Of a stretch of DNA of 64,000 nt, positions 1 to 64,000 are shown piece after piece. The position numbers and the translations under genes were made by a program. The stretch's first letter is position 1. Each line of letters begins with the position of its first letter. Below the pieces are notes generated by a model. The model was not told the DNA's origin and searched no databases. It was given only the letters and a program-made list of their open reading frames with translations. Source of the DNA: Cyanosarcina radialis HA8281-LM2. Its GTDB lineage: Bacteria; Cyanobacteriota; Cyanobacteriia; Cyanobacteriales; CCAP-1448. The stretch is taken from positions 1-64,000 of the forward strand of contig JAHHHA010000029.1 of NCBI GenBank assembly GCA_019359615.1, given 5' to 3'.

Positions 1-187
1 GCTTGACTCTGGCTCCCCTTCTCCCTGGGGAGAAGGGGTTGGGGGATGAGGGCAAGCCGCGTCTAGCAAAGCTCTGGGGGACTTATGTATACACGGTAGC
101 CTACAAGGGGAGGGGCTTACCCCCCTTGCCTTGTAGGGAAGGGGGGTAGGGGGGTTAGGTCTGTATTCCACTAATTTGAGAAACGCT
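1..187. repeat. Interspersed repeat cluster at left edge
   Basis: No gene is visible here. Bases 13-45 form a C/G-rich hairpin of the same kind seen many times in the window (CCCCTTCTCC / GGAGAAGGGG). Bases 81-100 are the terminal sequence of the MITE found complete at 24381-24594: read on the minus strand it starts GCTACCGTGTATACA and continues TAAGT. Directly after it, CTACAAGG (101-108) pairs with CCTTGTAG (129-136). The other end of the MITE is not recognisable inside the window, so this is either a remnant or an element whose other end is degraded or lies outside. Confidence 0.6.
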
Positions 188-230
188 ATATTTATCTTTC
201 AATGGGCGATCGCTATAGGATAATAGGACA

Positions 231-587
231 ATGACATCAATTACAGAAAACGATCTTAAAAGACTAGAAGATATAATCGCTACACGCTTCGATGAGTTGG
301 GCAGAGGACAAACCGAGATTAAAGAGCGGATAACAGCGATCGAGAACGGGCAGAAAAACCTAGAAACCGGGCAGAAAAATCTAGAAATTGCCCAAACAGA
401 AATCAAATGGCAAATAGCGGTTATCGATTCCAGGCTCAAAACGTTAGAAACCTCATTCCAGAAGATTCCCGATCTAGCTGAAAAAGTGGGAGAACTCAAA
501 AACTGGAAACAAATAGCCTTAACGTTAGGAGGTGCTTTAATTGGTGGCATAATTACTTATCTAGTTAAGAACCCCAACAACCCCTAA
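231..587 (+). CDS. Small coiled-coil protein with C-terminal membrane anchor
   Basis: This 118-residue protein has no function I can assign. Residues about 5-90 are charged and heptad-like, with an internal near-repeat (NGQKNLETGQKNLEIAQTEI) that predicts a long coiled coil. Residues about 95-112 (IALTLGGALIGGIITYL) form one transmembrane helix, followed by a short positive tail. The layout resembles small XhlA-like or DUF-type membrane-anchored coiled-coil proteins that are common in cyanobacteria. A second protein of the same design is at 28324-28701, so these look like dispersed paralogues. The ATG follows an A-rich stretch without a strong ribosome site. A long opposite-strand frame here is a shadow. 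Confidence 0.7.
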   Translation: MTSITENDLKRLEDIIATRFDELGRGQTEIKERITAIENGQKNLETGQKNLEIAQTEIKWQIAVIDSRLKTLETSFQKIPDLAEKVGELKNWKQIALTLGGALIGGIITYLVKNPNNP

Positions 588-684
588 TCTCGATCGGGAA
601 GATTTTTACATTTAATTAAATATTTGGCAGATCGAAAAAAACTTAAAATTACCAGCATTAAGAGTAACGTTCTCTGGCAAAACT

Positions 685-2361
685 ATGACTTGCGATCGCA
701 CTAATCAGATTTGGATCTACGACACCACCTTACGAGATGGCGCTCAACGGGAAGGATTGTCCCTATCTCTAGAAGATAAACTGCGAATTGCCAGAGAACT
801 CGACAGATTGGGCATTCCGTTTATCGAAGGCGGCTGGCCGGGAGCGAATCCTAAAGACGTGCAATTTTTCTGGCAACTGCAAGAAGAACCCCTCACTCAA
901 GCTGAGGTAGTGGCGTTTTGCTCCACTCGCCGTCCGGGTATAGCAGCGGCAGAAGATTCGATGCTGCAAGCGATTCTGGCGGCAGGAACCCGCTGGGTGA
1001 CGATTTTTGGTAAATCTTGGGATTTGCACGTAATTGAGGGTTTAAAGACCAGCCTGGAAGAAAATTTGGCGATGATTCAAGATACGATCGCCTACCTCCG
1101 CAGCCAAGGACGACGAGTAATATACGATGCCGAACATTGGTTTGACGGCTACAAGCAGAACCCAGATTATGCCCTCAAAACTTTAGAAACTGCGATCGCT
1201 TCCGGTGCGGAATGGCTGGTTCTCTGCGATACCAACGGCGGCACTCTCCCTCACGAAGTTAGCGCGATCGTCGGTGATGTGGCGGAGTTCGTCAAAGGTG
1301 GGAACCAGGGGCCCTGTAGAGACGTTGCATGCAACGTCTCTACAAAATTGGGGATTCACACGCACAACGATGCGGAAATGGCAGTTGCCAACGCTCTAGC
1401 GGCCGTGATGGCAGGGGCGCAAATGGTGCAAGGCACGATCAACGGTTATGGCGAACGCTGCGGTAATGCTAACCTTTGTTCTGTAATTCCTAACTTGCAA
1501 ATCAAACTGGGCTACAGTTGCATTGCAGATGACCGACTGATGCACCTAACAGAAGCTAGTCGGGCGATTAGCGAAGTTGTGAATCTGGCTCCTGACGACC
1601 ACGCGCCGTTTGTGGGGCGCTCGGCTTTCGCTCATAAAGGTGGCATTCACGTCTCGGCAGTAGAACGCAACCCTCTTACTTACGAACATATTGCCCCAGA
1701 ATTAGTCGGCAATCAGCGGCGGATCGTGATTTCCGAGCAATCTGGTTTGAGCAACATTCTGATTAAAGCCCGCAGTTTTGGCATCGATCTCGACAAACAA
1801 GATCCCACTTGTCGGCAGATCCTTCTGCGCCTCAAAGAACTGGAACATCAAGGCTATCAATTTGAAGCTGCTGAAGCCAGCTTTGACTTATTAATGCGAT
1901 CGGTTTTAGGACAGCGCCAACATTTCTTTGAAATCAAAGGTTGGTCGGTTCACTGCGAGATGCTGCCCAACCCCGCCCTGCCATACAGAAATTGCCTAGC
2001 TACTGTAAAAGTGGCTGTTAACGGTCAAGATATTTTAGAGTCCGCTGAGGGTAACGGGCCGGTTTCGGCACTGGATGCCGCTCTCCGCAAAGCTTTAGTC
2101 AACTTCTACCCAGAAATTGCCCTGTTTCAATTAACCGATTACAAGGTGCGGATTCTCGATAGTGGGGATGGTACGTCGGCGAAAACTCGCGTTTTAATTG
2201 AGTCGAGTAACGGCGTGCGCCGCTGGACGACGGTAGGTGTTTGCAGCAACATCTTGGAAGCTTCTTATCAAGCCGTAATCGAAGGCATTGAATATGGCAT
2301 TTGGTTGCAATCTGGCAAAGAAGTGGCAGGTGCAGACGCGCAGCGGCTTCCCGCAGGGTAA
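685..2361 (+). CDS. cimA: (R)-citramalate synthase CimA, with an in-frame palindromic repeat
   Basis: The enzyme condenses acetyl-CoA with pyruvate to give (R)-citramalate, the first step of the threonine-independent route to isoleucine. The 558 residues show the DRE-TIM metallolyase barrel: DTTLRDGAQ at 13-21 carries the catalytic Arg/Asp, and HTHND near 225 supplies metal ligands. A LeuA-type regulatory domain occupies about 420-545. The full-length alpha-isopropylmalate synthase relative is less likely, because the N-terminal start and the GGWPGANPKD segment are typical of the citramalate branch. Oddity: bases 1315-1344 are a perfect 30-bp palindrome translated as CRDVACNVST just before the HTHND strand; ordinary homologues have only a short loop there. 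The gene is otherwise intact, so the insert appears tolerated. Confidence 0.93.
   Translation: MTCDRTNQIWIYDTTLRDGAQREGLSLSLEDKLRIARELDRLGIPFIEGGWPGANPKDVQFFWQLQEEPLTQAEVVAFCSTRRPGIAAAEDSMLQAILAAGTRWVTIFGKSWDLHVIEGLKTSLEENLAMIQDTIAYLRSQGRRVIYDAEHWFDGYKQNPDYALKTLETAIASGAEWLVLCDTNGGTLPHEVSAIVGDVAEFVKGGNQGPCRDVACNVSTKLGIHTHNDAEMAVANALAAVMAGAQMVQGTINGYGERCGNANLCSVIPNLQIKLGYSCIADDRLMHLTEASRAISEVVNLAPDDHAPFVGRSAFAHKGGIHVSAVERNPLTYEHIAPELVGNQRRIVISEQSGLSNILIKARSFGIDLDKQDPTCRQILLRLKELEHQGYQFEAAEASFDLLMRSVLGQRQHFFEIKGWSVHCEMLPNPALPYRNCLATVKVAVNGQDILESAEGNGPVSALDAALRKALVNFYPEIALFQLTDYKVRILDSGDGTSAKTRVLIESSNGVRRWTTVGVCSNILEASYQAVIEGIEYGIWLQSGKEVAGADAQRLPAG
1315..1344. repeat. 30-bp perfect palindrome inside cimA
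   Basis: The arm TGTAGAGACGTTGCA is followed at once by its exact reverse complement. The element is 30 bp, ten codons, so it keeps the reading frame and contains no stop in that frame. A related but imperfect palindrome with the same outer arms (TGTAGAGACG) lies at 14063-14092 in an intergenic region, which shows this is a dispersed repeat family and not a cimA-specific sequence. Confidence 0.85.
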
Positions 2362-2431
2362 ACGCATCTAGACAAACTATCGTCTGCCTGCGGGGGCTAA
2401 TACCAAATCCAGTTCTTAAAGAGAGCGGGCG

Positions 2432-2629
2432 TTAGGGTGCTAACCACCTCACCCAATCTGAATGTAAATCTTCTTCGACAACTTCTCGCTTACCAGAAGA
2501 GAGAGCGCGATCGACTAAAACTTTTAGAGTAGTCGTGTAGCCCCCACTCAAGATTCGGTGTCCGTACCCGATGACTTTACCAATTGTTCCTGTTTTCGGA
2601 TTCTGTACCCATTCACCAGCGTTAAACAT
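2432..2629 (-). CDS. Small conserved-looking hypothetical protein
   Basis: I chose the ATG at 2629 over one 33 bases upstream because GAGGGGAAA lies just before it and the upstream extension (TSKRGKEGKL) is encoded by the same low-complexity purine tract. The resulting 65-residue protein begins MFNAGEWVQNP and has a compact, beta-rich look (TGTIGKVIGYGHR, TTTLKVLV, EVVEEDL), like a small SH3-barrel or KOW-type fold. No transmembrane segment or signal is present. I do not recognise the family. It stands alone between cimA and the secreted hydrolase. Confidence 0.6.
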   Translation of the reverse strand: MFNAGEWVQNPKTGTIGKVIGYGHRILSGGYTTTLKVLVDRALSSGKREVVEEDLHSDWVRWLAP

Positions 2630-2935
2630 AAGTTTCCCCTCTTTTCCCCTCTTTGAGGTCAAACGATTTAGTCTTATCTTTCACCACCCTTCACGATTAC
2701 GATTATTGCCAATGCTGAGGGCGATCGCTTCTTTCTTAAAGTCGATCTTCCTCATACCTCAGAGGGAAATTTCCCCCCAGGGGGAACTTCTTCTGATAGA
2801 TTCACGTCTCGATGCTGCCTCGATCGACACAAGGGGTTGAGGGTGAGGGTCAAAGCAATTTGCATTTAATTGCGAATTGCGAACTGCTTTCTTGACAACT
2901 GTTTTGGTCAAAAAGCTCCTCAAATCCCTCAAAAT
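2630..2935. other. Intergenic, no gene seen
   Basis: This stretch contains a purine/pyrimidine-biased tract just upstream of the small minus-strand gene, a GGGAAATTTCCC palindrome near 2764-2775, and a degenerate AATTGCGAATTGCGAA tandem at about 2870-2885. The same AATTGCG tandem recurs near 33450 and 57790. I see no open frame with coding character. Confidence 0.5.
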
Positions 2936-4423
2936 TTAACGGCGACAGCTTTGACGCTCTCTGGTCAGCGTTGGCTCTTGCCAAGAGAAGGCAAAATGGC
3001 TGATCGATTTAACTTGAGGCGATACCTGACGAATGCCCGCCATCTGCAATTCTAGCGACGGACGACCGTTCCAATCTCTGCCCCAAACACCTGCCAGAAC
3101 TGGCGACACTACAGTTTTTTGCGAGGCTCGCCCTAATACCCGCTTGAGTTGATTTTGGATGCAACTGACGTTGCTGCAAACGGCATAGAGCATGGGATGC
3201 CACTCCATATCTTTAGGGAATCGATCCCAAGGTTGCAATCTGGTATCGTAACCAGTCTGCCCGACCGGGCGGTTGCCATCGGGAAAGAATACGGCTCCGG
3301 TTCTGATTCCTTGTTTCCGGGCGGGATAGGCAGCTAGGTTTAAAAAGTCGATAATCCCTTGAGCCGCATGGGCGACGCTAAACTGCCACAATTCCCAATT
3401 GAGCAGAAATCGCCGCTGTTCGAGCGTCAATTGCATTTCGGTTGGCGATGGGGTGCGTCCTTGCCACAGGGGAGGCCCTTCTTTAAGGTAGTATCGATCT
3501 AGCTGTTGGATATCGCCAGCAGTGATATATCCTCGGCTGATAAATCGCCGGATCAGTTCGCGGCCTTTAGAGTTGAGGGCGCGACCGATTAATGCTTGTT
3601 GAGAAGCACTCCCGTAAATCCACAAATCTTGAACTTTGCTGGCTACCGACTTACCTCCTTCTCTCCTGGGGTAGCGGATGTAGTCGAACAAAACTCCATC
3701 CGGCCGTCGCCGCACTACCGCTTGCACGAGCTTATAGTAGTCGGTTTTGGCGGTTTGGTTGTAGGGATCGACAAATGCCTGATAGCCTTCCGCTGAAGAG
3801 ATTAATGCGTTTTCGCCCCTGCCATTGCGGGCCAATACCCCTCGCCTATCTGGACGCAGGGAGTAGGTATAGCCAAAGTTCATGGCAAACATCCAAGCAT
3901 AGACTTTCAGCCCTCGTTCCCGTCCTTTTTGGATGGCTTGAGCTAGCAAATCGGCAGTTTCATCCCCCGGAGAGCGTAACGTGGAAGGCCAGGGAGTATT
4001 ATTTTCTGCTGCGGGAATCAAGACTTGACTGTCGCCCAGAACTTCGACGTAAACTTGATTGTAGCCTCGGTTGACGATGCGATCGAGAATTTCATCGATC
4101 GCTCCCGGCCGCAGATCGCAAGCGTACAGGCGCAACCAAATTGCCTGATTGTTAGGCCAAGTGCGAGCGCGGCACTTTTGTAAGAATTCAGCGTGTTTTC
4201 TAACTAGCTTTTTATATTTTTCTCTGTTATCTGATTCACCTTTTAAAGAACCCTTCAGCAGGCTTTGTTTTTCCAAGATCGTGTCTTTGGTAAATTGACA
4301 GTAAGCTGCTGTTTGGGCGAGTGCGGGCTGAGTCATCAAAGACTGACCGAGCAAGGCACTACTAGTCAAAATTGATACTCCCAGGCGGAGAGGCCAATGT
4401 CGATTAGACAATAAAAGCTCCAT
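2936..4423 (-). CDS. Secreted glycoside-hydrolase-like protein (GHL10/DUF187 type)
   Basis: The 495-residue protein begins with a signal peptide (charged start, hydrophobic core 15-30, cleavage near PALAQ|T). The core has the family-10-like TIM barrel found in GHL10/DUF187 proteins: a strand NQVYVEVLGDS, then GRERGLKVYAWMFAMNFG, VDPYNQTAKTDYYKLVQAV and GVLFDYIRYPR, where the Asp and Tyr/Arg of the last motif line the active site in this superfamily. The natural substrate is unknown; envelope or peptidoglycan-linked sugars are a guess. It is transcribed alone. The C-terminus ends in a basic tail (LTRERQSCRR). Confidence 0.75.
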   Translation of the reverse strand: MELLLSNRHWPLRLGVSILTSSALLGQSLMTQPALAQTAAYCQFTKDTILEKQSLLKGSLKGESDNREKYKKLVRKHAEFLQKCRARTWPNNQAIWLRLYACDLRPGAIDEILDRIVNRGYNQVYVEVLGDSQVLIPAAENNTPWPSTLRSPGDETADLLAQAIQKGRERGLKVYAWMFAMNFGYTYSLRPDRRGVLARNGRGENALISSAEGYQAFVDPYNQTAKTDYYKLVQAVVRRRPDGVLFDYIRYPRREGGKSVASKVQDLWIYGSASQQALIGRALNSKGRELIRRFISRGYITAGDIQQLDRYYLKEGPPLWQGRTPSPTEMQLTLEQRRFLLNWELWQFSVAHAAQGIIDFLNLAAYPARKQGIRTGAVFFPDGNRPVGQTGYDTRLQPWDRFPKDMEWHPMLYAVCSNVSCIQNQLKRVLGRASQKTVVSPVLAGVWGRDWNGRPSLELQMAGIRQVSPQVKSISHFAFSWQEPTLTRERQSCRR

Positions 4424-5203
4424 TATTTCAGAATTTCAAAGGTTGAGAAATCGGCTTTCAGCGATAGCTACAGAGTGGCGATGGCAGAAAACAGCGCTGG
4501 CGCAGGGGAGTTGAGGAGCAACAGACCGCCATTACCGCTTTAGATCGAATCCATTAGATGTCTCCAACAATTTTTGTGAAGTAGGCATCCTGCTTGCACT
4601 CGATTTTAATTTCTGGAGATGTCCATTAGTCATAATACGTAGGTCGAGCGTCTCGCTCGCGGATCGAGTATTGGCGCTAACGCGCTCCGCGTACCGTCAG
4701 GTCCTCCGTAGGACTTCGGCACTATTGATTATGGCGCGGCTGTTTGACTGAATTCGATCTTACTTGCCACTCTCGCCTGCTAACTATTAATAGTTTTCCC
4801 CAAAGAGCGGGACAAATATCGCTTTCCTTCTACTAGATCGGTATTTACGTAGAGAGGTCGCATTTAGTAGGGGCGCAATGCATTCATGCACGTCAATTTA
4901 ACGATTACAAACTTCATCAGTCAGGGGTTGAAAACCCCTGCCTCACAGCTAAAGTCCTCTAAAGAGGACTCAGTGACCTGTACGAAATTTAATTCCTCAG
5001 TCCATTTCAATGGACTTGCGCTTAAGCTGTGGGGTTTTGAACCCCTGGCGGTTGATGCTGAAGACCGAGGCCCAGCAACGGCTCTAGCCTTAACTTGACA
5101 CCAATGAATGCATTGCGGAGGTCGCGGTTTTGTCGCCCTTCCGGCAAAACTTCAGCGACCGTCCCCTACCCATGGTATGCGTGGTATGGATCGCCCGATT
5201 GGC
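4424..5203. other. Repeat-filled intergenic region
   Basis: This 780-base gap holds no credible gene. Around 4680-4720 there is a mosaic (AACGCGCTCCGCGTACCGTCA followed by GGTC..TCCG) whose core CGTACCGTCAGGTC recurs at about 43542 in the repeat block next to modA. Bases 4875-5116 are a complete MITE, listed separately. The remainder is AT-rich and featureless. Confidence 0.6.
4875..5116. mobile_element. 242-bp MITE with nested hairpins
   Basis: The ends are inverted repeats: 4875-4901 begins GCAATGCATTCAT and the reverse complement of 5090-5116 begins identically, matching at about 22 of 27 positions. Inside lies a second inverted arm pair: CAGGGGTTGAAAACCCC followed by a GTCCTC/GAGGAC hairpin on the left, and on the right GGGGTTTTGAACCCC preceded by an AGTCCAT/ATGGACT hairpin. 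One inner arm is also present alone at 58799-58848. A 70-codon open frame spans the element but is only a readthrough of the repeat. No transposase is present, so it is non-autonomous. Confidence 0.75.
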
Positions 5204-5605
5204 TTAAGATCCCCGATTTAAAGCTGACTCTACCTGGTTGAACTCTAGGGTTAAGCGATCCTTAAGTTTTTGGGGTAAGGGCCGATTGGGGTAGGAATTA
5301 TAATGCGCTGCTAGAGAATTCAAAGCCGTCCGCATGGTGGTGAACGAGGGCAGCTTCGTTAAAGATTTGTCTCGGCGATAGCGAGCAGCAAAGTCGCTGA
5401 TGCTCTGACGCGCTTTAGTTTGAGCAGCCATTCTGTCCGGGGAATCTTGAGGTAATTCAATGGCAGTTCTCAAGCTTTGCAATAAGGTTGCGGTGTCTTG
5501 GCGGTAATTGCCAACAAATCCGGTGGCGCTATTACCAGAACAGCCTGTCAAGGCGATCGATACCACCAATACCAGAGCTAGCAGACGTGAGAATAATTGC
5601 TTCAT
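5204..5605 (-). CDS. psb27: Photosystem II assembly lipoprotein Psb27
   Basis: Psb27 is a lumenal lipoprotein that binds the CP43 side of immature or damaged photosystem II and keeps the manganese cluster site open during assembly and repair. The 133-residue protein has a lipoprotein signal with lipobox ALTGC, giving a lipidated Cys near residue 22, followed by the four-helix Psb27 domain: YRQDTATLLQSLRTAIELP, a basic helix ending FAARYRR, and RTALNSLAAHYNSYPNRPLP. Length and motifs match the family. It is monocistronic, downstream of the pst operon on the same strand. Confidence 0.93.
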   Translation of the reverse strand: MKQLFSRLLALVLVVSIALTGCSGNSATGFVGNYRQDTATLLQSLRTAIELPQDSPDRMAAQTKARQSISDFAARYRRDKSLTKLPSFTTMRTALNSLAAHYNSYPNRPLPQKLKDRLTLEFNQVESALNRGS

Positions 5606-5675
5606 GAGTCCAATTTAAGCGACGACGTATCTATTTGAGTCTAGATTCGATCGTATCCTGGATGGCTACCAAACT

Positions 5676-5709
5676 GAATTATGAATTATAAATTATGAAT
5701 TATGAATTA
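5676..5709. repeat. AT-rich heptad tandem at the pstB stop
   Basis: The tandem is a degenerate GAATTAT repeat of about five units. It runs directly into the pstB stop codon (5707-5709 read on the minus strand as TAA), so the repeat begins exactly where the coding sequence ends. Other heptad tandems near gene ends in this window are at 7554-7574, 17759-17809 and 30728-30762. Confidence 0.6.
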
Positions 5710-6537
5710 CCCGAAACGACCGCTGACATACTCTTGCGTGACTTGCTCCTTGGGGTTTTGGAAGATGACTTCGGTGCGATCGTACTCGGCCAAATAGCCC
5801 TGGCGCTGTCCGCTTTCGGTGGCTTTAACGTTGAAAAAGGCCGTCATATCCGACACCCGCGATGCTTGCTGCATATTGTGAGTGACGATGATGATGGTGT
5901 ATCGTTCTTCGAGTTCGTGCAGCAATTCTTCGATCCGCAATGTCGAGATCGGATCTAGAGCCGAGCAAGGTTCGTCCATTAAAATCACTTCTGGCTGAAC
6001 TGCGATTGCTCTGGCAATACACAGCCGTTGTTGCTGTCCCCCAGAGAGAGATAAGCCGCTTTGCTTGAGTTTGTCTTTAGCTTCATCCCACAAGGCTGCT
6101 TGCCTGAGAGAGCGTTCGACTAACTCGTCCATATCGCCGCGATAGCCGTTGATTCTGGCTCCAAAGGCGATATTTTCATAGATGGTTTTAGAAAAAGGAT
6201 TGGGTTTTTGAAACACCATCCCGATCCGGCGGCGGATTTCTTCAATTCTTTTATCGAATTTGCGATCGTGGAGATTTTCCCCATGAAACCTGATTTTTCC
6301 TCCCACCTTGGCCCCAGGAATCAAATCGTTCATGCGGTTAAAGCATCTAAGCAAGGTACTTTTACCGCATCCAGAAGGACCGATAAAGGCAGTAATTTGG
6401 TTTTTGGGGATATTGATATATGTCTCCCGCAATGCCATAAAGGAGCCATAGTGAACTGTGACTTTTTCCGCTTCTAAAATGGCTTCTGAGGTTGGCATGG
6501 CAGAAAAATTAGACTCCTGGATGAAATCAGATTTCAT
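5707..6537 (-). CDS. pstB: Phosphate ABC transporter ATP-binding protein PstB
   Basis: PstB hydrolyses ATP on the cytoplasmic face to drive high-affinity phosphate import through PstA/PstC. The 276 residues contain Walker A GPSGCGKS (53-60), the Q-loop near 110, the signature LSGGQQQR (164-171), Walker B ILMDEP (185-190) and the H-loop in [11 protein letters not shown]. The N-terminal 19 residues before the ABC domain are a normal leader for this family. It is the last gene of pstS-pstC-pstA-pstB and follows pstA by about 30 bases. A start at Met14 is possible. Confidence 0.96.
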
Positions 6538-6567
6538 GGTTTACCTGGGGTGTTAATGTTTTGAGAA

Positions 6568-7500
6568 TTAAGCTCGGCCTTTCTGGAACTTGTTGCGTAA
6601 AAATATGGCGATTGAGTTCATCCCTAGCAGCACTACCATCAGCACCACAATTCCCGCTGCGGCGTTGAATTGAAAGTTTTTGTCTGGATTGGCAACGACA
6701 GGACGAGAAACCCAGTTAAAAATTTGAATCGGCAAGGCGGTAAATTTGCTTTGCAGGTTCGTCGGCAAAAATGTAATAAAAGTGGCTGCACCGACTACGA
6801 TCAGAGGGGCTGTTTCGCCAATTGCTCGCGAGATTGCCAGAATGGTTCCGGTGAGAATTCCTGGCAGAGCTAAGGGAAAGATATGTTCTCGAATTACTTG
6901 CCAGCGGGTAGCGCCCAAGGCAAAACCAGCTTGACGCAAACTTCCTGGAATCGCTCGCAAGCTTTCGCGAGTAGTAATGATAATAATCGGCAATACCAGT
7001 AAGGCCAGAGTTAGCGCCCCAGCCAAGATGCTGCGGCCTCCAGTTACCGGGAGCAGCCAGCGAACGAATACTTGCAGGCCGAGCAAGCCATAGATAATCG
7101 AAGGCACGGCGGCCAAGTTAGAAATATTAATTTCTATGGCTCTAGTGAATAAGTTATCGGGGGCATATTCTTCTAGATATATTCCCGCACCTACCCCTAA
7201 AGGAAAGGCAACTAAAGTTGTCAATACCAGTAGCCACAGCGTGCCGACTAAAGCGGGTAAAACTCCTGCGGCTACGGCTCTGGTAGAGGGAAAGTTGGTA
7301 ATAAACCCCCAGCTTAACCGCGGAAGGGAATCGACTACGGTATCGATTAATAAAGCTGCCAGAACGATTAACCCCACAAATGTCGCTACCCAACTTGCGA
7401 CTTCAAATATTTTGTCCAAACCGTGGCGGCTGGGTAATGCCACATTAAAGTTTGACTCGGAGGGTGAATCGAGATCTGCTATCGGTCTTGATGTACTCAT
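6568..7500 (-). CDS. pstA: Phosphate ABC transporter permease PstA
   Basis: This is one of the two membrane subunits of the Pst phosphate channel. The 310-residue protein has about six transmembrane helices and the permease EAA-loop sequence QAGFALGATRWQVIREHIFPLALPGILTG, which contacts PstB. The motif GVGAGIYLEEYAP and the ending AIFLRNKFQKGRA are characteristic of PstA and not PstC. The gene lies between pstC and pstB on the same strand, with a heptad repeat in the gap to pstC. Confidence 0.95.
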   Translation of the reverse strand: MSTSRPIADLDSPSESNFNVALPSRHGLDKIFEVASWVATFVGLIVLAALLIDTVVDSLPRLSWGFITNFPSTRAVAAGVLPALVGTLWLLVLTTLVAFPLGVGAGIYLEEYAPDNLFTRAIEINISNLAAVPSIIYGLLGLQVFVRWLLPVTGGRSILAGALTLALLVLPIIIITTRESLRAIPGSLRQAGFALGATRWQVIREHIFPLALPGILTGTILAISRAIGETAPLIVVGAATFITFLPTNLQSKFTALPIQIFNWVSRPVVANPDKNFQFNAAAGIVVLMVVLLGMNSIAIFLRNKFQKGRA

Positions 7501-7553
7501 CTTAGATAGTAACTAAATGATTGCAATTAGCCGATCTGCTAATAGAATTTTAT

Positions 7554-7574
7554 TTTTGACTTTTGACTTTTGAC
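7554..7574. repeat. TTTTGAC heptad tandem between pstA and pstC
   Basis: Three perfect TTTTGAC units sit in the 78-base gap between pstC and pstA, a few bases past the pstC stop. The same heptad occurs five times at 30728-30762 and in shorter runs near 26795 and 44617. It is a cyanobacterial short tandemly repeated sequence (STRR). Confidence 0.7.
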
Positions 7575-7578
7575 TTGT

Positions 7579-8517
7579 TTACTCGTATTTTTGGCGGAAA
7601 CGCCGCACGAACCAAAAGCTAAAGATATTCAGCGCTAAGGTCATTACGAACAGAGTCATACCAACAGCAAAAATGGTCTGGTAGACTAGGGAGCCTGCTG
7701 GGGTATCTCCCTTACTAACCTGAACAATGTAAGCGGTCATCGTTTGCAGGTTGGCGAAAGGATTGAGCGTTAGTCGGGGGGTTTGTCCGGCGGCAATGGT
7801 GACGATCATGGTTTCGCCAATGGCGCGGGAAATGGCCAAGATGAAGGAAGCGGCAATTCCAGATAGGGCAGAGGGTAAAACTACCGAAACGATCGTTTCC
7901 CGTTTGGTAGCTCCTAAAGCATAAGCCCCTTGCCTTAAAGAATTGGGGACGGCATAAATCGCATCTTCGCTTAAAGATGCCACTAAAGGAAGAATGGCTA
8001 TTCCCATGACCAAGCCTGCACTCAAGGCGTTAAATATTTCTACGGGCAGAAAAGTTTTGAGTATAGGAGTAACAAAGAGGAGGGCAAAGTAACCATATAC
8101 AACTGTGGGCACGCCAGCGAGGATTTCTAAGGCTGGTTTGATAACTCGCCGCATCTTTTCTGGGGCGTATTCGCTCAAGCAGATTGCTGCTAGCAAGCCA
8201 ATCGGCAAAGCCACTACAGTCGCAATCAACGAGGTCAAAAAAGTGCCGCAGATCAGCACGATAATCCCAAATTGGGGGTTGTTGAAGGTTGGGGACCACT
8301 GGGTTTCGCCCAAAAACCGCCAAATCGGTACTTTACTAAAAAATGCTATGGTTTCGTAAGTGAGGCTGAGAACGATGCCAACAGTAGTAGCGATCGAAAC
8401 TAAGGCAAATAAAGCAAATAATCCCTTTACCCCTTTTTCTACCCACTCATTCAACCCCCGCTTGGGCTGCCAGAGGTTCGTGCCGTCGCGATCGCTAATT
8501 CCTAAATTAGTACTCAT
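7579..8517 (-). CDS. pstC: Phosphate ABC transporter permease PstC
   Basis: This is the second membrane subunit of the Pst phosphate channel. The 312-residue protein has about six transmembrane helices. The EAA-loop segment is [30 protein letters not shown]. The motif [15 protein letters not shown] and the extended N-terminal cytoplasmic leader before the first helix identify PstC. It follows pstS after a 240-base gap that contains two hairpins, an arrangement that often lets the binding protein be made in excess of the channel. Confidence 0.95.
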
Positions 8518-8713
8518 ATATACATTGTACCTAGATACTCCATCATTCAGAATTCTGAGAACGCCTCGGAATTTCCTTGGGATAAGCTAGCTGCTTGGAG
8601 ATGCTTTTCATCGCCCCAAAGGAAGATTTTGAATCTATTTTCGCTTTTTTAAATCTTTCTTTAGGAGGATTTCAAGCTTATTCTCCTGATTTTAAGGGGC
8701 TAGGGGAGAGCGA

Positions 8714-8750
8714 GTGCCTAGTTGGCACTGGGCAAGCAGGATGCTTGCCC
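8714..8750. terminator. Tandem hairpins between pstS and pstC
   Basis: Two stem-loops follow the pstS stop codon in the direction of transcription (minus strand): GGGCAAGC/GCTTGCCC (8730-8750) and GTGCC/GGCAC (8714-8728). There is no clear U-run, so they may attenuate transcription or protect the pstS message from 3' decay. The GCAAGC..GCTTGC hairpin is also a recurrent repeat type in this genome (see 20070-20130). Confidence 0.45.
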
Positions 8751-8757
8751 GTACTTC

Positions 8758-9819
8758 TTACTTCGATTTGGCTAGCAGATCTTTGAGCGTCGAACCTTTG
8801 GGAGCGCCCTCGTACATAGAACCTGCTTGTCCGCTGTCATAGCGTTTCTGAACGGCGGCACTCAGTTCGTCTGGTAGGGGTACGTAGCCAGCCTCGGTAA
8901 TCAGTTTTTTATTGTTGCTAGCGATCGCAAAGTCTACAAAAGCTTTCACTTCTGGACGTGCGAGATCCTTTTTGCTGGCGTAGACAAAGATCGGTCGAGA
9001 CAGCGGATTGTAAGTTCCAGCTAATACTGTTTCCGCAGACGGAGCAACGCAGCCTTTGCCATTGTCGATTTCTACGGCTTTAAGCTGCTCTTTATTGGCT
9101 TCATAATAAGCGTAGCCAAAGTAGCCCAATCCGCCTCGATCGCCAGCAACTCCTTGAACTAGAGTATTGTCATCTTCGCTACCGGTATAGTCGCTGCGAC
9201 TCTCTTTCGCTTTGCCCACAATTTCTTCTGTGAAGTAATCAAAGGTCCCCGAATCTGTTCCCGGTCCGTACAGGCTCAATTTTAAATCTGGGAAAGCAGG
9301 ATTTATTTGGTTCCAGTTAGTGATTTTCCCCTGGGCGGCTGGTTCCCAAACTTTTTTCAAATCGGCCACCTTCATACACTTAGCTGCTTCATTTTGGGGG
9401 TTGGCGACGACTGTTAAAGCATCGTAAGCAATGGGAATTTCAATGTATTCGACGTTGCCTTTTTTACAGGCTTCAATTTCTTCAGGTTTGATCGGACGAG
9501 AAGCTCCCGTGAGACTGATTTCTCCCGCACAGAACTTTTTAAAGCCACCACCAGTACCAGATTCACCTACTGCTACGTCAACGCCTGAATTAGTCTTTCT
9601 GAATTCTTCGGCCATTATTTCTGAGATCGGAAAGACCGTGCTAGAACCATCAATGGTGACGTTGCCAGATAGACTAGAAGCATTGCCAGTGCCGCCATTA
9701 CTCCCAGTTCCAGCTTGTCCGCCGGGATTAGACGCTTGGTTGCCACCGCAAGAGCTAGTAACCAAGGCAATAGCAACTACAGAAGCTAGATGGATCGGAC
9801 GTAGGTTTTGCAAAATCAT
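8758..9819 (-). CDS. pstS: Phosphate-binding lipoprotein PstS
   Basis: PstS is the periplasmic phosphate receptor of the Pst importer. The 353-residue protein has a lipoprotein signal with a Cys in the lipobox ([10 protein letters not shown]), then a Gly/Ser/Asn-rich linker to about residue 50. The binding domain opens with [12 protein letters not shown] and continues with [17 protein letters not shown] and [12 protein letters not shown], whose Ser/Thr/Asp residues hold phosphate in this family. It is the first gene of the operon and the nearest to the Pho-box at 9880-9919. Confidence 0.96.
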
Positions 9820-9879
9820 GAGATTTTTAGTTTTTCACTTTCAACCGAATCGTAGTTTAACACTTTAGCGTAAAGGATG

Positions 9880-9919
9880 GATTAAGACTATGATTAAGAA
9901 GAGGTTAACAGATGGTTAA
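9880..9919 (-). promoter_or_regulatory. Candidate Pho-box (SphR/PhoB site) upstream of pstS
   Basis: Read on the minus strand, the hexamer TTAAYC occurs four times: TTAACC, TTAACC, TTAATC and TTAATC. The spacings are 11, 11 and 12 bases, about one helical turn. Cyanobacterial SphR and enteric PhoB bind tandem direct repeats of this kind spaced by 11 bp. The block ends about 60 bases before the pstS start, as expected for activation. Confidence 0.75.
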
Positions 9920-10027
9920 TTAAATAATTATTAGCCTTTTTTATACTTCTTTGACTATTAGCAGCAAAAGCAAGTTTCGTCAATAATACGAGGCATTAAT
10001 TTCGCTGATTAACTATAAGCGATCGCC

Positions 10028-10849
10028 ATGGAATTACCCTTAGCACGACAGTATTTCGATCGAGAGATCGATCGACCAGAGGAGCAAATCGATCTAGCCA
10101 GGGCAGCTTTATATATTGCCCAAGAAGAATATCCAGATTTCGATCCAGATGAATACATTAACGCTCTAGATACCATGGCCGGTGAAGTAGAAGAGTTGCT
10201 ACCAGTCGAGCGCTATCCTTTGCGAATAATTCAAAGCATTAATAAATACCTCTATCAAGATTTGGGGTTTACTGGCAATAAAGCCGATTACTACGATCCG
10301 CGCAACAGCTTTTTGAATCAGGTAATCGATCGCCGTACTGGTATCCCTATTACTCTATCTCTAGTTTATTTAGAAATCGCCAAGCGATTGGAGATTCCCA
10401 TGGTGGGGATTAATTTACCTGGTCATTTTCTAATTCGCCCGCAATTTGAAGATGTAGGCTTCTTTATTGATGCTTTTAATGGGGGAGAAATTCTCTTTGA
10501 GGAAGACTGTCAAGAATTATTAATGCGAATTTACCAGCAGCCAATACCAGAGTTACCACCAGAGTTTATCGCTCCCATTGGCAATCGGCGTTTTTTAACC
10601 AGAATGCTGACTAATCTGAAGATGATTTATCTCAAAGATCGCTATTTATCCAAAGCTTTAGCAGCCGTCGAGCGGATTTTACTTTTATTTCCAGGGGCAA
10701 TGACAGAATTGCGCGATCGCGGTTTGCTATATTACCAACTCAATAGGTGGCCAGCAGCATCTCAAGATTTAGAAAGATATCTCACTGAGGTTCCCAATGC
10801 CCCAGATGCCAGCATGATTCGCCAGTTAATTGAGGAAATGAGAAATTAG
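10028..10849 (+). CDS. SirB1 family transglutaminase-like/TPR protein
   Basis: The 273-residue protein belongs to the SirB1 family, which joins a transglutaminase-like fold to C-terminal tetratricopeptide-type helices. The N-terminal half includes YYDPRNSFLNQVIDRRTGIPITLSLVYLEIAKRL and VGINLPGHFLIRP; the usual catalytic Cys is absent, as in most members of this family. The C-terminal half, from about 190, contains helical pairs (KMIYLKDRYLSKALAAVERIL, LYYQLNRWPAASQDLERYL). The molecular role is unknown. It is divergent from pstS, so the Pho-box lies between the two genes; control of this gene by phosphate is possible but unproven. Confidence 0.85.
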   Translation: MELPLARQYFDREIDRPEEQIDLARAALYIAQEEYPDFDPDEYINALDTMAGEVEELLPVERYPLRIIQSINKYLYQDLGFTGNKADYYDPRNSFLNQVIDRRTGIPITLSLVYLEIAKRLEIPMVGINLPGHFLIRPQFEDVGFFIDAFNGGEILFEEDCQELLMRIYQQPIPELPPEFIAPIGNRRFLTRMLTNLKMIYLKDRYLSKALAAVERILLLFPGAMTELRDRGLLYYQLNRWPAASQDLERYLTEVPNAPDASMIRQLIEEMRN

Positions 10850-10865
10850 GAGTTCAGAAGCTTTG

Positions 10866-10928
10866 GAAGTGTTAAGTGTGGAGTGTTGTAGGAAGTGTTA
10901 AGTGTGGAGTGTTGAGTGTTGAGTTAAG
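10866..10928. repeat. GTGTTGA/GTGTGGA heptad tandem
   Basis: Heptads of the form AAGTGTT, AAGTGTG, GAGTGTT follow one another with slight variation. The same heptad family appears at 21055-21090, inside queE at 21321-21391, and inside the transglutaminase-fold gene at 50784-50816. Confidence 0.7.
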
Positions 10929-10953
10929 AAATTCCCCCTTGTCTCCCTTGTCT

Positions 10954-11025
10954 CCCCATCACCCCATCACCCCATCACCCCATCACCCCATCACCCCATC
11001 ACCCCATCACCCCCTCACCCCATCA
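10954..11025. repeat. Octamer tandem CCCCATCA x9, overlapping a gene end
   Basis: Nine octamers run without a break: seven perfect CCCCATCA, one variant CCCCCTCA at 11010-11017, then one more perfect unit. The end of the START-like gene (11015) lies inside the array, and its stop codon TGA is read from the variant unit. Because eight is not a multiple of three, each step of unit loss or gain would shift the frame and alter the C-terminus. Confidence 0.85.
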
Positions 11026-11461
11026 CCCCCTCTGCAACTTTTTTGAGCCGTTGGAGTTGAGCCTGCATATCTTGCTGAGTCAGCTTACTAGCAAATGCGT
11101 TAAATCCCCAGCGTACTAGCGGGTTAGGAATCTGGAATTCAAAGCGGTTGAGCAAGAGCGTACCTTGGGGATGGGGTTGACACTCCCAGCGATCGCGCCC
11201 GTGAAAAAATCCGGTAAACTGCCAAACGACTAGCCCTGGCTGTCTTTCTACCACGACGCTATCGAGCGTTGGCGGCCAGAGGGGAAGTTTAATCAAAAAC
11301 CGACTCTTGCTGCCAATATCTGTACTCCACTCGCCTACAGGCTCGCATAACAGCATTGGGTTCAGCCAGCGGTGCATCAAGATGCGATCGGTGAGGCATT
11401 GCTCGACGATGCTGGCGCTGGCATCGATTTGAATCGATTGTTCAAATTTTTGCAGGGACAT
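11015..11461 (-). CDS. SRPBCC (START/polyketide-cyclase-like) protein
   Basis: The 148-residue protein has the SRPBCC helix-grip fold: an opening beta strand FEQSIQIDASASIVEQCLTD, a small helix, strands RFLIKLPLWPPTLDSVVVERQPG and LVVWQFTGFFHGRDRWECQP, and a long C-terminal helix QQDMQAQLQRLKKVAEG. Such proteins hold hydrophobic ligands in a cavity; the ligand here is unknown. The last residues (GVMG) and the stop codon are encoded by an octamer tandem repeat, so the natural C-terminus has been rewritten by the repeat. Confidence 0.75.
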   Translation of the reverse strand: MSLQKFEQSIQIDASASIVEQCLTDRILMHRWLNPMLLCEPVGEWSTDIGSKSRFLIKLPLWPPTLDSVVVERQPGLVVWQFTGFFHGRDRWECQPHPQGTLLLNRFEFQIPNPLVRWGFNAFASKLTQQDMQAQLQRLKKVAEGVMG

Positions 11462-11755
11462 GGATGAAGCAGTTCAGAAGTTCAGGAGTTCAGAATATCT
11501 CAGAATCTAACGATTTTTTATTTCCTAGTGAGATTAATAAATAATCATTAATCAATTATTTACAAACAAAAAAAACGTCCATTCACCTCTAATATAGTTT
11601 CAGTTTAGAATTTGTCAGAATTTAAGAGTTTGTCAGAGTTAACTAAAGTATCGAGGAGATAAGAACGGCTGTTTCTCAGGGGGCGCGAGTAATTTTTTGG
11701 TAAAAAGCAAATCGCCGTCCCGTTCCTTTTAGAGTCCCAAGAGGATTTGTTAACA

Positions 11756-13474
11756 ATGATTGCACAAAATTTTCCTGAAACCGTGCCGCGATCGCTCGTT
11801 TTGGCACAGACCACCAGTTTGTTTGGGTTTCAGATCGATCTGTCGGTGGCCAATCTGATCTACGCCATTCTGATTTTGCTCGTTGGTTGGATCGTGGCGC
11901 TGATAGCGGCGAACATCACCAGCAGTCTGCTGAAGCGCACTAGGCTGGATAACCAGATCGGCAACTGGATTACAGGTCGCTCTGGTAGTACGGAGTTGCC
12001 ACCCGTAGAGAAATTAGCCTCTGGCTTGGTTTTCTGGGTCGTCATGCTCTTGACCTTGGTGGCAATTTTCGATCTGCTGAAGCTGACGCTGGTTTCTCAA
12101 CCCCTCAATAATTTGCTCACTCAAGTTTTGGGCTTTTTGCCTAAGTTAGCTGGAGCGCTGATTTTGGGAGGAGTAGCTTGGCTAGTAGCTACTGTAGTCA
12201 AGTTGCTAGTAACGCGCGGGTTGCAGACAGTCCGGTTCGACGAGCGTTTGAACCAGCAGGGCGGGGAACCATCAGGTCCGGGCCAGTTGTCTTTGAGCGA
12301 AACCATCGCTAACGCTCTTTACTGGTTCGTCTTTTTGCTGTTTTTGCCTCCGATTCTAGATGCCTTAGAACTCAGGCAAGCCCTCGGTCCGATTAACAAT
12401 CTGGTCGGTCAAATTCTGGGTGCGCTGCCCAATATTTTGAATGCCGTTTTAATTGGCGTAGTTGGTTGGTTTGTGGCTCAGGTGGTACGGCGGGTAGTCA
12501 CCAACTTGTTAGCAGCAGTCGGTGTCGATCGCGCGGGCACAAGGTTAGGCATCTCTCAAGAAACTGGAGGGCAAAATCTGTCTGCGTTGTTGGGCACTAT
12601 TGTCTATGCGTCGATCCTAATTCCGACCGCGATTGCTGCCCTAGATGCTTTGAGAATCGAGACGATCTCGGCTCCTGCTCGATCGATGCTAGCTCGAATT
12701 CTCGAAACCATTCCCTTAGTTTTGACAGCGGCTTTGATTTTAGCGATCGCTTTCTTTGTCGGGCGATTTGTCTCGAATTTGCTGACCGAGATCCTGACGG
12801 GGTTGGGCTTCAACAACATCTTATCTTGGTTGGGCTTGCCCACCCCCAGACGGGCGGCGACACCTCCGGCGGGACGACCCGTACCACCACCTCCACCCCC
12901 CAGGCCCAGAACGGCCCCCGAACCTTCGCCTTGGGAAGAGCCAACTGTCATTCAAACGCCCGAAACATCTACGGTTTTACAGACATCGCCAGTTACTACT
13001 CGCACCCCTTCAGAAATTGCTGGGATAGTGGTGCTAGTGGCGATTATGCTGTTTGCCACGGTAGCAGCTACCAATGTTTTACAAATTCCGGCTCTCACCA
13101 ATCTAATTACCGGGATTGTGGTAGTTTTAGGTCGCGTCCTCGGTGGGTTAGTGGTATTTGCGATCGGGCTATATCTAGCTAATCTAGCTTTCAGTCTGAT
13201 CGTCAGTTCTGGCACTCGTCAATCGCGCATTCTGGCTCAAACTGCCCGGATTGCGATTATTGCTTTTGTCTTAGCGATGGCCCTGCAACAGATGGGCATT
13301 GCCAGCAACATCGTCAACCTAGCTTTTGGCTTGCTGTTGGGTTCGATCGCCGTGGCTATAGCCCTGGCCTTTGGATTGGGTAGCCGCGATATTGCTGCCG
13401 AACAACTACGAGAATGGCTGGCATCGTTCAAAGACAACACTCCACCTAGCGGTCAAATTCCCAGAGAAAAATAA
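11756..13474 (+). CDS. Mechanosensitive-channel-like multi-TM protein with conserved TM-helix repeats
   Basis: I chose the ATG at 11756 over a TTG nine bases upstream; GAGG lies 11 bases before the ATG. The 572-residue protein is highly hydrophobic and contains repeats of the conserved TM-helix module seen in mechanosensitive-channel relatives: LIYAILILLVGWIVALIAANI near 25-45, LPKLAGALILGGVAWLVATVVK, LPNILNAVLIGVVGWFVAQVVRR and LVLTAALILAIAFFVGRFV. A Pro-rich cytoplasmic linker (about 365-400) precedes the last helices, which end in a glycine-rich pore-like helix, IVNLAFGLLLGSIAVAIALAFGLGSRD. The MscS beta domain is absent, so ion conduction is inferred only. It probably acts in the plasma membrane. 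Confidence 0.8.
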   Translation: MIAQNFPETVPRSLVLAQTTSLFGFQIDLSVANLIYAILILLVGWIVALIAANITSSLLKRTRLDNQIGNWITGRSGSTELPPVEKLASGLVFWVVMLLTLVAIFDLLKLTLVSQPLNNLLTQVLGFLPKLAGALILGGVAWLVATVVKLLVTRGLQTVRFDERLNQQGGEPSGPGQLSLSETIANALYWFVFLLFLPPILDALELRQALGPINNLVGQILGALPNILNAVLIGVVGWFVAQVVRRVVTNLLAAVGVDRAGTRLGISQETGGQNLSALLGTIVYASILIPTAIAALDALRIETISAPARSMLARILETIPLVLTAALILAIAFFVGRFVSNLLTEILTGLGFNNILSWLGLPTPRRAATPPAGRPVPPPPPPRPRTAPEPSPWEEPTVIQTPETSTVLQTSPVTTRTPSEIAGIVVLVAIMLFATVAATNVLQIPALTNLITGIVVVLGRVLGGLVVFAIGLYLANLAFSLIVSSGTRQSRILAQTARIAIIAFVLAMALQQMGIASNIVNLAFGLLLGSIAVAIALAFGLGSRDIAAEQLREWLASFKDNTPPSGQIPREK

Positions 13475-13718
13475 ACCTAGCTGCTGGCAATCGATTTTGA
13501 AGTAATCCCAAATCCGCTTAGCAAAAGTTGTTTGCCCTCACCCCGCCTGCGGGGTGAGGGCAGCAATGGGTGGAATGAGAATCGGAGATATCTAATATAG
13601 TTGGAAAAGTCGATCGGTTAACATTTATTTACATAATTCATCGCTTTTTATCCAACTATTTGACAAATTTTTTGCCCAGCAAGTTGTATCATCAAAAGAT
13701 GAAGTTTTCATGCGTTCG

Positions 13719-13752
13719 AGAACCGGCAAGGTGTCGGTTCTTTCTATTTTTT
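13719..13752 (+). terminator. Hairpin with T-rich tail
   Basis: AGAACCG pairs with CGGTTCT around a nine-base loop and is followed by TTCTATTTTTT. This has the form of an intrinsic terminator on the plus strand. It lies about 245 bases past the mechanosensitive-like gene, so it could end that transcript or a short independent RNA. Confidence 0.5.
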
Positions 13753-14062
13753 AGCTTGCGAGCGAAAGCCCCACGCTCTAACGGTACTCTTACGTCGTTC
13801 GCAACGTCTATAACGTTTACCAGATAGGATTTTCGCGTTATATAGCTTTTCTAGAGCGTCGCTAAGGGATACTGACTTAGCATCACTTGCCAATTGGCAC
13901 AGCCATTGAACAAGTTAAAATCCGAATTGAAAACTTTTTTGAAACGCAGCAATTGCAGACTCCAATTCAAATTGAGAACACAATTCAACATATCTACAAT
14001 CTAGTTCCATAGTCTTCTGGCGGGAAGGGAGTAGTAGCCAAAAACTAAAGACAGAAGATTCT

Positions 14063-14092
14063 TGTAGAGACGCGAGATCTCGCATCTCTACC
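14063..14092. repeat. Second copy of the cimA-type palindrome
   Basis: The sequence begins TGTAGAGACGCGAGA and is nearly its own reverse complement, with two mismatched pairs. The outer arms TGTAGAGACG match the palindrome at 1315-1344, while the centre differs. Here it is non-coding, between two genes. Confidence 0.7.
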
Positions 14093-14117
14093 ACTTCACA
14101 CTCAACACTTCACACTT

Positions 14118-14669
14118 TTAGTTGCGCCACTTGACGGTACACCCGATCGCTGGGGCTGAGGTGGTGGCAACTGTTTCCTGTTGGAGAACAGCAGCGATCG
14201 CATCCCGCAAATAATTGACTTTCACCGCTTCTGGTTGTTGAGTGTTGTCATCGATCGCGCCGCAATAATGGACAATGCCACTCGAATCTAACAGAAAGAC
14301 TTCTGGAGTTTTCTGCGCCTCGAAAGCACGAGCGACATCTTGGTTGCTATCCCATAAGTAGGGAAAATTCAGTCCCATCTCAGCGGTAAAAGCTTTCATG
14401 TTCTCAAAACTGTCTTCAGGAAACTTATTGGGATCGTTAGAATTGATTCCGATTAGCGTAAATCCTCGATCGGCAAAATCGGTTTGGATCTGTTTGAGTC
14501 GCTCTAAATAAGCTCGCACGTAAGGACAGTGATTGCACATGAATAGGACCCCAACTGCCTGATACTGTTCTAAGTAACGGGCGAGGTGATGTACTTGACC
14601 GTCTACTCCTGGTAATTCAAAATCTGGAGCGTAATTACCTAAAAGACTATCAGCTTTGTTAGCGACCAT
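14118..14669 (-). CDS. Thioredoxin-fold (AhpC/TSA-like) protein
   Basis: I prefer the ATG at 14669 (MVANKADSLLGN) over a TTG 24 bases upstream, since the conserved fold begins there. The 183-residue protein has a peroxiredoxin-like thioredoxin fold: GNYAPDFELPGVDGQVHHL, then VGVLFMCNHCPYVRAYLERL with a CxxC pair at 45 and 48, IGINSNDPNKFPEDSFENM and KTPEVFLLDSSGIVHYCGAIDD. CNHCPY is the signature of a widespread thioredoxin family of unknown partner. A redox or thiol-disulfide role in the cytoplasm is inferred; there is no signal peptide. Confidence 0.85.
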   Translation of the reverse strand: MVANKADSLLGNYAPDFELPGVDGQVHHLARYLEQYQAVGVLFMCNHCPYVRAYLERLKQIQTDFADRGFTLIGINSNDPNKFPEDSFENMKAFTAEMGLNFPYLWDSNQDVARAFEAQKTPEVFLLDSSGIVHYCGAIDDNTQQPEAVKVNYLRDAIAAVLQQETVATTSAPAIGCTVKWRN

Positions 14670-14898
14670 AGTGTTGTTTGAATAAGGGAACAAAAATAAT
14701 GGCGATCGAAGGTTAGTTTAGCTGAGATGAAATCCTTGTGGGGAAAGCTGGAGTAAATCTATCTCTCGAAGCTATTTTATCTAAAAATACGCTAAAAAGG
14801 AAGTTTTAGTCATGCTAACAGAACTTACGCAAACTCTCTATTGGTGTAGCTGCGTAAGTTTAGAATAAAATTGAGACTAGTTAACCAAGCTAAGTTCT

Positions 14899-15462
14899 AT
14901 GGTTCAGTTAAGCGATCGATCGTTAACTCTAAAGGAATTCTTACAATTACCAGAAACTCAGCCTGCTAGTGAATATATTGACGGTCAAATTATCCAAAAG
15001 CCCATGCCTCAAGGGGAACACAGCACTATACAGCGCGACTTGACTCAAGGAATTGACGGTACTTTAAAACCTCTAAAAATTGCTCGTGCTTTTCCAGAAT
15101 TGCGCTGTAATTTTGGCGGGCGTTCTATAGTTCCAGATATTAGCGTATTCAAGTCCGAGCGAATTCCTCGCCAAGAGAACGGCCGGATTGCTAATGTCTT
15201 CAATCTTTATCCCGATTGGGTAATTGAAATTTTATCCCCCGACCAAAGCCAAACTAAGGTCACGCGCAACATTTTACACTGCCTGAAACACGGCACAGAA
15301 ATGGGCTGGTCGATCGATCCTGAAGAATCCGGTGTATTTGTCTATCGTCCGAATAGCACCCCAGATTTTTTTGACGAACCGCAGTTGGTTTTGCCAGTAC
15401 CAAACTTTGCGATCGCTGTAGAACTAACCGTAGAGCAACTATTTGGGTGGTTGATGGATTAA
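14899..15462 (+). CDS. Uma2 family (DUF820) putative endonuclease
   Basis: The 187-residue protein matches the Uma2/DUF820 family, which has many copies in cyanobacterial genomes and a PD-(D/E)XK nuclease fold. The N-terminal motif SEYIDGQIIQKPMPQGEHSTIQ, the core strand SIVPDISVFK and DWVIEILSPDQSQTKVTRNILHCLKHGTEMGWSIDP carry the acidic and Gln/Lys residues of the nuclease core, although the exact Lys after EIL..S is a Gln-rich segment here. The C-terminus FAIAVELTVEQLFGWL is typical. The biological role of the family is unsettled. The gene stands alone. Confidence 0.88.
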   Translation: MVQLSDRSLTLKEFLQLPETQPASEYIDGQIIQKPMPQGEHSTIQRDLTQGIDGTLKPLKIARAFPELRCNFGGRSIVPDISVFKSERIPRQENGRIANVFNLYPDWVIEILSPDQSQTKVTRNILHCLKHGTEMGWSIDPEESGVFVYRPNSTPDFFDEPQLVLPVPNFAIAVELTVEQLFGWLMD

Positions 15463-15517
15463 TTCAACCTCTGCTAAATGTTGGGGTGGTTATGGCTGAA
15501 TTAAGTTTCTTTCGGAC

Positions 15518-17716
<2,199 letters not shown>

Positions 17717-17758
17717 CTAAATTATAAATTAGAAACTATATAGCTAGTTTTTTGCTCT

Positions 17759-17809
17759 CATGCCCTATGCCCTATGCCCCATGCCCCATGCCCCATGCCC
17801 TATGCCCTT
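17759..17809. repeat. TGCCCYA heptad tandem overlapping the fdhF-like stop
   Basis: Six to seven heptads TGCCCTA or TGCCCCA run up to 17809. On the minus strand the last coding bases of the molybdoenzyme gene (AGG GCA TAG) are part of the array, so the stop codon is supplied by the repeat. Confidence 0.75.
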
Positions 17810-20028
17810 TCCAAGCGAACTGTAGCATTGTAATCGGGAATGCCAGCAATGGGCGATCGCCTATTCTTATCTAACAACACGTTGCCTTCGGGCCAGTGGA
17901 TTTGCAAATTTCCTGGCTTGACGGGTGCGGTGTAGATCCGTCCTCGATATTCGCCGAATTCATTTTTCAACACCACTAATTCTCCTGCTGTTAACCCCAA
18001 ATTTTCGGCATCGACAGCACTAATGAAAATCGCCTCTCGTTCTGCCCCTGTAATTGCGTCGGTTTTCTCCTGCACCATGCTGTTAAATTGTTTGCCGCGT
18101 CGGGTTGTCAGGTAAAAAGTTCCCACTGGCAACTCTCTTTGAGGTAAAGATACCACTGAGAAACTTGCCTTTCCATCTGGGGTAGGAAAGTTCCAATCCT
18201 GACACAAATGCGCTCCCCCGTATTGGATCTGATCCCCAGCTTGGTGAAAATATTGGATGCCATCGTAAAAAGGAACGACTTTGGCAATCTCTTCCCGGAT
18301 CGCTGACGTACCGTCAAAATCTAGAGACGTGCCAGATTGGGGTCCGACAACGCGCCTCGCCAGTTCCATCATCACCTCCCATTCCGGCCGGGCCTCGCCA
18401 ATTCGTCGCCCAGGAACTTCAGGACTGAAAATGATTCGGCGTTCGGTGCTGGTAGAAGTAACTCCGCCAGGAATTTCGTAGCGCGTAGTGGTGGGTAGAA
18501 TGACAACCGTATCGGCTGGATCTAGCAACATCTGGCTAGAAAGCACGATATCCATGTGGACTCGCAAAGGTACTCGCTGCAAAGCTGCTTCCACATATTC
18601 GGGATCGGGCAAGACTTCTAAGAAATTGCCGCCGATCGAAAATAGCACGTCCAACTCTCTTTTATGGGCGGCATCGATCGCTTCAGTAGCCGTCATACCC
18701 TTAGCAGTCGGGACATCAAAACCCCAAATCTCGCTGAGATGGGCCGCATTTTCGGAGGTAACGGGTTTACCGCCGGGAAAAGCGGTGGCATATGCCCCCA
18801 TTTCCGCCCCTCCCTGAACGCCAGAATGACCGCGAATCGGCATTAAACCGCAACCTTCTCGACCGATAAATCCCTTAGTTAAAGCCAAGTTAACGATCGC
18901 TCTGACGTTATCTTCGCCGCATTCGTGCTGGGTAATCCCCATACTCCAAACGAAGACAGCAGTTTTAGCTTTGCCTACCATGCGGGCAAAGTCGTACATT
19001 TCTTGGCGAGAAGTTCCAGAGAGCCGTTCTAATTCCTTCCAAGATTGAGCCGCTATGGAGGTTTTTAATTCTTCCCAGCCAGCAGTGTAATTGGCGATGA
19101 AGTCTCGATCGAGCCAATCGTTCTCTATCATGTGTTTGAGAGTACCGTTGATAAAAGCGATATCTCCGCCGACGTTGACGAGGAAAAAGCGATCGCTAAA
19201 TTTCGTGCCAAATAGGGCGCTTTCGGGAATTAAAGGTACCCAGTAACGCTCCATCCCCGGTTCGCGGTAGCTGTTAATTACTACTATCTTGGTGTCGGCT
19301 TTTTTGGTGTAGTAAAGGTACTTAACGGTAACGGGTTGATTGTTAGCGACGTTGGAACCGATAAAAATTACTAAATCGCTACCGATCCAATCTTTGTAAG
19401 AACAGGTAGTAGCCGCCACCCCTAAAGTCTCTTTCAAAGCCGTCGTACTGGGCGAGTGACAGATCCTGGCTGCATTATCGATCGAATTAGTCCCCATCGC
19501 CCTAACGGCCTTTTGAGTGGCGTAGTAAGTTTCGTTAGGTATCCCTCTGCTGGTAAGGTAAAAACTGAGTCGGTCTGGAGTAGATTGGCGAATGCGATCG
19601 CTGATTAATCCCATCGCTTCATCCCAACTCACTCGGCTAAACCCGACTTCGCCCCGTCGTCGCACCATTGGGTAGGGAATGCGCCCTAAATCTCGTAATT
19701 CCCCGCTAGTTTTTCCTTGTAACTGGGAGAGATCTACTAAGATTTTCGAGTCGAATGCTGGCATGGTATTGAGGCGCAACAGCCGCATTCTGACGTTGCA
19801 CAGGTGGACTCCTGGTAGCGTCCAATCTTGCATCCCGCTAGTGCCCAAGGAGCAACCATCGCAGACTCCTTGGTTGAGGATGCGCCAAGCATATGGTAAT
19901 TCGTCTAAGTTTTCCCAGAAGGCTCGCCAGCCTTCATAGTAGTTGTTCGGGTGTTGTTCCCCAATGCCAAAGGGTTTCCAACTAGCCCAAAGTGCGGGGT
20001 CCCATCCCTTTTTTGGTGGCTTTAACAT
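17800..20028 (-). CDS. FdhF/YdeP-type molybdopterin oxidoreductase
   Basis: The 742-residue protein is a molybdopterin-dependent oxidoreductase alpha subunit of the FdhF/YdeP branch. Near residue 55 it has CDGCSLGT and HLCNVR, which replace the Fe4S4-binding Cys cluster of classical formate dehydrogenases. The bis-MGD domains follow: GSDLVIFIGSNVANNQPVTVKYL, ARMVGKAKTAVFVWSMGITQHECGEDNVRAIVNLAL, GREGCGLMPIRGHSGVQG and the C-terminal QFNSMVQEKTDAITGAEREAIFIS. The substrate is unknown; formate dehydrogenase activity should not be assumed. It would require molybdate, whose uptake genes are at 41.4-44.5 kb. It stands alone and its stop codon lies in a heptad repeat. Confidence 0.88.
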   Translation of the reverse strand: MLKPPKKGWDPALWASWKPFGIGEQHPNNYYEGWRAFWENLDELPYAWRILNQGVCDGCSLGTSGMQDWTLPGVHLCNVRMRLLRLNTMPAFDSKILVDLSQLQGKTSGELRDLGRIPYPMVRRRGEVGFSRVSWDEAMGLISDRIRQSTPDRLSFYLTSRGIPNETYYATQKAVRAMGTNSIDNAARICHSPSTTALKETLGVAATTCSYKDWIGSDLVIFIGSNVANNQPVTVKYLYYTKKADTKIVVINSYREPGMERYWVPLIPESALFGTKFSDRFFLVNVGGDIAFINGTLKHMIENDWLDRDFIANYTAGWEELKTSIAAQSWKELERLSGTSRQEMYDFARMVGKAKTAVFVWSMGITQHECGEDNVRAIVNLALTKGFIGREGCGLMPIRGHSGVQGGAEMGAYATAFPGGKPVTSENAAHLSEIWGFDVPTAKGMTATEAIDAAHKRELDVLFSIGGNFLEVLPDPEYVEAALQRVPLRVHMDIVLSSQMLLDPADTVVILPTTTRYEIPGGVTSTSTERRIIFSPEVPGRRIGEARPEWEVMMELARRVVGPQSGTSLDFDGTSAIREEIAKVVPFYDGIQYFHQAGDQIQYGGAHLCQDWNFPTPDGKASFSVVSLPQRELPVGTFYLTTRRGKQFNSMVQEKTDAITGAEREAIFISAVDAENLGLTAGELVVLKNEFGEYRGRIYTAPVKPGNLQIHWPEGNVLLDKNRRSPIAGIPDYNATVRLERA

Positions 20029-20239
20029 TGAAATTCAGTCCGTCGATCGAAATTAAAAAATAATGGGGTAATCTCTTGTGGAACGGGCATCTTGCCCGCC
20101 TACGCCGGATGGCGATAAGATGCTTGCTCCACAATCTTAACTAACTCTGTCGATCGTGGACGATCGCTCGCTCGAACGATAACCTAGTGATGAATACATC
20201 TCTAAATTCTTGCCAGAGGCCATTTAAGCTAATACTGCT
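20029..20239. other. Intergenic with hairpin repeat
   Basis: The region around 20078-20133 is an interspersed hairpin (GGAACGGGCATCTTGCCCGCC, then GATGCTTGCTCCAC) of the type also seen at 8730-8750. Nothing else is evident before the small gene at 20240. Confidence 0.45.
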
Positions 20240-20380
20240 ATGTCTGACTTAGATCGTGGAATCATGAAGTTCAAAGGGGCAGATACTCCCAAGGCGATCG
20301 CCATCTCATCTGTCTTCGTGTTAGGAGGTATTATCTTCCTGATTTGGTGGGCGTTGCATACTGCCTATACGGCGGGCTGA
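20240..20380 (+). CDS. 46-residue single-TM membrane protein
   Basis: This short frame begins MSDLDRGIMKFKGADTPK and ends WWALHTAYTAG. Residues 17-39 (KAIAISSVFVLGGIIFLIWWAL) give one clear transmembrane helix, preceded by a charged, soluble N-terminus with a conserved-looking KFKGADTP motif. It resembles the small one-helix proteins of cyanobacterial thylakoid complexes (photosystem, cytochrome b6f or NDH-1 accessory subunits), but I cannot assign it to one. The coding composition and helix design support a real gene although it is below common length cut-offs. A terminator is not obvious downstream. Confidence 0.72.
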   Translation: MSDLDRGIMKFKGADTPKAIAISSVFVLGGIIFLIWWALHTAYTAG

Positions 20381-20478
20381 AAGCAAGGAATGCAAGGAGA
20401 GGGCGAAGAGAGTGAAGAGGGCGAAGAATTAATAACTTTGCCCTCTTATCTTCTTCAACCTGCCTCCCGATCCTTGGC

Positions 20479-20982
20479 TTAATCGAAATAGAACAAGGTA
20501 ACTACTTTCCGTTGCTCTTCAGCCTCATGACAAGTTTGCATCAGAGTATTGCTGTCGTGAAACGCAAAACAAATCAATTGCTGACATCTAGATATAATCT
20601 CTTGATTGCACGTCGCGCTAGCTTCAGCCAGAGACAAGCCATCGTTGGCAGGATTTTCGACTAAGTGCATTACCTGTTGCAATTGCTCTTGAGATTCTCT
20701 AGGTTGGCGATCGAGGCTTTGAGGCAAAATTACTGTTAGCAGATTGGGATCGGCTTTCATCGCGCCTTTAATCGCCGCCGAATTAGTGCCAGTGGCTCCT
20801 GAAGTGATGAGCCGATTGCCCCCCAATACCAGGGCATAGCTCATCATCTCAATTAAATGCTGATGGGTAATCGGAACGTGACGAGAACCCAGCAGAGCAA
20901 TCCTTTTAGCGCCTGTTTGCTGGATATTTGCGAGTTCTTGCGCTAAGGTATCGATTTTGGGAATGTCTATTGATTGGCTCAA
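20479..20982 (-). CDS. DprA/LOG-like Rossmann protein
   Basis: The 167-residue protein has a DprA-like or LOG-like Rossmann core: KRIALLGSRHVPITHQHLIEMMSYALVLGGNRLITSGATGTNSAAIKGAMKADPNLLTVILPQSLDRQP. The GSR..P and SGGA-like TSGATGTNSAA turns match those of DNA recombination-mediator (DprA) domains, and cyanobacterial homologues are often labelled that way. It lacks the extra domains of true DprA, so a role in natural competence is not supported by sequence alone. Nucleotide or DNA binding is inferred. Confidence 0.7.
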   Translation of the reverse strand: MSQSIDIPKIDTLAQELANIQQTGAKRIALLGSRHVPITHQHLIEMMSYALVLGGNRLITSGATGTNSAAIKGAMKADPNLLTVILPQSLDRQPRESQEQLQQVMHLVENPANDGLSLAEASATCNQEIISRCQQLICFAFHDSNTLMQTCHEAEEQRKVVTLFYFD

Positions 20983-21054
20983 TGACGTATTAAGCTGAAC
21001 AACCTCGCTATTTTATAACATTTCTCATGGTCTGGAGAAGTGCAGAAGCTTTGG

Positions 21055-21090
21055 AAGTGTTAAGTGTGGAGTGTGGAGTGTTGAGTGAGA
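21055..21090. repeat. GTGTTGA/GTGTGGA heptad tandem
   Basis: Five imperfect heptads (GTGTTAA, GTGTGGA, GTGTGGA, GTGTTGA) lie between the DprA-like gene and the queE end. The same family is translated inside queE itself 250 bases away. Confidence 0.65.
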
Positions 21091-21111
21091 AGAGAGGTTT
21101 GAGCTAATAAT

Positions 21112-21213
21112 ACCAAATCCGGTTCTCATACCATCCATTGCTGCCCTCACCCCCAACCCCTCTCCCAGGCTTGGGAGAGGGGAGTCGGAAAGTTTACAAC
21201 TCATTTAGGATTG
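21112..21213. repeat. Element A copy abutting the queE stop
   Basis: It begins TACCAAATCCGGTTCTCATA, then runs through the CCATCCATTGCTGCCCTCAC segment and a CCCCTCTCCC/GGGAGAGGGG hairpin. The sequence continues up to the queE stop codon at 21214. Other copies are at 54544-54787 (two), 24603-24654 (interrupted by MITEs), 60436-60559 and a short form at 13508-13590. Confidence 0.7.
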
Positions 21214-22113
21214 CTATAGTTGCTTTATCATTTTGTGAGTTTGGGGTATAACTCGCACCTGCTTAAGATCGCGCTTCATCAAAGCTTGCCATGCCAAAAC
21301 TCGATCGGGAGGAGGGGGAAGTATTAAGTGTTGAGTGTTGAGTGTTGAGTGCTGTTGGAAGTGTTGAGTGTTGAGTGTTGAGTGTTGAGTGAATAATTCT
21401 CCCTTCTGCTCCCTCTCTCCCCCTCTCCCCCGGTAGCTGAGCTTGTCGAAGCTCTCCCCCTCTCCCTCCAGCGGGGTAACGGGTTGAAGAAAGACGGGAA
21501 TCGCAGGACTGACGGCGGCGACTAATCGGGCCGCTCGTTCTAACTCGGCGACCTCAGTGCGATCGCTGACAATTATTTTGACAAAAATATCTACTCGTGC
21601 GTCGTAACAACTTTGCAAACAGGCTGCATGGGCCGACCAGCGTTCTTCTCCACTAACGCTAGGCAATTTGATATCCATGCCGACTAAATCTAGGTGGGGT
21701 AAAATCCTAGACAATAACTCTGGGCGATGACCTCCAGTTTCTAAATAGATCGGCAAGCCAGTTAGCTGGCGCACTACAGGCAAAAATTCGTTTAAAAACG
21801 GGGCTTGCAGTAAAGGTTCCCCACCAGTGAGGCTGATACTGTCGTGCAATCGGGGCAGGTTTTGACGTTCTACCCACGCTAACAACTCAGATCGAGATAC
21901 TGGATTGCGATGAGTAGCAAAATCGCGTTCTCCGGGGGTTTGTTCGATCTGACAGGTAGGAGATGCGTGCCAAGTATGAGCACTATCGCAAAAATGACAG
22001 CGCAGATCGCAAATCGCAAATCGAATGAAGATTTGACGAGTGCCAACGTTTAGCCCTTCGCCTTGAATAGCGGAAAAGACTTCAATTAGGCTGGTTTTAG
22101 CAGCGGCGGTCAC
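21214..22113 (-). CDS. queE: 7-carboxy-7-deazaguanine synthase QueE, with repeat-encoded insert
   Basis: QueE is a radical-SAM enzyme that contracts 6-carboxytetrahydropterin to 7-carboxy-7-deazaguanine on the way to queuosine. The 299 residues open with FSAIQGEGLNVGTRQIFIRF and the cluster motif CDLRCHFC (Cys 35, 39 and 42). TGGEPLLQ (96-103), YLETGGHRPE and DLVGMDIKLPS follow. Residues about 215-265, between LQPVTP and PPPDRVLAWQALMKR, are encoded by interspersed and heptad repeats (TQHSTLNTQHF occurs twice). Related enzymes have a short loop there. All catalytic motifs are intact, so the insert probably sits in a surface loop. Confidence 0.93.
   Translation of the reverse strand: MTAAAKTSLIEVFSAIQGEGLNVGTRQIFIRFAICDLRCHFCDSAHTWHASPTCQIEQTPGERDFATHRNPVSRSELLAWVERQNLPRLHDSISLTGGEPLLQAPFLNEFLPVVRQLTGLPIYLETGGHRPELLSRILPHLDLVGMDIKLPSVSGEERWSAHAACLQSCYDARVDIFVKIIVSDRTEVAELERAARLVAAVSPAIPVFLQPVTPLEGEGESFDKLSYRGRGGEREQKGELFTQHSTLNTQHFQQHSTLNTQHLILPPPPDRVLAWQALMKRDLKQVRVIPQTHKMIKQL
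21321..21391. repeat. GTGTTGA heptad tandem translated inside queE
   Basis: Seven GTGTTGA-type units are split by GTGCTGTTGGAA into blocks of three and four. Read on the minus strand in the queE frame they give STLNTQH repeats with no stop. A second interspersed segment, GGTAGCTGAGCTTGTCGAAG at 21431-21450, is translated next to it; near copies of that segment occur at 26813-26832 and about 44630. Confidence 0.8.
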
Positions 22114-22255
22114 GCTTTTATTTCGATCGGGTACTGACTAATTGTGACATACTTCCAACGCTGGCCAGATGGAAAGCGCGGTACTTATAGCTCCCCGAAC
22201 CCCCGTTAGTTAAAATTGATGTTGGCTCTCATCATCATTTTTCAGCTTTTTTGCC

Positions 22256-24079
22256 ATGCCGCTGCCTCCCATCACCGAAGACACCATCCGGCATCACGCC
22301 AACGCCAATTCCTTCAGCCGCGGCCAAGCCTACTATGACAGTGGTGCCGTCCTCGATATCGTGCAGCGAGACGATCGAATTCAGGCAGCGATCGAGGGCA
22401 GTGAAGCCAGACCTTATCGGGTCAACCTCCAGTTTGATGCAGGTGGAATTACCGCTGCCTCCTGTAGCTGTCTCTACAATTACGACGGTTGGTGCAAGCA
22501 TATTGTCGCCACGCTTCTCACCTGTATTCGCCAGCCTGATGCCATTACCGTTCGTCCCAGCCTCGCCCAATTGCTCGATCGCCTCGACCACCTGCAAACC
22601 CAACGCCTCGTGCAAGACCTAGTGCAGGAACACCCGGAATTGATAGATACGATTGACGATCGAGTCGCGCTCCTTACCCTCCCTACCCCAGCACCAGCCA
22701 AAACCCCAAAAACTCGCCGGACTGCCATCGATCCGGCTCCCTTTCGGCGACAAGTTCGGCAGATTATTCGAGCAGCCATCAACTCGGCAGAAGAAGGCTA
22801 CGAAGAAGTCTCGGTCGCGGAAGAGTTACTAGACTTAATTGACAAAGCCCAAGAATTTACCGATCGAGGAGATTGCCAGAGTGCGATCGCCATTCTTGAA
22901 GTAATTACGAGTGCCTGTGCTGATGAGTGGAACGAGTTGGCCGATTACGGGTTGGATAGTGCCGAAGTGGAGAGCTACTTAAACGAGGCGTGGAGCAATG
23001 CCATCCTCAGCGACGACCTCACCGCAGACGAACGAGCGCACTTACAGGAGACGATCGAGGAATGGCAAGATAGCATCGGTTCTTTTAAGATGAGCCTGAC
23101 GGCATTAGAGCAGGGCTGGCACTATCCACCACTGCAACGAGTCCTCCAGGGCGAGATCGGTACTCATGGCGCGTGGGAAGCGGAAAGACCGGAGTATGCT
23201 GACGATCTAGCATTGGTACGACTCCGTATTCTCGATCGCCAGTCGCGCGATCGGGAGTATTTGAATTTAGCCCTGGCAGAATCCCAGACGACAGAGTACC
23301 TGCTCAAACTGGTGCGCTTGGGACAAATCGAAACGGCGATGCGCCAAGCCCAAGCCTTGATGACTACCCAAGCAGAAGCATTTGCCTTGGCCAAAGCGTT
23401 GCGAGAACAGCAACAGGTGACAGAAGCCTTAGCGATCGCCAAAGCTGGACTCTCTCTATCGGTGCCATCGACCCGCGACCCCTTTGATTTTACCTTCTCT
23501 GCCAAGCCGATCCACAACCCCTTTGAGTTCGCCAGTTGGACGAGCGATCTAGCTGAAGGATTAGGGGATACTCAAACGGCGATCGAGGCTCGGATTGTGG
23601 CTTTCCAAAAGCAACCTTCGTTTCAGGAATATCGCAAACTTGAGGCGTTAGCAGGTCAGCGGTGGCCATCTCTTAAATCTGAGCTATTGCAAAGCCTCCG
23701 CCAGTCTTACCCGTGGGGAGCAGAAACCGCCAAAGTCGATATTTTCCTGCACGAAGGAGCGATCGAAGATGCGATCGAAGCGGTACGATCGACCACCACT
23801 TCTTATTATTCCCATCTGGTTCGTCGCGTCATGACAGCAGCGATCGAGTCTCATCCGGAGTGGGCGATTGCCGAGGGAAAGAGACGAGCAGAACCAACGA
23901 TGGATGGGAAGAAGTCCGATCGCTATCAGGATGCAGTTGATTGGTTGAAGCAAGTGCGAGCGGGCTATTTGCAACTAGGGCAAGAAGCACAGTGGACAGC
24001 ATATCGGCAGGAATTAGTCAATGCACACGGACGGAAATATAAATTGATGGAGTTATTCAAGCAAAAAGGCATGGAGTAG
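22256..24079 (+). CDS. SWIM zinc-finger protein
   Basis: The 607-residue protein opens with a SWIM domain: the first 85 residues include YYDSGAVLDIVQRDDRIQAAIEGSEARPYRV and the zinc motif CSCLYNYDGWCKH (CxC...CxH). The long remainder is alpha-helical, with repeats of TPR-like look (DRGDCQSAIAILEVITSACADEWNE, LKLVRLGQIETAMRQAQALM, AKALREQQQVTEALAIAKAGLSL). SWIM domains bind DNA or proteins; the partner is unknown. It is transcribed away from queE and has normal codon use. A role linked to helicases or recombination is common for SWIM proteins but cannot be inferred here. Confidence 0.88.
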   Translation: MPLPPITEDTIRHHANANSFSRGQAYYDSGAVLDIVQRDDRIQAAIEGSEARPYRVNLQFDAGGITAASCSCLYNYDGWCKHIVATLLTCIRQPDAITVRPSLAQLLDRLDHLQTQRLVQDLVQEHPELIDTIDDRVALLTLPTPAPAKTPKTRRTAIDPAPFRRQVRQIIRAAINSAEEGYEEVSVAEELLDLIDKAQEFTDRGDCQSAIAILEVITSACADEWNELADYGLDSAEVESYLNEAWSNAILSDDLTADERAHLQETIEEWQDSIGSFKMSLTALEQGWHYPPLQRVLQGEIGTHGAWEAERPEYADDLALVRLRILDRQSRDREYLNLALAESQTTEYLLKLVRLGQIETAMRQAQALMTTQAEAFALAKALREQQQVTEALAIAKAGLSLSVPSTRDPFDFTFSAKPIHNPFEFASWTSDLAEGLGDTQTAIEARIVAFQKQPSFQEYRKLEALAGQRWPSLKSELLQSLRQSYPWGAETAKVDIFLHEGAIEDAIEAVRSTTTSYYSHLVRRVMTAAIESHPEWAIAEGKRRAEPTMDGKKSDRYQDAVDWLKQVRAGYLQLGQEAQWTAYRQELVNAHGRKYKLMELFKQKGME

Positions 24080-24223
24080 TTTCAGCTTATCTATTGCCTA
24101 ATACCATTTTGGATTTTGGATGAAAGGATTGCGAATAGGCCCCTCTGTCTGGGTTTGGCTAATCCATCTGCCCAGTTCTTTTTTCAAAACCGTCTTGACC
24201 TCGCCCCGACTCCGGCTCCCCTC

Positions 24224-24359
24224 CTTTCAAGGGTATGTTTTTGAGATTTGGGGTGGTTCTGGAGCAGGGGATGCAGGGGGAGCAGGGGAAGAAAAGCCAT
24301 TGTTTTCGTCGTCTACTCATCGCTCACAGAGCCAATTTTTAAAACCATACACCTGTAAG
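24224..24359. mobile_element. MITE B copy 1 with target-site duplication
   Basis: The 136-bp element has ends CTTTCAAGGGTATGTTTT and, on the other strand, CTTACAGGTGTATGGTTTT, matching at 15 of 19 positions. It is flanked by the direct repeat CGGCTCCCCTC (24213-24223 and 24360-24370), which rebuilds the element A sequence when the insertion is removed. A second copy lies at 35922-36066. Confidence 0.85.
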
Positions 24360-24380
24360 CGGCTCCCCTCTCCCAAGGGA

Positions 24381-24594
24381 GCTACCGTGTATACATAAGT
24401 TATCGATTTGCCGTTTCACACTAAGATCCCCCTAAATCCCCCTTAAAAAGGGGGACTTTGATAACTTTCCCCTGTTTGGTGCAAGCTGCACAGCGAGGGA
24501 ACCTCGCCGCAACTCCCCCCCTTTTTAAGGGGGGGCTAGGGGGGATCTAATGCAGGGCCTCCAAGTTTTCCCACAGATGTGTATACACGGTAGC
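24381..24594. mobile_element. MITE C with target-site duplication
   Basis: The 214-bp element has perfect 15-bp terminal inverted repeats GCTACCGTGTATACA. It is flanked by the direct repeat CCAAGGGA (24373-24380 and 24595-24602; nine bases if the preceding C is counted). Inside is a longer inverted pair that begins AGATCCCCCTAAATCCCCC on the left and ends GGGGGGATCT on the right. Fragments of the family occur at 81-100 and around 43355-43641. It carries no gene. Confidence 0.85.
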
Positions 24595-24654
24595 CCAAGG
24601 GAGAGGGGTTGGGGGTGAGGGCAGCAATGGATGGTATGAGAACCGGATTTGGTA

Positions 24655-26172
24655 TCAATAAATTTCCCCATATTTTTGACGGATGTAGCTAATAAACGGA
24701 TCGATGCTTAAGGGGTTGCCTGTAGCTTTTTGCATCAGTTCGACTGGAGTGTACTTACAACCGTGCTGGTAAATGTTGGTTTGCAGCCAATTGAGTAACG
24801 TCTGGAAATTGCCCTGCTGAATTTGGGTAGGAATTTCTGGGTGTGCCTGCAACGCAGCGGCGAAAAATTGGGCGCTCATCAGGTTGCCGAGAGTGTAGCC
24901 TTGAAACATTCCCCCAATGCTGCCCATGTACCAGTGAACGTCTTGCATGACCCCTTCGCTGTCGCTGCTAGGAACGATACCGAGAGCCGTGCGATATCCT
25001 TCGTTCCAAGCTGCGGGTAAATCCCGCACGGCTAATTTACCTTCTAGCATCTGCAACTCTAGCTCGAAGCGGATGGCGACGTGCAAATTGTAGGTGACTT
25101 CATCAGCATCGGTGCGAATGAGCGATCGCTCGACTTTATTTATTGCCCGATAGAAGGTTTCTACAGACACATCTTGCAACTGAGTCGGGAAAACCGCTTG
25201 CAACTGCGGATAGAAGAACTGCCAAAACTCGCGGCTGCGCCCGACTAAGTTTTCCCACAACCGAGATTGACTTTCGTGAACTCCGGCTGACGTGCCGTTG
25301 GCCAGAGGTGTAGCCTCAAATTCTGGCGAAATCCCTTGTTCGTACATCGCATGGCCGGTTTCGTGGATGCTACTAAATAGCGCCTGTGCCAGGTGGTTTT
25401 CGTAAACGCGAGTGGTGATGCGAACATCTCCTAACGAGAATTTCGTCATAAAGGGGTGCAGAGTCTTATCTTGTCTGCCCCGCTGCAAGTCATAACCTAG
25501 CTGGGCGATAACTTGGTGGCTAAAAGCTAATTGCCGATCTTCGGGGAAATGCTGGCGCAAGCAAGTATCGTCTATAGCTGGTTGGGAAGCAATAGATTGG
25601 ACTATAGGTACTAACTCCTCTCGCAATCGGGCAAATAGCGATCGCACTGTATTGGCCGTCATGCCGTAGTCGGCATCTTCTATTAACGGATCGGCGATAT
25701 GTTCGTAACCGGGGAAAAAATTGGCATATTCGCGGCTCAATTCGAGCATCCTTTCTAAATAAGGCTGGACGGCGGCAAAGTTATTTTCTGGGCGAGCTTT
25801 GGCCCAAGCACCGTAACACTCGGTGCGATGGTGAGAGAATCTAGCCACAAACTCGGCAGGGACTTTAACAGCGCGATCGTACTCCCTTTTGGTAATCCGA
25901 ATTAAGCTGGCTTCGTCGGTATCGTAGGGCAAGCTGGTTCGATCGGTTTGCAGATCTGCTAGCAACTGCCCTATAGCCGGAGCGGTAAACTTTTCGTGAG
26001 CAATTTGTCCTAGAGTTGCCAGTTGCCGCCCCCTAGCTGCTGCCCCACCAGCAGGCATATAGGTAGCTTGGTCCCAATGCAGCAGTGAAGCCGCCGAGTT
26101 AATGTCGTTGATTTCCGTCAAGCGAGTTTTCAGTTCAGCAAGCTTGGGGTGAGTCTTTTCCAACGTCTGCAT
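24655..26172 (-). CDS. M32 family carboxypeptidase
   Basis: This is a cytoplasmic zinc metallo-carboxypeptidase of the M32 (thermostable carboxypeptidase 1) family, which removes C-terminal residues with broad specificity. The 505-residue protein has the family opening LHWDQATYMPAGGAAARGRQLATLG, the zinc motif HETGHAMYEQG (HExxH near residues 266-270), the downstream Glu in GVHESQSRLWENLVGRS and the C-terminal GYTLGNLMSAQFF. The length is standard. Its stop codon abuts the end of element A. It is a single-gene unit. Confidence 0.94.
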   Translation of the reverse strand: MQTLEKTHPKLAELKTRLTEINDINSAASLLHWDQATYMPAGGAAARGRQLATLGQIAHEKFTAPAIGQLLADLQTDRTSLPYDTDEASLIRITKREYDRAVKVPAEFVARFSHHRTECYGAWAKARPENNFAAVQPYLERMLELSREYANFFPGYEHIADPLIEDADYGMTANTVRSLFARLREELVPIVQSIASQPAIDDTCLRQHFPEDRQLAFSHQVIAQLGYDLQRGRQDKTLHPFMTKFSLGDVRITTRVYENHLAQALFSSIHETGHAMYEQGISPEFEATPLANGTSAGVHESQSRLWENLVGRSREFWQFFYPQLQAVFPTQLQDVSVETFYRAINKVERSLIRTDADEVTYNLHVAIRFELELQMLEGKLAVRDLPAAWNEGYRTALGIVPSSDSEGVMQDVHWYMGSIGGMFQGYTLGNLMSAQFFAAALQAHPEIPTQIQQGNFQTLLNWLQTNIYQHGCKYTPVELMQKATGNPLSIDPFISYIRQKYGEIY

Positions 26173-26261
26173 GATTTAGTGTCGGTTCTCGTTTTTTTGA
26201 TTTTAGCCCGCTGGGAGCGATCGGTTGAGCTTACAGGCTACCGCTGAGAATTGCGATCGCA

Positions 26262-26867
26262 CTAACTGGTAAACAGGGAAACAATCCAATAAGAGGTTCG
26301 ATCTACTTGCATCAACCGACCTTGGGTAACGGGTACTTGGTAAACTTTAACCTTGAGTAGGGATTTTCCAGTCTGAGGATCTTTTACAGCCTCGGTTTTG
26401 AGTCGATCGGGAAACCAATCTTCAACCTCGATCGAATCTTCGCTAGGTACTCCTGGCTTCTTCGCTGCTGTTAACATCTTATCGGCATCGATCGGGCTGA
26501 AAGTCATTACTCCTGTTAGCCTCCAGTCGCTAGGACCTAATACCCCATCTCCAAACTTTATAGTTTGCCAAAGAACTGTTTTTGGTCGGTAGGGTAGTTC
26601 GATCCGCCCCGATGTTAGCTTGAGGAAATCGTCAACGTTACTACTTATTTTCGAGGGGGTAATTTGAGTTTTATTAGGAGCATTAGCAGTGCGGGTCGCT
26701 TCTGGTTGTTGGGGATTGGAGATCGCCCCCGTGCAAGCAGGAATGGCGATCGCCGCCACTATACCCAATAAAAACCATTTCTGACAAAAAATAATTTTTG
26801 ACTTTTGACTTGGTAGCTGAGCTTGCCGAAGCTTGACTTTTGACTTAATTTGACGATGTTTTGCCAT
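26262..26867 (-). CDS. Hypothetical lipoprotein with a repeat-encoded N-region
   Basis: The 201-residue protein is not one I recognise. A hydrophobic segment KWFLLGIVAAIAIPAC ends in a lipobox-like IPAC, suggesting a lipoprotein with a mature, mostly polar domain (VDDFLKLTSGRIELPYRP ... RLMQVDRTSYWIVSLFT). The first 25 residues (KSKVKLRQAQLPSQKSK) are encoded by TTTTGAC heptads and the GCTGAGCTTG..GAAGC interspersed repeat. That stretch supplies the positive charges of the signal peptide. No alternative Met lies between the repeat and the hydrophobic core, so the repeat seems to be a required part of the reading frame. Confidence 0.65.
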   Translation of the reverse strand: MAKHRQIKSKVKLRQAQLPSQKSKIIFCQKWFLLGIVAAIAIPACTGAISNPQQPEATRTANAPNKTQITPSKISSNVDDFLKLTSGRIELPYRPKTVLWQTIKFGDGVLGPSDWRLTGVMTFSPIDADKMLTAAKKPGVPSEDSIEVEDWFPDRLKTEAVKDPQTGKSLLKVKVYQVPVTQGRLMQVDRTSYWIVSLFTS

Positions 26868-26920
26868 TAGCGAATTATCCCAAATCTAGCTCGATCGATT
26901 AGTCGTCTTTTTGCCACCAG

Positions 26921-27031
26921 TTACTTCAAATCCTTCATAATTTTATGCAGCAAGTCTGGCATCATCATGGCGATCGCTGGGGCATCTTTAGCAGTTGCTT
27001 GGACGATTTGGATATCGAGAATATCGCTCAT
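26921..27031 (-). CDS. Possible 36-residue ORF coupled to the methyltransferase
   Basis: The frame starts ATG five bases after the methyltransferase stop codon, the usual spacing for translational coupling. The product (MSDILDIQIVQATAKDAP ... HKIMKDLK) is a short amphipathic peptide with an unusual MMM run. No family is recognised, and no clear ribosome site other than the coupling is present. It may be a degenerate remnant. Confidence 0.4.
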   Translation of the reverse strand: MSDILDIQIVQATAKDAPAIAMMMPDLLHKIMKDLK

Positions 27032-27036
27032 AGTTG

Positions 27037-27738
27037 TTAGCAGTTCCCGTGAAATTTAGCTACCCAGCCGCCGAACAAGTAAGCATTATAAAACCGTTCG
27101 ATTTCGTTGAAGCCAACGGTTTGCAATAATTCTATAATTCTCGATTCTACGACGTAATGGACGGCATTCATGCGCAGATTAAAGTTTTCTTCGATTTCTT
27201 GTTTTGAAGCGACTCCAGAATTGAATTCGTAAAGTTTCCAGGCTGAAGAAAAATGTTGAAATTGTCGTGATTTTTTATCTCCGTGCAAGTCGGCGATGAT
27301 GAATGTAGCTCCTGGTTTGAGACGTTTGGCAATGCTCTGAAGCAAGGCTAACTTTGAGCCGTCATCCGGCAGGAAGTGCATTACTAGCATTAAAGTTGCT
27401 GCGTCGTAAAGTTTAGATTCTGGGAGTTCGTCGGTTACGCCCAAGTGTAACTTAACTCGATCGCCTAACTTATTTTCTGCCAACTTCTGGTTAGCTACTG
27501 CCATCATATCTGGAGATGGTTCGACTCCGGTAAACTGCCATTCTGGATATAGTTGGCTGAGGTTAACGATTTCCATCCCCGTACCAGAACCGACGACCAA
27601 TATGTCAGCTTGCCGACCGAGATTTAAACCCAGCAAGGCATATGCCATGTTATGTAAGCCTTCATAACCGGGAATGCTGATGCGAATTTTTCGATCGTAT
27701 TTTTGAGCGCGATCGCTGTCGAATTTGATTTCTGACAT
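27037..27738 (-). CDS. Class I SAM-dependent methyltransferase
   Basis: The 233-residue protein has the Rossmann methyltransferase fold: motif I ILVVGSGTGMEIVNL, an acidic strand end in WQFTGVEPSPDMMAVA (motif II), then KLHLGVTDELPESKLYDAATLMLVMHFLPD and KRLKPGATFIIADLHGDK (motifs III-IV). A Tyr-rich C-terminus follows (FYNAYLFGGWVAKFHG). The substrate is unknown; the small size suggests a metabolite or a tRNA-like target. It is divergent from the GNAT gene at 27789. Confidence 0.88.
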   Translation of the reverse strand: MSEIKFDSDRAQKYDRKIRISIPGYEGLHNMAYALLGLNLGRQADILVVGSGTGMEIVNLSQLYPEWQFTGVEPSPDMMAVANQKLAENKLGDRVKLHLGVTDELPESKLYDAATLMLVMHFLPDDGSKLALLQSIAKRLKPGATFIIADLHGDKKSRQFQHFSSAWKLYEFNSGVASKQEIEENFNLRMNAVHYVVESRIIELLQTVGFNEIERFYNAYLFGGWVAKFHGNC

Positions 27739-27788
27739 AGCAGATTAAAATATTAAGTATAACAATTCGATCGAGGGGGCTTAGCTAG

Positions 27789-28211
27789 TTGAACGTTAAA
27801 GTCATCTACTCGCTGACAGAAAGCCAAAAGGACGATCTGGTAAATCTGTATCGAAATGAATTTTGGTGCCATCATCGTCTCCGCCATGATGTCGATAAGA
27901 TGTTGGAGCATACTGACATCATTATCGGGTTAGAGAATACATCTGGACAGCTAATTGGATTTTGTCGCGTTCTCACCGATCGCGTGTATCGAGCGATGTT
28001 ATTTGATGTCATCATTCATCCAGATTATCGAGGGCAAGGGTTGAGTAAATTATTGATGGATGCGGTTACAGAACATCAAGATCTCATCCACGTCGAAGAA
28101 ATTATGCTAAATTGCTTACCAGAAATGCTAAATTTTTACCAACAATGGAACTTTACCGAGCGAGTTGGTGGATTTAGGTTTATGAAAAGGTATAGGGAAC
28201 AAAGCAGTTAA
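27789..28211 (+). CDS. GNAT family N-acetyltransferase
   Basis: The 140-residue protein has the GNAT fold with the acetyl-CoA pyrophosphate-binding loop HPDYRGQGLSKLLMDAVTEH (motif A) after the strand YRAMLFDVIIHP. I accept a TTG start because GAGGGGG precedes it by about nine bases and no Met lies nearby in frame. The substrate cannot be inferred; many proteins of this size acetylate small amines or peptide N-termini. Confidence 0.88.
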   Translation: MNVKVIYSLTESQKDDLVNLYRNEFWCHHRLRHDVDKMLEHTDIIIGLENTSGQLIGFCRVLTDRVYRAMLFDVIIHPDYRGQGLSKLLMDAVTEHQDLIHVEEIMLNCLPEMLNFYQQWNFTERVGGFRFMKRYREQSS

Positions 28212-28323
28212 CTAGAGTAGGCGATCGCTAATAATTGCTAAAGAATTTCGGCGATAATAGAAGAGTTCCCTATCAGCGATCGCATGACACCAGTAAAGTT
28301 GGATCTATTAGCAGTTTAGCACT

Positions 28324-28701
28324 ATGACCAATACCCCAATACAGATAACGACCGATCTTAGTACAGTTTTAGAGCGAATAGAGCGCAAGCTAGACAAAAT
28401 TGACGAGAAATTTGAGGCCAAGTTTGACGCATTACAAAAAGAAGTTTCAGATTTTAAAACTGAAACTTTTGTGGCTATAGAGTCACTGAAAGGCGATATT
28501 AAGGGAGTCCAAGGTGAAATTAAAGGAATACAGGGGGACATCAAAACTCTAGACACCAAAATTGATGGCATAGATAAGCGGTTGGATAAAGTAGAAACCT
28601 CCCAGAAAAATCAAATCTGGTCGCTTATCGTTTTGGCTTTTACTGCTGTACTAGGAATGATTGGTGCTTTAGCTAGAGTTTTCTGGGTTTCTAATCCCTA
28701 A
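28324..28701 (+). CDS. Coiled-coil protein with C-terminal membrane anchor
   Basis: The 125-residue protein has a highly charged coiled-coil body (LERIERKLDKIDEKFEAKFDAL, then GDIKGVQGEIKGIQGDIKTL heptads, KIDGIDKRLDKVETSQ) and one C-terminal transmembrane helix (SLIVLAFTAVLGMIGALARVF). It is built like the protein at 231-587. The internal 7-residue near-repeat GDIKG/GEIKG predicts a regular coil. The function is unknown; membrane-tethered coiled coils of this type are common small gene families in cyanobacteria. Confidence 0.72.
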   Translation: MTNTPIQITTDLSTVLERIERKLDKIDEKFEAKFDALQKEVSDFKTETFVAIESLKGDIKGVQGEIKGIQGDIKTLDTKIDGIDKRLDKVETSQKNQIWSLIVLAFTAVLGMIGALARVFWVSNP

Positions 28702-28733
28702 AATGGATGGTATGCGATCGCACAGCTTTTCTC

Positions 28734-29609
28734 CTACGTTGCCAAGTAACGACGCAAGAAACCCTCTAAAGATTCCATTTTCACATCGAAAACCGATTCG
28801 AGATTAGCCACTTCATCTGGCGTGCAGAAAAACTCATTTGCCAGTAAAGTTCGCAACGTTCCTAGAGATTTTTGCATTTGAGGGTTGACAAATCCCATGG
28901 CAACTCTCAATCCGTCGAATACCAATAGGGGTGGATTGATAATAACTGGTTCTCGATTAAAGATCTGCCCAAAGATGCGCGGAATATCCTGACGCTGCAA
29001 AACCTCTGGCCCGCCGACTGGAAAAATCTGATTTTTCGCCCTAGCAACGCTGACTGCATCGACAGCAATCTTAGCTAAATCGTCAGTGCTGACGATCGAG
29101 GTTCGGCTTTTAGGATCGCCAATCAACAAATAAATTCCCGTTTGCTTAAACCTTTCGGCTAGGGGTAAGAGATTGGAAGAAAAACCTGAAGGGCGCAAAA
29201 TAGTGTAATTTAACCCGCTGGCTTCTAGATATTTTTCTACCGCTCGTTTCCCTTTAAAAGTCGGCGCATCCTCAAATCCTCTGTCTGCTCCCAACACCGA
29301 AATCAAAACAAAATGCTGTACTCCCATTTCTTGAGCGCGATCGATCAGTTCGATATTGGCGCGATAATCTAAAGCTTGAGCGTCGCCATCAGAACCGTGG
29401 GCGCTGATGATGTATTGCACTCCCTGACAGGCTTTGTGAATGTCTCTGTCTTGCTTGAGATCGCCAATAAAAATCTGGGCACCTCTTTGTTCTAGTTCGC
29501 TATAGCGAGAGGTGAGGCGGACAAAAGCCCGCACTGGCTGTTCTCGATCGCACAATAGTCGCACGATTCGACGACCTAATCCTCCAGTAGCTCCGGTGAC
29601 TAAAAACAT
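28734..29609 (-). CDS. NAD(P)-binding SDR/NmrA-like protein (Ycf39-related)
   Basis: I start at the ATG at 29609 because the family begins MFLVTGATGGLGRR; the upstream in-frame extension is repeat-derived. The 291-residue protein has the nucleotide motif TGATGGLGRRIVRLL, a strand VQYIISAHGSDGD, and the atypical SDR active site region TILRPSGFSSNLLPLAERF. It belongs to the NmrA-like/atypical SDR group that includes the photosystem-assembly factor Ycf39 and tends to bind NADPH without a clear enzyme reaction. The role here is uncertain. It is followed by an intergenic gap and then rsmH upstream on the same strand. Confidence 0.82.
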   Translation of the reverse strand: MFLVTGATGGLGRRIVRLLCDREQPVRAFVRLTSRYSELEQRGAQIFIGDLKQDRDIHKACQGVQYIISAHGSDGDAQALDYRANIELIDRAQEMGVQHFVLISVLGADRGFEDAPTFKGKRAVEKYLEASGLNYTILRPSGFSSNLLPLAERFKQTGIYLLIGDPKSRTSIVSTDDLAKIAVDAVSVARAKNQIFPVGGPEVLQRQDIPRIFGQIFNREPVIINPPLLVFDGLRVAMGFVNPQMQKSLGTLRTLLANEFFCTPDEVANLESVFDVKMESLEGFLRRYLAT

Positions 29610-29619
29610 GGCTGTTCGT

Positions 29620-29695
29620 AAGTGTTGAATTGCTGCCCTCACCCCCAACCCCTCTCCCACGGGAGAGGGGAGCCGCAGGCTCCTTTGAGGGCAAA
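29620..29695. repeat. Element A fragment upstream of the SDR gene
   Basis: The segment runs from GCTGCCCTCACCCCCAACCC to GGAGAGGGGAGCCGCAGGCT with the CCCCTCTCCC/GGGAGAGGGG hairpin. In the SDR reading frame it would add a repeat-derived N-terminal extension, which I have left out of the gene. A second repeat family piece (GGCGTAGCC, about 29748) follows. Confidence 0.55.
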
Positions 29696-29786
29696 GTGCC
29701 TTCATCCATTTTAGCCATCCAAAATCAGTCATGATGAGGCTGCGCGTTGGCGTAGCCTGTGCGCAGCACGTATCGCCCACGAACTC

Positions 29787-30665
29787 TCATCGCTCGACAT
29801 TATCATCGCGTTTCTGGGCAATTCGTAATTTAGCCGATCGAGCGCGAGGATTATTATTAACTTCATCATCTTGGGGTGCGATCGGTTTTTTGGTTAACAC
29901 CTGCAAAATTGGTGACGATCGAAAGCTGTTTTTGACGATTCTATCTTCTAAGCTGTGAAAGCTAATAATGGCAATTCTCCCCTCTGGTAGCAGCCAATTT
30001 GGGGCGCGATCCAAGAATTTTTCTAATGAGGTTAACTCTTGATTGACGGCGATTCGCAAGGCTTGAAAAACTCTAGTTGCCGGATGAATTCTACCGTAAC
30101 GGTATTTTTGGGGAACGCAACGGGCGATCGCTTCTGCTAACTGCGTAGTCGTCTCAAAGGGTCGCATTTGAACGATTTGCCGCGCTATCCTTCTTGAAAG
30201 TCGTTCTTCTCCATAGGTGAAGAAAATCTCTGCCAGATCTCTTTCGTCCCAGCGATTGACGATCTCGGCAGCGGTGAGATCTTGTTGCCGATCCATCCGC
30301 ATATCTAAAGGTGCTTCGTGGCGAAAACTGAAACCGCGATCGGGCGTATCTAAATGCGCCGAACTGACACCTAAATCGGCAATGATACCGTCGAATTTCT
30401 GCACGTGGGGTTCGTAGTCGGCGAAATTGCCGTGCCAAAAATGCCAGCGATCGCTATATTCAATCAGAGAGGTTTTAGCTGCTGCTAATGCTCGATCGTC
30501 TCGATCTAAGGCGGTAATTTGAGTATCTGCTGCTGCTTCTAATATGAGTCGGCTGTGTCCGCCACCGCCAACAGTCGCATCTAAATAATGTCCTCCCGGA
30601 CGTACTGTTAATCCAGCAATTAACTCTCGACTCAGAACTGAAATGTGAAAGAACATTAGAAGCAT
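29787..30665 (-). CDS. rsmH: 16S rRNA (cytosine1402-N4)-methyltransferase RsmH
   Basis: RsmH methylates the exocyclic amine of C1402 in 16S rRNA (formerly MraW). The 292-residue protein begins [15 protein letters not shown] and has the SAM motif [16 protein letters not shown], then [32 protein letters not shown], the RsmH insert ([29 protein letters not shown]) and [32 protein letters not shown] is the C-terminal catalytic-domain signature. All expected motifs are present. The start may be at 30665 or nine bases later (second Met). Confidence 0.96.
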
Positions 30666-30727
30666 TTATGGTTGGGTTTGTTGGGTTTCGCAGAGCTAGA
30701 CCCAACCTACAGTTGCCAAAAAACAAT

Positions 30728-30762
30728 TTTTGACTTTTGACTTTTGACTTTTGACTTTTGAC
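30728..30762. repeat. TTTTGAC x5 heptad tandem
   Basis: Five perfect TTTTGAC units lie between the S9 peptidase end and the rsmH start, next to a GTTGGGTTT/AAACCCAAC-type hairpin (about 30670-30712) also seen at 46324-46360. Confidence 0.75.
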
Positions 30763-30785
30763 TTGATTTGGGCTGTCCCATCTGC

Positions 30786-32840
30786 TTACAAATTATCGAT
30801 CGCTATTGGTTCTAGGCGATCGCTGGGTGTAAATCCAAATACCCGCGAGTAAAAATAAAACTCGCCGTCGAGGGCGCGTTTGATATTCTCGGCTTTGCGG
30901 AAACCGTGCTGTTCGCCTTCAAAGGCGACATAGGCAACTGGCAGCTTTTTCGCTTTGAGGGCCTCTACCATCATTTCTGCTTGGTTGGGAGGGACGACTT
31001 TATCTTCTAAACCTTGAAAGAAAATTACCGGGCAGGAGAGTCGATCGCTAAAATGAATTGGCGATCGTTCTTGGTAAAGATCTCGTCGTTCGGGATAGGG
31101 GCCGATCAAACGATCGAGGTAGCGCGATTCAAATTTGTGAGTATCTTTCGCTAATGCTTCTGGATCGCTGACCCCGTAGTAACTGGCCCCAGCTTTGAAG
31201 ACATTCCGAAAAGTCAGGGCGCACAGGGTAGTATAACCCCCGGCACTCCCACCAGAAATCGTCAGGCGATCGCCATCTACTTTACCTTGCCGAACTAGAT
31301 AACTGGCACCGTTGGCGCAGTCATCGACATCGACAATGCCCCACTTCCCATCTAACCTCTGGCGATATTCCCGGCCGTAACCAGTGCTACCGCCGTAGTT
31401 GACATCGAGGATGGCAAATCCCCGACTCGTCCAGTATTGAATTCCCAGGCTGAACCTGCTAGAGGTAGCCGCCGTCGGCCCGCCGTGGCTTTTGACTAGA
31501 AGCGGCGGTTTCTCTCCAGGTGGGGCGGTATAGTCTTTGTTTTTGGGCGGGTAAAAGAAGGCGTAAGCCGTGAGGTTGTCGGTAGTAGGAAAAGCGATCG
31601 TTTCTGGAATCGAAATATATCCAGGATCGATTTCTACTCGACTCGATCGACGCAAGATCTCCATTTGACTCGTCGATAAGTCCATTTGCGCGATCGCTGT
31701 GGCTTCAGTGGGGGAAGCACCGCACAATATAAGGCGATCGCCGCTTACTGCCATCGAAGAAATTTCTGTATAGGGAGTTGCGATCGTCTCTAGCTGTTTG
31801 GTCGTAGTGTCGAGAGTAGCTAGAGATCGATTTCCCTGTTGGGAGTAAGTACAAATTATCCGATTGGCAGACTGAAATGTATAAGTAGACATCCCAAACA
31901 CCCACAGGGGAAGTCCGAATTCTGCCTCCATTTCGCACAAGGGTTCGATCGACCTAACCCCCCTAGCCCCCCTTCCCTGAGAGGGAAGGGGGGGATCGGA
32001 ATCCCTTTTACTTGTTGCGTCCTCTCTCATGCTCCCCTCTCCTTGCAGGAGAGGGGCTGGGGGTGAGGTCGTCTGGGGGTCAGCAATCCACCGATAAAGA
32101 TTCCACCAGCCAGTTTTATCGGAGGCAAAATACAAAGTTCCATCTGGCGACCATTCGGGCTGAAAGATCGATTCATCTACCCCACCCGCCACTTTTTCGG
32201 GTTCGCCTAAAGAACCATCGGGGTTGAAGATAGCGATCGATAATTCCGTCCCATCCCAGGGCATATTAGGATGATTCCAACTCAACCAAGCCAGATAGCT
32301 ACCGTCGGGACTGAGACGGGGGGCGGCATAAAAGTCGCTACCAGCTACCAAGACGCGGACATCTGTACCGTCGAGTAAGTTGATACTGACTATGGTGTTG
32401 ACTGGTTCTCCCCCTTCTGTATGGTCTTCGCGGACGCAAATTAACCGCTGGCGCAAGCGATCGATAACGGCATCGGCATAGCGGAGATTGCTACCAGATT
32501 CGGGAGTTAGGGCTTGCGGTTCCGAGTTGGGAGTCTGAACGTAGAGGCGCTGGTCGGCAAAGTTAGAAAAATAAATCGCGCCGCGATCGATTAAAAACGA
32601 ACCGCCACCATATTCGTGAACGCGAGTTCGGACATTAAACGGAGGTGGGGTGACATCTGCTATTTGTCCGTCAGTCGTGCGCCTGACGATGACGTTTCTG
32701 CCAGCTTCGGCTGGGCGCATTTCCACCCAGTAGAGATCGTCGCCATCTAGCGTCACCGAACCGAGTCCGATGGTTTCAGAAACGATCGCCTCTGATGTAA
32801 TTGGCGATTTCCAAGAGCCGTAGGGTGCTGATAATGTCAT
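30786..32840 (-). CDS. S9 (prolyl oligopeptidase) family peptidase, with repeat-encoded insert
   Basis: The 684-residue serine peptidase has an N-terminal beta-propeller (blade strands such as [12 protein letters not shown] and [21 protein letters not shown]) and a C-terminal alpha/beta hydrolase domain. The latter carries GGSAGGYT (nucleophile Ser), [18 protein letters not shown] (Asp) and [13 protein letters not shown] (His), giving a complete triad. It is likely cytoplasmic, acting on short peptides. Between propeller blades, about residues 258-297 ([12 protein letters not shown] ... [10 protein letters not shown]) are encoded by interspersed G/C-rich hairpin repeats, with no stop. That makes the protein about 40 residues longer than a simple propeller blade turn would need. 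Confidence 0.9.
31950..32072. repeat. Interspersed hairpin repeats translated inside the S9 peptidase
   Basis: Two C-rich hairpins (CCCTTCCCTGAGAGGGAAGG and CCCCTCTCCTTGCAGGAGAG) related to the element A core are read through in frame, giving the [10 protein letters not shown] and [11 protein letters not shown] segments. The same kind of sequence is non-coding elsewhere in the window. Confidence 0.7.
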
Positions 32841-32883
32841 TTTTTTATCTCGAAAAATTACTGCGATCGAGGGACAAGCTCTC

Positions 32884-33330
32884 TTATTCTTCTGTATTTG
32901 AGTAGAATGACTTGATTAATTGTACGAAATCAGGACGACTGATTTCGCTGGGTATATAGATATCTAGAACTCTAAAGAATAGTTGATAATCTCGAACCAA
33001 TTCTCGAAACTGAGATTCGTCTAAGTCTTCATACTCATTTTCCGGAAAGGCGCGATCGAGAATGCGATCGTATTCATTGGTAATATTAGCCTCTCTCCAG
33101 CGATCGCCGTACTCTTCCCAAATCGATATCAAACCAAGCAACCTTAAAGGATCGGAAGCAATAAATATTCTACCTGCTTCGATCGCTAAAAAACTTCCTA
33201 GATAGCTATCGCTTTCATCTGGACATAAAAATATTTTATATCCTTTGTTTTTGACGATCGTAATAGCGTGATTGTATGTATTTATTGTGTCTACAATGTG
33301 GAAATCAGCTTCATCTGAAAATTGATTCAT
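32884..33330 (-). CDS. Hypothetical acidic protein
   Basis: The 148-residue protein is acidic, with a mixed alpha/beta look: [17 protein letters not shown], then [30 protein letters not shown] and a helical C-terminal half ([31 protein letters not shown]). There is no signal or membrane segment. I recognise no motif. The first Met gives a plausible N-terminus ([16 protein letters not shown]). It may be an immunity-type or regulatory protein, which is only a guess based on its size and charge. Confidence 0.55.
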
Positions 33331-33516
33331 AATAAATTAGTTTGAGATAAACGAGCGAATGAATCGTTCTCTATTTAGTATTTTATAACAAATCTGGTTG
33401 GTTTGCTTCGCTCGACGCTTTGGAATTAGTCGCAGTTCCCAGCTTCAATAATTGCGAATTGCGAATTGTTAATTGCTTTGACAAATTTCACCTGCTAAGA
33501 TCGTGTTGTTGTCTTT

Positions 33517-34122
33517 TTGCTTCTACCGTTTGTGAATAGTTCTCATCGCTTCAATTCGCTGGCTATTAAAATCTCTCGCCGTCGCGCGATCGCCATTTTG
33601 TTTGCTTCTTGTTTAGCTTTCTTTACCTGGTCGAGTTCGATCGCAGATGCTATGGCTCTGGGCGGCAAGCTTCCAGATTTAAATCTACCTGCCCCACAAT
33701 TTACGCTACCAACTAATACTGGCGACGGTCGAGTTTCCTTGGCAGATTATCAAGGTAAGTGGGTAATTCTCTATTTTTATCCTCAAGATTTTACTTCTGG
33801 TTGCACTTTAGAAGCACGACGATTTCAACAAGATTTATCGAAATATTTAGCTAAGAACGCTCAAATTATTGGTGTCAGTGCCGATTCGATCGATTCTCAT
33901 GCTAAATTCTGCGACTCAGAAGGCTTAAAGTTTCCTTTGCTAGCAGATACAGATGGTAGCGTGAGTAAAAATTATGGCTCCTGGATGAGTTTCTTCTCGT
34001 TACGCCACACGTTCGTTATCGATCCTAAAGGGATTTTGCGAGGAGTATTTACTGGTGTTAATCCTGCAATCCACAGCAAGGAAGTTTTGGCACGTCTCGA
34101 TGAGTTGCAGTTGAAGTCTTAG
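33517..34122 (+). CDS. Exported peroxiredoxin (PrxQ/BCP type)
   Basis: The 201-residue protein has an N-terminal targeting segment with a twin-Arg-like ISRRRAIAILFASCLAFF and then a peroxiredoxin domain: LNLPAPQFTLPT, WVILYFYPQDFTSGCTLEARRF, NAQIIGVSADSIDSHAKFCDSEGLKFPLLAD and LRHTFVIDPKGILRGVF. The peroxidatic Cys is in FTSGC. The canonical PrxQ resolving Cys five residues later (GCTxxxC) is replaced by Arg; another Cys occurs in KFCDSEG and could serve instead. It reduces peroxides, probably in the lumen or periplasm. A TTG (33517) or a GTG (33532) are both possible starts. It is followed closely by the CPBP gene. Confidence 0.88.
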   Translation: MLLPFVNSSHRFNSLAIKISRRRAIAILFASCLAFFTWSSSIADAMALGGKLPDLNLPAPQFTLPTNTGDGRVSLADYQGKWVILYFYPQDFTSGCTLEARRFQQDLSKYLAKNAQIIGVSADSIDSHAKFCDSEGLKFPLLADTDGSVSKNYGSWMSFFSLRHTFVIDPKGILRGVFTGVNPAIHSKEVLARLDELQLKS

Positions 34123-34130
34123 GGCAAAAG

Positions 34131-34670
34131 GTGAACTATTTAATCGGCAAGATCTGGTATCGTCTCAAAGTAGCAACCTTAACACTTCCCAATATTAAAG
34201 ATTGGCAAAGAATGGGGTTACTTTTACCGATCTATACTCTAGTTGCCTTGCCTATAGGTTTTTATGGGGGATTTCTCAAATTCGAGCCGCTCGCAGCTTC
34301 AGATCGAACAATTATAGAAATAATCGCTATTTGTTTTGTGACCCCTGCGATCGCAGAAGAGCTATTTTTTCGAGTTTTGCTCCTGCCTCATTTCACCGAA
34401 AAATTTTCGAGAGCGACCCAGCTTATATGGGCTGGACTGAGCTTAATCGCTTTTATAGCTTACCATCCTTTAAACGGTCTGACATTTTTCCCCGCTGGGT
34501 TGGAGACGTTTAATAATCCTATTTTTCTCTTGTTAGCAGCACTTTTAGGAATTGTCTGTACGTTGGCATATTTGTCAAGCGGTTCTTTATGGACTTCAGT
34601 GGTTTTGCATTGGTTAGTTGTCATTACTTGGCTGCTCTTATTGGGTGGATATGGCTTGTTAAATCATTAA
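34131..34670 (+). CDS. CPBP family intramembrane metalloprotease
   Basis: The 179-residue protein has several transmembrane helices and the CPBP (Abi) family motif in FVTPAIAEELFFRVLLLPHF, where EExxFR carries the catalytic Glu pair, plus the downstream His-bearing segments IAFIAYHPLNGL and SVVLHWLVVITW. It starts with GTG nine bases after the peroxiredoxin stop, so the two are probably translated together. CPBP proteins process prenylated or signal-like membrane substrates; the substrate here is unknown. Confidence 0.88.
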   Translation: MNYLIGKIWYRLKVATLTLPNIKDWQRMGLLLPIYTLVALPIGFYGGFLKFEPLAASDRTIIEIIAICFVTPAIAEELFFRVLLLPHFTEKFSRATQLIWAGLSLIAFIAYHPLNGLTFFPAGLETFNNPIFLLLAALLGIVCTLAYLSSGSLWTSVVLHWLVVITWLLLLGGYGLLNH

Positions 34671-34741
34671 GTCGATATCTGACTGCGATCGTTTATAGGA
34701 TCGGACATCAGCGATCGATCGCATATCTATAGAACCCAGGC

Positions 34742-34788
34742 AAAATAATTGGGTAAATCTTGTGGGATAGCCCTCTGGGCTGTCCCAC
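34742..34788. repeat. 47-bp hairpin repeat, copy 1
   Basis: It begins AAAATAATTGGG and contains the hairpin GTGGGATAGCCC/GGGCTGTCCCAC (34762-34788). The same 47 bp with two mismatches is at 48061-48107. In both places it lies in an intergenic region, 83 bases before a start here and 22 bases past a stop there. Confidence 0.7.
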
Positions 34789-34870
34789 ATAGGTAAAAGA
34801 TCTTACTAGTTACATATTTTGGTAAAAACAACTATAATTAATTTAGAGCCGCGAGTCGAAAGAGGATGCT

Positions 34871-35884
34871 TTGACTCAAACCTCGACAGCCAACACTCAA
34901 CACCTTGTCTTTGCCTTGTTTATTACTGCTGTTACCCCCCCATCGACTCTTGCTGCTGTAGTGCCAGATGACTTGTTTGAGGCCATTCAAACCCTCAAGC
35001 AAGAACTCAATGCCGTAATCCTTGCCCATTATTACCAAGAACCCGATATTCAAGACGTGGCTGACTACATCGGCGACTCTTTGGAACTTTCGCGGAAAGC
35101 AGCTAACACAGATGCTGATGTTATTGTTTTTGCTGGCGTTCACTTCATGGCAGAGACAGCCAAAATTCTCAGCCCCGATAAGTTAGTATTGCTGCCAGAT
35201 TTAAATGCAGGTTGTTCTCTAGCAGATACTTGTCCGCCAGATGCTTTTGCAGCTTTTAAAGCGGCTCATCCAGGACATTTAGTCGTTTCTTATATTAATT
35301 GCTCGGCTGAAATTAAGGCCATGAGCGACATTATTTGTACTAGTTCCAATGCCGCCAAAATCATTCGCCAAATACCAGAATCGCAGCCGATTATTTTTGC
35401 CCCCGATCGCAATTTAGGGCGCTACGTCATGGAACAAACGGGACGCGAATTAGTAGTATGGCAAGGAGCCTGCATCGTCCACGAAAACTTCTCCGAAAAG
35501 AAGTTGGTACAATTGAAAATCCAACATCCAGAAGCAGAGGTAATCGCTCATCCTGAATGCGAACAACCCGTATTGCGTCAAGCAGATTATATTGGTTCTA
35601 CAAGCGCCTTGTTGAAGCACGTTAGTTCTAGTGCTATTCAGGCTTTTATTGTGGCCACCGAACCAGGAATTATTCATCAAATGGAAAAAGCAGCCCCAGA
35701 AAAAAGCTTCATTCCAGCACCACCGATGAATAATTGTGCTTGTAATGAATGCCCTTATATGCGGTTAAATACGCTCGAAAAGTTGTATCTGTGCATGAAA
35801 AATAAAGCACCAGAAATTACTCTTCCAGAAGATATCCGCATGGCAGCCCTAAAACCAATTCAGCGAATGTTAGAGATGAGTTAG
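34871..35884 (+). CDS. nadA: Quinolinate synthase NadA
   Basis: NadA is an Fe4S4 enzyme that joins iminoaspartate and dihydroxyacetone phosphate to quinolinate in NAD synthesis. The 337 residues carry [95 protein letters not shown] and [11 protein letters not shown] (cluster Cys). A TTG start follows AAAGAGGA at good spacing. An alternative TTG 45 bases downstream would give MFITAVTPP, close to the usual N-terminus, with no ribosome site; the first is favoured by the SD. The N-terminal NTQHL also resembles heptad-derived sequence. Confidence 0.93.
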
Positions 35885-35921
35885 CCCCAAAGAAGCAGGA
35901 GGTGCTGGTGGAGGGCCAGAG

Positions 35922-36066
35922 CTTTCAAGGGTATGTTTTTGAGATTTGGGGTGGTTCTGGAGCAGGGGATGCAGGGGATGCAGGGGGAGCAGGGGAAGAA
36001 AAGCCATTGTTTTCGTCGTCTACTCATCGCTCACAGAGCCAATTTTAAAAAACATACACCTGTAAG
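35922..36066. mobile_element. MITE B copy 2, inserted in the end of the cupredoxin gene
   Basis: The 145-bp element is nearly identical to copy 1 (24224-24359), with the same ends CTTTCAAGGGTATG and CTTACAGGTGTATG. It is nine bases longer because of one extra GGATGCAGG-type unit. The flanks repeat GAGGGCCAGA at 35911-35920 and 36067-36076, a 10-bp target duplication. The insertion supplied a new C-terminus and stop codon to the neighbouring gene. Confidence 0.85.
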
Positions 36067-36619
36067 GAGGGCCAGACGCGCTCTCTATCCCCGCTGCTTG
36101 CACTTCCAGCACACCTCTAAACATATTCATGCCGCAGGTGAATTCATATCTGCCAGGTTTGTCAGGCGTAAACTCGATGGGGGTGACTCGATCGAGCGGT
36201 AATTCTTTAGCAATGTGGAAATCGGGAAACCGGACTTCTTCCAAGCAACTGCTGGGATCTTGGCGATAGAAATTCAGTCGAACGGGTTGACCCACTTGCA
36301 CCGCGATTAGGCTCGGTTCGTAGCCGCCATCGACGGTAACGGTAACTTCCTGAACGCCTCCTTGGGTCGTCGCTTGGCGCGACTTGGGTTTGGCGATCGA
36401 GAACCACCATAATTCCAGTCCAATTAATCCTAAACCACCTGCGGTCACGGCTCCTTTCACCCACAAAGGTTGGTCGATGCGTTGAAACTCTCCAGTTGTC
36501 TCAGTGGTAGAGGGTGGCATTTGCTCGTGAGACATTTGGGCAATAGCTCGACCTGAAGTTACCCCTAGCAAAACACCTAATGCGGCCATGCCACTCAAAA
36601 TAGCCGATCGATCGATCAT
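36020..36619 (-). CDS. Membrane-anchored cupredoxin with a MITE-derived C-terminus
   Basis: I start at the ATG at 36619, preceded by AGGAGATG. The 199-residue protein has one N-terminal hydrophobic segment (SGMAALGVLLGVTSGRAIAQ), a second transmembrane helix (VKGAVTAGGLGLIGLELWWF) and a cupredoxin domain: VTVTVDGGYEPSLIAVQVGQPVRLNFYRQDPSSCLEEVRFPDF and YEFTCGMNMFRGVLEVQ, whose Cys and Met are copper ligands in this family. It follows the Cu ATPase and probably passes or buffers copper at the membrane. The last 15 residues (PYRCMFFKIGSVSDE) are read from a MITE; before insertion the frame would have continued PPAPPASLG. Confidence 0.85.
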   Translation of the reverse strand: MIDRSAILSGMAALGVLLGVTSGRAIAQMSHEQMPPSTTETTGEFQRIDQPLWVKGAVTAGGLGLIGLELWWFSIAKPKSRQATTQGGVQEVTVTVDGGYEPSLIAVQVGQPVRLNFYRQDPSSCLEEVRFPDFHIAKELPLDRVTPIEFTPDKPGRYEFTCGMNMFRGVLEVQAAGIESASGPPYRCMFFKIGSVSDE

Positions 36620-36713
36620 TTCAACATCTCCTATACTGCCCCGATAATGCTTTCTGAAATGACACCCAGGAAAAATCCCACGCCTGCCAATGTGCCGAAG
36701 AATCTGAAAATAA

Positions 36714-38972
36714 CTACCGACTGCTGACTGGCTGGAAATTACGCAACCGCAACGCATTCGTCACCACCGAAACTGAGCTAAATGCCATGGCGGCCCCGGC
36801 AATAATTGGACTGAGCAACCAACCGAACACTGGGTAAAGAATCCCTGCCGCGATCGGAATTCCAGCAACGTTGTAGATGAAGGCAAAGAATAGGTTCTGC
36901 TTGATGTTGCGAATCGTCGCCCGACTGAGTTGAATGGCGGTAACGATACCTTGGAGGTCGCCAGAAATCAGAGTAATATCGCTAGCGGCGATCGCGACAT
37001 CCGTTCCCGTACCGATCGCAATTCCTACATCCGCTTGAGCTAGGGCAGGCGCGTCGTTAATCCCATCGCCTACCATGGCTACTACTTTGCCTTCAGTTTG
37101 AATCGTTTCCACTGTGGCCGCCTTTCGATCTGGGCGCACTTCGGCCAAGACTCGATCGATTCCCACTTCGCGGGCGATGACATTGGCAGTTCGTTGGTTG
37201 TCGCCCGTCAGCATCACCACTTCTAAGCCCATTCTCTGCAAGGTGCGAATGGCGCTGGCAGAAGAGGGCTTTACTGCATCGGCAATACCCATAATGCCTT
37301 CGGCTTTACCGTCTACCGCGATCCAGATGACTGTTTTGCCCAGGTATTCCAGCTTGTCCCACTGCGATCGCAACGCGGTAGTATTAATTCCTAATTCCGT
37401 CATCCAGCGGTGCGTGCCGATTTGCACCGATCGATCGGACGCGTAACCTTGCACCCCACTACCAGCGATCGCCTCAAACTCTTTAGCATCAGTCAACTCT
37501 ACCCCTTGAGAGCGAGCGTATTGCACCACGGCTTCAGCTAGGGGATGTTCTGAATTGCGCTCGACGGAGGCCGCTAGGTGTAACAGTTTTAGTTCGTTGC
37601 TATCGGCCGTACCATTAACGGTTATGTAGTCGGTGACGGTAGGCTTGCCTTGGGTAATCGTGCCAGTTTTATCGAGAACGATCGTCTGTAGCTTGTGGGC
37701 TAATTCCAGGCTTTCCGCGCCTTTAATTAAAATGCCGTTTTCTGCTCCTTTGCCCGTTCCGACCATAATTGAAGTCGGCGTTGCCAAGCCGAGGGCGCAG
37801 GGACAAGCGATAATCAGCACGCCGACGGTAGTAATTAACGCCATGGTGACGTTGCCCATGATATTAAACCAGAGGACGAAGGTAAGAATCGCGATCGCGA
37901 TTACTGCGGGCACAAACCATCCCGTCACTCGATCGGCCAGTCGTTGAATCGGCGCTTTCGATCCCTGCGCTTGCTGTACCAGGTTGACGATTTGAGCTAA
38001 AAAGGTATCTTTCCCAACTCGCGTGGCTCGAAACTTAAAGCTGCCAGTTTTGTTAATCGTGGCTCCGATGACTTCATCGCCTGGATGTTTCTTGACAGGG
38101 TAGCTCTCACCCGTCACCATGGATTCGTCGATCGTCGAGGAACCTTCGACAATTTTGCCATCGACTGGAATGTTCTCCCCAGGGCGAACGAGAATAATAT
38201 CGTCCAAAACTACTTCAGCAATGGGAACGTCAATTTCTCGATCGAGGCGAATCACCCGCGCCGTCTTGGGCTGCAACCCCATCAGCTTGCGAATAGCTTC
38301 TGATGTTTGCCCTTTGGCCCGATTTTCTAACAACCGTCCCAGCAGAATCAAAGCAATAATGACGGCTGCGGCCTCAAAGTAGACATCTGGGCTGAGCCTC
38401 TGGTTGACGAACCACTGAGGGAAAAATGTCGGAAATAACGAGTAAAGGTAAGCCGTACCCGTACCGATCGCCACTAGGGTATCCATGGTGGCAGTATGGC
38501 GTTTGAAGGCTTTCCAGGCGTTGAGGAAGAACCCGCTCCCCGCCCAAAACAATACCGGAGCCGTCAGCACCAGTTGCAGCCAGGAATTGTGCAACCACAT
38601 GGGGATGAAGGGAATATCTAACCCAGTCATGGCAGGCAGCGAACCAATTACCAGGACGGCACTGACAATGCCACTAAACCACACTTTCCTGGTTAACTTG
38701 CGGTTCTCGGTTTGTCGTTCCCGCCGCTCGGCATCATCTTCAGGGACAAGTACATCGTCTGGCATCGGCTGCGCCGCATATCCTGCGGCATCGACAGCAT
38801 TTTGAATCGTGGCTATATCGGTTTTACCAGGATCGTAAGTAACAGAGGCTCGATCGGCCCCAAAATTGACGCTGCACGCCTTCACTCCCGGTACGGAACG
38901 AATTGCTTCTTCAATGTTATTGGCACAGGAGGCACAACTCATGCCTCTTAGTTTTAGGGTTGTTGTGTCCAT
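36714..38972 (-). CDS. Copper-translocating P-type ATPase
   Basis: The 752-residue P1B ATPase pumps Cu(I) across the membrane, either out of the cell or into thylakoids (PacS/CtaA types). It has an N-terminal heavy-metal domain with GMSCASC (10-16), eight predicted helices, the phosphatase loop [11 protein letters not shown], the ion-path motif [11 protein letters not shown], the phosphorylation site [14 protein letters not shown] and the hinge [20 protein letters not shown]. The next gene upstream is a matching copper chaperone. Sequence alone does not tell which membrane it serves. Confidence 0.94.
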
Positions 38973-38980
38973 AAGACCTT

Positions 38981-39175
38981 CTATGCGACTGTATAACCAG
39001 CCTCGGTAATTGCTTGCTCGATCGCTGCTGCTGTCGCCTGGGTTTCAACGTTAACTAGCTTGGTTTTCGGGTCGGTTTGAACCGTAGCCCCAGGATCGAT
39101 CGCCTCGATCGCTTTGGTAATCTTTTCTCCACAAGCAGAGCAAGCCATGTTGGGAACTGTGAGTTGAAGAGCCAT
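38981..39175 (-). CDS. Copper chaperone (heavy-metal-associated domain)
   Basis: The 64-residue protein is a single HMA domain of the Atx1/CopZ type, with the Cu(I)-binding motif MACSACG (10-16) and a beta-alpha-beta-beta-alpha-beta pattern ending [12 protein letters not shown]. It ends nine bases before the Cu ATPase and delivers Cu(I) to the HMA domain of that pump. An 18-bp near-palindrome lies about 42 bases before its start. Confidence 0.93.
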
Positions 39176-39216
39176 AGTTTAAACCTCATGCATTCGTCGC
39201 TAATCCTATCTTGCAG

Positions 39217-39234
39217 TCTCTAGCTAGCTGGAGA
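39217..39234. promoter_or_regulatory. Near-palindrome upstream of the copper operon
   Basis: TCTCTAGCTAGCTGGAGA is a palindrome with one mismatched pair. On the minus strand a TTGACT hexamer (possible -35) lies next to it. This position would suit a metal-responsive repressor or MerR-type activator, but no matching regulator gene is nearby and the -10 region is weak. Confidence 0.4.
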
Positions 39235-39431
39235 GTCAAGAGCAAATTGTAGTACCCATACGGGCAAGAAAAACCTCCTCACTAGCAGAGAAACTGCACT
39301 CAAGTCAACCCCGGATTGCTAAAGCTGAAAATGGCGATGCTTCAGTTTCGATCGAATTGCTGATGCGGGCAATGTTAGCAATAGGCGCAACCCCTCAAGA
39401 AATTGGACAACTTATTTCACAATTAGGGTAA
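39228..39431 (+). pseudogene. 5'-truncated HTH antitoxin
   Basis: The open frame has no start codon and begins after an in-frame TAG at 39225. Its translation includes ARKTSSLAEKLHSSQPRIAK, then AENGDASVSIELLMRAMLAIGATPQEIGQLIS. The SSQPRIAKAE..DASVSIELL pattern is the HTH of XRE/HigA-type antitoxins paired with RelE-like toxins in cyanobacteria. The N-terminal quarter is missing and no toxin partner is next to it, so I call it a relic. Confidence 0.6.
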
Positions 39432-39526
39432 CGGGCGATCGCACTTTAGATTTTGGCAGTTGAGTAAAGGGCGATCGGCTATGACAGTATGGTATTAAGC
39501 TCAAAATCAAGTAGAGGAAAAAAGTC

Positions 39527-39745
39527 GTGACCACTGATGCAGAGATATTAAATACTGTTGCCCAAATGCCAGAAACACTTAAGCAAGAGCTTCTTCATTA
39601 TGCCAAATACCTATTTCAAAACTATTTAAAGACAGAAGCAGAAGAAAAATCTACAAAGCGTGGCGGGTTAGGAATTTGGAAAGACAAAATTTGGATTTCG
39701 GATGATTTTGATGAGCCACTTGAGGATTTTAAGGAGTATATGTAA
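39527..39745 (+). CDS. DUF2281 VapB-type antitoxin
   Basis: The 72-residue protein has the DUF2281 look: N-terminal helix LNTVAQMPETLKQELLHYAKYLFQNYLK, then a Gly-rich turn and a C-terminal toxin-wrapping tail ISDDFDEPLEDFKEYM. It starts with GTG preceded by GAGGAAA and ends two bases before the PIN toxin, the normal order for a type II pair. It should neutralise the toxin and may bind the operon promoter. Confidence 0.85.
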   Translation: MTTDAEILNTVAQMPETLKQELLHYAKYLFQNYLKTEAEEKSTKRGGLGIWKDKIWISDDFDEPLEDFKEYM

Positions 39746-39747
39746 GG

Positions 39748-40134
39748 ATGAATCTTTTACTAGATACTCATGCTTTTCTTTGGTATTTTCAAGGTAGCGA
39801 TCGACTAAGCCCAAAAGCAGCAGAAATACTTGAAAATACCAGCCATAACCTCTATATAAGTATTGCCAGTTTGTGGGAACTTGCCATCAAGCTTGGCTTG
39901 GGCAAACTTAGCTTGCAAAGCTCGTTCCACGATCTACAAGCGGTGCTAGAGCAACTTCTCATCAAAATCTTGCCTATTTCATTTGCCGATACGGAACGCT
40001 ATTTAAATTTGCCACTCCACCATCGCGATCCATTCGATCGCATTCTCGTCGCCCAAGCAATTAATAATTCTCTGGCGATCGTCAGTGCTGATGTGGCTTT
40101 TGATGCCTATCCAATTCAGCGGGTGTGGGAATGA
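39748..40134 (+). CDS. PIN-domain toxin (VapC type)
   Basis: The 128-residue PIN-domain ribonuclease begins MNLLLDTHAFLWYFQG, whose first Asp is an active-site residue. The Glu in ASLWELAIKLGLGKL and the Asp pair in LPLHHRDPFDRILVAQA complete the acidic quartet together with IVSADVAFDAY. Partner of the DUF2281 antitoxin. Activated VapC toxins cleave tRNA or other RNA to slow growth. Complete and apparently functional. Confidence 0.88.
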   Translation: MNLLLDTHAFLWYFQGSDRLSPKAAEILENTSHNLYISIASLWELAIKLGLGKLSLQSSFHDLQAVLEQLLIKILPISFADTERYLNLPLHHRDPFDRILVAQAINNSLAIVSADVAFDAYPIQRVWE

Positions 40135-40227
40135 AGGCGCGATGGCTACCCAAGTTTTTCACATTTGTACATCTAGCGAGTGCGTACAATAATAGCGACA
40201 GCCTTAACCTATCCCATTTTTGCGAGT

Positions 40228-41382
40228 ATGAATTCTATTGAAAAGACTTTAGTTGATTTGAATCAAAGAATTTTAGATTTTGAAAATTCTATATCTGAGC
40301 GTAGTGAAGAATTGGGGATTATTTTCAGTCATGCCTTGAAAATAATCGGGATAATTGAGTCTTCTTGGAGCGGATATTGGCTAAAATCATATGCTGATTT
40401 ATATTTTAATAACTTTCAAAAACCGCATCCCAGTAATCTTTTCGATCCACACGAAGCAAAACTGCTAGGAACAAGTAGAGGATTTAGTAGGAGAAATCAT
40501 TATGAAGTAGAGAGATTAATAGAAGAGCATTGTGAATTTAGCATAGATCGGATACGAGAAGAAATATCCGCTCAAATGGAACAAGCTACGCAAATACACG
40601 ACGATTTATGTATTGAGTTGTCGTTAATTAAGGCTGACTTAAAGTTTGCAGATGAAGTAAACGAACTAAAAGAGATCGAACAAATTGAATGGGGCGTATC
40701 TGTTTTAGAATGGGTCGAGCATAGAAAACCCAAAACTTTGGTCATAAGCCAGATTGATTACGAAAGAGGTTTTGAAGTTCCGCCACATATCTCTTGTCAA
40801 GCAAATATAATGCACTTTCTAGCAAGGAATTCTTCTATTTTAGATTTTATCAAAAGAGCGAAAAAATTAATTAGAAAAATTCAAATCAAACAAAATCTTG
40901 TTCAAGAACGGCCTGTTACTATCAATGGGATTGAGAACGTAATTAAAATTTGCAATTCTTTCCATATTGTGGCTCGGCAATTGAGACAGCGGCATAGTAA
41001 CAGAAACACGTTGGCTATCAAAGATGAATATGATGTACAAGATTTATTTCATGCCTTGCTAAGAATTTTCTTCGAGGATGTGCGATCGGAAGAGTGGACA
41101 CCGAGCTATGCAGGAGGCTCTTCGCGGGTCGATTTCTTACTCCAACCAGAAAAGATTGTAATAGAACTCAAGAAGACCAGAGATGGTTTAGAATCAAAAG
41201 AAGTCGGCAATCAGCTTTTGATTGATATTGCCCGTTACCAAAGCCATCCTGATTGTAAAAATCTTATATGTTTTGTATACGATCCAGAAGGAAGGATAGG
41301 AAATCCTAAAGGGCTAGAAAATGACTTAAATAATCTTTCAAGTGAAAAAATTAATATCGTTACACTGATTCGTCCTATTTGA
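40228..41382 (+). CDS. Putative PD-(D/E)XK nuclease protein
   Basis: I start at the ATG (MNSIEKTLVDL) 48 bases inside a GTG alternative. The 384-residue protein has a helical N-terminal region of unknown role and a C-terminal nuclease-like domain. That domain contains DLFHALLRIFFEDVRSEEWTP, then GGSSRVDFLLQPEKIVIELKKTR, in which the Asp in RVDF and the Glu-x-Lys in IELKK match the PD-(D/E)XK core (DpnII/MboI-like arrangement), followed by LLIDIARYQSHPDCKNLICFVYDPEG. It is more AT-rich than neighbouring genes. Adjacent TA genes suggest a defence or accessory patch, which is inference. Confidence 0.75.
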   Translation: MNSIEKTLVDLNQRILDFENSISERSEELGIIFSHALKIIGIIESSWSGYWLKSYADLYFNNFQKPHPSNLFDPHEAKLLGTSRGFSRRNHYEVERLIEEHCEFSIDRIREEISAQMEQATQIHDDLCIELSLIKADLKFADEVNELKEIEQIEWGVSVLEWVEHRKPKTLVISQIDYERGFEVPPHISCQANIMHFLARNSSILDFIKRAKKLIRKIQIKQNLVQERPVTINGIENVIKICNSFHIVARQLRQRHSNRNTLAIKDEYDVQDLFHALLRIFFEDVRSEEWTPSYAGGSSRVDFLLQPEKIVIELKKTRDGLESKEVGNQLLIDIARYQSHPDCKNLICFVYDPEGRIGNPKGLENDLNNLSSEKINIVTLIRPI

Positions 41383-41425
41383 TTTAGAGGGGTGTTGCCC
41401 CAGGATTTTCAAGATAAGTATATTG

Positions 41426-43291
41426 TCATCCTGCAAGCAAGATTAAGCGGAGGGGATCGAGGCGAACGTACCAAGGAAAAGGACGATCTTTCAACATTGC
41501 CCATTTTTCCTTAAACACTTCTGCTTGGACGTGGTAATCGCTAGGACTGTAAGGCGAACTGTTGAACTTCAAATAGAGAGTCATTCGGTGGGGAGTTTCG
41601 CTGGTGGCTGCTAACCAACAAGGAAAAGTGTTTTTCTCGTCAGCATTGTTAGTAAAGATGAGTTGATGGGCGCGAATTCCCACTCGTTCTAGTTGCGGTG
41701 GAATCGGTTCGACTACTTGCAGGGAACAACCCCAGTCGATCGCCTCCACTAATTGCGGATCGAGAACCACAGCGCGAGAGAAATTTTTGCATCCCGTCAG
41801 TTGAGCCACGCTGAAGCGATCGGGACGATCGAAGATCTGCTGTTTGCTACCGTGGGCGATCGCTCTGCCATTTTCCAACACCAAAAGATTCTCGCAAATC
41901 CGATAAGCCTCTTCCATGTTGTGAGTGACAAACAGCGTTACACCCTGGTAACTACTGAGAATTGAAGTTAATTCCCGTTCCATCTCGCTTCGCAGATGAG
42001 TATCTAACGCCGAAAACGGTTCGTCTAACAGCAGTACCTCTGGCTGACTCGCTAAAGCTCTAGCTAACGCCACCCGTTGCTGTTGTCCCCCAGAGAGTTG
42101 ATGGGGATAGCGATCGCCTAAACCCGTCAGTTGCACGACATTCAGTTGGGCTTCAACTCTTTGCTTGATGGCAAGCGATGACAGTCCTCTAGGCAAGCCA
42201 AAAGCGATGTTTTGGGCTACCGTCAGATGGGGAAAGAGGGCATAATTTTGAAAGATAAATCCAATTCGGCGATCGCGGCTGGGTAGATTAATCCCCTGCT
42301 GGGAGTCGAAAAGCGATCGGCCGTTCAACACGATCCGTCCAGCCGTAGGAGTTTCAATCCCCGCCAAACATCGCAAAATCATACTCTTGCCAGCCCCAGA
42401 AGCCCCTAATAATCCTAAAGGCTGTCTGTTGGTGGAGAAGGAGACATCCAGCCAAAAGCCAGGGAGTTGTTTCTCGATCTCCACAACCAATGTAGAGTTC
42501 GGAGTATCTCCTGCGGAGACGCTGCGCGAACGGAGTTCGGAGTATGCGCCGAGCGCAGGCTGCGCCAACGGAGTTCGGGATTGGGAATTCTCCTCTACTT
42601 CCCCTGCCTCCCCTGCTCCCCTGCCTCCCCTACTTCCCCCTCTTCCCCCTCTCCCTTCGACAGCGACGATCGCCGATAAGGAAATGCTGAGGATAATTAA
42701 CGCCCATATCCCCGCTTCTTGCATGGCTCCCGCTTCAACGGCAAAGTAGATCGCCATCGGGATAGTTTGGGTTTGTCCGGGAATGTTGCCCGCTACCATC
42801 AGGGTGGCTCCGAATTCTCCCAAAGCACGAGCGAACGTAAGAGTAGTTGCTGCTAAAATTCCTGGAGTGGCTAGGGGCATGGTAATTTGCCAAAAGACTT
42901 GCCACTCTGAAGCACCTAACGTTCTCGCCGCCCGTAACAGGTTAGCGTCGATTTGCTCGAAGGCTCCCAAGGTAGTTTTGTACATCAACGGAAAAGCTAC
43001 CACCGTCGCTGCGATCGCGGCTGCATACCAGGTAAAAACCACGCCGACGTTGAGGCGGGACAGTAATTGCCCGATCGGGCTATTTTTCCCCAACAGCAGC
43101 AGTAGCAAAAAACCGAGGACTGTGGGCGGCAAAATCAAGGGCGAAATCAAAATCCCTTCGATTAGAGATTTAGCTTTGCCTCGGTATCCCAGCATCCAGT
43201 AAGCGGCGGCTATGCCCAGAAAAAAAGCGATCGCGGTGGCAATTAGAGCCGTTTTTAAGGAAATCCAGAGCGGTGAAAAGTCAGAGGGCAT
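41426..43291 (-). CDS. ModB-ModC fusion, molybdate ABC transporter
   Basis: One 621-residue protein joins the permease and the ATPase of molybdate import. Residues 1-210 are ModB: six helices and the EAA segment AARTLGASEWQVFWQITMPLATPGILAAT. Residues from about 270 are ModC: Walker A GASGAGKS (296-303), signature LSGGQQQR, Walker B LLLDEPFSALDT, and a C-terminal regulatory part. The fusion is typical of cyanobacteria. The linker (about 212-267) is wholly repeat-derived, with a Gly/Arg-rich tract (GGRGGSRGGRGAGEAG) and [13 protein letters not shown], the same peptide found in LigA. The likely partner is ModA at 43669-44466. Confidence 0.94.
   Translation of the reverse strand: MPSDFSPLWISLKTALIATAIAFFLGIAAAYWMLGYRGKAKSLIEGILISPLILPPTVLGFLLLLLLGKNSPIGQLLSRLNVGVVFTWYAAAIAATVVAFPLMYKTTLGAFEQIDANLLRAARTLGASEWQVFWQITMPLATPGILAATTLTFARALGEFGATLMVAGNIPGQTQTIPMAIYFAVEAGAMQEAGIWALIILSISLSAIVAVEGRGGRGGSRGGRGAGEAGEVEENSQSRTPLAQPALGAYSELRSRSVSAGDTPNSTLVVEIEKQLPGFWLDVSFSTNRQPLGLLGASGAGKSMILRCLAGIETPTAGRIVLNGRSLFDSQQGINLPSRDRRIGFIFQNYALFPHLTVAQNIAFGLPRGLSSLAIKQRVEAQLNVVQLTGLGDRYPHQLSGGQQQRVALARALASQPEVLLLDEPFSALDTHLRSEMERELTSILSSYQGVTLFVTHNMEEAYRICENLLVLENGRAIAHGSKQQIFDRPDRFSVAQLTGCKNFSRAVVLDPQLVEAIDWGCSLQVVEPIPPQLERVGIRAHQLIFTNNADEKNTFPCWLAATSETPHRMTLYLKFNSSPYSPSDYHVQAEVFKEKWAMLKDRPFPWYVRLDPLRLILLAG
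42500..42658. repeat. Repeat-derived linker region inside modBC
   Basis: Bases 42539-42578 duplicate the 40-bp unit at 17285-17324 in ligA without mismatch and on the same strand and reading frame. Bases 42500-42540 are a related unit (GGAGTATCTCCTGCGGAGAC). Bases about 42600-42658 are a CCCCTGCCTC/CTTCCCCCTC low-complexity tract. All are translated as the linker between the permease and ATPase domains. Confidence 0.8.
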
Positions 43292-43668
43292 AAGCCAATG
43301 TTAATCTTTCTTCGATCGCCATTTTCAACTTAATCGAAGGCAGACCTAACCCCCTGTGTATACATAAGTTTTTGGTCTGAAGTTGGAGATTGTAGATCCC
43401 CCTAAATCCCCCTTAAAAAGCGGATGCGCTGTGCGGAGGTTCCCTCCGCATACAAGCGCACCAAGCAGCGGATGCAAGCGCGGCGAGGTTCCCATCTCCT
43501 AGCGGAGACGCTAGCCCTTCCAGGGCGGCTACGCCAACGCGTACCGTCAGGTCGTCCGCAGGACTTACGCCGAGCAGCTTGCACCAAGCAGGGGGACGAA
43601 GAGATCCGGTTCCCTCCTTAAAAAGGGGGGCTAGGGGGGATCTGAGAGGGTTTGGGGAGAGGTCAAAA
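43292..43668. repeat. Degenerate MITE C with repeat insertion, upstream of modBC
   Basis: Bases about 43355-43376 (TGTGTATACATAAGT) and the AGATCCCCCTAAATCCCCC ... GGGGGGATCT pair (43394-43641) match MITE C, but both outer ends are gone. A mosaic of other repeats (43415-43610) has been inserted into its centre. That mosaic includes one copy of the 54-bp inverted repeat that also flanks modA on the far side. No gene is visible. Confidence 0.65.
43415..43468 (+). repeat. 54-bp inverted repeat, copy 1 (flanks modA)
   Basis: Begins AAAAAGCGGATGCGCTGTGC and includes the internal hairpin GCGGAGG/CCTCCGC. Its exact reverse complement is at 44564-44617, on the other side of modA. All 54 positions match. 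Confidence 0.9.
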
Positions 43669-44466
43669 TTAAGCGTTACCAAATCCGTATTTCTGCCACA
43701 CCGCCCTCGCTTCAGAACCGATCGCAAATAGGAGATAGTTTTTAGCCGCTGCGACATTTTTGCTACTTTTGAGGACGGCGATCGGATAGACAATGGGTGA
43801 ATGGAGATTGTCTGCTGCCGTAGCTATAACTTTAACTTTTTCAGAAGTTCTGGCATCGCTGGTGTAAACCAAACCTGCATCGGCATTACCGCTTTCCACG
43901 GCTACCAGCACTTGACGGACGTTATTACTAAATACTAATTTGGGTCGAACTTGCTGCCAAATCCCTAAATTATTGAAGATTTCCTGGGCGTACTGCCCCG
44001 CAGGTACGCTTCTCGGTTCGCCGATCGCAATTCGTTTGAGGCGATCGCTAGTTAAATCCTCGAAGCTAGAAACCCCAGTAATATTATTAAGCACGATTAA
44101 TACCATGCTGTTAGTTGTCAGATTGCGGCGGGTATCTGGAACCAACAGCCCCTTTTGCTCTAGCGCATCCATCTGTTTCTTGCCAGCCGAAATAAAGATA
44201 TCGACTGGGGCCCCATTTTCAATTTGCTGTTGCAAAGCTCCAGAAGCACCAAAATTATAAGTATTTTTAGTTGTCGGTTGTTCTTGTTGGTAGAGGCGAT
44301 CGACTTCTTTTAGAGACTCTTTCAAGCTGATCGCTGCTGATACTAACAACTTATGGTTAGACTGGTTGGCAACCTGAGAGCGATCGAGCAGGGTGTTACC
44401 AATAATTAAGGCAATAGCCGTAGCGATCGCTAAGGAAATGAAGGTAATAAAGCGTTTTCTTTTCAT
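43669..44466 (-). CDS. modA: Molybdate-binding protein ModA
   Basis: ModA is the periplasmic molybdate receptor that feeds the ModBC transporter. The 265-residue protein has an N-terminal hydrophobic segment (ITFISLAIATAIALIIGNTLL), then VSAAISLKESLKEVDRLYQQ, NFGASGALQQQIENGAPVDIFISAGKKQMDALEQKGL, IAIGEPRSVPAGQYAQEIFNNLG, VESGNADAGLVYTSDA and YPIAVLKSSKNVAAAKNYLLF. The Ser and Ala/Tyr positions fit the oxyanion site of the family. It is separated from modBC by a repeat block, and the gene is enclosed by a perfect 54-bp inverted repeat. Confidence 0.95.
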   Translation of the reverse strand: MKRKRFITFISLAIATAIALIIGNTLLDRSQVANQSNHKLLVSAAISLKESLKEVDRLYQQEQPTTKNTYNFGASGALQQQIENGAPVDIFISAGKKQMDALEQKGLLVPDTRRNLTTNSMVLIVLNNITGVSSFEDLTSDRLKRIAIGEPRSVPAGQYAQEIFNNLGIWQQVRPKLVFSNNVRQVLVAVESGNADAGLVYTSDARTSEKVKVIATAADNLHSPIVYPIAVLKSSKNVAAAKNYLLFAIGSEARAVWQKYGFGNA

Positions 44467-44798
44467 ATTACTTCGACATTCGAGAATGTTAATTTAAACT
44501 CTTAGTAAATCGCGGCGGAAATCAAGCTACTATTCCCAATCGCTCGAAAGCTGATGCCATCAACTGCTTGGTGCGCTTGTATGCGGAGGGAACCTCCGCA
44601 CAGCGCATCCGCTTTTTGACTTTTGACTGGACGCTGAGCTTGTCGAAGCGTTGATTTTTGACTTCCGCGTATGGGAATTAGCACCATGTCTTTAACCTCA
44701 GTGGATTCAATTTCAACGGTTCCATCCTAGATAGCCAGGGGCGATCGCTTTGCGATATCCTTCGAGCATCTCCTGTCTTTCTTTCTCTTGCGTTGGAC
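44467..44798. other. Intergenic with repeats
   Basis: No gene is visible. It contains the second 54-bp inverted repeat (44564-44617), a short TTTTGAC heptad run (about 44614-44630), and the GCTGAGCTTGTCGAAGCG interspersed segment (about 44633-44650) that is also translated in queE and in the lipoprotein gene at 26262. Confidence 0.55.
44564..44617 (-). repeat. 54-bp inverted repeat, copy 2 (flanks modA)
   Basis: Exact reverse complement of 43415-43468. The pair encloses modA (43669-44466) in a 1.2-kb segment. Confidence 0.9.
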
Positions 44799-46268
44799 TC
44801 AAGTTAATCGCTGTTTTGGTGGCCGACAGCGATCGCAATGTCCGCACCCTCCTTTTAAAGATGCAGCCTCTCTAGAAAAACCAAAGGCTTCGAGAATAAA
44901 TTTCCAGCGGCAGTTCTTGGTTCTAAGATACTGGTTCATCTGCTCTATAGCCGATGCTTGGCTCGCCGACTGAGAAACAGCAGAGCGATCGATCTGATAG
45001 TGGAAAGGATCTTGCCATTGCACCTGCCCGCTGGCGTGCAGCAACGAGAGAGCAATTGCTCCTTGTGGGAACTGACGAGCTACCGTATCGATATGGCCTT
45101 GCTGGGAAATGCGATCGATTAGCTGCCGGGCCATCTGCCGCTGCTTGAGTTCTTGGCTGTGAAAAAACTGCTGGCGCTGCTTATCTGCTGGATCTAGCCA
45201 TCCCGTCGGTTCGCTAACTAACATCAAAGCTTCAGCCGAATTACCGTCACGCCCTGCCCTGCCAATTTCTTGGACGTACTCGGAGAGCAGAAAAGCAGGC
45301 TGAAAGTGAACGATCCAACGAACGTTCGATTTGTTGATGCCCATGCCAAAGGCACAGGTACAAATGACAAATGGGGTCGCACCGCTCGACCAACTAGCTT
45401 CGATCGCGCGGCGTTTTTCTGGACTTAAACCAGCATGATAAGCGGCGGTAGTGTAACCCCGTTCGAGCAGAAATTGAGTTAGTTCTTCGCTGTCTCTTCT
45501 AGTACGGACGTAGACTAATCCAGCTTGTTTGGGTTTGGAGCCAATAAATTTTAATAACTGTTGGCGACGGCCTCTAGGTGTCCAGATAGTTTGAACTTTT
45601 AAATTGAGATTGGGGCGATAGGGATTGAGGAGAAAAACATCTGGTTGTTGCAGTTGCAAAACTTCTCGAATGGTTTTTTGGGCTGCGGGGTCGGCTGTGG
45701 CAGTAAAAGCGGCGATCGCGATCTTGGTTCCAGGCGGCTTAGACTCAAGTAAAGTCGATCGCACTGCTCCCAATCGGCGATAAGCTGGGCGAAAGGTTTC
45801 ACCCCACTGCACCAGACAATGAGCCTCATCTAAAATCAACCCGTTAATTCGCATCTGGGGTTGAGATAGTCTTTCCCAAACTGGTTTGCTTAAAAGCGTT
45901 TCTGGAGAGAGATAGAGGAGCCTTAGCTGTTGTTTTTCTAGGGCTTTGAGGGTTTGGGAGCGATCGGAGGAAGGCAATTCGCTATGCAACAACGCGGCTG
46001 GCAACTTTTTCTGACGCAATTCTGCCACTTGATTTTCCATCAATGCTACCAAAGGCGAAATTACCAACGTCAATCCTGTTTGTAACAAAGCTGGCAGTTG
46101 AAAGCAAATCGATTTACCCCCACCAGTAGGCATGACAATGAGGGCATCTCGGTTTTCTAATAAACTCCGAACTATTTCCCCTTGAGGCGGTCTAAAATCT
46201 TCATATCCCCAGATTTTTTGGAAAGCGGCACGAACTTCGTTCCAAGACCGAGTTTCAGCAAAAGTCAT
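44799..46268 (-). CDS. recQ: RecQ-family ATP-dependent DNA helicase
   Basis: The 489-residue 3'-5' DNA helicase has motif 0 WGYEDFRPPQGEIVRSLL, Walker A MPTGGGKS, ILDEAHCLVQWG (motif II and aromatic loop), TATADPAAQKTIREVL, FGMGINKSNVRWIVHFQPAFLLSEYVQEIGRAGRDGNSAEALML and the zinc Cys cluster GGCGHCDRC at the C-terminus. It stops after the RecQ-Ct/zinc region and lacks an HRDC domain, as in other short RecQ proteins. It unwinds recombination and stalled-fork intermediates. Confidence 0.92.
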   Translation of the reverse strand: MTFAETRSWNEVRAAFQKIWGYEDFRPPQGEIVRSLLENRDALIVMPTGGGKSICFQLPALLQTGLTLVISPLVALMENQVAELRQKKLPAALLHSELPSSDRSQTLKALEKQQLRLLYLSPETLLSKPVWERLSQPQMRINGLILDEAHCLVQWGETFRPAYRRLGAVRSTLLESKPPGTKIAIAAFTATADPAAQKTIREVLQLQQPDVFLLNPYRPNLNLKVQTIWTPRGRRQQLLKFIGSKPKQAGLVYVRTRRDSEELTQFLLERGYTTAAYHAGLSPEKRRAIEASWSSGATPFVICTCAFGMGINKSNVRWIVHFQPAFLLSEYVQEIGRAGRDGNSAEALMLVSEPTGWLDPADKQRQQFFHSQELKQRQMARQLIDRISQQGHIDTVARQFPQGAIALSLLHASGQVQWQDPFHYQIDRSAVSQSASQASAIEQMNQYLRTKNCRWKFILEAFGFSREAASLKGGCGHCDRCRPPKQRLT

Positions 46269-46323
46269 AATTATCTAAAATACAGAAGTTTCCTAGTCAT
46301 CGCATTTTAGCCTAGACGTGCTA

Positions 46324-46360
46324 GTAGGTTGGGTTTCGCTAGCGCAAGGGCCCAACCTAC
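46324..46360. repeat. GTAGGTTGGG hairpin repeat
   Basis: GTAGGTTGGG (46324-46333) pairs with CCCAACCTAC (46351-46360). A related copy lies near 30670-30712. It sits between recQ and the sterol-desaturase gene and may serve as a transcription stop for the latter. Confidence 0.55.
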
Positions 46361-46365
46361 AGCTA

Positions 46366-47220
46366 TTATTGTGGATTCCACTCTGGCGGGCCGAACAAAC
46401 TCAAGAATTTGTCTTTAATTCTCTTCGATCGCTGCCAATCTGACGCAATTCGCCAATATTCAATGAAATTGATTTTAATCGGATTGCGCGTTTTGATATT
46501 CTTAGTTAATCCGTAGATTACTTTTTCTGTCTCTGCTTGATAAGTACCGAAGAGTCTGTCCCAGATTATCAAAATTCCCCCATAGTTCTTGTCGATATAA
46601 GCAAGATTGGCACCGTGATGAACGCGATGATTTGAAGCAGTATTCAAGATCGATTCTAGAATTCCTAATCGGCCGATTTTTTGATTGTGAATCCATACTT
46701 GATAAAGTCCCACGATTTCGACTGCGATTAAAATTAGTAACGGGTGAAATCCTAATAACGCCATCGGGATGTAGAAAATCCACAGAATAAAGTTTTCCAC
46801 CCACGACAGCCTCAGTGCCACCGTCAAATTAAAATCAGTCGAACTGTGATGAACGCTGTGATGCGCCCAAAACAATCGGATGCGGTGTTCGGCTCGATGG
46901 TTCCAGTAATAAAGAAAGTCGGCGATAAGTACGGCTAGCACTATCGTCCAACCATTAATGGGAAGCTTTAGAGGGCTGAAGGTTGCTATTAGAGACAGTC
47001 CGGCGATCGCAAATACATTCGCTAATCGGGCGTTAATAAACTCCTGCACGATCCCGATGCCAAGGTTAGCTGCTGTCTCGCGATAATCTCGCCACTGGCG
47101 ACTGAAAAAGTCAACGGCGATCTCTGTTAAAACGATCGCTAAAAAAACTAAAGACAAGGTAGCAAGCGAACTTTCTATATCTAGCAGATTTCCTGCGATC
47201 GATTGGAAAAATTTGTCCAC
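46366..47220 (-). CDS. Sterol desaturase/fatty acid hydroxylase family membrane protein
   Basis: The 284-residue membrane protein has the His clusters of the di-iron hydroxylase superfamily: NHRAEHR, HSVHHSS, and NHRVHHG, within about four to six helices (VFLAIVLTEIAVDFF, VLAVLIADFLYYW, WVENFILWIFYIPMALLGF). The iron-binding His number and spacing are complete. The substrate (lipid, carotenoid or sterol-like) is unknown. A palindrome CGAGCGCTCG lies 29 bases before the start and is also found before the TetR gene, so this gene is the likely regulated target. Confidence 0.9.
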   Translation of the reverse strand: MDKFFQSIAGNLLDIESSLATLSLVFLAIVLTEIAVDFFSRQWRDYRETAANLGIGIVQEFINARLANVFAIAGLSLIATFSPLKLPINGWTIVLAVLIADFLYYWNHRAEHRIRLFWAHHSVHHSSTDFNLTVALRLSWVENFILWIFYIPMALLGFHPLLILIAVEIVGLYQVWIHNQKIGRLGILESILNTASNHRVHHGANLAYIDKNYGGILIIWDRLFGTYQAETEKVIYGLTKNIKTRNPIKINFIEYWRIASDWQRSKRIKDKFLSLFGPPEWNPQ

Positions 47221-47248
47221 GATGGAATCTCCTGGTCATAATTTAATT

Positions 47249-47258
47249 CGAGCGCTCG
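47249..47258. promoter_or_regulatory. TetR operator upstream of the desaturase gene
   Basis: CGAGCGCTCG is a perfect 10-bp palindrome about 29-38 bases before the sterol-desaturase start. The same palindrome is 14-23 bases before the TetR gene. Confidence 0.75.
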
Positions 47259-47311
47259 GTTTATTTAAAATCGACAGATCGAGTAAGATGCGATCGCTTA
47301 GCCGCTGGCAG

Positions 47312-47884
47312 CTAGGCGAGATGTTTTTCGCAATAGGCAATCAGCATCTGAGACAACAAATCGATTTGTTCGGCAAACGAAAAGCTGTAGGCACTTTCGA
47401 CTTGCTCGAATAAGATGCCATTAATCAGCGTCCAGACGAATCGAGCTAACTTAGGATCTGGGAGATCGAGCAGTTCCTCGATCGCTTCTTGATAGCGTCT
47501 ATCTACCTGCTGCAAAACTGGATTATCGTTAATCTCTGCTAAAGCATGATGGTGGTAAAAATCCGTCCAAATTACTGCCTGTTTGACGAAGTGTTCTTCA
47601 TACTCGATCAAAAGTTGTCCGAGTCTATAGATGCGTTCGGCAATCGTCCCATCATGGGCAATAGACTTCAACAGTTTGACATCTTGCCAGCTAATCCGAT
47701 CGACTAGTTGCTCGAACAACACTTGCTTGCTGGGGAAATAGTGATACATCGCTCCGGTCGAGATTCCTAATTCTTTGGCAATCTGTCGGGTGGTGACGTT
47801 GGCATAGCCCTTATTAGCAAACAAGTCGAAGCATTTGTCGAGCAGTTCTTTACGATACTCTTCTGAGTCAACGATTTTAGGCAT
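47312..47884 (-). CDS. TetR/AcrR family transcriptional regulator
   Basis: The 190-residue protein has an N-terminal TetR HTH (FANKGYANVTTRQIAKELGISTGAMYHYFPSKQVLFEQL) and a C-terminal ligand-binding helical domain (LIEYEEHFVKQAVIWTDFYHHHAL ... FAEQIDLLSQMLIAYCEKH). The gene lies upstream of the sterol desaturase on the same strand with a 91-base gap. A palindromic operator precedes each gene, so it probably represses both itself and the desaturase. The ligand is unknown. Confidence 0.93.
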   Translation of the reverse strand: MPKIVDSEEYRKELLDKCFDLFANKGYANVTTRQIAKELGISTGAMYHYFPSKQVLFEQLVDRISWQDVKLLKSIAHDGTIAERIYRLGQLLIEYEEHFVKQAVIWTDFYHHHALAEINDNPVLQQVDRRYQEAIEELLDLPDPKLARFVWTLINGILFEQVESAYSFSFAEQIDLLSQMLIAYCEKHLA

Positions 47885-47897
47885 GGATTTTTTATAC

Positions 47898-47907
47898 CGA
47901 GCGCTCG
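47898..47907. promoter_or_regulatory. TetR operator upstream of the TetR gene
   Basis: CGAGCGCTCG, identical to 47249-47258, sits 14-23 bases before the TetR start. The flanking A and T (47896 and 47909) also pair, extending the site to 14 positions with one mismatched pair. Confidence 0.75.
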
Positions 47908-48060
47908 TTTTATTATAGCTTGATCGAACTCTTTTTTGTCAAGTGTCTTGGCTTTAGAGCGACCTCTCCCCTTCGGCAGAGCTTCAGTGCAGCGCCCAAA
48001 CCCCTCCCCTACAAGGGGAGGAGCTTTGAAGTTACTCCTCTTCCCTACATCGAAGTCAAA

Positions 48061-48107
48061 AAAATAATTGGGAAATTCTTGTGGGATAGCCCTCTGGGCT
48101 GTCCCAC
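48061..48107. repeat. 47-bp hairpin repeat, copy 2
   Basis: It matches 34742-34788 with two mismatches and contains GTGGGATAGCCC/GGGCTGTCCCAC. It lies 22 bases after the RNA-ligase stop codon in the direction of that gene, so it could act as a transcript end. Confidence 0.7.
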
Positions 48108-48128
48108 CTAGAGAGCTATCTCGCTATA

Positions 48129-48776
48129 TTACTCCCAGTAATTCTGCCAATCATCTTTGAAAGCTTGTTGCAGTCGCTTCATGTAAGCATGGGTTTTAAT
48201 CTTAGCCATCCATACACCACTAGCATTGCTACCCTTACAAACAACACCTTCAGCTACATCGTATTTACCCGCACGGACATCATCGATAAACTTGCCCGTA
48301 AGTTTGCCAACATAGATGACTCTAGCAATATTAACCCCACTAAAGTCTCGGATAAATTGCTGGGGGTCTACCATGCCGATATCGGTTTGCACGTCCAGCA
48401 AAATCAGTTGTTTCGGGTCATCTGGCTTATGCATTCCAGCAAAAGAATGAGGACCAAAAAACTCGGTAAACACCATAATTTCCGGGCAGCCATATAGAGG
48501 ATTTTCTCGAAATATGGCCTCAAGCGATCGAGCAAAATCTTGGAAAAAAAGATCGGTTGCTGCTTCTAAACCTGGATGGGCGGCGTGAAATTCTGCAATT
48601 CCTCGATCGTCTAAATCGAACCTGTCGCGGCGCGTGCCAAAAGCATACCAACCCAATTCGGATTCCCAAACCCAGTGTAAATTGGTGCCGTCGTACTTCT
48701 CAAAGGCAACACACTTGCCTAAAGGGGCGTTTTTGCTGTTAGGAATTTTTGGATAAGCCAGCTTGACTCGTGCCAC
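48129..48776 (-). CDS. RNA ligase family protein (Rnl2-like)
   Basis: The 215-residue protein contains a nucleotidyltransferase core: motif I EKYDGTN with the catalytic Lys27, motif III/IIIa in PEIMVFTEFFG (105-108), motif IV AEGVVCKG (175-182) and motif V WMAKIKTHAYM with Lys192/194. Those are the residues that an ATP-dependent RNA ligase of the T4 Rnl2 type needs. No repair partner (Pnkp-like kinase, RtcB or toxin) is nearby. It is likely to seal nicks in RNA, but the substrate is unknown. A small, intact, orphan gene. Confidence 0.85.
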   Translation of the reverse strand: MARVKLAYPKIPNSKNAPLGKCVAFEKYDGTNLHWVWESELGWYAFGTRRDRFDLDDRGIAEFHAAHPGLEAATDLFFQDFARSLEAIFRENPLYGCPEIMVFTEFFGPHSFAGMHKPDDPKQLILLDVQTDIGMVDPQQFIRDFSGVNIARVIYVGKLTGKFIDDVRAGKYDVAEGVVCKGSNASGVWMAKIKTHAYMKRLQQAFKDDWQNYWE

Positions 48777-48854
48777 GGTAATGAAATTAGCTCGATCGAA
48801 GATTTTGTAATATAACTATACTACATATGTTTATTTGACAAGCAAATATGAAAA

Positions 48855-48878
48855 AAAGACGTAGATATCTACGTCTTT
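48855..48878. terminator. Bidirectional terminator palindrome
   Basis: AAAGACGTAGAT followed by its complement ATCTACGTCTTT is a perfect 24-bp palindrome. Read on the minus strand the stem is followed by a long run of T; on the plus strand the following sequence is only TAAATG. It should stop a minus-strand transcript arriving from about 49070-48880, and it also lies 79 bases upstream of the RNA-ligase start. Confidence 0.6.
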
Positions 48879-49069
48879 AAATGCGTGAGGAGCAAAAGTA
48901 AAGTTTACGGCGATCGAACTAAAGACGATCGACCATAATACGTAGCATCTCGATCGCGATCGAGAGGTGCTTATAGATTAATTTAAAAAATATCTATGTC
49001 AGATATGTGTCTCAAGCATGAATAGTTTGTGACGAGCGACTGCAATTTTAAATAGCCATAAAAATAAAT

Positions 49070-49092
49070 GCACCTCAAAATATTTGAGGTGC
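49070..49092 (-). terminator. Hairpin with T-rich tail on the minus strand
   Basis: GCACCTCAAA pairs with TTTGAGGTGC around a short AT loop. On the minus strand it is followed by ATTTATTTTTATGG, as an intrinsic terminator would be. It would end a transcript coming from the short ORF at 49254-49352. Confidence 0.5.
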
Positions 49093-49253
49093 TATCGGTA
49101 AGAGGGGACACTCCATCAAGGGGGGTGTAAGGATTGTAACTGGTGAAGATGGAGAATCCTGAATCTCTGGTCTCTACAATTTATATTAAAAGCTGCTTAT
49201 GTCTAATTTGTGTCTGGGGTATGTCAAAGCTATGACAATTTGGCGGCTAGATC

Positions 49254-49352
49254 TCAATAATGGCGGTAAGGAAATAGATAACCGAGCGCGACTCTGACAC
49301 ATAGCGCCAGCAGGCTGACGAGAAGAATTGTCTTAATTAAGTCAGACATCAT
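49254..49352 (-). CDS. Possible 32-residue hydrophobic ORF
   Basis: The frame begins MMSDLIKTILLVSLLALCVRV and continues ALGYLFPYRHY before a TGA. It has a charged start and a single hydrophobic helix, like small photosynthetic-complex subunits. A hairpin terminator follows on the same strand, and psaK lies upstream. I see no strong ribosome site and cannot match a family, so it is only a candidate. Confidence 0.35.
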   Translation of the reverse strand: MMSDLIKTILLVSLLALCVRVALGYLFPYRHY

Positions 49353-49448
49353 CTCAACTAGCTAGAGAGGAACCCTCAAAACTTACCATTCTCAAGTGAC
49401 AGAGGTATGAAGCAAAGATGGCGATCGCTTGTCAGCTAAAAATAAATG

Positions 49449-49482
49449 AAAGAGTGGAAAAATGAAGTTTTCCCACTCTTTT
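49449..49482 (-). terminator. psaK terminator
   Basis: AAAGAGTGGGAAAA-type stem (on the minus strand AAAAGAGTGGGAAAACTTCA) with loop and complement TTTTCCACTCTTT, followed by ATTTATTTTT. It lies 29 bases past the psaK stop codon and is a convincing intrinsic terminator for that gene. Confidence 0.75.
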
Positions 49483-49510
49483 CATGGCGATTCGATCGCT
49501 CTTGTGTAGC

Positions 49511-49783
49511 TTAGACCGCGCCGCCGCTAGCTAAACCTAGAATTATGCCAGCACCTATAATGTGACCCAAACAAGTGCCTGCTACCAATTGCGAAACGCT
49601 AAAGTTGTCAGCCAATCCTGGAATTGGCATGGGAGTACCAACGCCCGGACGTTTGACGGTCTTGGCAGCAATGTATATACCAAGAATGTTAGCAGCCACC
49701 ATGATCGCCATCACAGAGGGCGACCATGAAGTGGTCGAGGGTACGTTAGCTTCGGCTGCTGCCAGTAAACTTAAGTGAATCAA
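49511..49783 (-). CDS. psaK: Photosystem I subunit PsaK
   Basis: PsaK is a two-helix peripheral subunit of photosystem I that binds chlorophyll and links to antenna proteins. The 90-residue protein has two hydrophobic segments (SVMAIMVAANILGIYIAAKTV and FSVSQLVAGTCLGHIIGAGIILGLASG) joined by the PGVGTPMPIPGLADN loop characteristic of PsaK. The start appears to be TTG (the first residues are IHLSLLAAAEAN), preceded by AGGAGAAGGA; no ATG is suitably placed. Confidence 0.9.
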   Translation of the reverse strand: MIHLSLLAAAEANVPSTTSWSPSVMAIMVAANILGIYIAAKTVKRPGVGTPMPIPGLADNFSVSQLVAGTCLGHIIGAGIILGLASGGAV

Positions 49784-49982
49784 TGTCCTTCTCCTAAATA
49801 ATCGATCGCTTTACTAAAAGTAGAGATTTTGAGGTTTTCTCCCCTGACATCTCGGCGAACGAGGAAGATTTGATGTAACAGTGTAATTTTTAACCCGAAC
49901 CGCCTAACGCTCTTAGAGAGTCGGTTATGTGGCGAGAAAATCCTCTATCTTCTCTAGTATTTTATGTTGCAGTGACACCCTT

Positions 49983-52457
49983 TTAAACTTTTGTCCGGGT
50001 TTCCTCCAAAATGTCCTTCTGTTTGCTCCTTGCTATCCTCTGCCTTTCTATCGATCGCCACTTTTGCTGGAGTCGATCGATCTTGGGATCTTGTTGGCCG
50101 TAGCGCCAACTGACGTAGGCTTGAGAAATTTCTGCAATTATCTGCCCCCTCTCTGGCGAATGACGCTCTTTTGAGACTTGGGCGTATTCTAAGGGAGTTT
50201 GAGCCGGATGCTTGGGATAGCCTTGGTTAGCTAAAGTTTTCAGCATTTGCTGGTATAGCCTTTCCATCGGGTGTAAAGTCGCCAACCAACGGCGGTAGCG
50301 CCAAGAGAGCAACTCATTCCAACCCAACCAACCGATGAAACCAACGGCAATTGCTACCCCTGCTGCGGTGAGCCAACCCAACCAACCTTTAGAGAATAAG
50401 GCAAAAAACCAAGCTATAGCCCCCATTAACGATTTAGCGATCGCTTCCCAGACCCCGCCGAGCCACTCAGTAACGGGCGACGGCACCCAGCCTGCTACCC
50501 AATTCCAGAAATGCTTGAGGACGCTAAAGGTTTGGTCTTCTTCAATTGAAGGAGGAATCAGATCGTGTCCGGGAATCGGATCGAAGGCAAACCAGCCGTA
50601 TTTGGGAAAATACACCTCGGTCATAGCGTAAGCATCGACGTTGCGGACGACATAAAATCCGGTAAAAGGATTGAAGTCTCCGGGGGCAAAACCTACCACC
50701 AATCGGGCTGGAATGCCGATAGAACGCAGCATCACCGTTAGAGTAGTGGAAAAGTGGTCTGGATATCCCCCCGGTTCGCAAGGAAGTGTTGAGTGTTGAG
50801 TGTTGAGTGTTGAGTTAAGAAGTTTTTCTCCTTTGTCTCTTGCCTCTCCCCTGCTCCCCTGCTCCCCTGCTCTCCTGCTCTCCGACTGGCAGCGGAAGAG
50901 GAAAGAATCTACGAGATCGTCATCTTTACTTAAATAAGGCAGTTCTAGAGGATCGTCAGGGATTTTATAGCGCTGTTTCAGATATTGAGCCAGGTAAAGA
51001 GTTTTTTCGTAGGTAGAGGTTAGAGGTTTGGTTGATTTCCCTACCTGGTTTTGGTTGTAGTTAGCTAAAAGTTCCTCGGTATGTTGCTTGACTTTGGCAG
51101 CAATTTGGGGCGGAACTTGCAGGTAGTATTGCCGGATGTAATCGGGGTAATTGGTTGAGGCTTTTCCCAACAAAGTGCGATCGCGATAAGGAACTTGAGA
51201 AATTACCGTGTAGGTCAAGCCTTCAATTAAACCTACAGGCGATCGCAAGCTGCCTTCGGTGTCTAAAGCAACTTGTCTGGTAGGGAAATATAGCTCTTTG
51301 GGGTAAGAGAGGGCAGGAATGACATTTGGCAACTCAGCTACAGCCGTGAAGCTTTGGACTATTTCCTTGGTCGATCCTAAACCCCTTCTAGGAGGCAAGA
51401 TAAACCGATAAGACCAATTCGATCTGGTTAACTTCTGGGTCTGGGCGTTGCGCGATATTTCCCAACCCTGACCCGTATAGCGATCGAATGCCATCGCCCG
51501 CCAATATCCAGGGGCTTGAGAGCGCACTCTTAAGACCTCTTTTGGCTCCATGACTCCGCGCAAATTTTGGTTGATGCGATCGTTAAAGCCGTAGTAGAAG
51601 GTCTTATCTAACTTGCCTTCTCCTGCCTGATTTTGGCTGCCACCGCTACCCTGACCTGGTTGCGTGCCTTCTTTGACATAACCGGGATTGATAATTTTAT
51701 CGCCCTCAAACTCTCCCGGTTGCTCGATGGGAGAACTCACCGGAAACGATCGAATTTGATAGCCGGGAAACCTGGGCATCAGGGCAAAAATAGTCAGTCC
51801 CAAGCTGACGATTACCAGCAAAAATACGCTCAATCGCCGCCAAGACAAGCCAGCCGACAGCCTGGAAAGGCGGCGACTTTTACTCTTGCCCCCGATTTCT
51901 TCTAGCAACAGTCCCAGCCGCGATCGATAATCTAAGACTAAGACTGGCAGAGCGATCGCTAAAAATAGCAACAGTAAAGGGCCGAAAGCTAAAGTCTGAC
52001 TGACCGTTCCTGCTACTCCCAGCAAGATTAGCCCGATGACCATCGAATACCCCAAATCTTTGCGGCGGGGTAGGTCGAAGCTGTGCAGCACTTGCAGTTG
52101 CACTAATAGTTCTGCTAGCACTAAGCGGGTATCGTTAAGGTTGCCGAACAGGTTGCGGAAGAACAGCCCCATGGCTAGCAACATTCCCATGGCAATTAAG
52201 AACTTGACAGCGATGTTGCGATCGCGCCGCCGATACCAACTCCAAGTCGCACCAACAATACTCAACGGGATAGCCCACCAACTCATGACGTTGGCGCTGG
52301 CTGCCGCTACATCCGTGGCAATAATCCCGACGATGACTAAGGCTTGTACCAGCACTCGCAGCCAGAGAGAGTCTTCTATCTCTAGCGTTCCCGACGATCG
52401 CGGCGACATCTGAGGAAAAAGCGATCTCCGTTTTCGGATTCCTGAAAAGTCAGACAT
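49983..52457 (-). CDS. Transglutaminase-fold membrane protein (DUF3488/DUF4129 type), with repeat-encoded insert
   Basis: The 824-residue protein has several N-terminal helices (DUF3488 region), a large extracytoplasmic transglutaminase-like domain (SSPIEQPGEFEGD ... DAYAMTEVYFPKYGWFAFDPIPGHDL) and further helices and a cytoplasmic tail (DUF4129-like WRYRRWLATLHPMERLYQQMLKTL). The usual catalytic Cys position reads GGYPDHFST and the expected His is AYAMTEVY, so catalysis is unlikely. Residues about 522-560 (CQSESRRAGEQG ... NSTLNTQHSTLP) are encoded by repeats, directly before the GGYPDHF strand. Function: an envelope protein of unknown partner. Confidence 0.85.
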   Translation of the reverse strand: MSDFSGIRKRRSLFPQMSPRSSGTLEIEDSLWLRVLVQALVIVGIIATDVAAASANVMSWWAIPLSIVGATWSWYRRRDRNIAVKFLIAMGMLLAMGLFFRNLFGNLNDTRLVLAELLVQLQVLHSFDLPRRKDLGYSMVIGLILLGVAGTVSQTLAFGPLLLLFLAIALPVLVLDYRSRLGLLLEEIGGKSKSRRLSRLSAGLSWRRLSVFLLVIVSLGLTIFALMPRFPGYQIRSFPVSSPIEQPGEFEGDKIINPGYVKEGTQPGQGSGGSQNQAGEGKLDKTFYYGFNDRINQNLRGVMEPKEVLRVRSQAPGYWRAMAFDRYTGQGWEISRNAQTQKLTRSNWSYRFILPPRRGLGSTKEIVQSFTAVAELPNVIPALSYPKELYFPTRQVALDTEGSLRSPVGLIEGLTYTVISQVPYRDRTLLGKASTNYPDYIRQYYLQVPPQIAAKVKQHTEELLANYNQNQVGKSTKPLTSTYEKTLYLAQYLKQRYKIPDDPLELPYLSKDDDLVDSFLFRCQSESRRAGEQGSRGEARDKGEKLLNSTLNTQHSTLPCEPGGYPDHFSTTLTVMLRSIGIPARLVVGFAPGDFNPFTGFYVVRNVDAYAMTEVYFPKYGWFAFDPIPGHDLIPPSIEEDQTFSVLKHFWNWVAGWVPSPVTEWLGGVWEAIAKSLMGAIAWFFALFSKGWLGWLTAAGVAIAVGFIGWLGWNELLSWRYRRWLATLHPMERLYQQMLKTLANQGYPKHPAQTPLEYAQVSKERHSPERGQIIAEISQAYVSWRYGQQDPKIDRLQQKWRSIERQRIARSKQKDILEETRTKV
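50784..50890. repeat. Heptad tandem and C-rich tract translated inside the transglutaminase-fold gene
   Basis: GTGTTGA units (50784-50816) are followed by a CTGCTCCCCTG-type low-complexity tract. On the minus strand the frame reads through both to give NSTLNTQHSTL and GEQGSRGE. The repeats sit at the edge of the transglutaminase-like core. Confidence 0.75.
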
Positions 52458-52822
52458 ATTTTAAGTCAGTTGGATTCGATCGAATGGGGTAGCAGGCAGT
52501 AAAACCCAGCCAATTACTGCAATTATTCCCCAGTATAGTTAGCTTCTATAGCACTTACGCAGAAATCTGCGATCGCTCACCTCAAAACCAGGCAGAATAC
52601 CTACCCGATCGAAATTGTGGGAAATGTGTATGGTGGCGATCGACTAATCAATTTTGTCAGAGTTACCTGTCTAAATCGCATTTCCGCTCGTTACGAACGT
52701 TTTTAATCTTTCTAGATTAATAAAACAGAACTACATAAATCTTGTTAATTTTCTGGAAAAATCAATGCCAAATCTGTATGTTAAATATACAAATCAAACC
52801 CAACATTTCAGCAGACAAGAAC
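52458..52822. other. Intergenic, no gene seen
   Basis: This gap between divergent genes holds AT-rich sequence, a TAATCT/AGATTA hairpin (about 52707-52722) and presumably both promoters. I see no repeat family or coding frame. Confidence 0.45.
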
Positions 52823-53176
52823 ATGAAATTAACACCAGTAGCCCTAATTATTACTTTAGTATCAACAATAACAATTGTTTCTCCAACTAAGGCTGAAGCT
52901 CAACTGGGATGTTATACCCGCGATAGCGAGGGAAATTGTATTGATATCGGGCGCGAGCGAGACCAATTAGGCGCTGCCTGTGTAACAACAGCAAATTTTA
53001 GTACGTGCCAAAATTATCACAGTTTGTGGTGTCAACAAGGTTTTCAAGCCTCATGCCATGCTTTTAATTTATCTCGATCGAATCCACAATACTACCAACA
53101 AGTTATTACAGCAAATAAATTCTGTTTTGCTGGAAATGGAGATGCTTGTATTTGGCTCAAACAACAAGGATTTTAA
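52823..53176 (+). CDS. Secreted Cys-rich hypothetical protein
   Basis: I start at the ATG (MKLTPVALIITLVS); an upstream in-frame extension from a TTG looks non-coding. The 117-residue protein has a signal peptide ending near KAEA|Q and a mature part with eight cysteines (GCYTR, GNC, AAC, STC, LWC, ASC, KFC, DAC). That is consistent with disulfides in the periplasm or outside the cell. No family is recognised. A strong terminator follows at 53238-53283. Confidence 0.7.
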   Translation: MKLTPVALIITLVSTITIVSPTKAEAQLGCYTRDSEGNCIDIGRERDQLGAACVTTANFSTCQNYHSLWCQQGFQASCHAFNLSRSNPQYYQQVITANKFCFAGNGDACIWLKQQGF

Positions 53177-53237
53177 TTAACGAAAAAGTCTGTAGAGTCG
53201 ATCGCTAAAGAACATTTTATTAAGAGTCGATAAAGGT

Positions 53238-53283
53238 AGAGAGGTACGTTGGCGTAGCCCGCGCACCTCTCTTCTTGTTTTTA
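53238..53283 (+). terminator. Strong intrinsic terminator
   Basis: AGAGAGGTACG pairs with CGCACCTCTCT (two mismatches) around a GGCGTAGCC-bearing loop and is followed by TCTTGTTTTTAA. It lies 62 bases past the stop codon of the secreted protein. The loop contains the same GTTGGCGTAGCC piece as other interspersed repeats. Confidence 0.65.
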
Positions 53284-53411
53284 ACGCCAGCACCAAGGGG
53301 TGAATTGGCTAAAGAGCTAGTATAGTTAGTTGAACGAAAGTGAAACCTAAACTACCACCAGCCGCGTTGGCGTAGCCTGGGCGTAGCGCGGATCGCAGAT
53401 CGACGATAATT

Positions 53412-54467
53412 ATGGCGAACAACAAAGATTCTTTTCTCCGCAACCTTTGGTATTACGCGCTCCCTGGCGATCGCCTCAAGTCTGGCAAAATGGTGGCCAA
53501 GAAGTTGCTAAACGAGCCAATTCTTTTCGGCCGCAGTCATGACGGCCTAGCTTTTGCTTTACGCGATATTTGTCCCCATCGAGCTATTCCCCTCAGCGAA
53601 GGCAGATTTGACGGTCGAGAAATCGAATGTTGCTATCACGGCTGGCGGTTCGATCCGACAGGGAAATGCACGGCGATTCCGGCGCTCAATGGCAATCAAT
53701 CCCTCGAAGATCTGGGACGAATTCGAGTGCAACAATACCCAGTACGGGAAGTTCAGGGCAATATCTGGATTTATATGCCTGCCAAAACTAAAGCCAATAT
53801 TGACTTACCAGACATGGAAGTTCCTTTAGTGCCTGGATTTGGCGATTGCTGCTATCAGGCGATCGAAATTATGCGCTTTCCTTGTTATATCGACCATGCC
53901 GTAGTCGGTTTGATGGACCCAGCCCACGTCCCATTCGTCCATCGCGCCTGGTGGTGGAATACTGATGTCGTTCTATCTGACGAAATCAAAGCCTTTATCC
54001 CATCGACCTATGGCTTTACCATGAAGCGGCATCAACTGGAGCGACCAACATTTTTCTACAACTTGATCGGTAAAGAGCCGGAGGTAGAAATCTCTTTTCA
54101 ACTACCTGGGGTGAGGATCGAACAGCTTACTACTAAAAAGCATCGGGTATGCAACCTCACGACCATTACGCCGATTTCGGAAACAGAAACAGAAGTAACT
54201 ACATCTTTCTATACCACTCTGCCCTGGTTTACAGCCCTCAAGCCGATTTTGTTACCATTTGTTCGCACGTTCCTCAACCAGGACAGGGAAATGGTAGTCA
54301 AACAGCAAATAGGCTTGCAGTACAATCCCCCCTTAATGCTAATCGATGATGCCGATACTCAAGCTAATTGGTACTATCAGATCAAAACCGAATTTGCCCG
54401 TTCTACAGCCGAAAATCGCCCATTTAGCAATCCAGTCAAAGAACGAGTATTGCATTGGCGCAGGTAA
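53412..54467 (+). CDS. Rieske [2Fe-2S] aromatic-ring oxygenase (alpha subunit type)
   Basis: The 351-residue protein has an N-terminal Rieske domain (CPHRAIPLSEG at 54 and CCYHGW at 73-78, giving the Cys2His2 ligands) and a C-terminal mononuclear iron domain with DHAVVGLMDPAHVPFVHRAWWW, whose two His and Asp form the iron site. It belongs to the VanA/pheophorbide-oxygenase-like Rieske group that is common in cyanobacteria. The substrate is unknown; a role in chlorophyll or aromatic metabolism is inference. An electron-donor reductase is not encoded nearby. Confidence 0.9.
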   Translation: MANNKDSFLRNLWYYALPGDRLKSGKMVAKKLLNEPILFGRSHDGLAFALRDICPHRAIPLSEGRFDGREIECCYHGWRFDPTGKCTAIPALNGNQSLEDLGRIRVQQYPVREVQGNIWIYMPAKTKANIDLPDMEVPLVPGFGDCCYQAIEIMRFPCYIDHAVVGLMDPAHVPFVHRAWWWNTDVVLSDEIKAFIPSTYGFTMKRHQLERPTFFYNLIGKEPEVEISFQLPGVRIEQLTTKKHRVCNLTTITPISETETEVTTSFYTTLPWFTALKPILLPFVRTFLNQDREMVVKQQIGLQYNPPLMLIDDADTQANWYYQIKTEFARSTAENRPFSNPVKERVLHWRR

Positions 54468-54790
54468 AAATGCCCATACAAAATGGGGGTAGGCATTGCC
54501 TACCCCGAACAGAAGCTATTTTGGGTTAGCTCGAATTCATCCTGATACCAAATCCGCTTAGCAAAAGTTGGTTTGCCCTCACCCCGCCTTCGGCACCCCT
54601 CTCCCAAGCTTGGGAGAGGGGAAGGGGTGAGGGCTGGATTCCTGCTTTTAAAAGCCGGATTTCGTATGATACCAAATCCGGTTTACAAAACCGTGTTGAC
54701 CTCAAGGAGCCTCCGGCACCCCTCTCCCTTGGGAGAGGGGTTGGGGGTGAGGGCAGCAATGGATGGTATGAGAACCGGATTGCGTATGAC
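54468..54790. repeat. Two tandem copies of element A at a gene end
   Basis: Two element A copies follow each other (54543-54667 and 54664-54787). Each starts GATACCAAATCCG, contains the CCCCTCTCCC/GGGAGAGGGG hairpin and ends CCGGATT..GTATGA. The second copy ends four bases before the stop codon of the cytochrome gene at 54791. No gene is present. Confidence 0.7.
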
Positions 54791-57358
54791 TTAGGAGAAA
54801 GGCACAGTTTTAGCATCAATTGACTCTAAGAAAACCCGCACCTTCCTCTGAGCTTCTGCTGTTGCCAGCGGATCTCCAACCGCGCCTCCGGCTGTCCGGT
54901 GAACGGTGTCGGCCAGAACGCAGTCTAGAGTTTCGCACGCCCCGTTGTGGTAATAAGGCGGCAAGTTGTGGATGCCCAACAGAGACGGAGTGTTGAAGCC
55001 ATCGCCTCTGCCGTCGCCATCGTGGTCTTTACCGAGCGGGTTCAGTCCTGCTTGGTCTTTTTCGAGCGCACCAACTAGCGGCTGGCCGGGGATATTCCGA
55101 CCTCCTGCCGTCGGGGTATTCAAGTCGAACGACTGAATATCGCGCAAAAAGTTGAACAGGTACTGAGCGGGGTTTGCACCAGCAGCAACTTCGTTGTCAA
55201 CTATAGCTGCGGCGGCTGGGGAAGCGAAGTTTTTCACGCTAGCACTCCACAAACCCGTGCGATGGCAAGTATTGCACTTAGCCTGAGCGAACAAAGTACG
55301 CCCAGCAGTCACATCGGCTGGATTGGCTCCCCCTGTAGGATTGCCGCCACCAGTGGTTAGCTCGCCTGTGGTTAGCGGCCGGTTTGGTGTGCGGACGGCA
55401 AACTGCACCCATTCCTTCAAGGCATCGAGCGCGTTGATGTTAGCGAAACTACCAGGCGGCTCGACTAAGAGTTGCTTGCGATTGGCATTTGCCCCACCTG
55501 TTAAGGTTGGCAGCGCGCACGGTGCGAAGTTAACGTTATTGTTATCCCCAATTAACAAACCATGATTGGGATCGAAGTTACTCGTCCCGACTGTATTTGG
55601 TGGGGATGGTGGTGGCAGAAACGCGCAGTTAGCTGGTGGTTTTCCTTGAGCGTTTAACGGCCCGGGTCCAGAAACGTTACGAATGTTGCCCTCAAAGTCT
55701 TGAACTTCATCGAAGATCGCTGAGTAATTGAGGATGCGCTGTTGAGCTTTGTTATTGGGGTTGAAAGTGCTGTTGAGCGGTACAGACTTCCGCGGCCCGG
55801 TGTTAAACGACCAAATCACGCCATCAGTCCAACCTTTAAAGTGGCAGCTAGCGCAGTTTTGCCAGCCTTCAGATGACAGTCGCTCTTGAGTAGAAACGGT
55901 CGCACCTGCTGGGCGGAAAAAGTTACCCCGCGATGAGAAGAACATCTCTGCACCTACATGGGTGCGCTCGTCTTGTGAATTCGGGGTTGGGAGATTGGCA
56001 GTTTTGATAACTTTGAGAACTGAATCGTTATTTAAGTTAACTACCGAGACGTTACGAGAAACAAAGTTCATCACGTAAGCTCTGGTGCCAGCGGGAGCAG
56101 TACCTATAGCTTTGTCGTTGATGACAATGCCCTGCGGGTTTTTGCCAGCATTGGCACCGCTGGTAGCAGGATTAGCTGGGTTGTTGAGGTCGATATACCG
56201 GGTGGTGTCGGCATCCACTGTATTACTGAGAACGCCGTTGGCTGCTACGTTGAGCTTAACCAGCAAGTCGCTACCAGCCGAGACGGCATAGGCGGTGCCC
56301 GCGCCACTTTGGGTGGTAAAGGCTATCGCCCAAGGGTTAGCAAAGAATAATTTCTTCTTAAACCCTTCGGGGTTGCGAGCGCCTAAGTGCATATTGATCG
56401 CACCGCCATCAACTTCGGTAGCGTTAGTGGCATCGATCCGGTTGACGAACGCCTGAGTATCGACGTTGAACTTCAACGGCCCTGTAGGTGAAGCTGCAAT
56501 GTTAGGCAAATAAGCATTCGTCCCCCGCAGGACAACGCTTTGCAGTTGGTTGGGGAAAGCTTGAGTAGCGACGTTATTGGGATCGTTGAACCCAGTGTTT
56601 TGTCTGACTAAAGCTATCAGCTTCCCTGGAACGTAACCAGCAATACTGGCCGAGCTAGTGTTGATGTTCAGCCGACAAACTACACCTAACCTGTCGCCAT
56701 CTCTAGCTTGAAGGCCACCAGTTCTCATAAAAGATAAAAACCGGGTAACGTACAACCGCGTGTTATCTTTGCTCACTGCCAAACCGCGCGGCTGGAAGTG
56801 GCGCTTGCGATCGGGATCGTTGCACAAGCTATTCTTGAGATCGACGTTACCGATAACGTTGCGGGTGGTCGCGTCGATTACCGTAATCGTGTCCTGAACG
56901 CTATTGGCCACGAAGACTCGTTTGCCATCAGGCGAAACTACGATATTCCACGGTTCGGCCCCCGTGGTCACGGTTTTCTCCACCACAGCGGCAAAGGTCG
57001 CTGGGTTGGCGTTAGTAATTTTGATGATGGTGACATTATTGCTAGCCGGGTTGGCCACGTAAGCAAAGGTATTGGTAGGATCGAGCGCCACGCTTTCCGG
57101 GTCGTCTCCCACCGTAATGTCTCTAATTTTGACGTTAGTGTCAGTACGGATAACTGAAACTGTGTCGGTGTCTGGGTTGACAGACCACACCAGCTTGTTA
57201 TCTGCTGACATGGCAATCGGGCTGGAATAAGTTGGGTTGGTGAATACCACCTGGGCTGAGGTCTTAATGCCCTGCATGGTGACAAAAAGTAATGCCACCA
57301 TTAAATAGGAAATCAGCCCGCCAAAAAACCAGCCATACTGTTTTCTGACGTATCGCAC
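54791..57358 (-). CDS. Beta-propeller protein fused to a diheme cytochrome c module
   Basis: The 855-residue exported protein has a membrane-anchoring or signal helix (SYLMVALLFVTMQGI), a YVTN-type beta-propeller (YSSPIAMSADNKLVWSVNPDTDTVSVIRT, VALDPTNTFAYVANPASNNVTI, VVSPDGKRVFVANSVQDTITVID) and a C-terminal cytochrome part. That part carries CASCH near residue 501 and CNTCH near 697, plus HNLPPYYHNGACETL, a motif of MauG/peroxidase-like diheme proteins. It probably moves electrons or oxidises a substrate outside the plasma membrane. The combination is unusual, and the partner is not evident. Confidence 0.85.
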   Translation of the reverse strand: MRYVRKQYGWFFGGLISYLMVALLFVTMQGIKTSAQVVFTNPTYSSPIAMSADNKLVWSVNPDTDTVSVIRTDTNVKIRDITVGDDPESVALDPTNTFAYVANPASNNVTIIKITNANPATFAAVVEKTVTTGAEPWNIVVSPDGKRVFVANSVQDTITVIDATTRNVIGNVDLKNSLCNDPDRKRHFQPRGLAVSKDNTRLYVTRFLSFMRTGGLQARDGDRLGVVCRLNINTSSASIAGYVPGKLIALVRQNTGFNDPNNVATQAFPNQLQSVVLRGTNAYLPNIAASPTGPLKFNVDTQAFVNRIDATNATEVDGGAINMHLGARNPEGFKKKLFFANPWAIAFTTQSGAGTAYAVSAGSDLLVKLNVAANGVLSNTVDADTTRYIDLNNPANPATSGANAGKNPQGIVINDKAIGTAPAGTRAYVMNFVSRNVSVVNLNNDSVLKVIKTANLPTPNSQDERTHVGAEMFFSSRGNFFRPAGATVSTQERLSSEGWQNCASCHFKGWTDGVIWSFNTGPRKSVPLNSTFNPNNKAQQRILNYSAIFDEVQDFEGNIRNVSGPGPLNAQGKPPANCAFLPPPSPPNTVGTSNFDPNHGLLIGDNNNVNFAPCALPTLTGGANANRKQLLVEPPGSFANINALDALKEWVQFAVRTPNRPLTTGELTTGGGNPTGGANPADVTAGRTLFAQAKCNTCHRTGLWSASVKNFASPAAAAIVDNEVAAGANPAQYLFNFLRDIQSFDLNTPTAGGRNIPGQPLVGALEKDQAGLNPLGKDHDGDGRGDGFNTPSLLGIHNLPPYYHNGACETLDCVLADTVHRTAGGAVGDPLATAEAQRKVRVFLESIDAKTVPFS

Positions 57359-58039
57359 GTGTCCTCCTCTCTATTTTTAGCTTTGTTTTGAGAACCGAAG
57401 TCGTTCCTACTCTTAGCCACTCGCAGGCCAAGAGTTACAAAGCTCACCCCCTGTAAAACCTTTCTATCCTCTTTGTGTAGCTCTTCCTCAAACCCAGCTT
57501 TGAAGATCTGCTTTGAGGTTAAGAGCCGATCGAGGATGGCTGTAGCTGCCTTGACGCAGCTTTTACGCAGCAAGTATCGATCGCGTTTGGCTAAAACTAG
57601 TCTTAGTTTAAGACTAAATGTAGCAATTATATAATTAACTCTTTATTTAATAACATATATATCCAGCTAAATAAGGGATTTGTAAATAATAATTAACAAT
57701 CTGTTTTTTACTTCCAGGTAAAAGATGACAGAGTGAGGGCAAGCTCGGTTCTGCCACAGGCTGCGCCGCGCTGCGCGATCGGGCTTGGAATTAATTGAGA
57801 ATTGCGAATTGTTTTGACCTGACATTTCCAGACATCAAGCCACAATGTTTGTTTTGTTGTCGATCGCTACCCAAACTCAAAAACTCCAAATGCAGGATTA
57901 ACAAAGCTTTTACTTACCGAAATAACGTGCGATTTGCTCCCAGACATTTAACTCCTGATTTTTTATGTATGGCTTGAATCTTTGGCAGTGAATATAAATG
58001 AAATATGCCAAACAAATTCACATTCAAGGAGCAAACAAA
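57359..58039. other. Intergenic with a candidate operator
   Basis: The gap separates divergent genes. It contains a 19-bp palindrome at 57598-57616, listed separately, a CAGGCTGCGCC repeat fragment near 57755, and an AATTGAGAATTGCGAATTG tandem near 57790. No coding frame is convincing. Confidence 0.5.
57598..57616. promoter_or_regulatory. Perfect palindrome upstream of the cytochrome gene
   Basis: TAGTCTTAGTTTAAGACTA has perfect 8-bp arms around GTT. It lies about 240 bases before the propeller-cytochrome start and is surrounded by AT-rich sequence suitable for a promoter. The regulator is unknown. Confidence 0.45.
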
Positions 58040-58582
58040 ATGATACGCAACAATCGCAAATTTAGCTTAGCTAGCTTTCTACTTTTAATCCCCACCGTTG
58101 GAGTTATGGCTTTACCATCTGTAGCTAGTGCAGAAGTCAGACAAGTTTTACCAGGAACGATTTGTCAGCTTCACGGTCAAGCTCTGACCGATAGCAGTCT
58201 AGCAGGGCAAGAAAGTTTATCTTATTCCCAGCATGGAGCAGTTATTAACAATCACCCGACTAAATACTTGTATGTTGTTTGCCCAATTACCAGGTTTTCA
58301 AATTATCGGGCAACCATCAGGGTTTACTATGCGGCACAGAATCTGGCTCAGCCGTTAAGATGCCGAGTTAATAGTAACTATCCGTTTGGAACTACTGCCT
58401 ACCACACTACAGCCTGGGCTACGCTACCTAACAATAACCCGTGGTGGTTTCATCAAGTTCCCCAGTATAATTGGTCATCTGGGCTGTCATCTGGGATTAC
58501 CACTTATACCGTCTTTTGCCAAATTCCACCGAGTGGGGGTGGCAATAAATCTTCTGTTGGCTCGATTATTGTCAACGACTAG
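58040..58582 (+). CDS. Secreted hypothetical protein
   Basis: I start at the ATG at 58040 because AAGGAG lies eight bases before it. The 180-residue protein has a signal peptide (FSLASFLLLIPTVGVMALPSVASA|E) and a mature, mostly beta, Asn/Tyr-rich domain with a few cysteines (ICQLHG, VVCPITRF, RCRVNSN, VFCQIPP) that could pair in two disulfides. No known family is recognised. It looks extracellular or periplasmic. Confidence 0.7.
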   Translation: MIRNNRKFSLASFLLLIPTVGVMALPSVASAEVRQVLPGTICQLHGQALTDSSLAGQESLSYSQHGAVINNHPTKYLYVVCPITRFSNYRATIRVYYAAQNLAQPLRCRVNSNYPFGTTAYHTTAWATLPNNNPWWFHQVPQYNWSSGLSSGITTYTVFCQIPPSGGGNKSSVGSIIVND

Positions 58583-59144
58583 TTACGAGGTAGTCACCAA
58601 CTACTATGTGTGACTAGAGCTTAAATAAATTTTCTCACTAGCTCGTCATAGTTAGTCGCAAACACAAGGCACTTCGATGAAAATCAAGTGTCTTGATGGC
58701 TGAATCTCATTTCGATCGCATACCTGCCACATATAAATTTTCTCTAGGGAGGCAAAGCATTCGTTGGTATCAACTTAAAGGTCAAAAGCTCGCTCCGACA
58801 GGGGTTCAAAACCCCTGTCTCAAAGCGAAAGTCCTCTAAAGAGGACTCCATAACTTTGCAAAAATATTGCAACTAATAACAAATTCGATCGCTAATACCG
58901 ATTGACACTATATCTATAGCAATCATAATTTGATTTGTAAGCAGCCCTGACCCCAATGCATCGATTTTCGATCGGATATTTTTCCTCAGACTGGCCCAAA
59001 AAAGCGTTTAGGGCTTCTCCTGGTTTGCCGCTTGGAAGTATCAGTAAGGGGCATAAAGGTGAGAAATCTGTCCATGTCTGACAAAGAATCAGCCTGGATT
59101 AGTTGCATAATAAAGACTCGTTGGGTTGCGGGGATAAAATATCG
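58583..59144. repeat. Intergenic with half of the 242-bp MITE
   Basis: Bases 58799-58848 repeat one inner arm of the MITE at 4875-5116, with the CAGGGGTT..AACCCCTG and GTCCTC/GAGGAC hairpins. No second arm or terminal repeat is present. The rest appears to be promoter and spacer sequence upstream of argG. Confidence 0.6.
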
Positions 59145-60347
59145 ATGGGTCGCGCTACTAAAGTCGTACTGGCATACTCCGGTGGGGTTGATACCTCTGT
59201 CTGCATTCCTTACCTCAAACAAGAGTGGGGGGTGGAAGAAGTCATTACCTTGGCGGCAGATCTGGGACAAGGGGACGAACTAGAACCAATTCGGGAAAAA
59301 GCTCTAAAATCGGGGGCTAGCGAATCCCTGGTGGCTGATGCTAAAGAGAGTTTTGTTAAAGATTATGCTTTCTGTGCCTTACAAGCGAATGCTTTATACG
59401 AAAATCGCTATCCCCTATCTACAGCTTTGGCACGTCCCCTGATTGCCAAGCTGTTGGTGGAAGCCGCTGAAAAATATGGTGCAGATGCAGTCGCTCACGG
59501 TTGTACGGGTAAGGGTAACGATCAGGTGCGGTTTGATGTTGCCATCGCCGCCCTGAATCCCAATTTAAAAGTTTTAGCCCCAGCGAGAGAGTGGGGAATG
59601 AGTCGCGAAGAAACGATCGCTTATGGGGAACGCTTTGGTATCCCTTCTCCCGTGAAAAAATCTTCGCCTTACAGCATCGATCGCAATTTGTTAGGACGTA
59701 GCATTGAGGCGGGAGTGCTAGAAGATCCTTGGACGGAACCGCTAGAAGAAGTATATGCCATGACCAAGGCGATCGCCGATACGCCTGACGAGCCAGAATA
59801 CGTCGAAATTGGGTTTGAAAAAGGCATTCCGATCGCTCTCAACGGCGAAAATATCGCCCCAGTAGCCCTGATCGATCGCCTCAACCAGCTAGCTGGGAAC
59901 CACGGAGTCGGGCGGATCGATATGCTAGAAAACCGCCTAGTGGGGATTAAGTCGCGAGAAATTTACGAAACGCCTGCCTTGTTGGTGTTAATTGCGGCTC
60001 ATCGGGATCTAGAAAGCCTGACTTTGACTGCCGATGTGACCCATTACAAGCGGGGAATCGAAGAAACTTACAGCCAAATGATTTACAACGGTTTGTGGTA
60101 CAGCCCCCTAAAAGCGGCTCTAGATGCGTTCGTTCAAAAGACTCAAGAGCGCGTCTCCGGTACGGTGCGGGTGAAGCTGTTTAAAGGCAATGCCGCGATC
60201 GTCGGGCGCAAGTCAGATAATTCTCTGTATTCGACATCTTTGGCCACCTATGGGGCAGACGATCTATTCGACCACAAGGCGGCTGAAGGGTTCATCTACG
60301 TGTGGGGATTGCCGACTAGAATTTGGTCGCAGCAAATTAGAAGTTGA
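59145..60347 (+). CDS. argG: Argininosuccinate synthase ArgG
   Basis: ArgG joins citrulline and aspartate with ATP to give argininosuccinate, the penultimate step of arginine synthesis. I start at [19 protein letters not shown] because the ATP-loop YSGGVDTS is at the N-terminus in this family; an upstream in-frame extension is spurious. The 400 residues include [71 protein letters not shown] and [23 protein letters not shown]. It is monocistronic and followed by repeats. Confidence 0.96.
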
Positions 60348-61153
60348 TCTCACCCCCAGCCCCTCTCCTGCAAGAAGAGGGGAGACAGTCACACCAGTAG
60401 GGTGAGTTAGGTGGCGATCTTTCGTGCAATTAACTCATCATACCAAATCCGATTTTCATACTATCCATTCAGCCCTCACCCCCAACCCCTCTCCCTTGGG
60501 AGAGGGGAGCCGGAGGCTCCTTTGAGGTCAAGACGGTTTTGTAAACCGGATTTGGTATCAATTGTCTGTCCACCGTAACCCACAGCAGCAAGTCTAGCTT
60601 CAGATTCTACAGGGGCAGTCAGCCCTCACCCCCTGTGTCCCTTACAAGGGTATGATTTTCAGATTTGTCAAAGCAAGGGAGATAAAATCAACAGAGAATA
60701 GAAGTCGCGCTCATGTTTGATTATTTTGATCGAGCGCCCGAAAAACTATACTTTCAGGCAGAAAAACGGGAGTTATGACTGATTTGCGATCGAAGAAGTT
60801 GCATCCCGTAGCGTCTTGCCCTCCAACGTCACCCACATTCCTTAAATCGTAATATTAAATTGATTTAGTTGCTTGACAAAATATTATGTTGATGCTTCAA
60901 TCGCTCGACTAGCTAACATTTGAAATTGAGGCAGTTCAAAATTAAAAATGATACTAAAATTGCTTGCTATTCCTTTCTATGCAACATTTATGCTAATCGT
61001 AAATTATTTTATTTTTTCCACATTTATAAAATAGAAGCGCTCGCTGGCGAACATGAAAAAGTTCTCATCTAAAATTCATGAAGAATTAATTCTCGATTGA
61101 GATTCTATATTTTAGCAACGAAGCAATGATTAACAATCGGAGAAATTCAAATC
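60348..61153. repeat. Repeat-rich intergenic region with element A and an IS relic
   Basis: Bases 60436-60559 are a complete element A (TACCAAATCCGATTTTCATA ... GTAAACCGGATTTGGTA), with both ends matching in inverted orientation. Bases 60641-60778 look like the 5' end of an insertion sequence, listed separately. Bases 60780-61150 are AT-rich with no gene; this is probably the promoter region of the next secreted protein. Confidence 0.6.
60641..60778 (+). mobile_element. Insertion-sequence relic sharing the MITE B end
   Basis: CTTACAAGGGTATGATTTT matches the MITE B terminal repeat (CTTTCAAGGGTATG). About 70 bases later an ATG opens a 21-codon frame MFDYFDRAPEKLYFQAEKREL that ends at TGA (60776-60778). 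This has the layout of an IS left end followed by the first codons of a transposase gene, now cut short. The opposite end is not found. It may be a relic of the element that mobilised MITE B. Confidence 0.45.
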
Positions 61154-61753
61154 GTGAAAAATATTCATCTGTCTGCCATCGCTGTTTTGAGTACCGTTGG
61201 TGTGGTAGCAGGAGCGCCCAGCGTTTTAGCTGAAGAAACCGTTTGCCAGGGTACTATAGGCGCTGTCACTGTGGTTAACGTCAAAGTACCGACTAACGGC
61301 ACCTGCACTTTGAATGGCACGACAGTACAAGGGACTATTAAGGTTGAGTCTAATGCTGCCCTGCGAGCAATTGGAGTGAGCGTCGTGGGTGATATTCAAG
61401 CTGAGGGTGCCAGATCGGTTGTGGTTAGTCGTAACACAACTACTAATACTAGATCGATTATTGGCGGCAGCATCCAACTCTACAAAGGTGTAGCAGGTAG
61501 CAACAGCGTAGCAGCTAACATTAATGGTTCGCAGATTAATGGTGACTTACAGTTGATTGAAAACCGAGGTCAACTAACGGCTAACGGCAACCAAATCGGT
61601 GGCAGTCTCCAGGCATTCCAAAATCTTGGCGGGCTGACGATTAGGAATAACCGGATTAACGGGAATTTGCAGTGCAAGGAGAACAATCCTGCACCTACTG
61701 GAGGCAGCAATATTGTCCAAGGAACTAAGGAAGATCAGTGTTCCAACCTCTAA
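61154..61753 (+). CDS. Secreted beta-helix-like repeat protein
   Basis: The 199-residue protein starts with GTG, has a signal peptide (MKNIHLSAIAVLSTVGVVAGAPSVLAE) and a mature region of short imperfect repeats with regularly spaced Asn and Gly (SIQLYKG, NINGSQINGDLQLIENR, NQIGGSLQAFQNLGG, NRINGNLQCKENN) ending GGSNIVQGTKEDQCSNL. This fits a right-handed beta-helix or similar solenoid; related sequences occur in Actinobacteria and cyanobacteria. The function is unknown; it is probably extracellular. Four cysteines may stabilise the ends. Confidence 0.75.
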   Translation: MKNIHLSAIAVLSTVGVVAGAPSVLAEETVCQGTIGAVTVVNVKVPTNGTCTLNGTTVQGTIKVESNAALRAIGVSVVGDIQAEGARSVVVSRNTTTNTRSIIGGSIQLYKGVAGSNSVAANINGSQINGDLQLIENRGQLTANGNQIGGSLQAFQNLGGLTIRNNRINGNLQCKENNPAPTGGSNIVQGTKEDQCSNL

Positions 61754-61805
61754 ATATCTCACTGTAGAGGTTTAGTTAAGTCCAATACCAACCTAACCCT
61801 CAGCC

Positions 61806-61826
61806 CCCTTCCATATAAAGGAAGGG
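61806..61826. terminator. Hairpin between convergent genes
   Basis: CCCTTCC pairs with GGAAGGG around ATATAAA. It lies between the secreted protein (plus) and the DUF58 gene (minus), so it could terminate either. There is no T-run, and similar hairpins are common repeats in this genome, so confidence is modest. Confidence 0.4.
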
Positions 61827-61854
61827 AGCTAATATCATTTTGATTTCAATCCGA

Positions 61855-62979
61855 TCAAAGCTGATTTCGGGTCTTCAATCGCAAATATCGATCGACTAAC
61901 TGTTCGCTAATCCTATCCGCTGGCGCATCCAATACTAACACCCCTTTTTGCTGCAACCGAGCAAAAGCCACTTGACGCTGAGCGAGTAAATCTAAAGCTA
62001 CGGCGCGACTATAAGCACCTTTAACATCGGCCGTAGGCGAGGAGGCGATCGCATCGACTAAAGGATCGCGCAGGGTGACGCAAAATGGCAAGTAGCGCGG
62101 GGGAATCCAAGTAGTAACCTCCTTGTCAAACACGCCCACGCCCACTTTGTCACCTCGACTCAACCCAGCCAGCGCTAAAGATAAAGTAGTATTCAAGCCC
62201 CAGTCAAACCGCTTCAAACCCTTTACCCGCGCCGTCATCAGCCGTCCGCGATCGAGTAATATAATCAAGGTTTGCTCTTGTTCCGGTTCTAACACCCGTA
62301 CCTGTAAAGATGCTGTGGGAATTGCCCCCAACTTGCGGGCGGTAGCTTTCCAATCGACCAAGCGCGGATCGTCACCCAAGCGATATTCTCGCAATTCGGC
62401 AAATTCCGTGCCGATTCCCTGACGGCGGGATTGACGCATCGTACCAGTATTTTGCAGCGTCAGACGAATCGAGAGCGATCGCAATCCGACTAAATCTGGA
62501 TAAACCGCCACTTTCTGACTTTGAGTAACTTTCCAATCAGCCCAAGCCAATCCCCACGGACTCAACTGTCTGACTTGGATATCGCCCCAAGCAAACTCGC
62601 CCCGCTGCGACGGCGAGACGTTGTAAGTAAATTCTTGAGTGGTATTAGCAGGCAAAAGAGTTTCTAATAATGGTTTAGATGCCCAAAAATCTCTAGGGTA
62701 GTTATCGCAAACCTGGATTTGGACTGGATGGTTGCCAGATTTAACCGACAGCGTGACAGGATTCTCGCGCCCGATCGATAATCTTCCTAGAGGATGGCGG
62801 CTGACTTCCACCCGATTCCTCCGCGCTTGCAGTCCGTCGATTGCCATCAATCCTAGAATTACCGCATCAAATACTAACGCCGCGAGGATGCCAACTTCGA
62901 CGTTGAAAATATCCGACAGGGCAATAGCGATCGCCATTCCCAATAGTAAAAGTAAATATAAGCGGCCGGAAGGCACCAT
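61855..62979 (-). CDS. DUF58 domain protein
   Basis: The 374-residue protein has two N-terminal transmembrane helices (LYLLLLLGMAIAIALSDIF, AALVFDAVILGLMAI) and the DUF58 core motif GIGTEFAELREYRLGDDPRLVDWKATARKLG, followed by a vWA-like region (LIILLDRGRLMTARV ... AGLSRGDKVGVGVFDKEVTTW). DUF58 proteins often act with MoxR ATPases and transglutaminase-fold membrane proteins in a membrane complex of unclear role. A related transglutaminase-fold protein is at 49983-52457, about 9.4 kb away, but no MoxR is in the window. Confidence 0.85.
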   Translation of the reverse strand: MVPSGRLYLLLLLGMAIAIALSDIFNVEVGILAALVFDAVILGLMAIDGLQARRNRVEVSRHPLGRLSIGRENPVTLSVKSGNHPVQIQVCDNYPRDFWASKPLLETLLPANTTQEFTYNVSPSQRGEFAWGDIQVRQLSPWGLAWADWKVTQSQKVAVYPDLVGLRSLSIRLTLQNTGTMRQSRRQGIGTEFAELREYRLGDDPRLVDWKATARKLGAIPTASLQVRVLEPEQEQTLIILLDRGRLMTARVKGLKRFDWGLNTTLSLALAGLSRGDKVGVGVFDKEVTTWIPPRYLPFCVTLRDPLVDAIASSPTADVKGAYSRAVALDLLAQRQVAFARLQQKGVLVLDAPADRISEQLVDRYLRLKTRNQL

Positions 62980-63153
62980 GATTCAACCTGAGTTCGGCAG
63001 ATTTTTTGACTGACGCTTGCTTCAGCCTAGCAATATGGATTCTCATTTAGCTTGTCCGCCGAGAGAGTAACGCGCTCGATTGCTGGCAATGAGTCTCTCC
63101 TGATAGGCCGGCCTGGCGTAGGTACGGAGCCAGACAATATATATTTATCGTAG
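62980..63153. other. Intergenic, no gene seen
   Basis: This short gap before the tnpB relic has no recognised repeat or reading frame. Confidence 0.4.
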
Positions 63154-63600
63154 CCTGTAATTTTTGCTAACGTAGATAAAGGATTAGTTAGAGGAATGCT
63201 GCGAAAAAATTGTCTAGATGCAGCTTTTGGGCAATTCCTTTCGATTCTCGCATGAGTGTGCTGGAAGCGTGGGGCTTATTTTGCCCAGGTAAATGCCTCT
63301 GGTACTAGCCAAACCTGTCCCAACTGTAGCGCCCATAGACCCAAAGACTTGAGCGTGCGAGTGCATCATTGTCGAGAGTGCGATTATACTTGTCATCGGG
63401 ATAGCGCAGCGGCTCAAATGGTGTTGATTCGAGGCTGGGAAAAAGTAGAGGTGGCGAGATGTCCGTCGCACGGACATCTTTCAGCAACCGTAGTACCCGT
63501 GGACAATCGGAGGCAAGAAATTGCCTGTGAAGTCTTACTGCCACGGGTCTTCGACCTAGATAGGTGGCGTAGTGCAGGCAGGCTTAAGCAGCAATCTTAA
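63154..63600 (+). pseudogene. tnpB: tnpB (IS200/IS605 family) C-terminal relic
   Basis: Only the C-terminal part of an IS200/IS605 TnpB remains. The segment RGMLRKNCLDAAFGQFLSIL is followed by an in-frame TGA at 63253-63255 where homologues continue, then QVNASGTSQTCPNC, HHCRECDYTCHRDSAAAQ, the zinc-finger and RuvC-III region with its Asp. The N-terminal half including the first RuvC parts is missing, so the gene is inactive. No TnpA is present. The 3' side could once have carried the right end and omega-RNA, but I cannot see them. Confidence 0.8.
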
Positions 63601-63646
63601 GAGAGCCACGCGCTATAAGCTTTGCGTTAGCGTCGAGAGATGTCAC

Positions 63647-64000
63647 ATGGCTGATATTCGCAAGTTAATCAATCAAATAGCCGATCGAGAGCAACAGCTA
63701 CGTTACACTCAGTTTATTGCCCCCTGCGTGCGCGGCGGACGACTGCGCACCTCTGTAGGAGGCATAGTATATACTTTCGCACCGCAACCGCGTGACTTTG
63801 AAGGCTGGGGGATATTTGAACCATCAGACGAGAAAACTGCTCGGTTAATAGAAGAACCGAGTTTGCCGCAAGTTGCTGAATACTTACAATTGCTCAAACC
63901 TCTGCGCTTGCGCCTAGCTTACGTCCTCAAGAGAAGAACTTGGTTGGCTTACCCAGTTAATGAGTCTGATATGCAGCAACGCTTGGGTGCTGCCAAACCC
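63647..64000 (+). CDS. Hypothetical protein, cut by the window edge
   Basis: The frame starts ATG (MADIRKLINQIADREQQL) and stays open for 118 codons to the last base of the window. The visible part has VYTFAPQPRDFEGWGIFEPSD and a strongly basic segment LRLRLAYVLKRRTWLAYPVN. I do not recognise a family. It is incomplete, so no domain call is made. Confidence 0.6.
   Translation, partial: MADIRKLINQIADREQQLRYTQFIAPCVRGGRLRTSVGGIVYTFAPQPRDFEGWGIFEPSDEKTARLIEEPSLPQVAEYLQLLKPLRLRLAYVLKRRTWLAYPVNESDMQQRLGAAKP

Follow-up and report, generated by a model that had tools for sequence, protein, structure and literature searches.

Introduction

Within the IS4 family, the IS50 subgroup is listed with the end consensus CW------Y---CA-A--W- and with target duplications of 8-9 bp (PMC2266710). 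Another IS4 member, ISRm22, is found in REP palindromes, and the targets of Tn5 are palindromic with G/C at their ends (PMC1525189). Here we analyse a cyanobacterial locus where short elements carrying ends of IS4 type lie inside a palindromic repeat. The window, the whole 64,000-nucleotide stretch under study, is part of contig 12 in a draft genome of 6.5 Mb and 65 contigs. The locus is bordered on one side by a gene whose end is at 24079 and on the other by a carboxypeptidase-like gene on the minus strand (24655-26172). From the comparisons below we consider it highly probable (about 0.94) that three non-autonomous transposons (MITEs) are nested here, of which element A would have inserted first and elements B and C later.

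Results

Architecture of the nest

The sequence-only reading had claimed that A is interrupted by B and C, and every junction that it named is present in the sequence. The left (distal) piece of A, on the minus strand at 24181-24223, lacks its outer tip and was delimited by a spliced alignment to the intact copies L274 and L275, which begins there. It ends with the left copy of the B target duplication, CGGCTCCCCTC (24213-24223), an 11-bp site that recurs unchanged in L010, and in L004 with a single mismatch. MITE B, which is non-coding, follows on the plus strand at 24224-24359 and is succeeded by the right copy of CGGCTCCCCTC (24360-24370); its length of 136 bp, inverted ends and duplication are as had been described. 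The middle piece of A (24371-24381, minus), assigned by sequence and splice alignment, includes, at 24372-24381, the first of the two copies of CCCAAGGGAG, the duplication that flanks C. MITE C, a strong hairpin of 212 bp, lies on the plus strand at 24382-24593 and is followed by the right copy of CCCAAGGGAG (24594-24603). The right piece of A (24604-24654, minus), identified by its sequence and by copy comparison, terminates in AACCGGATTTGGTA, and TCA at 24655-24657 is the expected 3-bp flank.

Two of the boundaries first drawn had to be moved. The inverted ends claimed for C were found, but its length of 214 bp and its 8-bp duplication needed correction: the other copies of C with paired ends and the autonomous elements start with CTACC and finish with GGTAG, so that C is one base narrower at each end and its duplication is 10 bp. 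The 8-bp CCAAGGGA seen on both sides (24373-24380 and 24595-24602) is a shorter reading of CCCAAGGGAG. In one copy of C (L226), C instead of G precedes CTA. Element A had been given as 24080-24654; its right end holds, but its left end lies near 24181, since 24080-24180 does not match the A copies and the left tip (TACCAAATCCGG) is missing from the nest.

Removal of both MITEs, with one copy of each duplication, had been said to restore A. When the sequence was spliced in this way and aligned to intact A, the resulting 106 bp were identical to L274 and L275 at 102 positions; the unspliced locus aligns to A copies only piecewise. The claim that B and C moved after A was in place is supported; both have consistent ends and duplications in many copies. 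Because the duplications of B and C do not overlap, the layers are ordered only as A before both B and C.

Element A as a palindromic repeat

A is a palindromic element of about 117 bp with a GC-rich core. The census gave at least 41 matches, with 40 of 394 first-look candidates scored. Among the scanned genomes, its ends are common only in the host (65 exact matches, against 0-1 in nearly all others). Elsewhere in the window, nearly complete copies lie at 54668-54787 and 60439-60557, and partial copies at 21110-21189 and 29629-29694. The strongly palindromic, GC-rich core and the numerous truncated copies would also suit a structural REP-like palindrome that spread by a route other than that of a MITE. 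We regard this as unlikely, since the inverted ends of complete copies match each other and 16 of 26 such copies are flanked by a 3-bp TNA duplication; this triplet makes a MITE the best reading of A. We take such a TNA duplication to be a feature of IS5/IS1031-type MITEs.

The MITE B family and its autonomous relatives

The ends of B, CTTTCAAGGGTATG and CATACACCTGTAAG, form an imperfect inverted repeat (11 of 14 positions complementary). Besides partial copies, the host genome contains 11 full-length ones. All but one of these (L006) have an 11-bp duplication at their flanks, with no more than two mismatches: six exact (L001, L002, L003, L005, L010 and L011), three with one mismatch (L004, L007 and L008) and one with two (L009). 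Copies elsewhere measure 118-145 bp. Inside B is a G-rich 9-bp minisatellite whose repeat number varies among copies (136 versus 145 bp). B therefore has the features of a MITE: it is short and non-coding, with inverted ends, a duplication of constant length and the ends of an autonomous IS. One copy, at 35922-36066 of the window, overlaps the 3' end of an ORF on the minus strand (36020-36757) that is cupredoxin-like, and supplies the final codons and stop of this ORF. A lone B-type end, CTTACAAGGGTATG, occurs at 60641-60654 and has no partner nearby.

A full-length insertion sequence with matching ends had been proposed as a further check, and autonomous relatives were found for both B and C. 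The ends of B are those of an IS4-like element found in genome G042, Nostoc CENA543 and Nostoc C057 (L161, L298 and L299). The G042 element is 1768 bp long and has terminal inverted repeats and no recognisable duplication; those on the Nostoc plasmids measure 1357/1360 bp and have exact 11-bp duplications, AGGGGCCACCG and AGGGGGAGCAG. The transposase matches PF01609, carries the YREK motif CWYGMRCWIECLFKDIK and scores 103.5 against the NCBIfam model IS4_2, under the cut-off of 152. The DDE transposase, the YREK motif and the 11-bp duplications all fit an origin of B from an IS4-like element of uncertain subgroup. An intact B transposase was not found in the host draft of 65 contigs, where the best candidate was a 26% match to another IS. 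Across 291 genomes of the class, a search at E<=1e-60 gave no match, at a strict threshold and with the known carrier probably not sampled.

The MITE C family and its autonomous relatives

One end of C is CTACCGTGTATACATAAGT, and the opposite end is the complement of CTACCGTGTATACACATCT. When up to one mismatch is allowed, the terminal repeat of C has 104 matches in the genome, against 1 for a reversed control pattern. Forty-two copies with paired ends, 107-347 bp long, share the terminal repeats and differ in their cores. Scored as exact or with one mismatch, duplications flank 24 of the 42, most often of 9 bp (n=13), otherwise of 10 bp (n=7), 11 bp (n=3) or 12 bp (n=1); the other 18 have none under this rule, some of which are diverged or may combine mispaired ends. 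The proposed genome-wide search for terminal repeats, with duplications tabulated, thus yielded duplications and consistent ends for B and C alike. Four further copies of 212 bp are 98-99% identical to that of the window, which suggests that this form spread recently. The hairpin fold of C has a z-score of -6.1. Inverted ends, many copies, duplications and the ends of an autonomous IS again describe a MITE. Within the class, C ends are present in 45 of 291 genomes. A C-type end also lies at 86-100 of the window, near the contig start, where the contig apparently breaks within a C variant of about 217 bp found too at contig ends C49 and C32. Repeats of other kinds in the window include a tandem array of the 8-bp unit CCCATCAC (10926-11044) and a similar array of CCCATCTC (17343-17413).

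At both ends, C is identical at 14 of 14 positions to a 1486-bp IS on a plasmid of Nostoc C057 (L297), flanked by the duplication GTTTATTAAG. Related elements are ISSysp3, 1485 bp, on a plasmid of Picosynechococcus PCC 7002 (duplication CCCTCTAAAT), and a Leptolyngbya copy (duplication CTCATACAAT). A fragment from a Leptolyngbyaceae metagenome bin (L204) joins a C end to a transposase that scores 314 bits against NCBIfam NF033590 (cut-off 160), with the motif WYSWRWQIEQLFAILK, read as YREK. Both CTACCGTGTATACACATCT and CTACCGTGTATACATAAGT fit the IS50 consensus at every listed position; duplications are 9-12 bp for C and 10 bp for its autonomous relatives, compared with the 8-9 bp listed for IS50 (PMC2266710). 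In the host draft of 65 contigs, the search for an intact C transposase returned only a relic, a decayed gene at C31:4187-5008 with a stop and lost stretches, adjoining a C end. Where two C ends are spaced 1-4 kb in other genomes, we take them to belong to separate MITEs that are paired by chance.

Palindromes at the insertion sites of C

Rebuilt from their flanks, the empty sites of C typically read CCTCTCC-N-GGAGAGG. Counted around their centres, paired positions number 9.1 on average, whereas randomly chosen positions in the same loci give 5.7. The mean of the C sites was not attained in any of 10,000 control samples, but this contrast is overstated, as copies of one repeat do not provide independent sites. 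By sequence comparison, the sites are spread over several different repeats, a substantial minority lying in A-type sequence. Comparable sequences, such as CCTTGGTAAGG, are found at many sites in other genera, and C-rich/G-rich palindromes also surround the autonomous copies. From these sequences, C appears to have a strong preference for palindrome centres, in A, elsewhere in the host and in other cyanobacteria.

It could be argued that B and C occur in A simply because copies of A are common and tolerant intergenic DNA, with no target preference involved. A is abundant, as the 394 first-look candidates (40 of them scored) indicate, and intergenic insertions survive best. This explanation is nevertheless quite improbable: the excess of pairing at C sites, the similar palindromes in other genera and at autonomous copies, and the finding by sequence comparison that 7 of 11 B sites lie within A-type sequence all argue against it. 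We thus attribute the insertion of C in A to target preference rather than to a chance nest.

Palindromes of the target type are also present in the cores of C (CCCCCTTTTTAAGGGGG). At three loci of genome G212 (L191, L195 and L196), one C-like element lies within another and is flanked by duplications of 10-11 bp, CCTTGGTAAG(G); in two of the three, the outer element was recognised by its ends alone. More tentatively, and at somewhat less than even odds, the C lineage may form a system that extends across the cyanobacterial class, with an IS50-type transposase and its MITEs homing in on the centres of palindromes and building nested C-in-C arrays away from genes; each C insertion would then add landing sites.

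A second nest

Another copy of A bearing both B and C lies at C16:78930-79322; its spliced sequence and intact A agree at 117 of 124 positions. C sits there at the same palindrome centre and with the same duplication as in the window. The presence of both MITEs in a second copy of A might suggest that an A-B-C composite was copied as a single unit, in which case the nesting would be uninformative on separate insertions. However, A is reversed in orientation relative to B and C at C16, the flanks differ from those in the window, B occupies a different site of A with the duplication CAATCCAGCCC, and most copies of B and C occur singly, so that this account is very improbable. A composite transposon in which A, B and C move together was rejected on the differing B site. 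The two nests are independent events, so that A has been entered repeatedly by B as well as by C.

Discussion

Insertion with target duplication, nesting, restoration of A and identity of the ends with those of autonomous elements are established at the level of sequence; the history behind them would run as follows. A, a palindromic MITE that duplicates TNA, would have inserted first, and one of its tips is now absent. B would then have entered one arm of A, moved by an IS4-like transposase making 11-bp duplications. C, also after A, would have entered the palindrome centre, moved by an IS50-type (ISSysp3-like) transposase of the IS4 family making duplications of 9-12 bp. Both were probably mobilised in trans, by cut-and-paste, through transposases of related ISs, and that of C may recognise palindromic target DNA, with which the palindromic targets of ISRm22 and Tn5 are consistent (PMC1525189).

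Two MITE families are thereby tied to autonomous IS types that can be located, MITEs and ISs from different cyanobacterial genera appear to share a palindrome preference, and a repeat-rich genome gains ordered layers. The accepted picture of MITEs and of REP-targeting IS elements is unchanged. A search of Rfam gave no match, and a literature search on the repeat sequences themselves gave no relevant paper. As far as our tools reach, in a comparison that drew on neither ISfinder nor subscription articles about MITEs of cyanobacteria, the families appear to be undescribed and their types already known. What seems new is the second, independent nest of B and C, and the strong preference of C for palindrome centres.

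Among known systems, the IS50-type ISSysp3 shares with C the end consensus and a palindromic target; its relatives have a transposase with the Y-2-R-3-E-6-K signature, whereas C has no transposase gene. B has a counterpart in the IS4-like elements on the plasmids of Nostoc CENA543 and C057, whose transposase bears no IS name: these have terminal CTTTCAAGGGTA and 11-bp duplications as in B, but they are coding, whereas B is a non-coding element of 136 bp. In combining a MITE with a minisatellite, B resembles, by description, BrickBuilt of Porphyromonas gingivalis (PMC4596501). In Coxiella, QMITE2 is hit by IS1111, likewise a case of a MITE serving as the palindromic target of another mobile element, although the families are others and a full IS was inserted there (PMC10969869). 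Finally, REP-targeting IS elements such as ISRm22 insert, like C, into repeated palindromes outside genes and make duplications that end in C/G (PMC1525189); here, however, the inserts are MITEs, some of the palindromes lie in other MITEs, and the host is a cyanobacterium.
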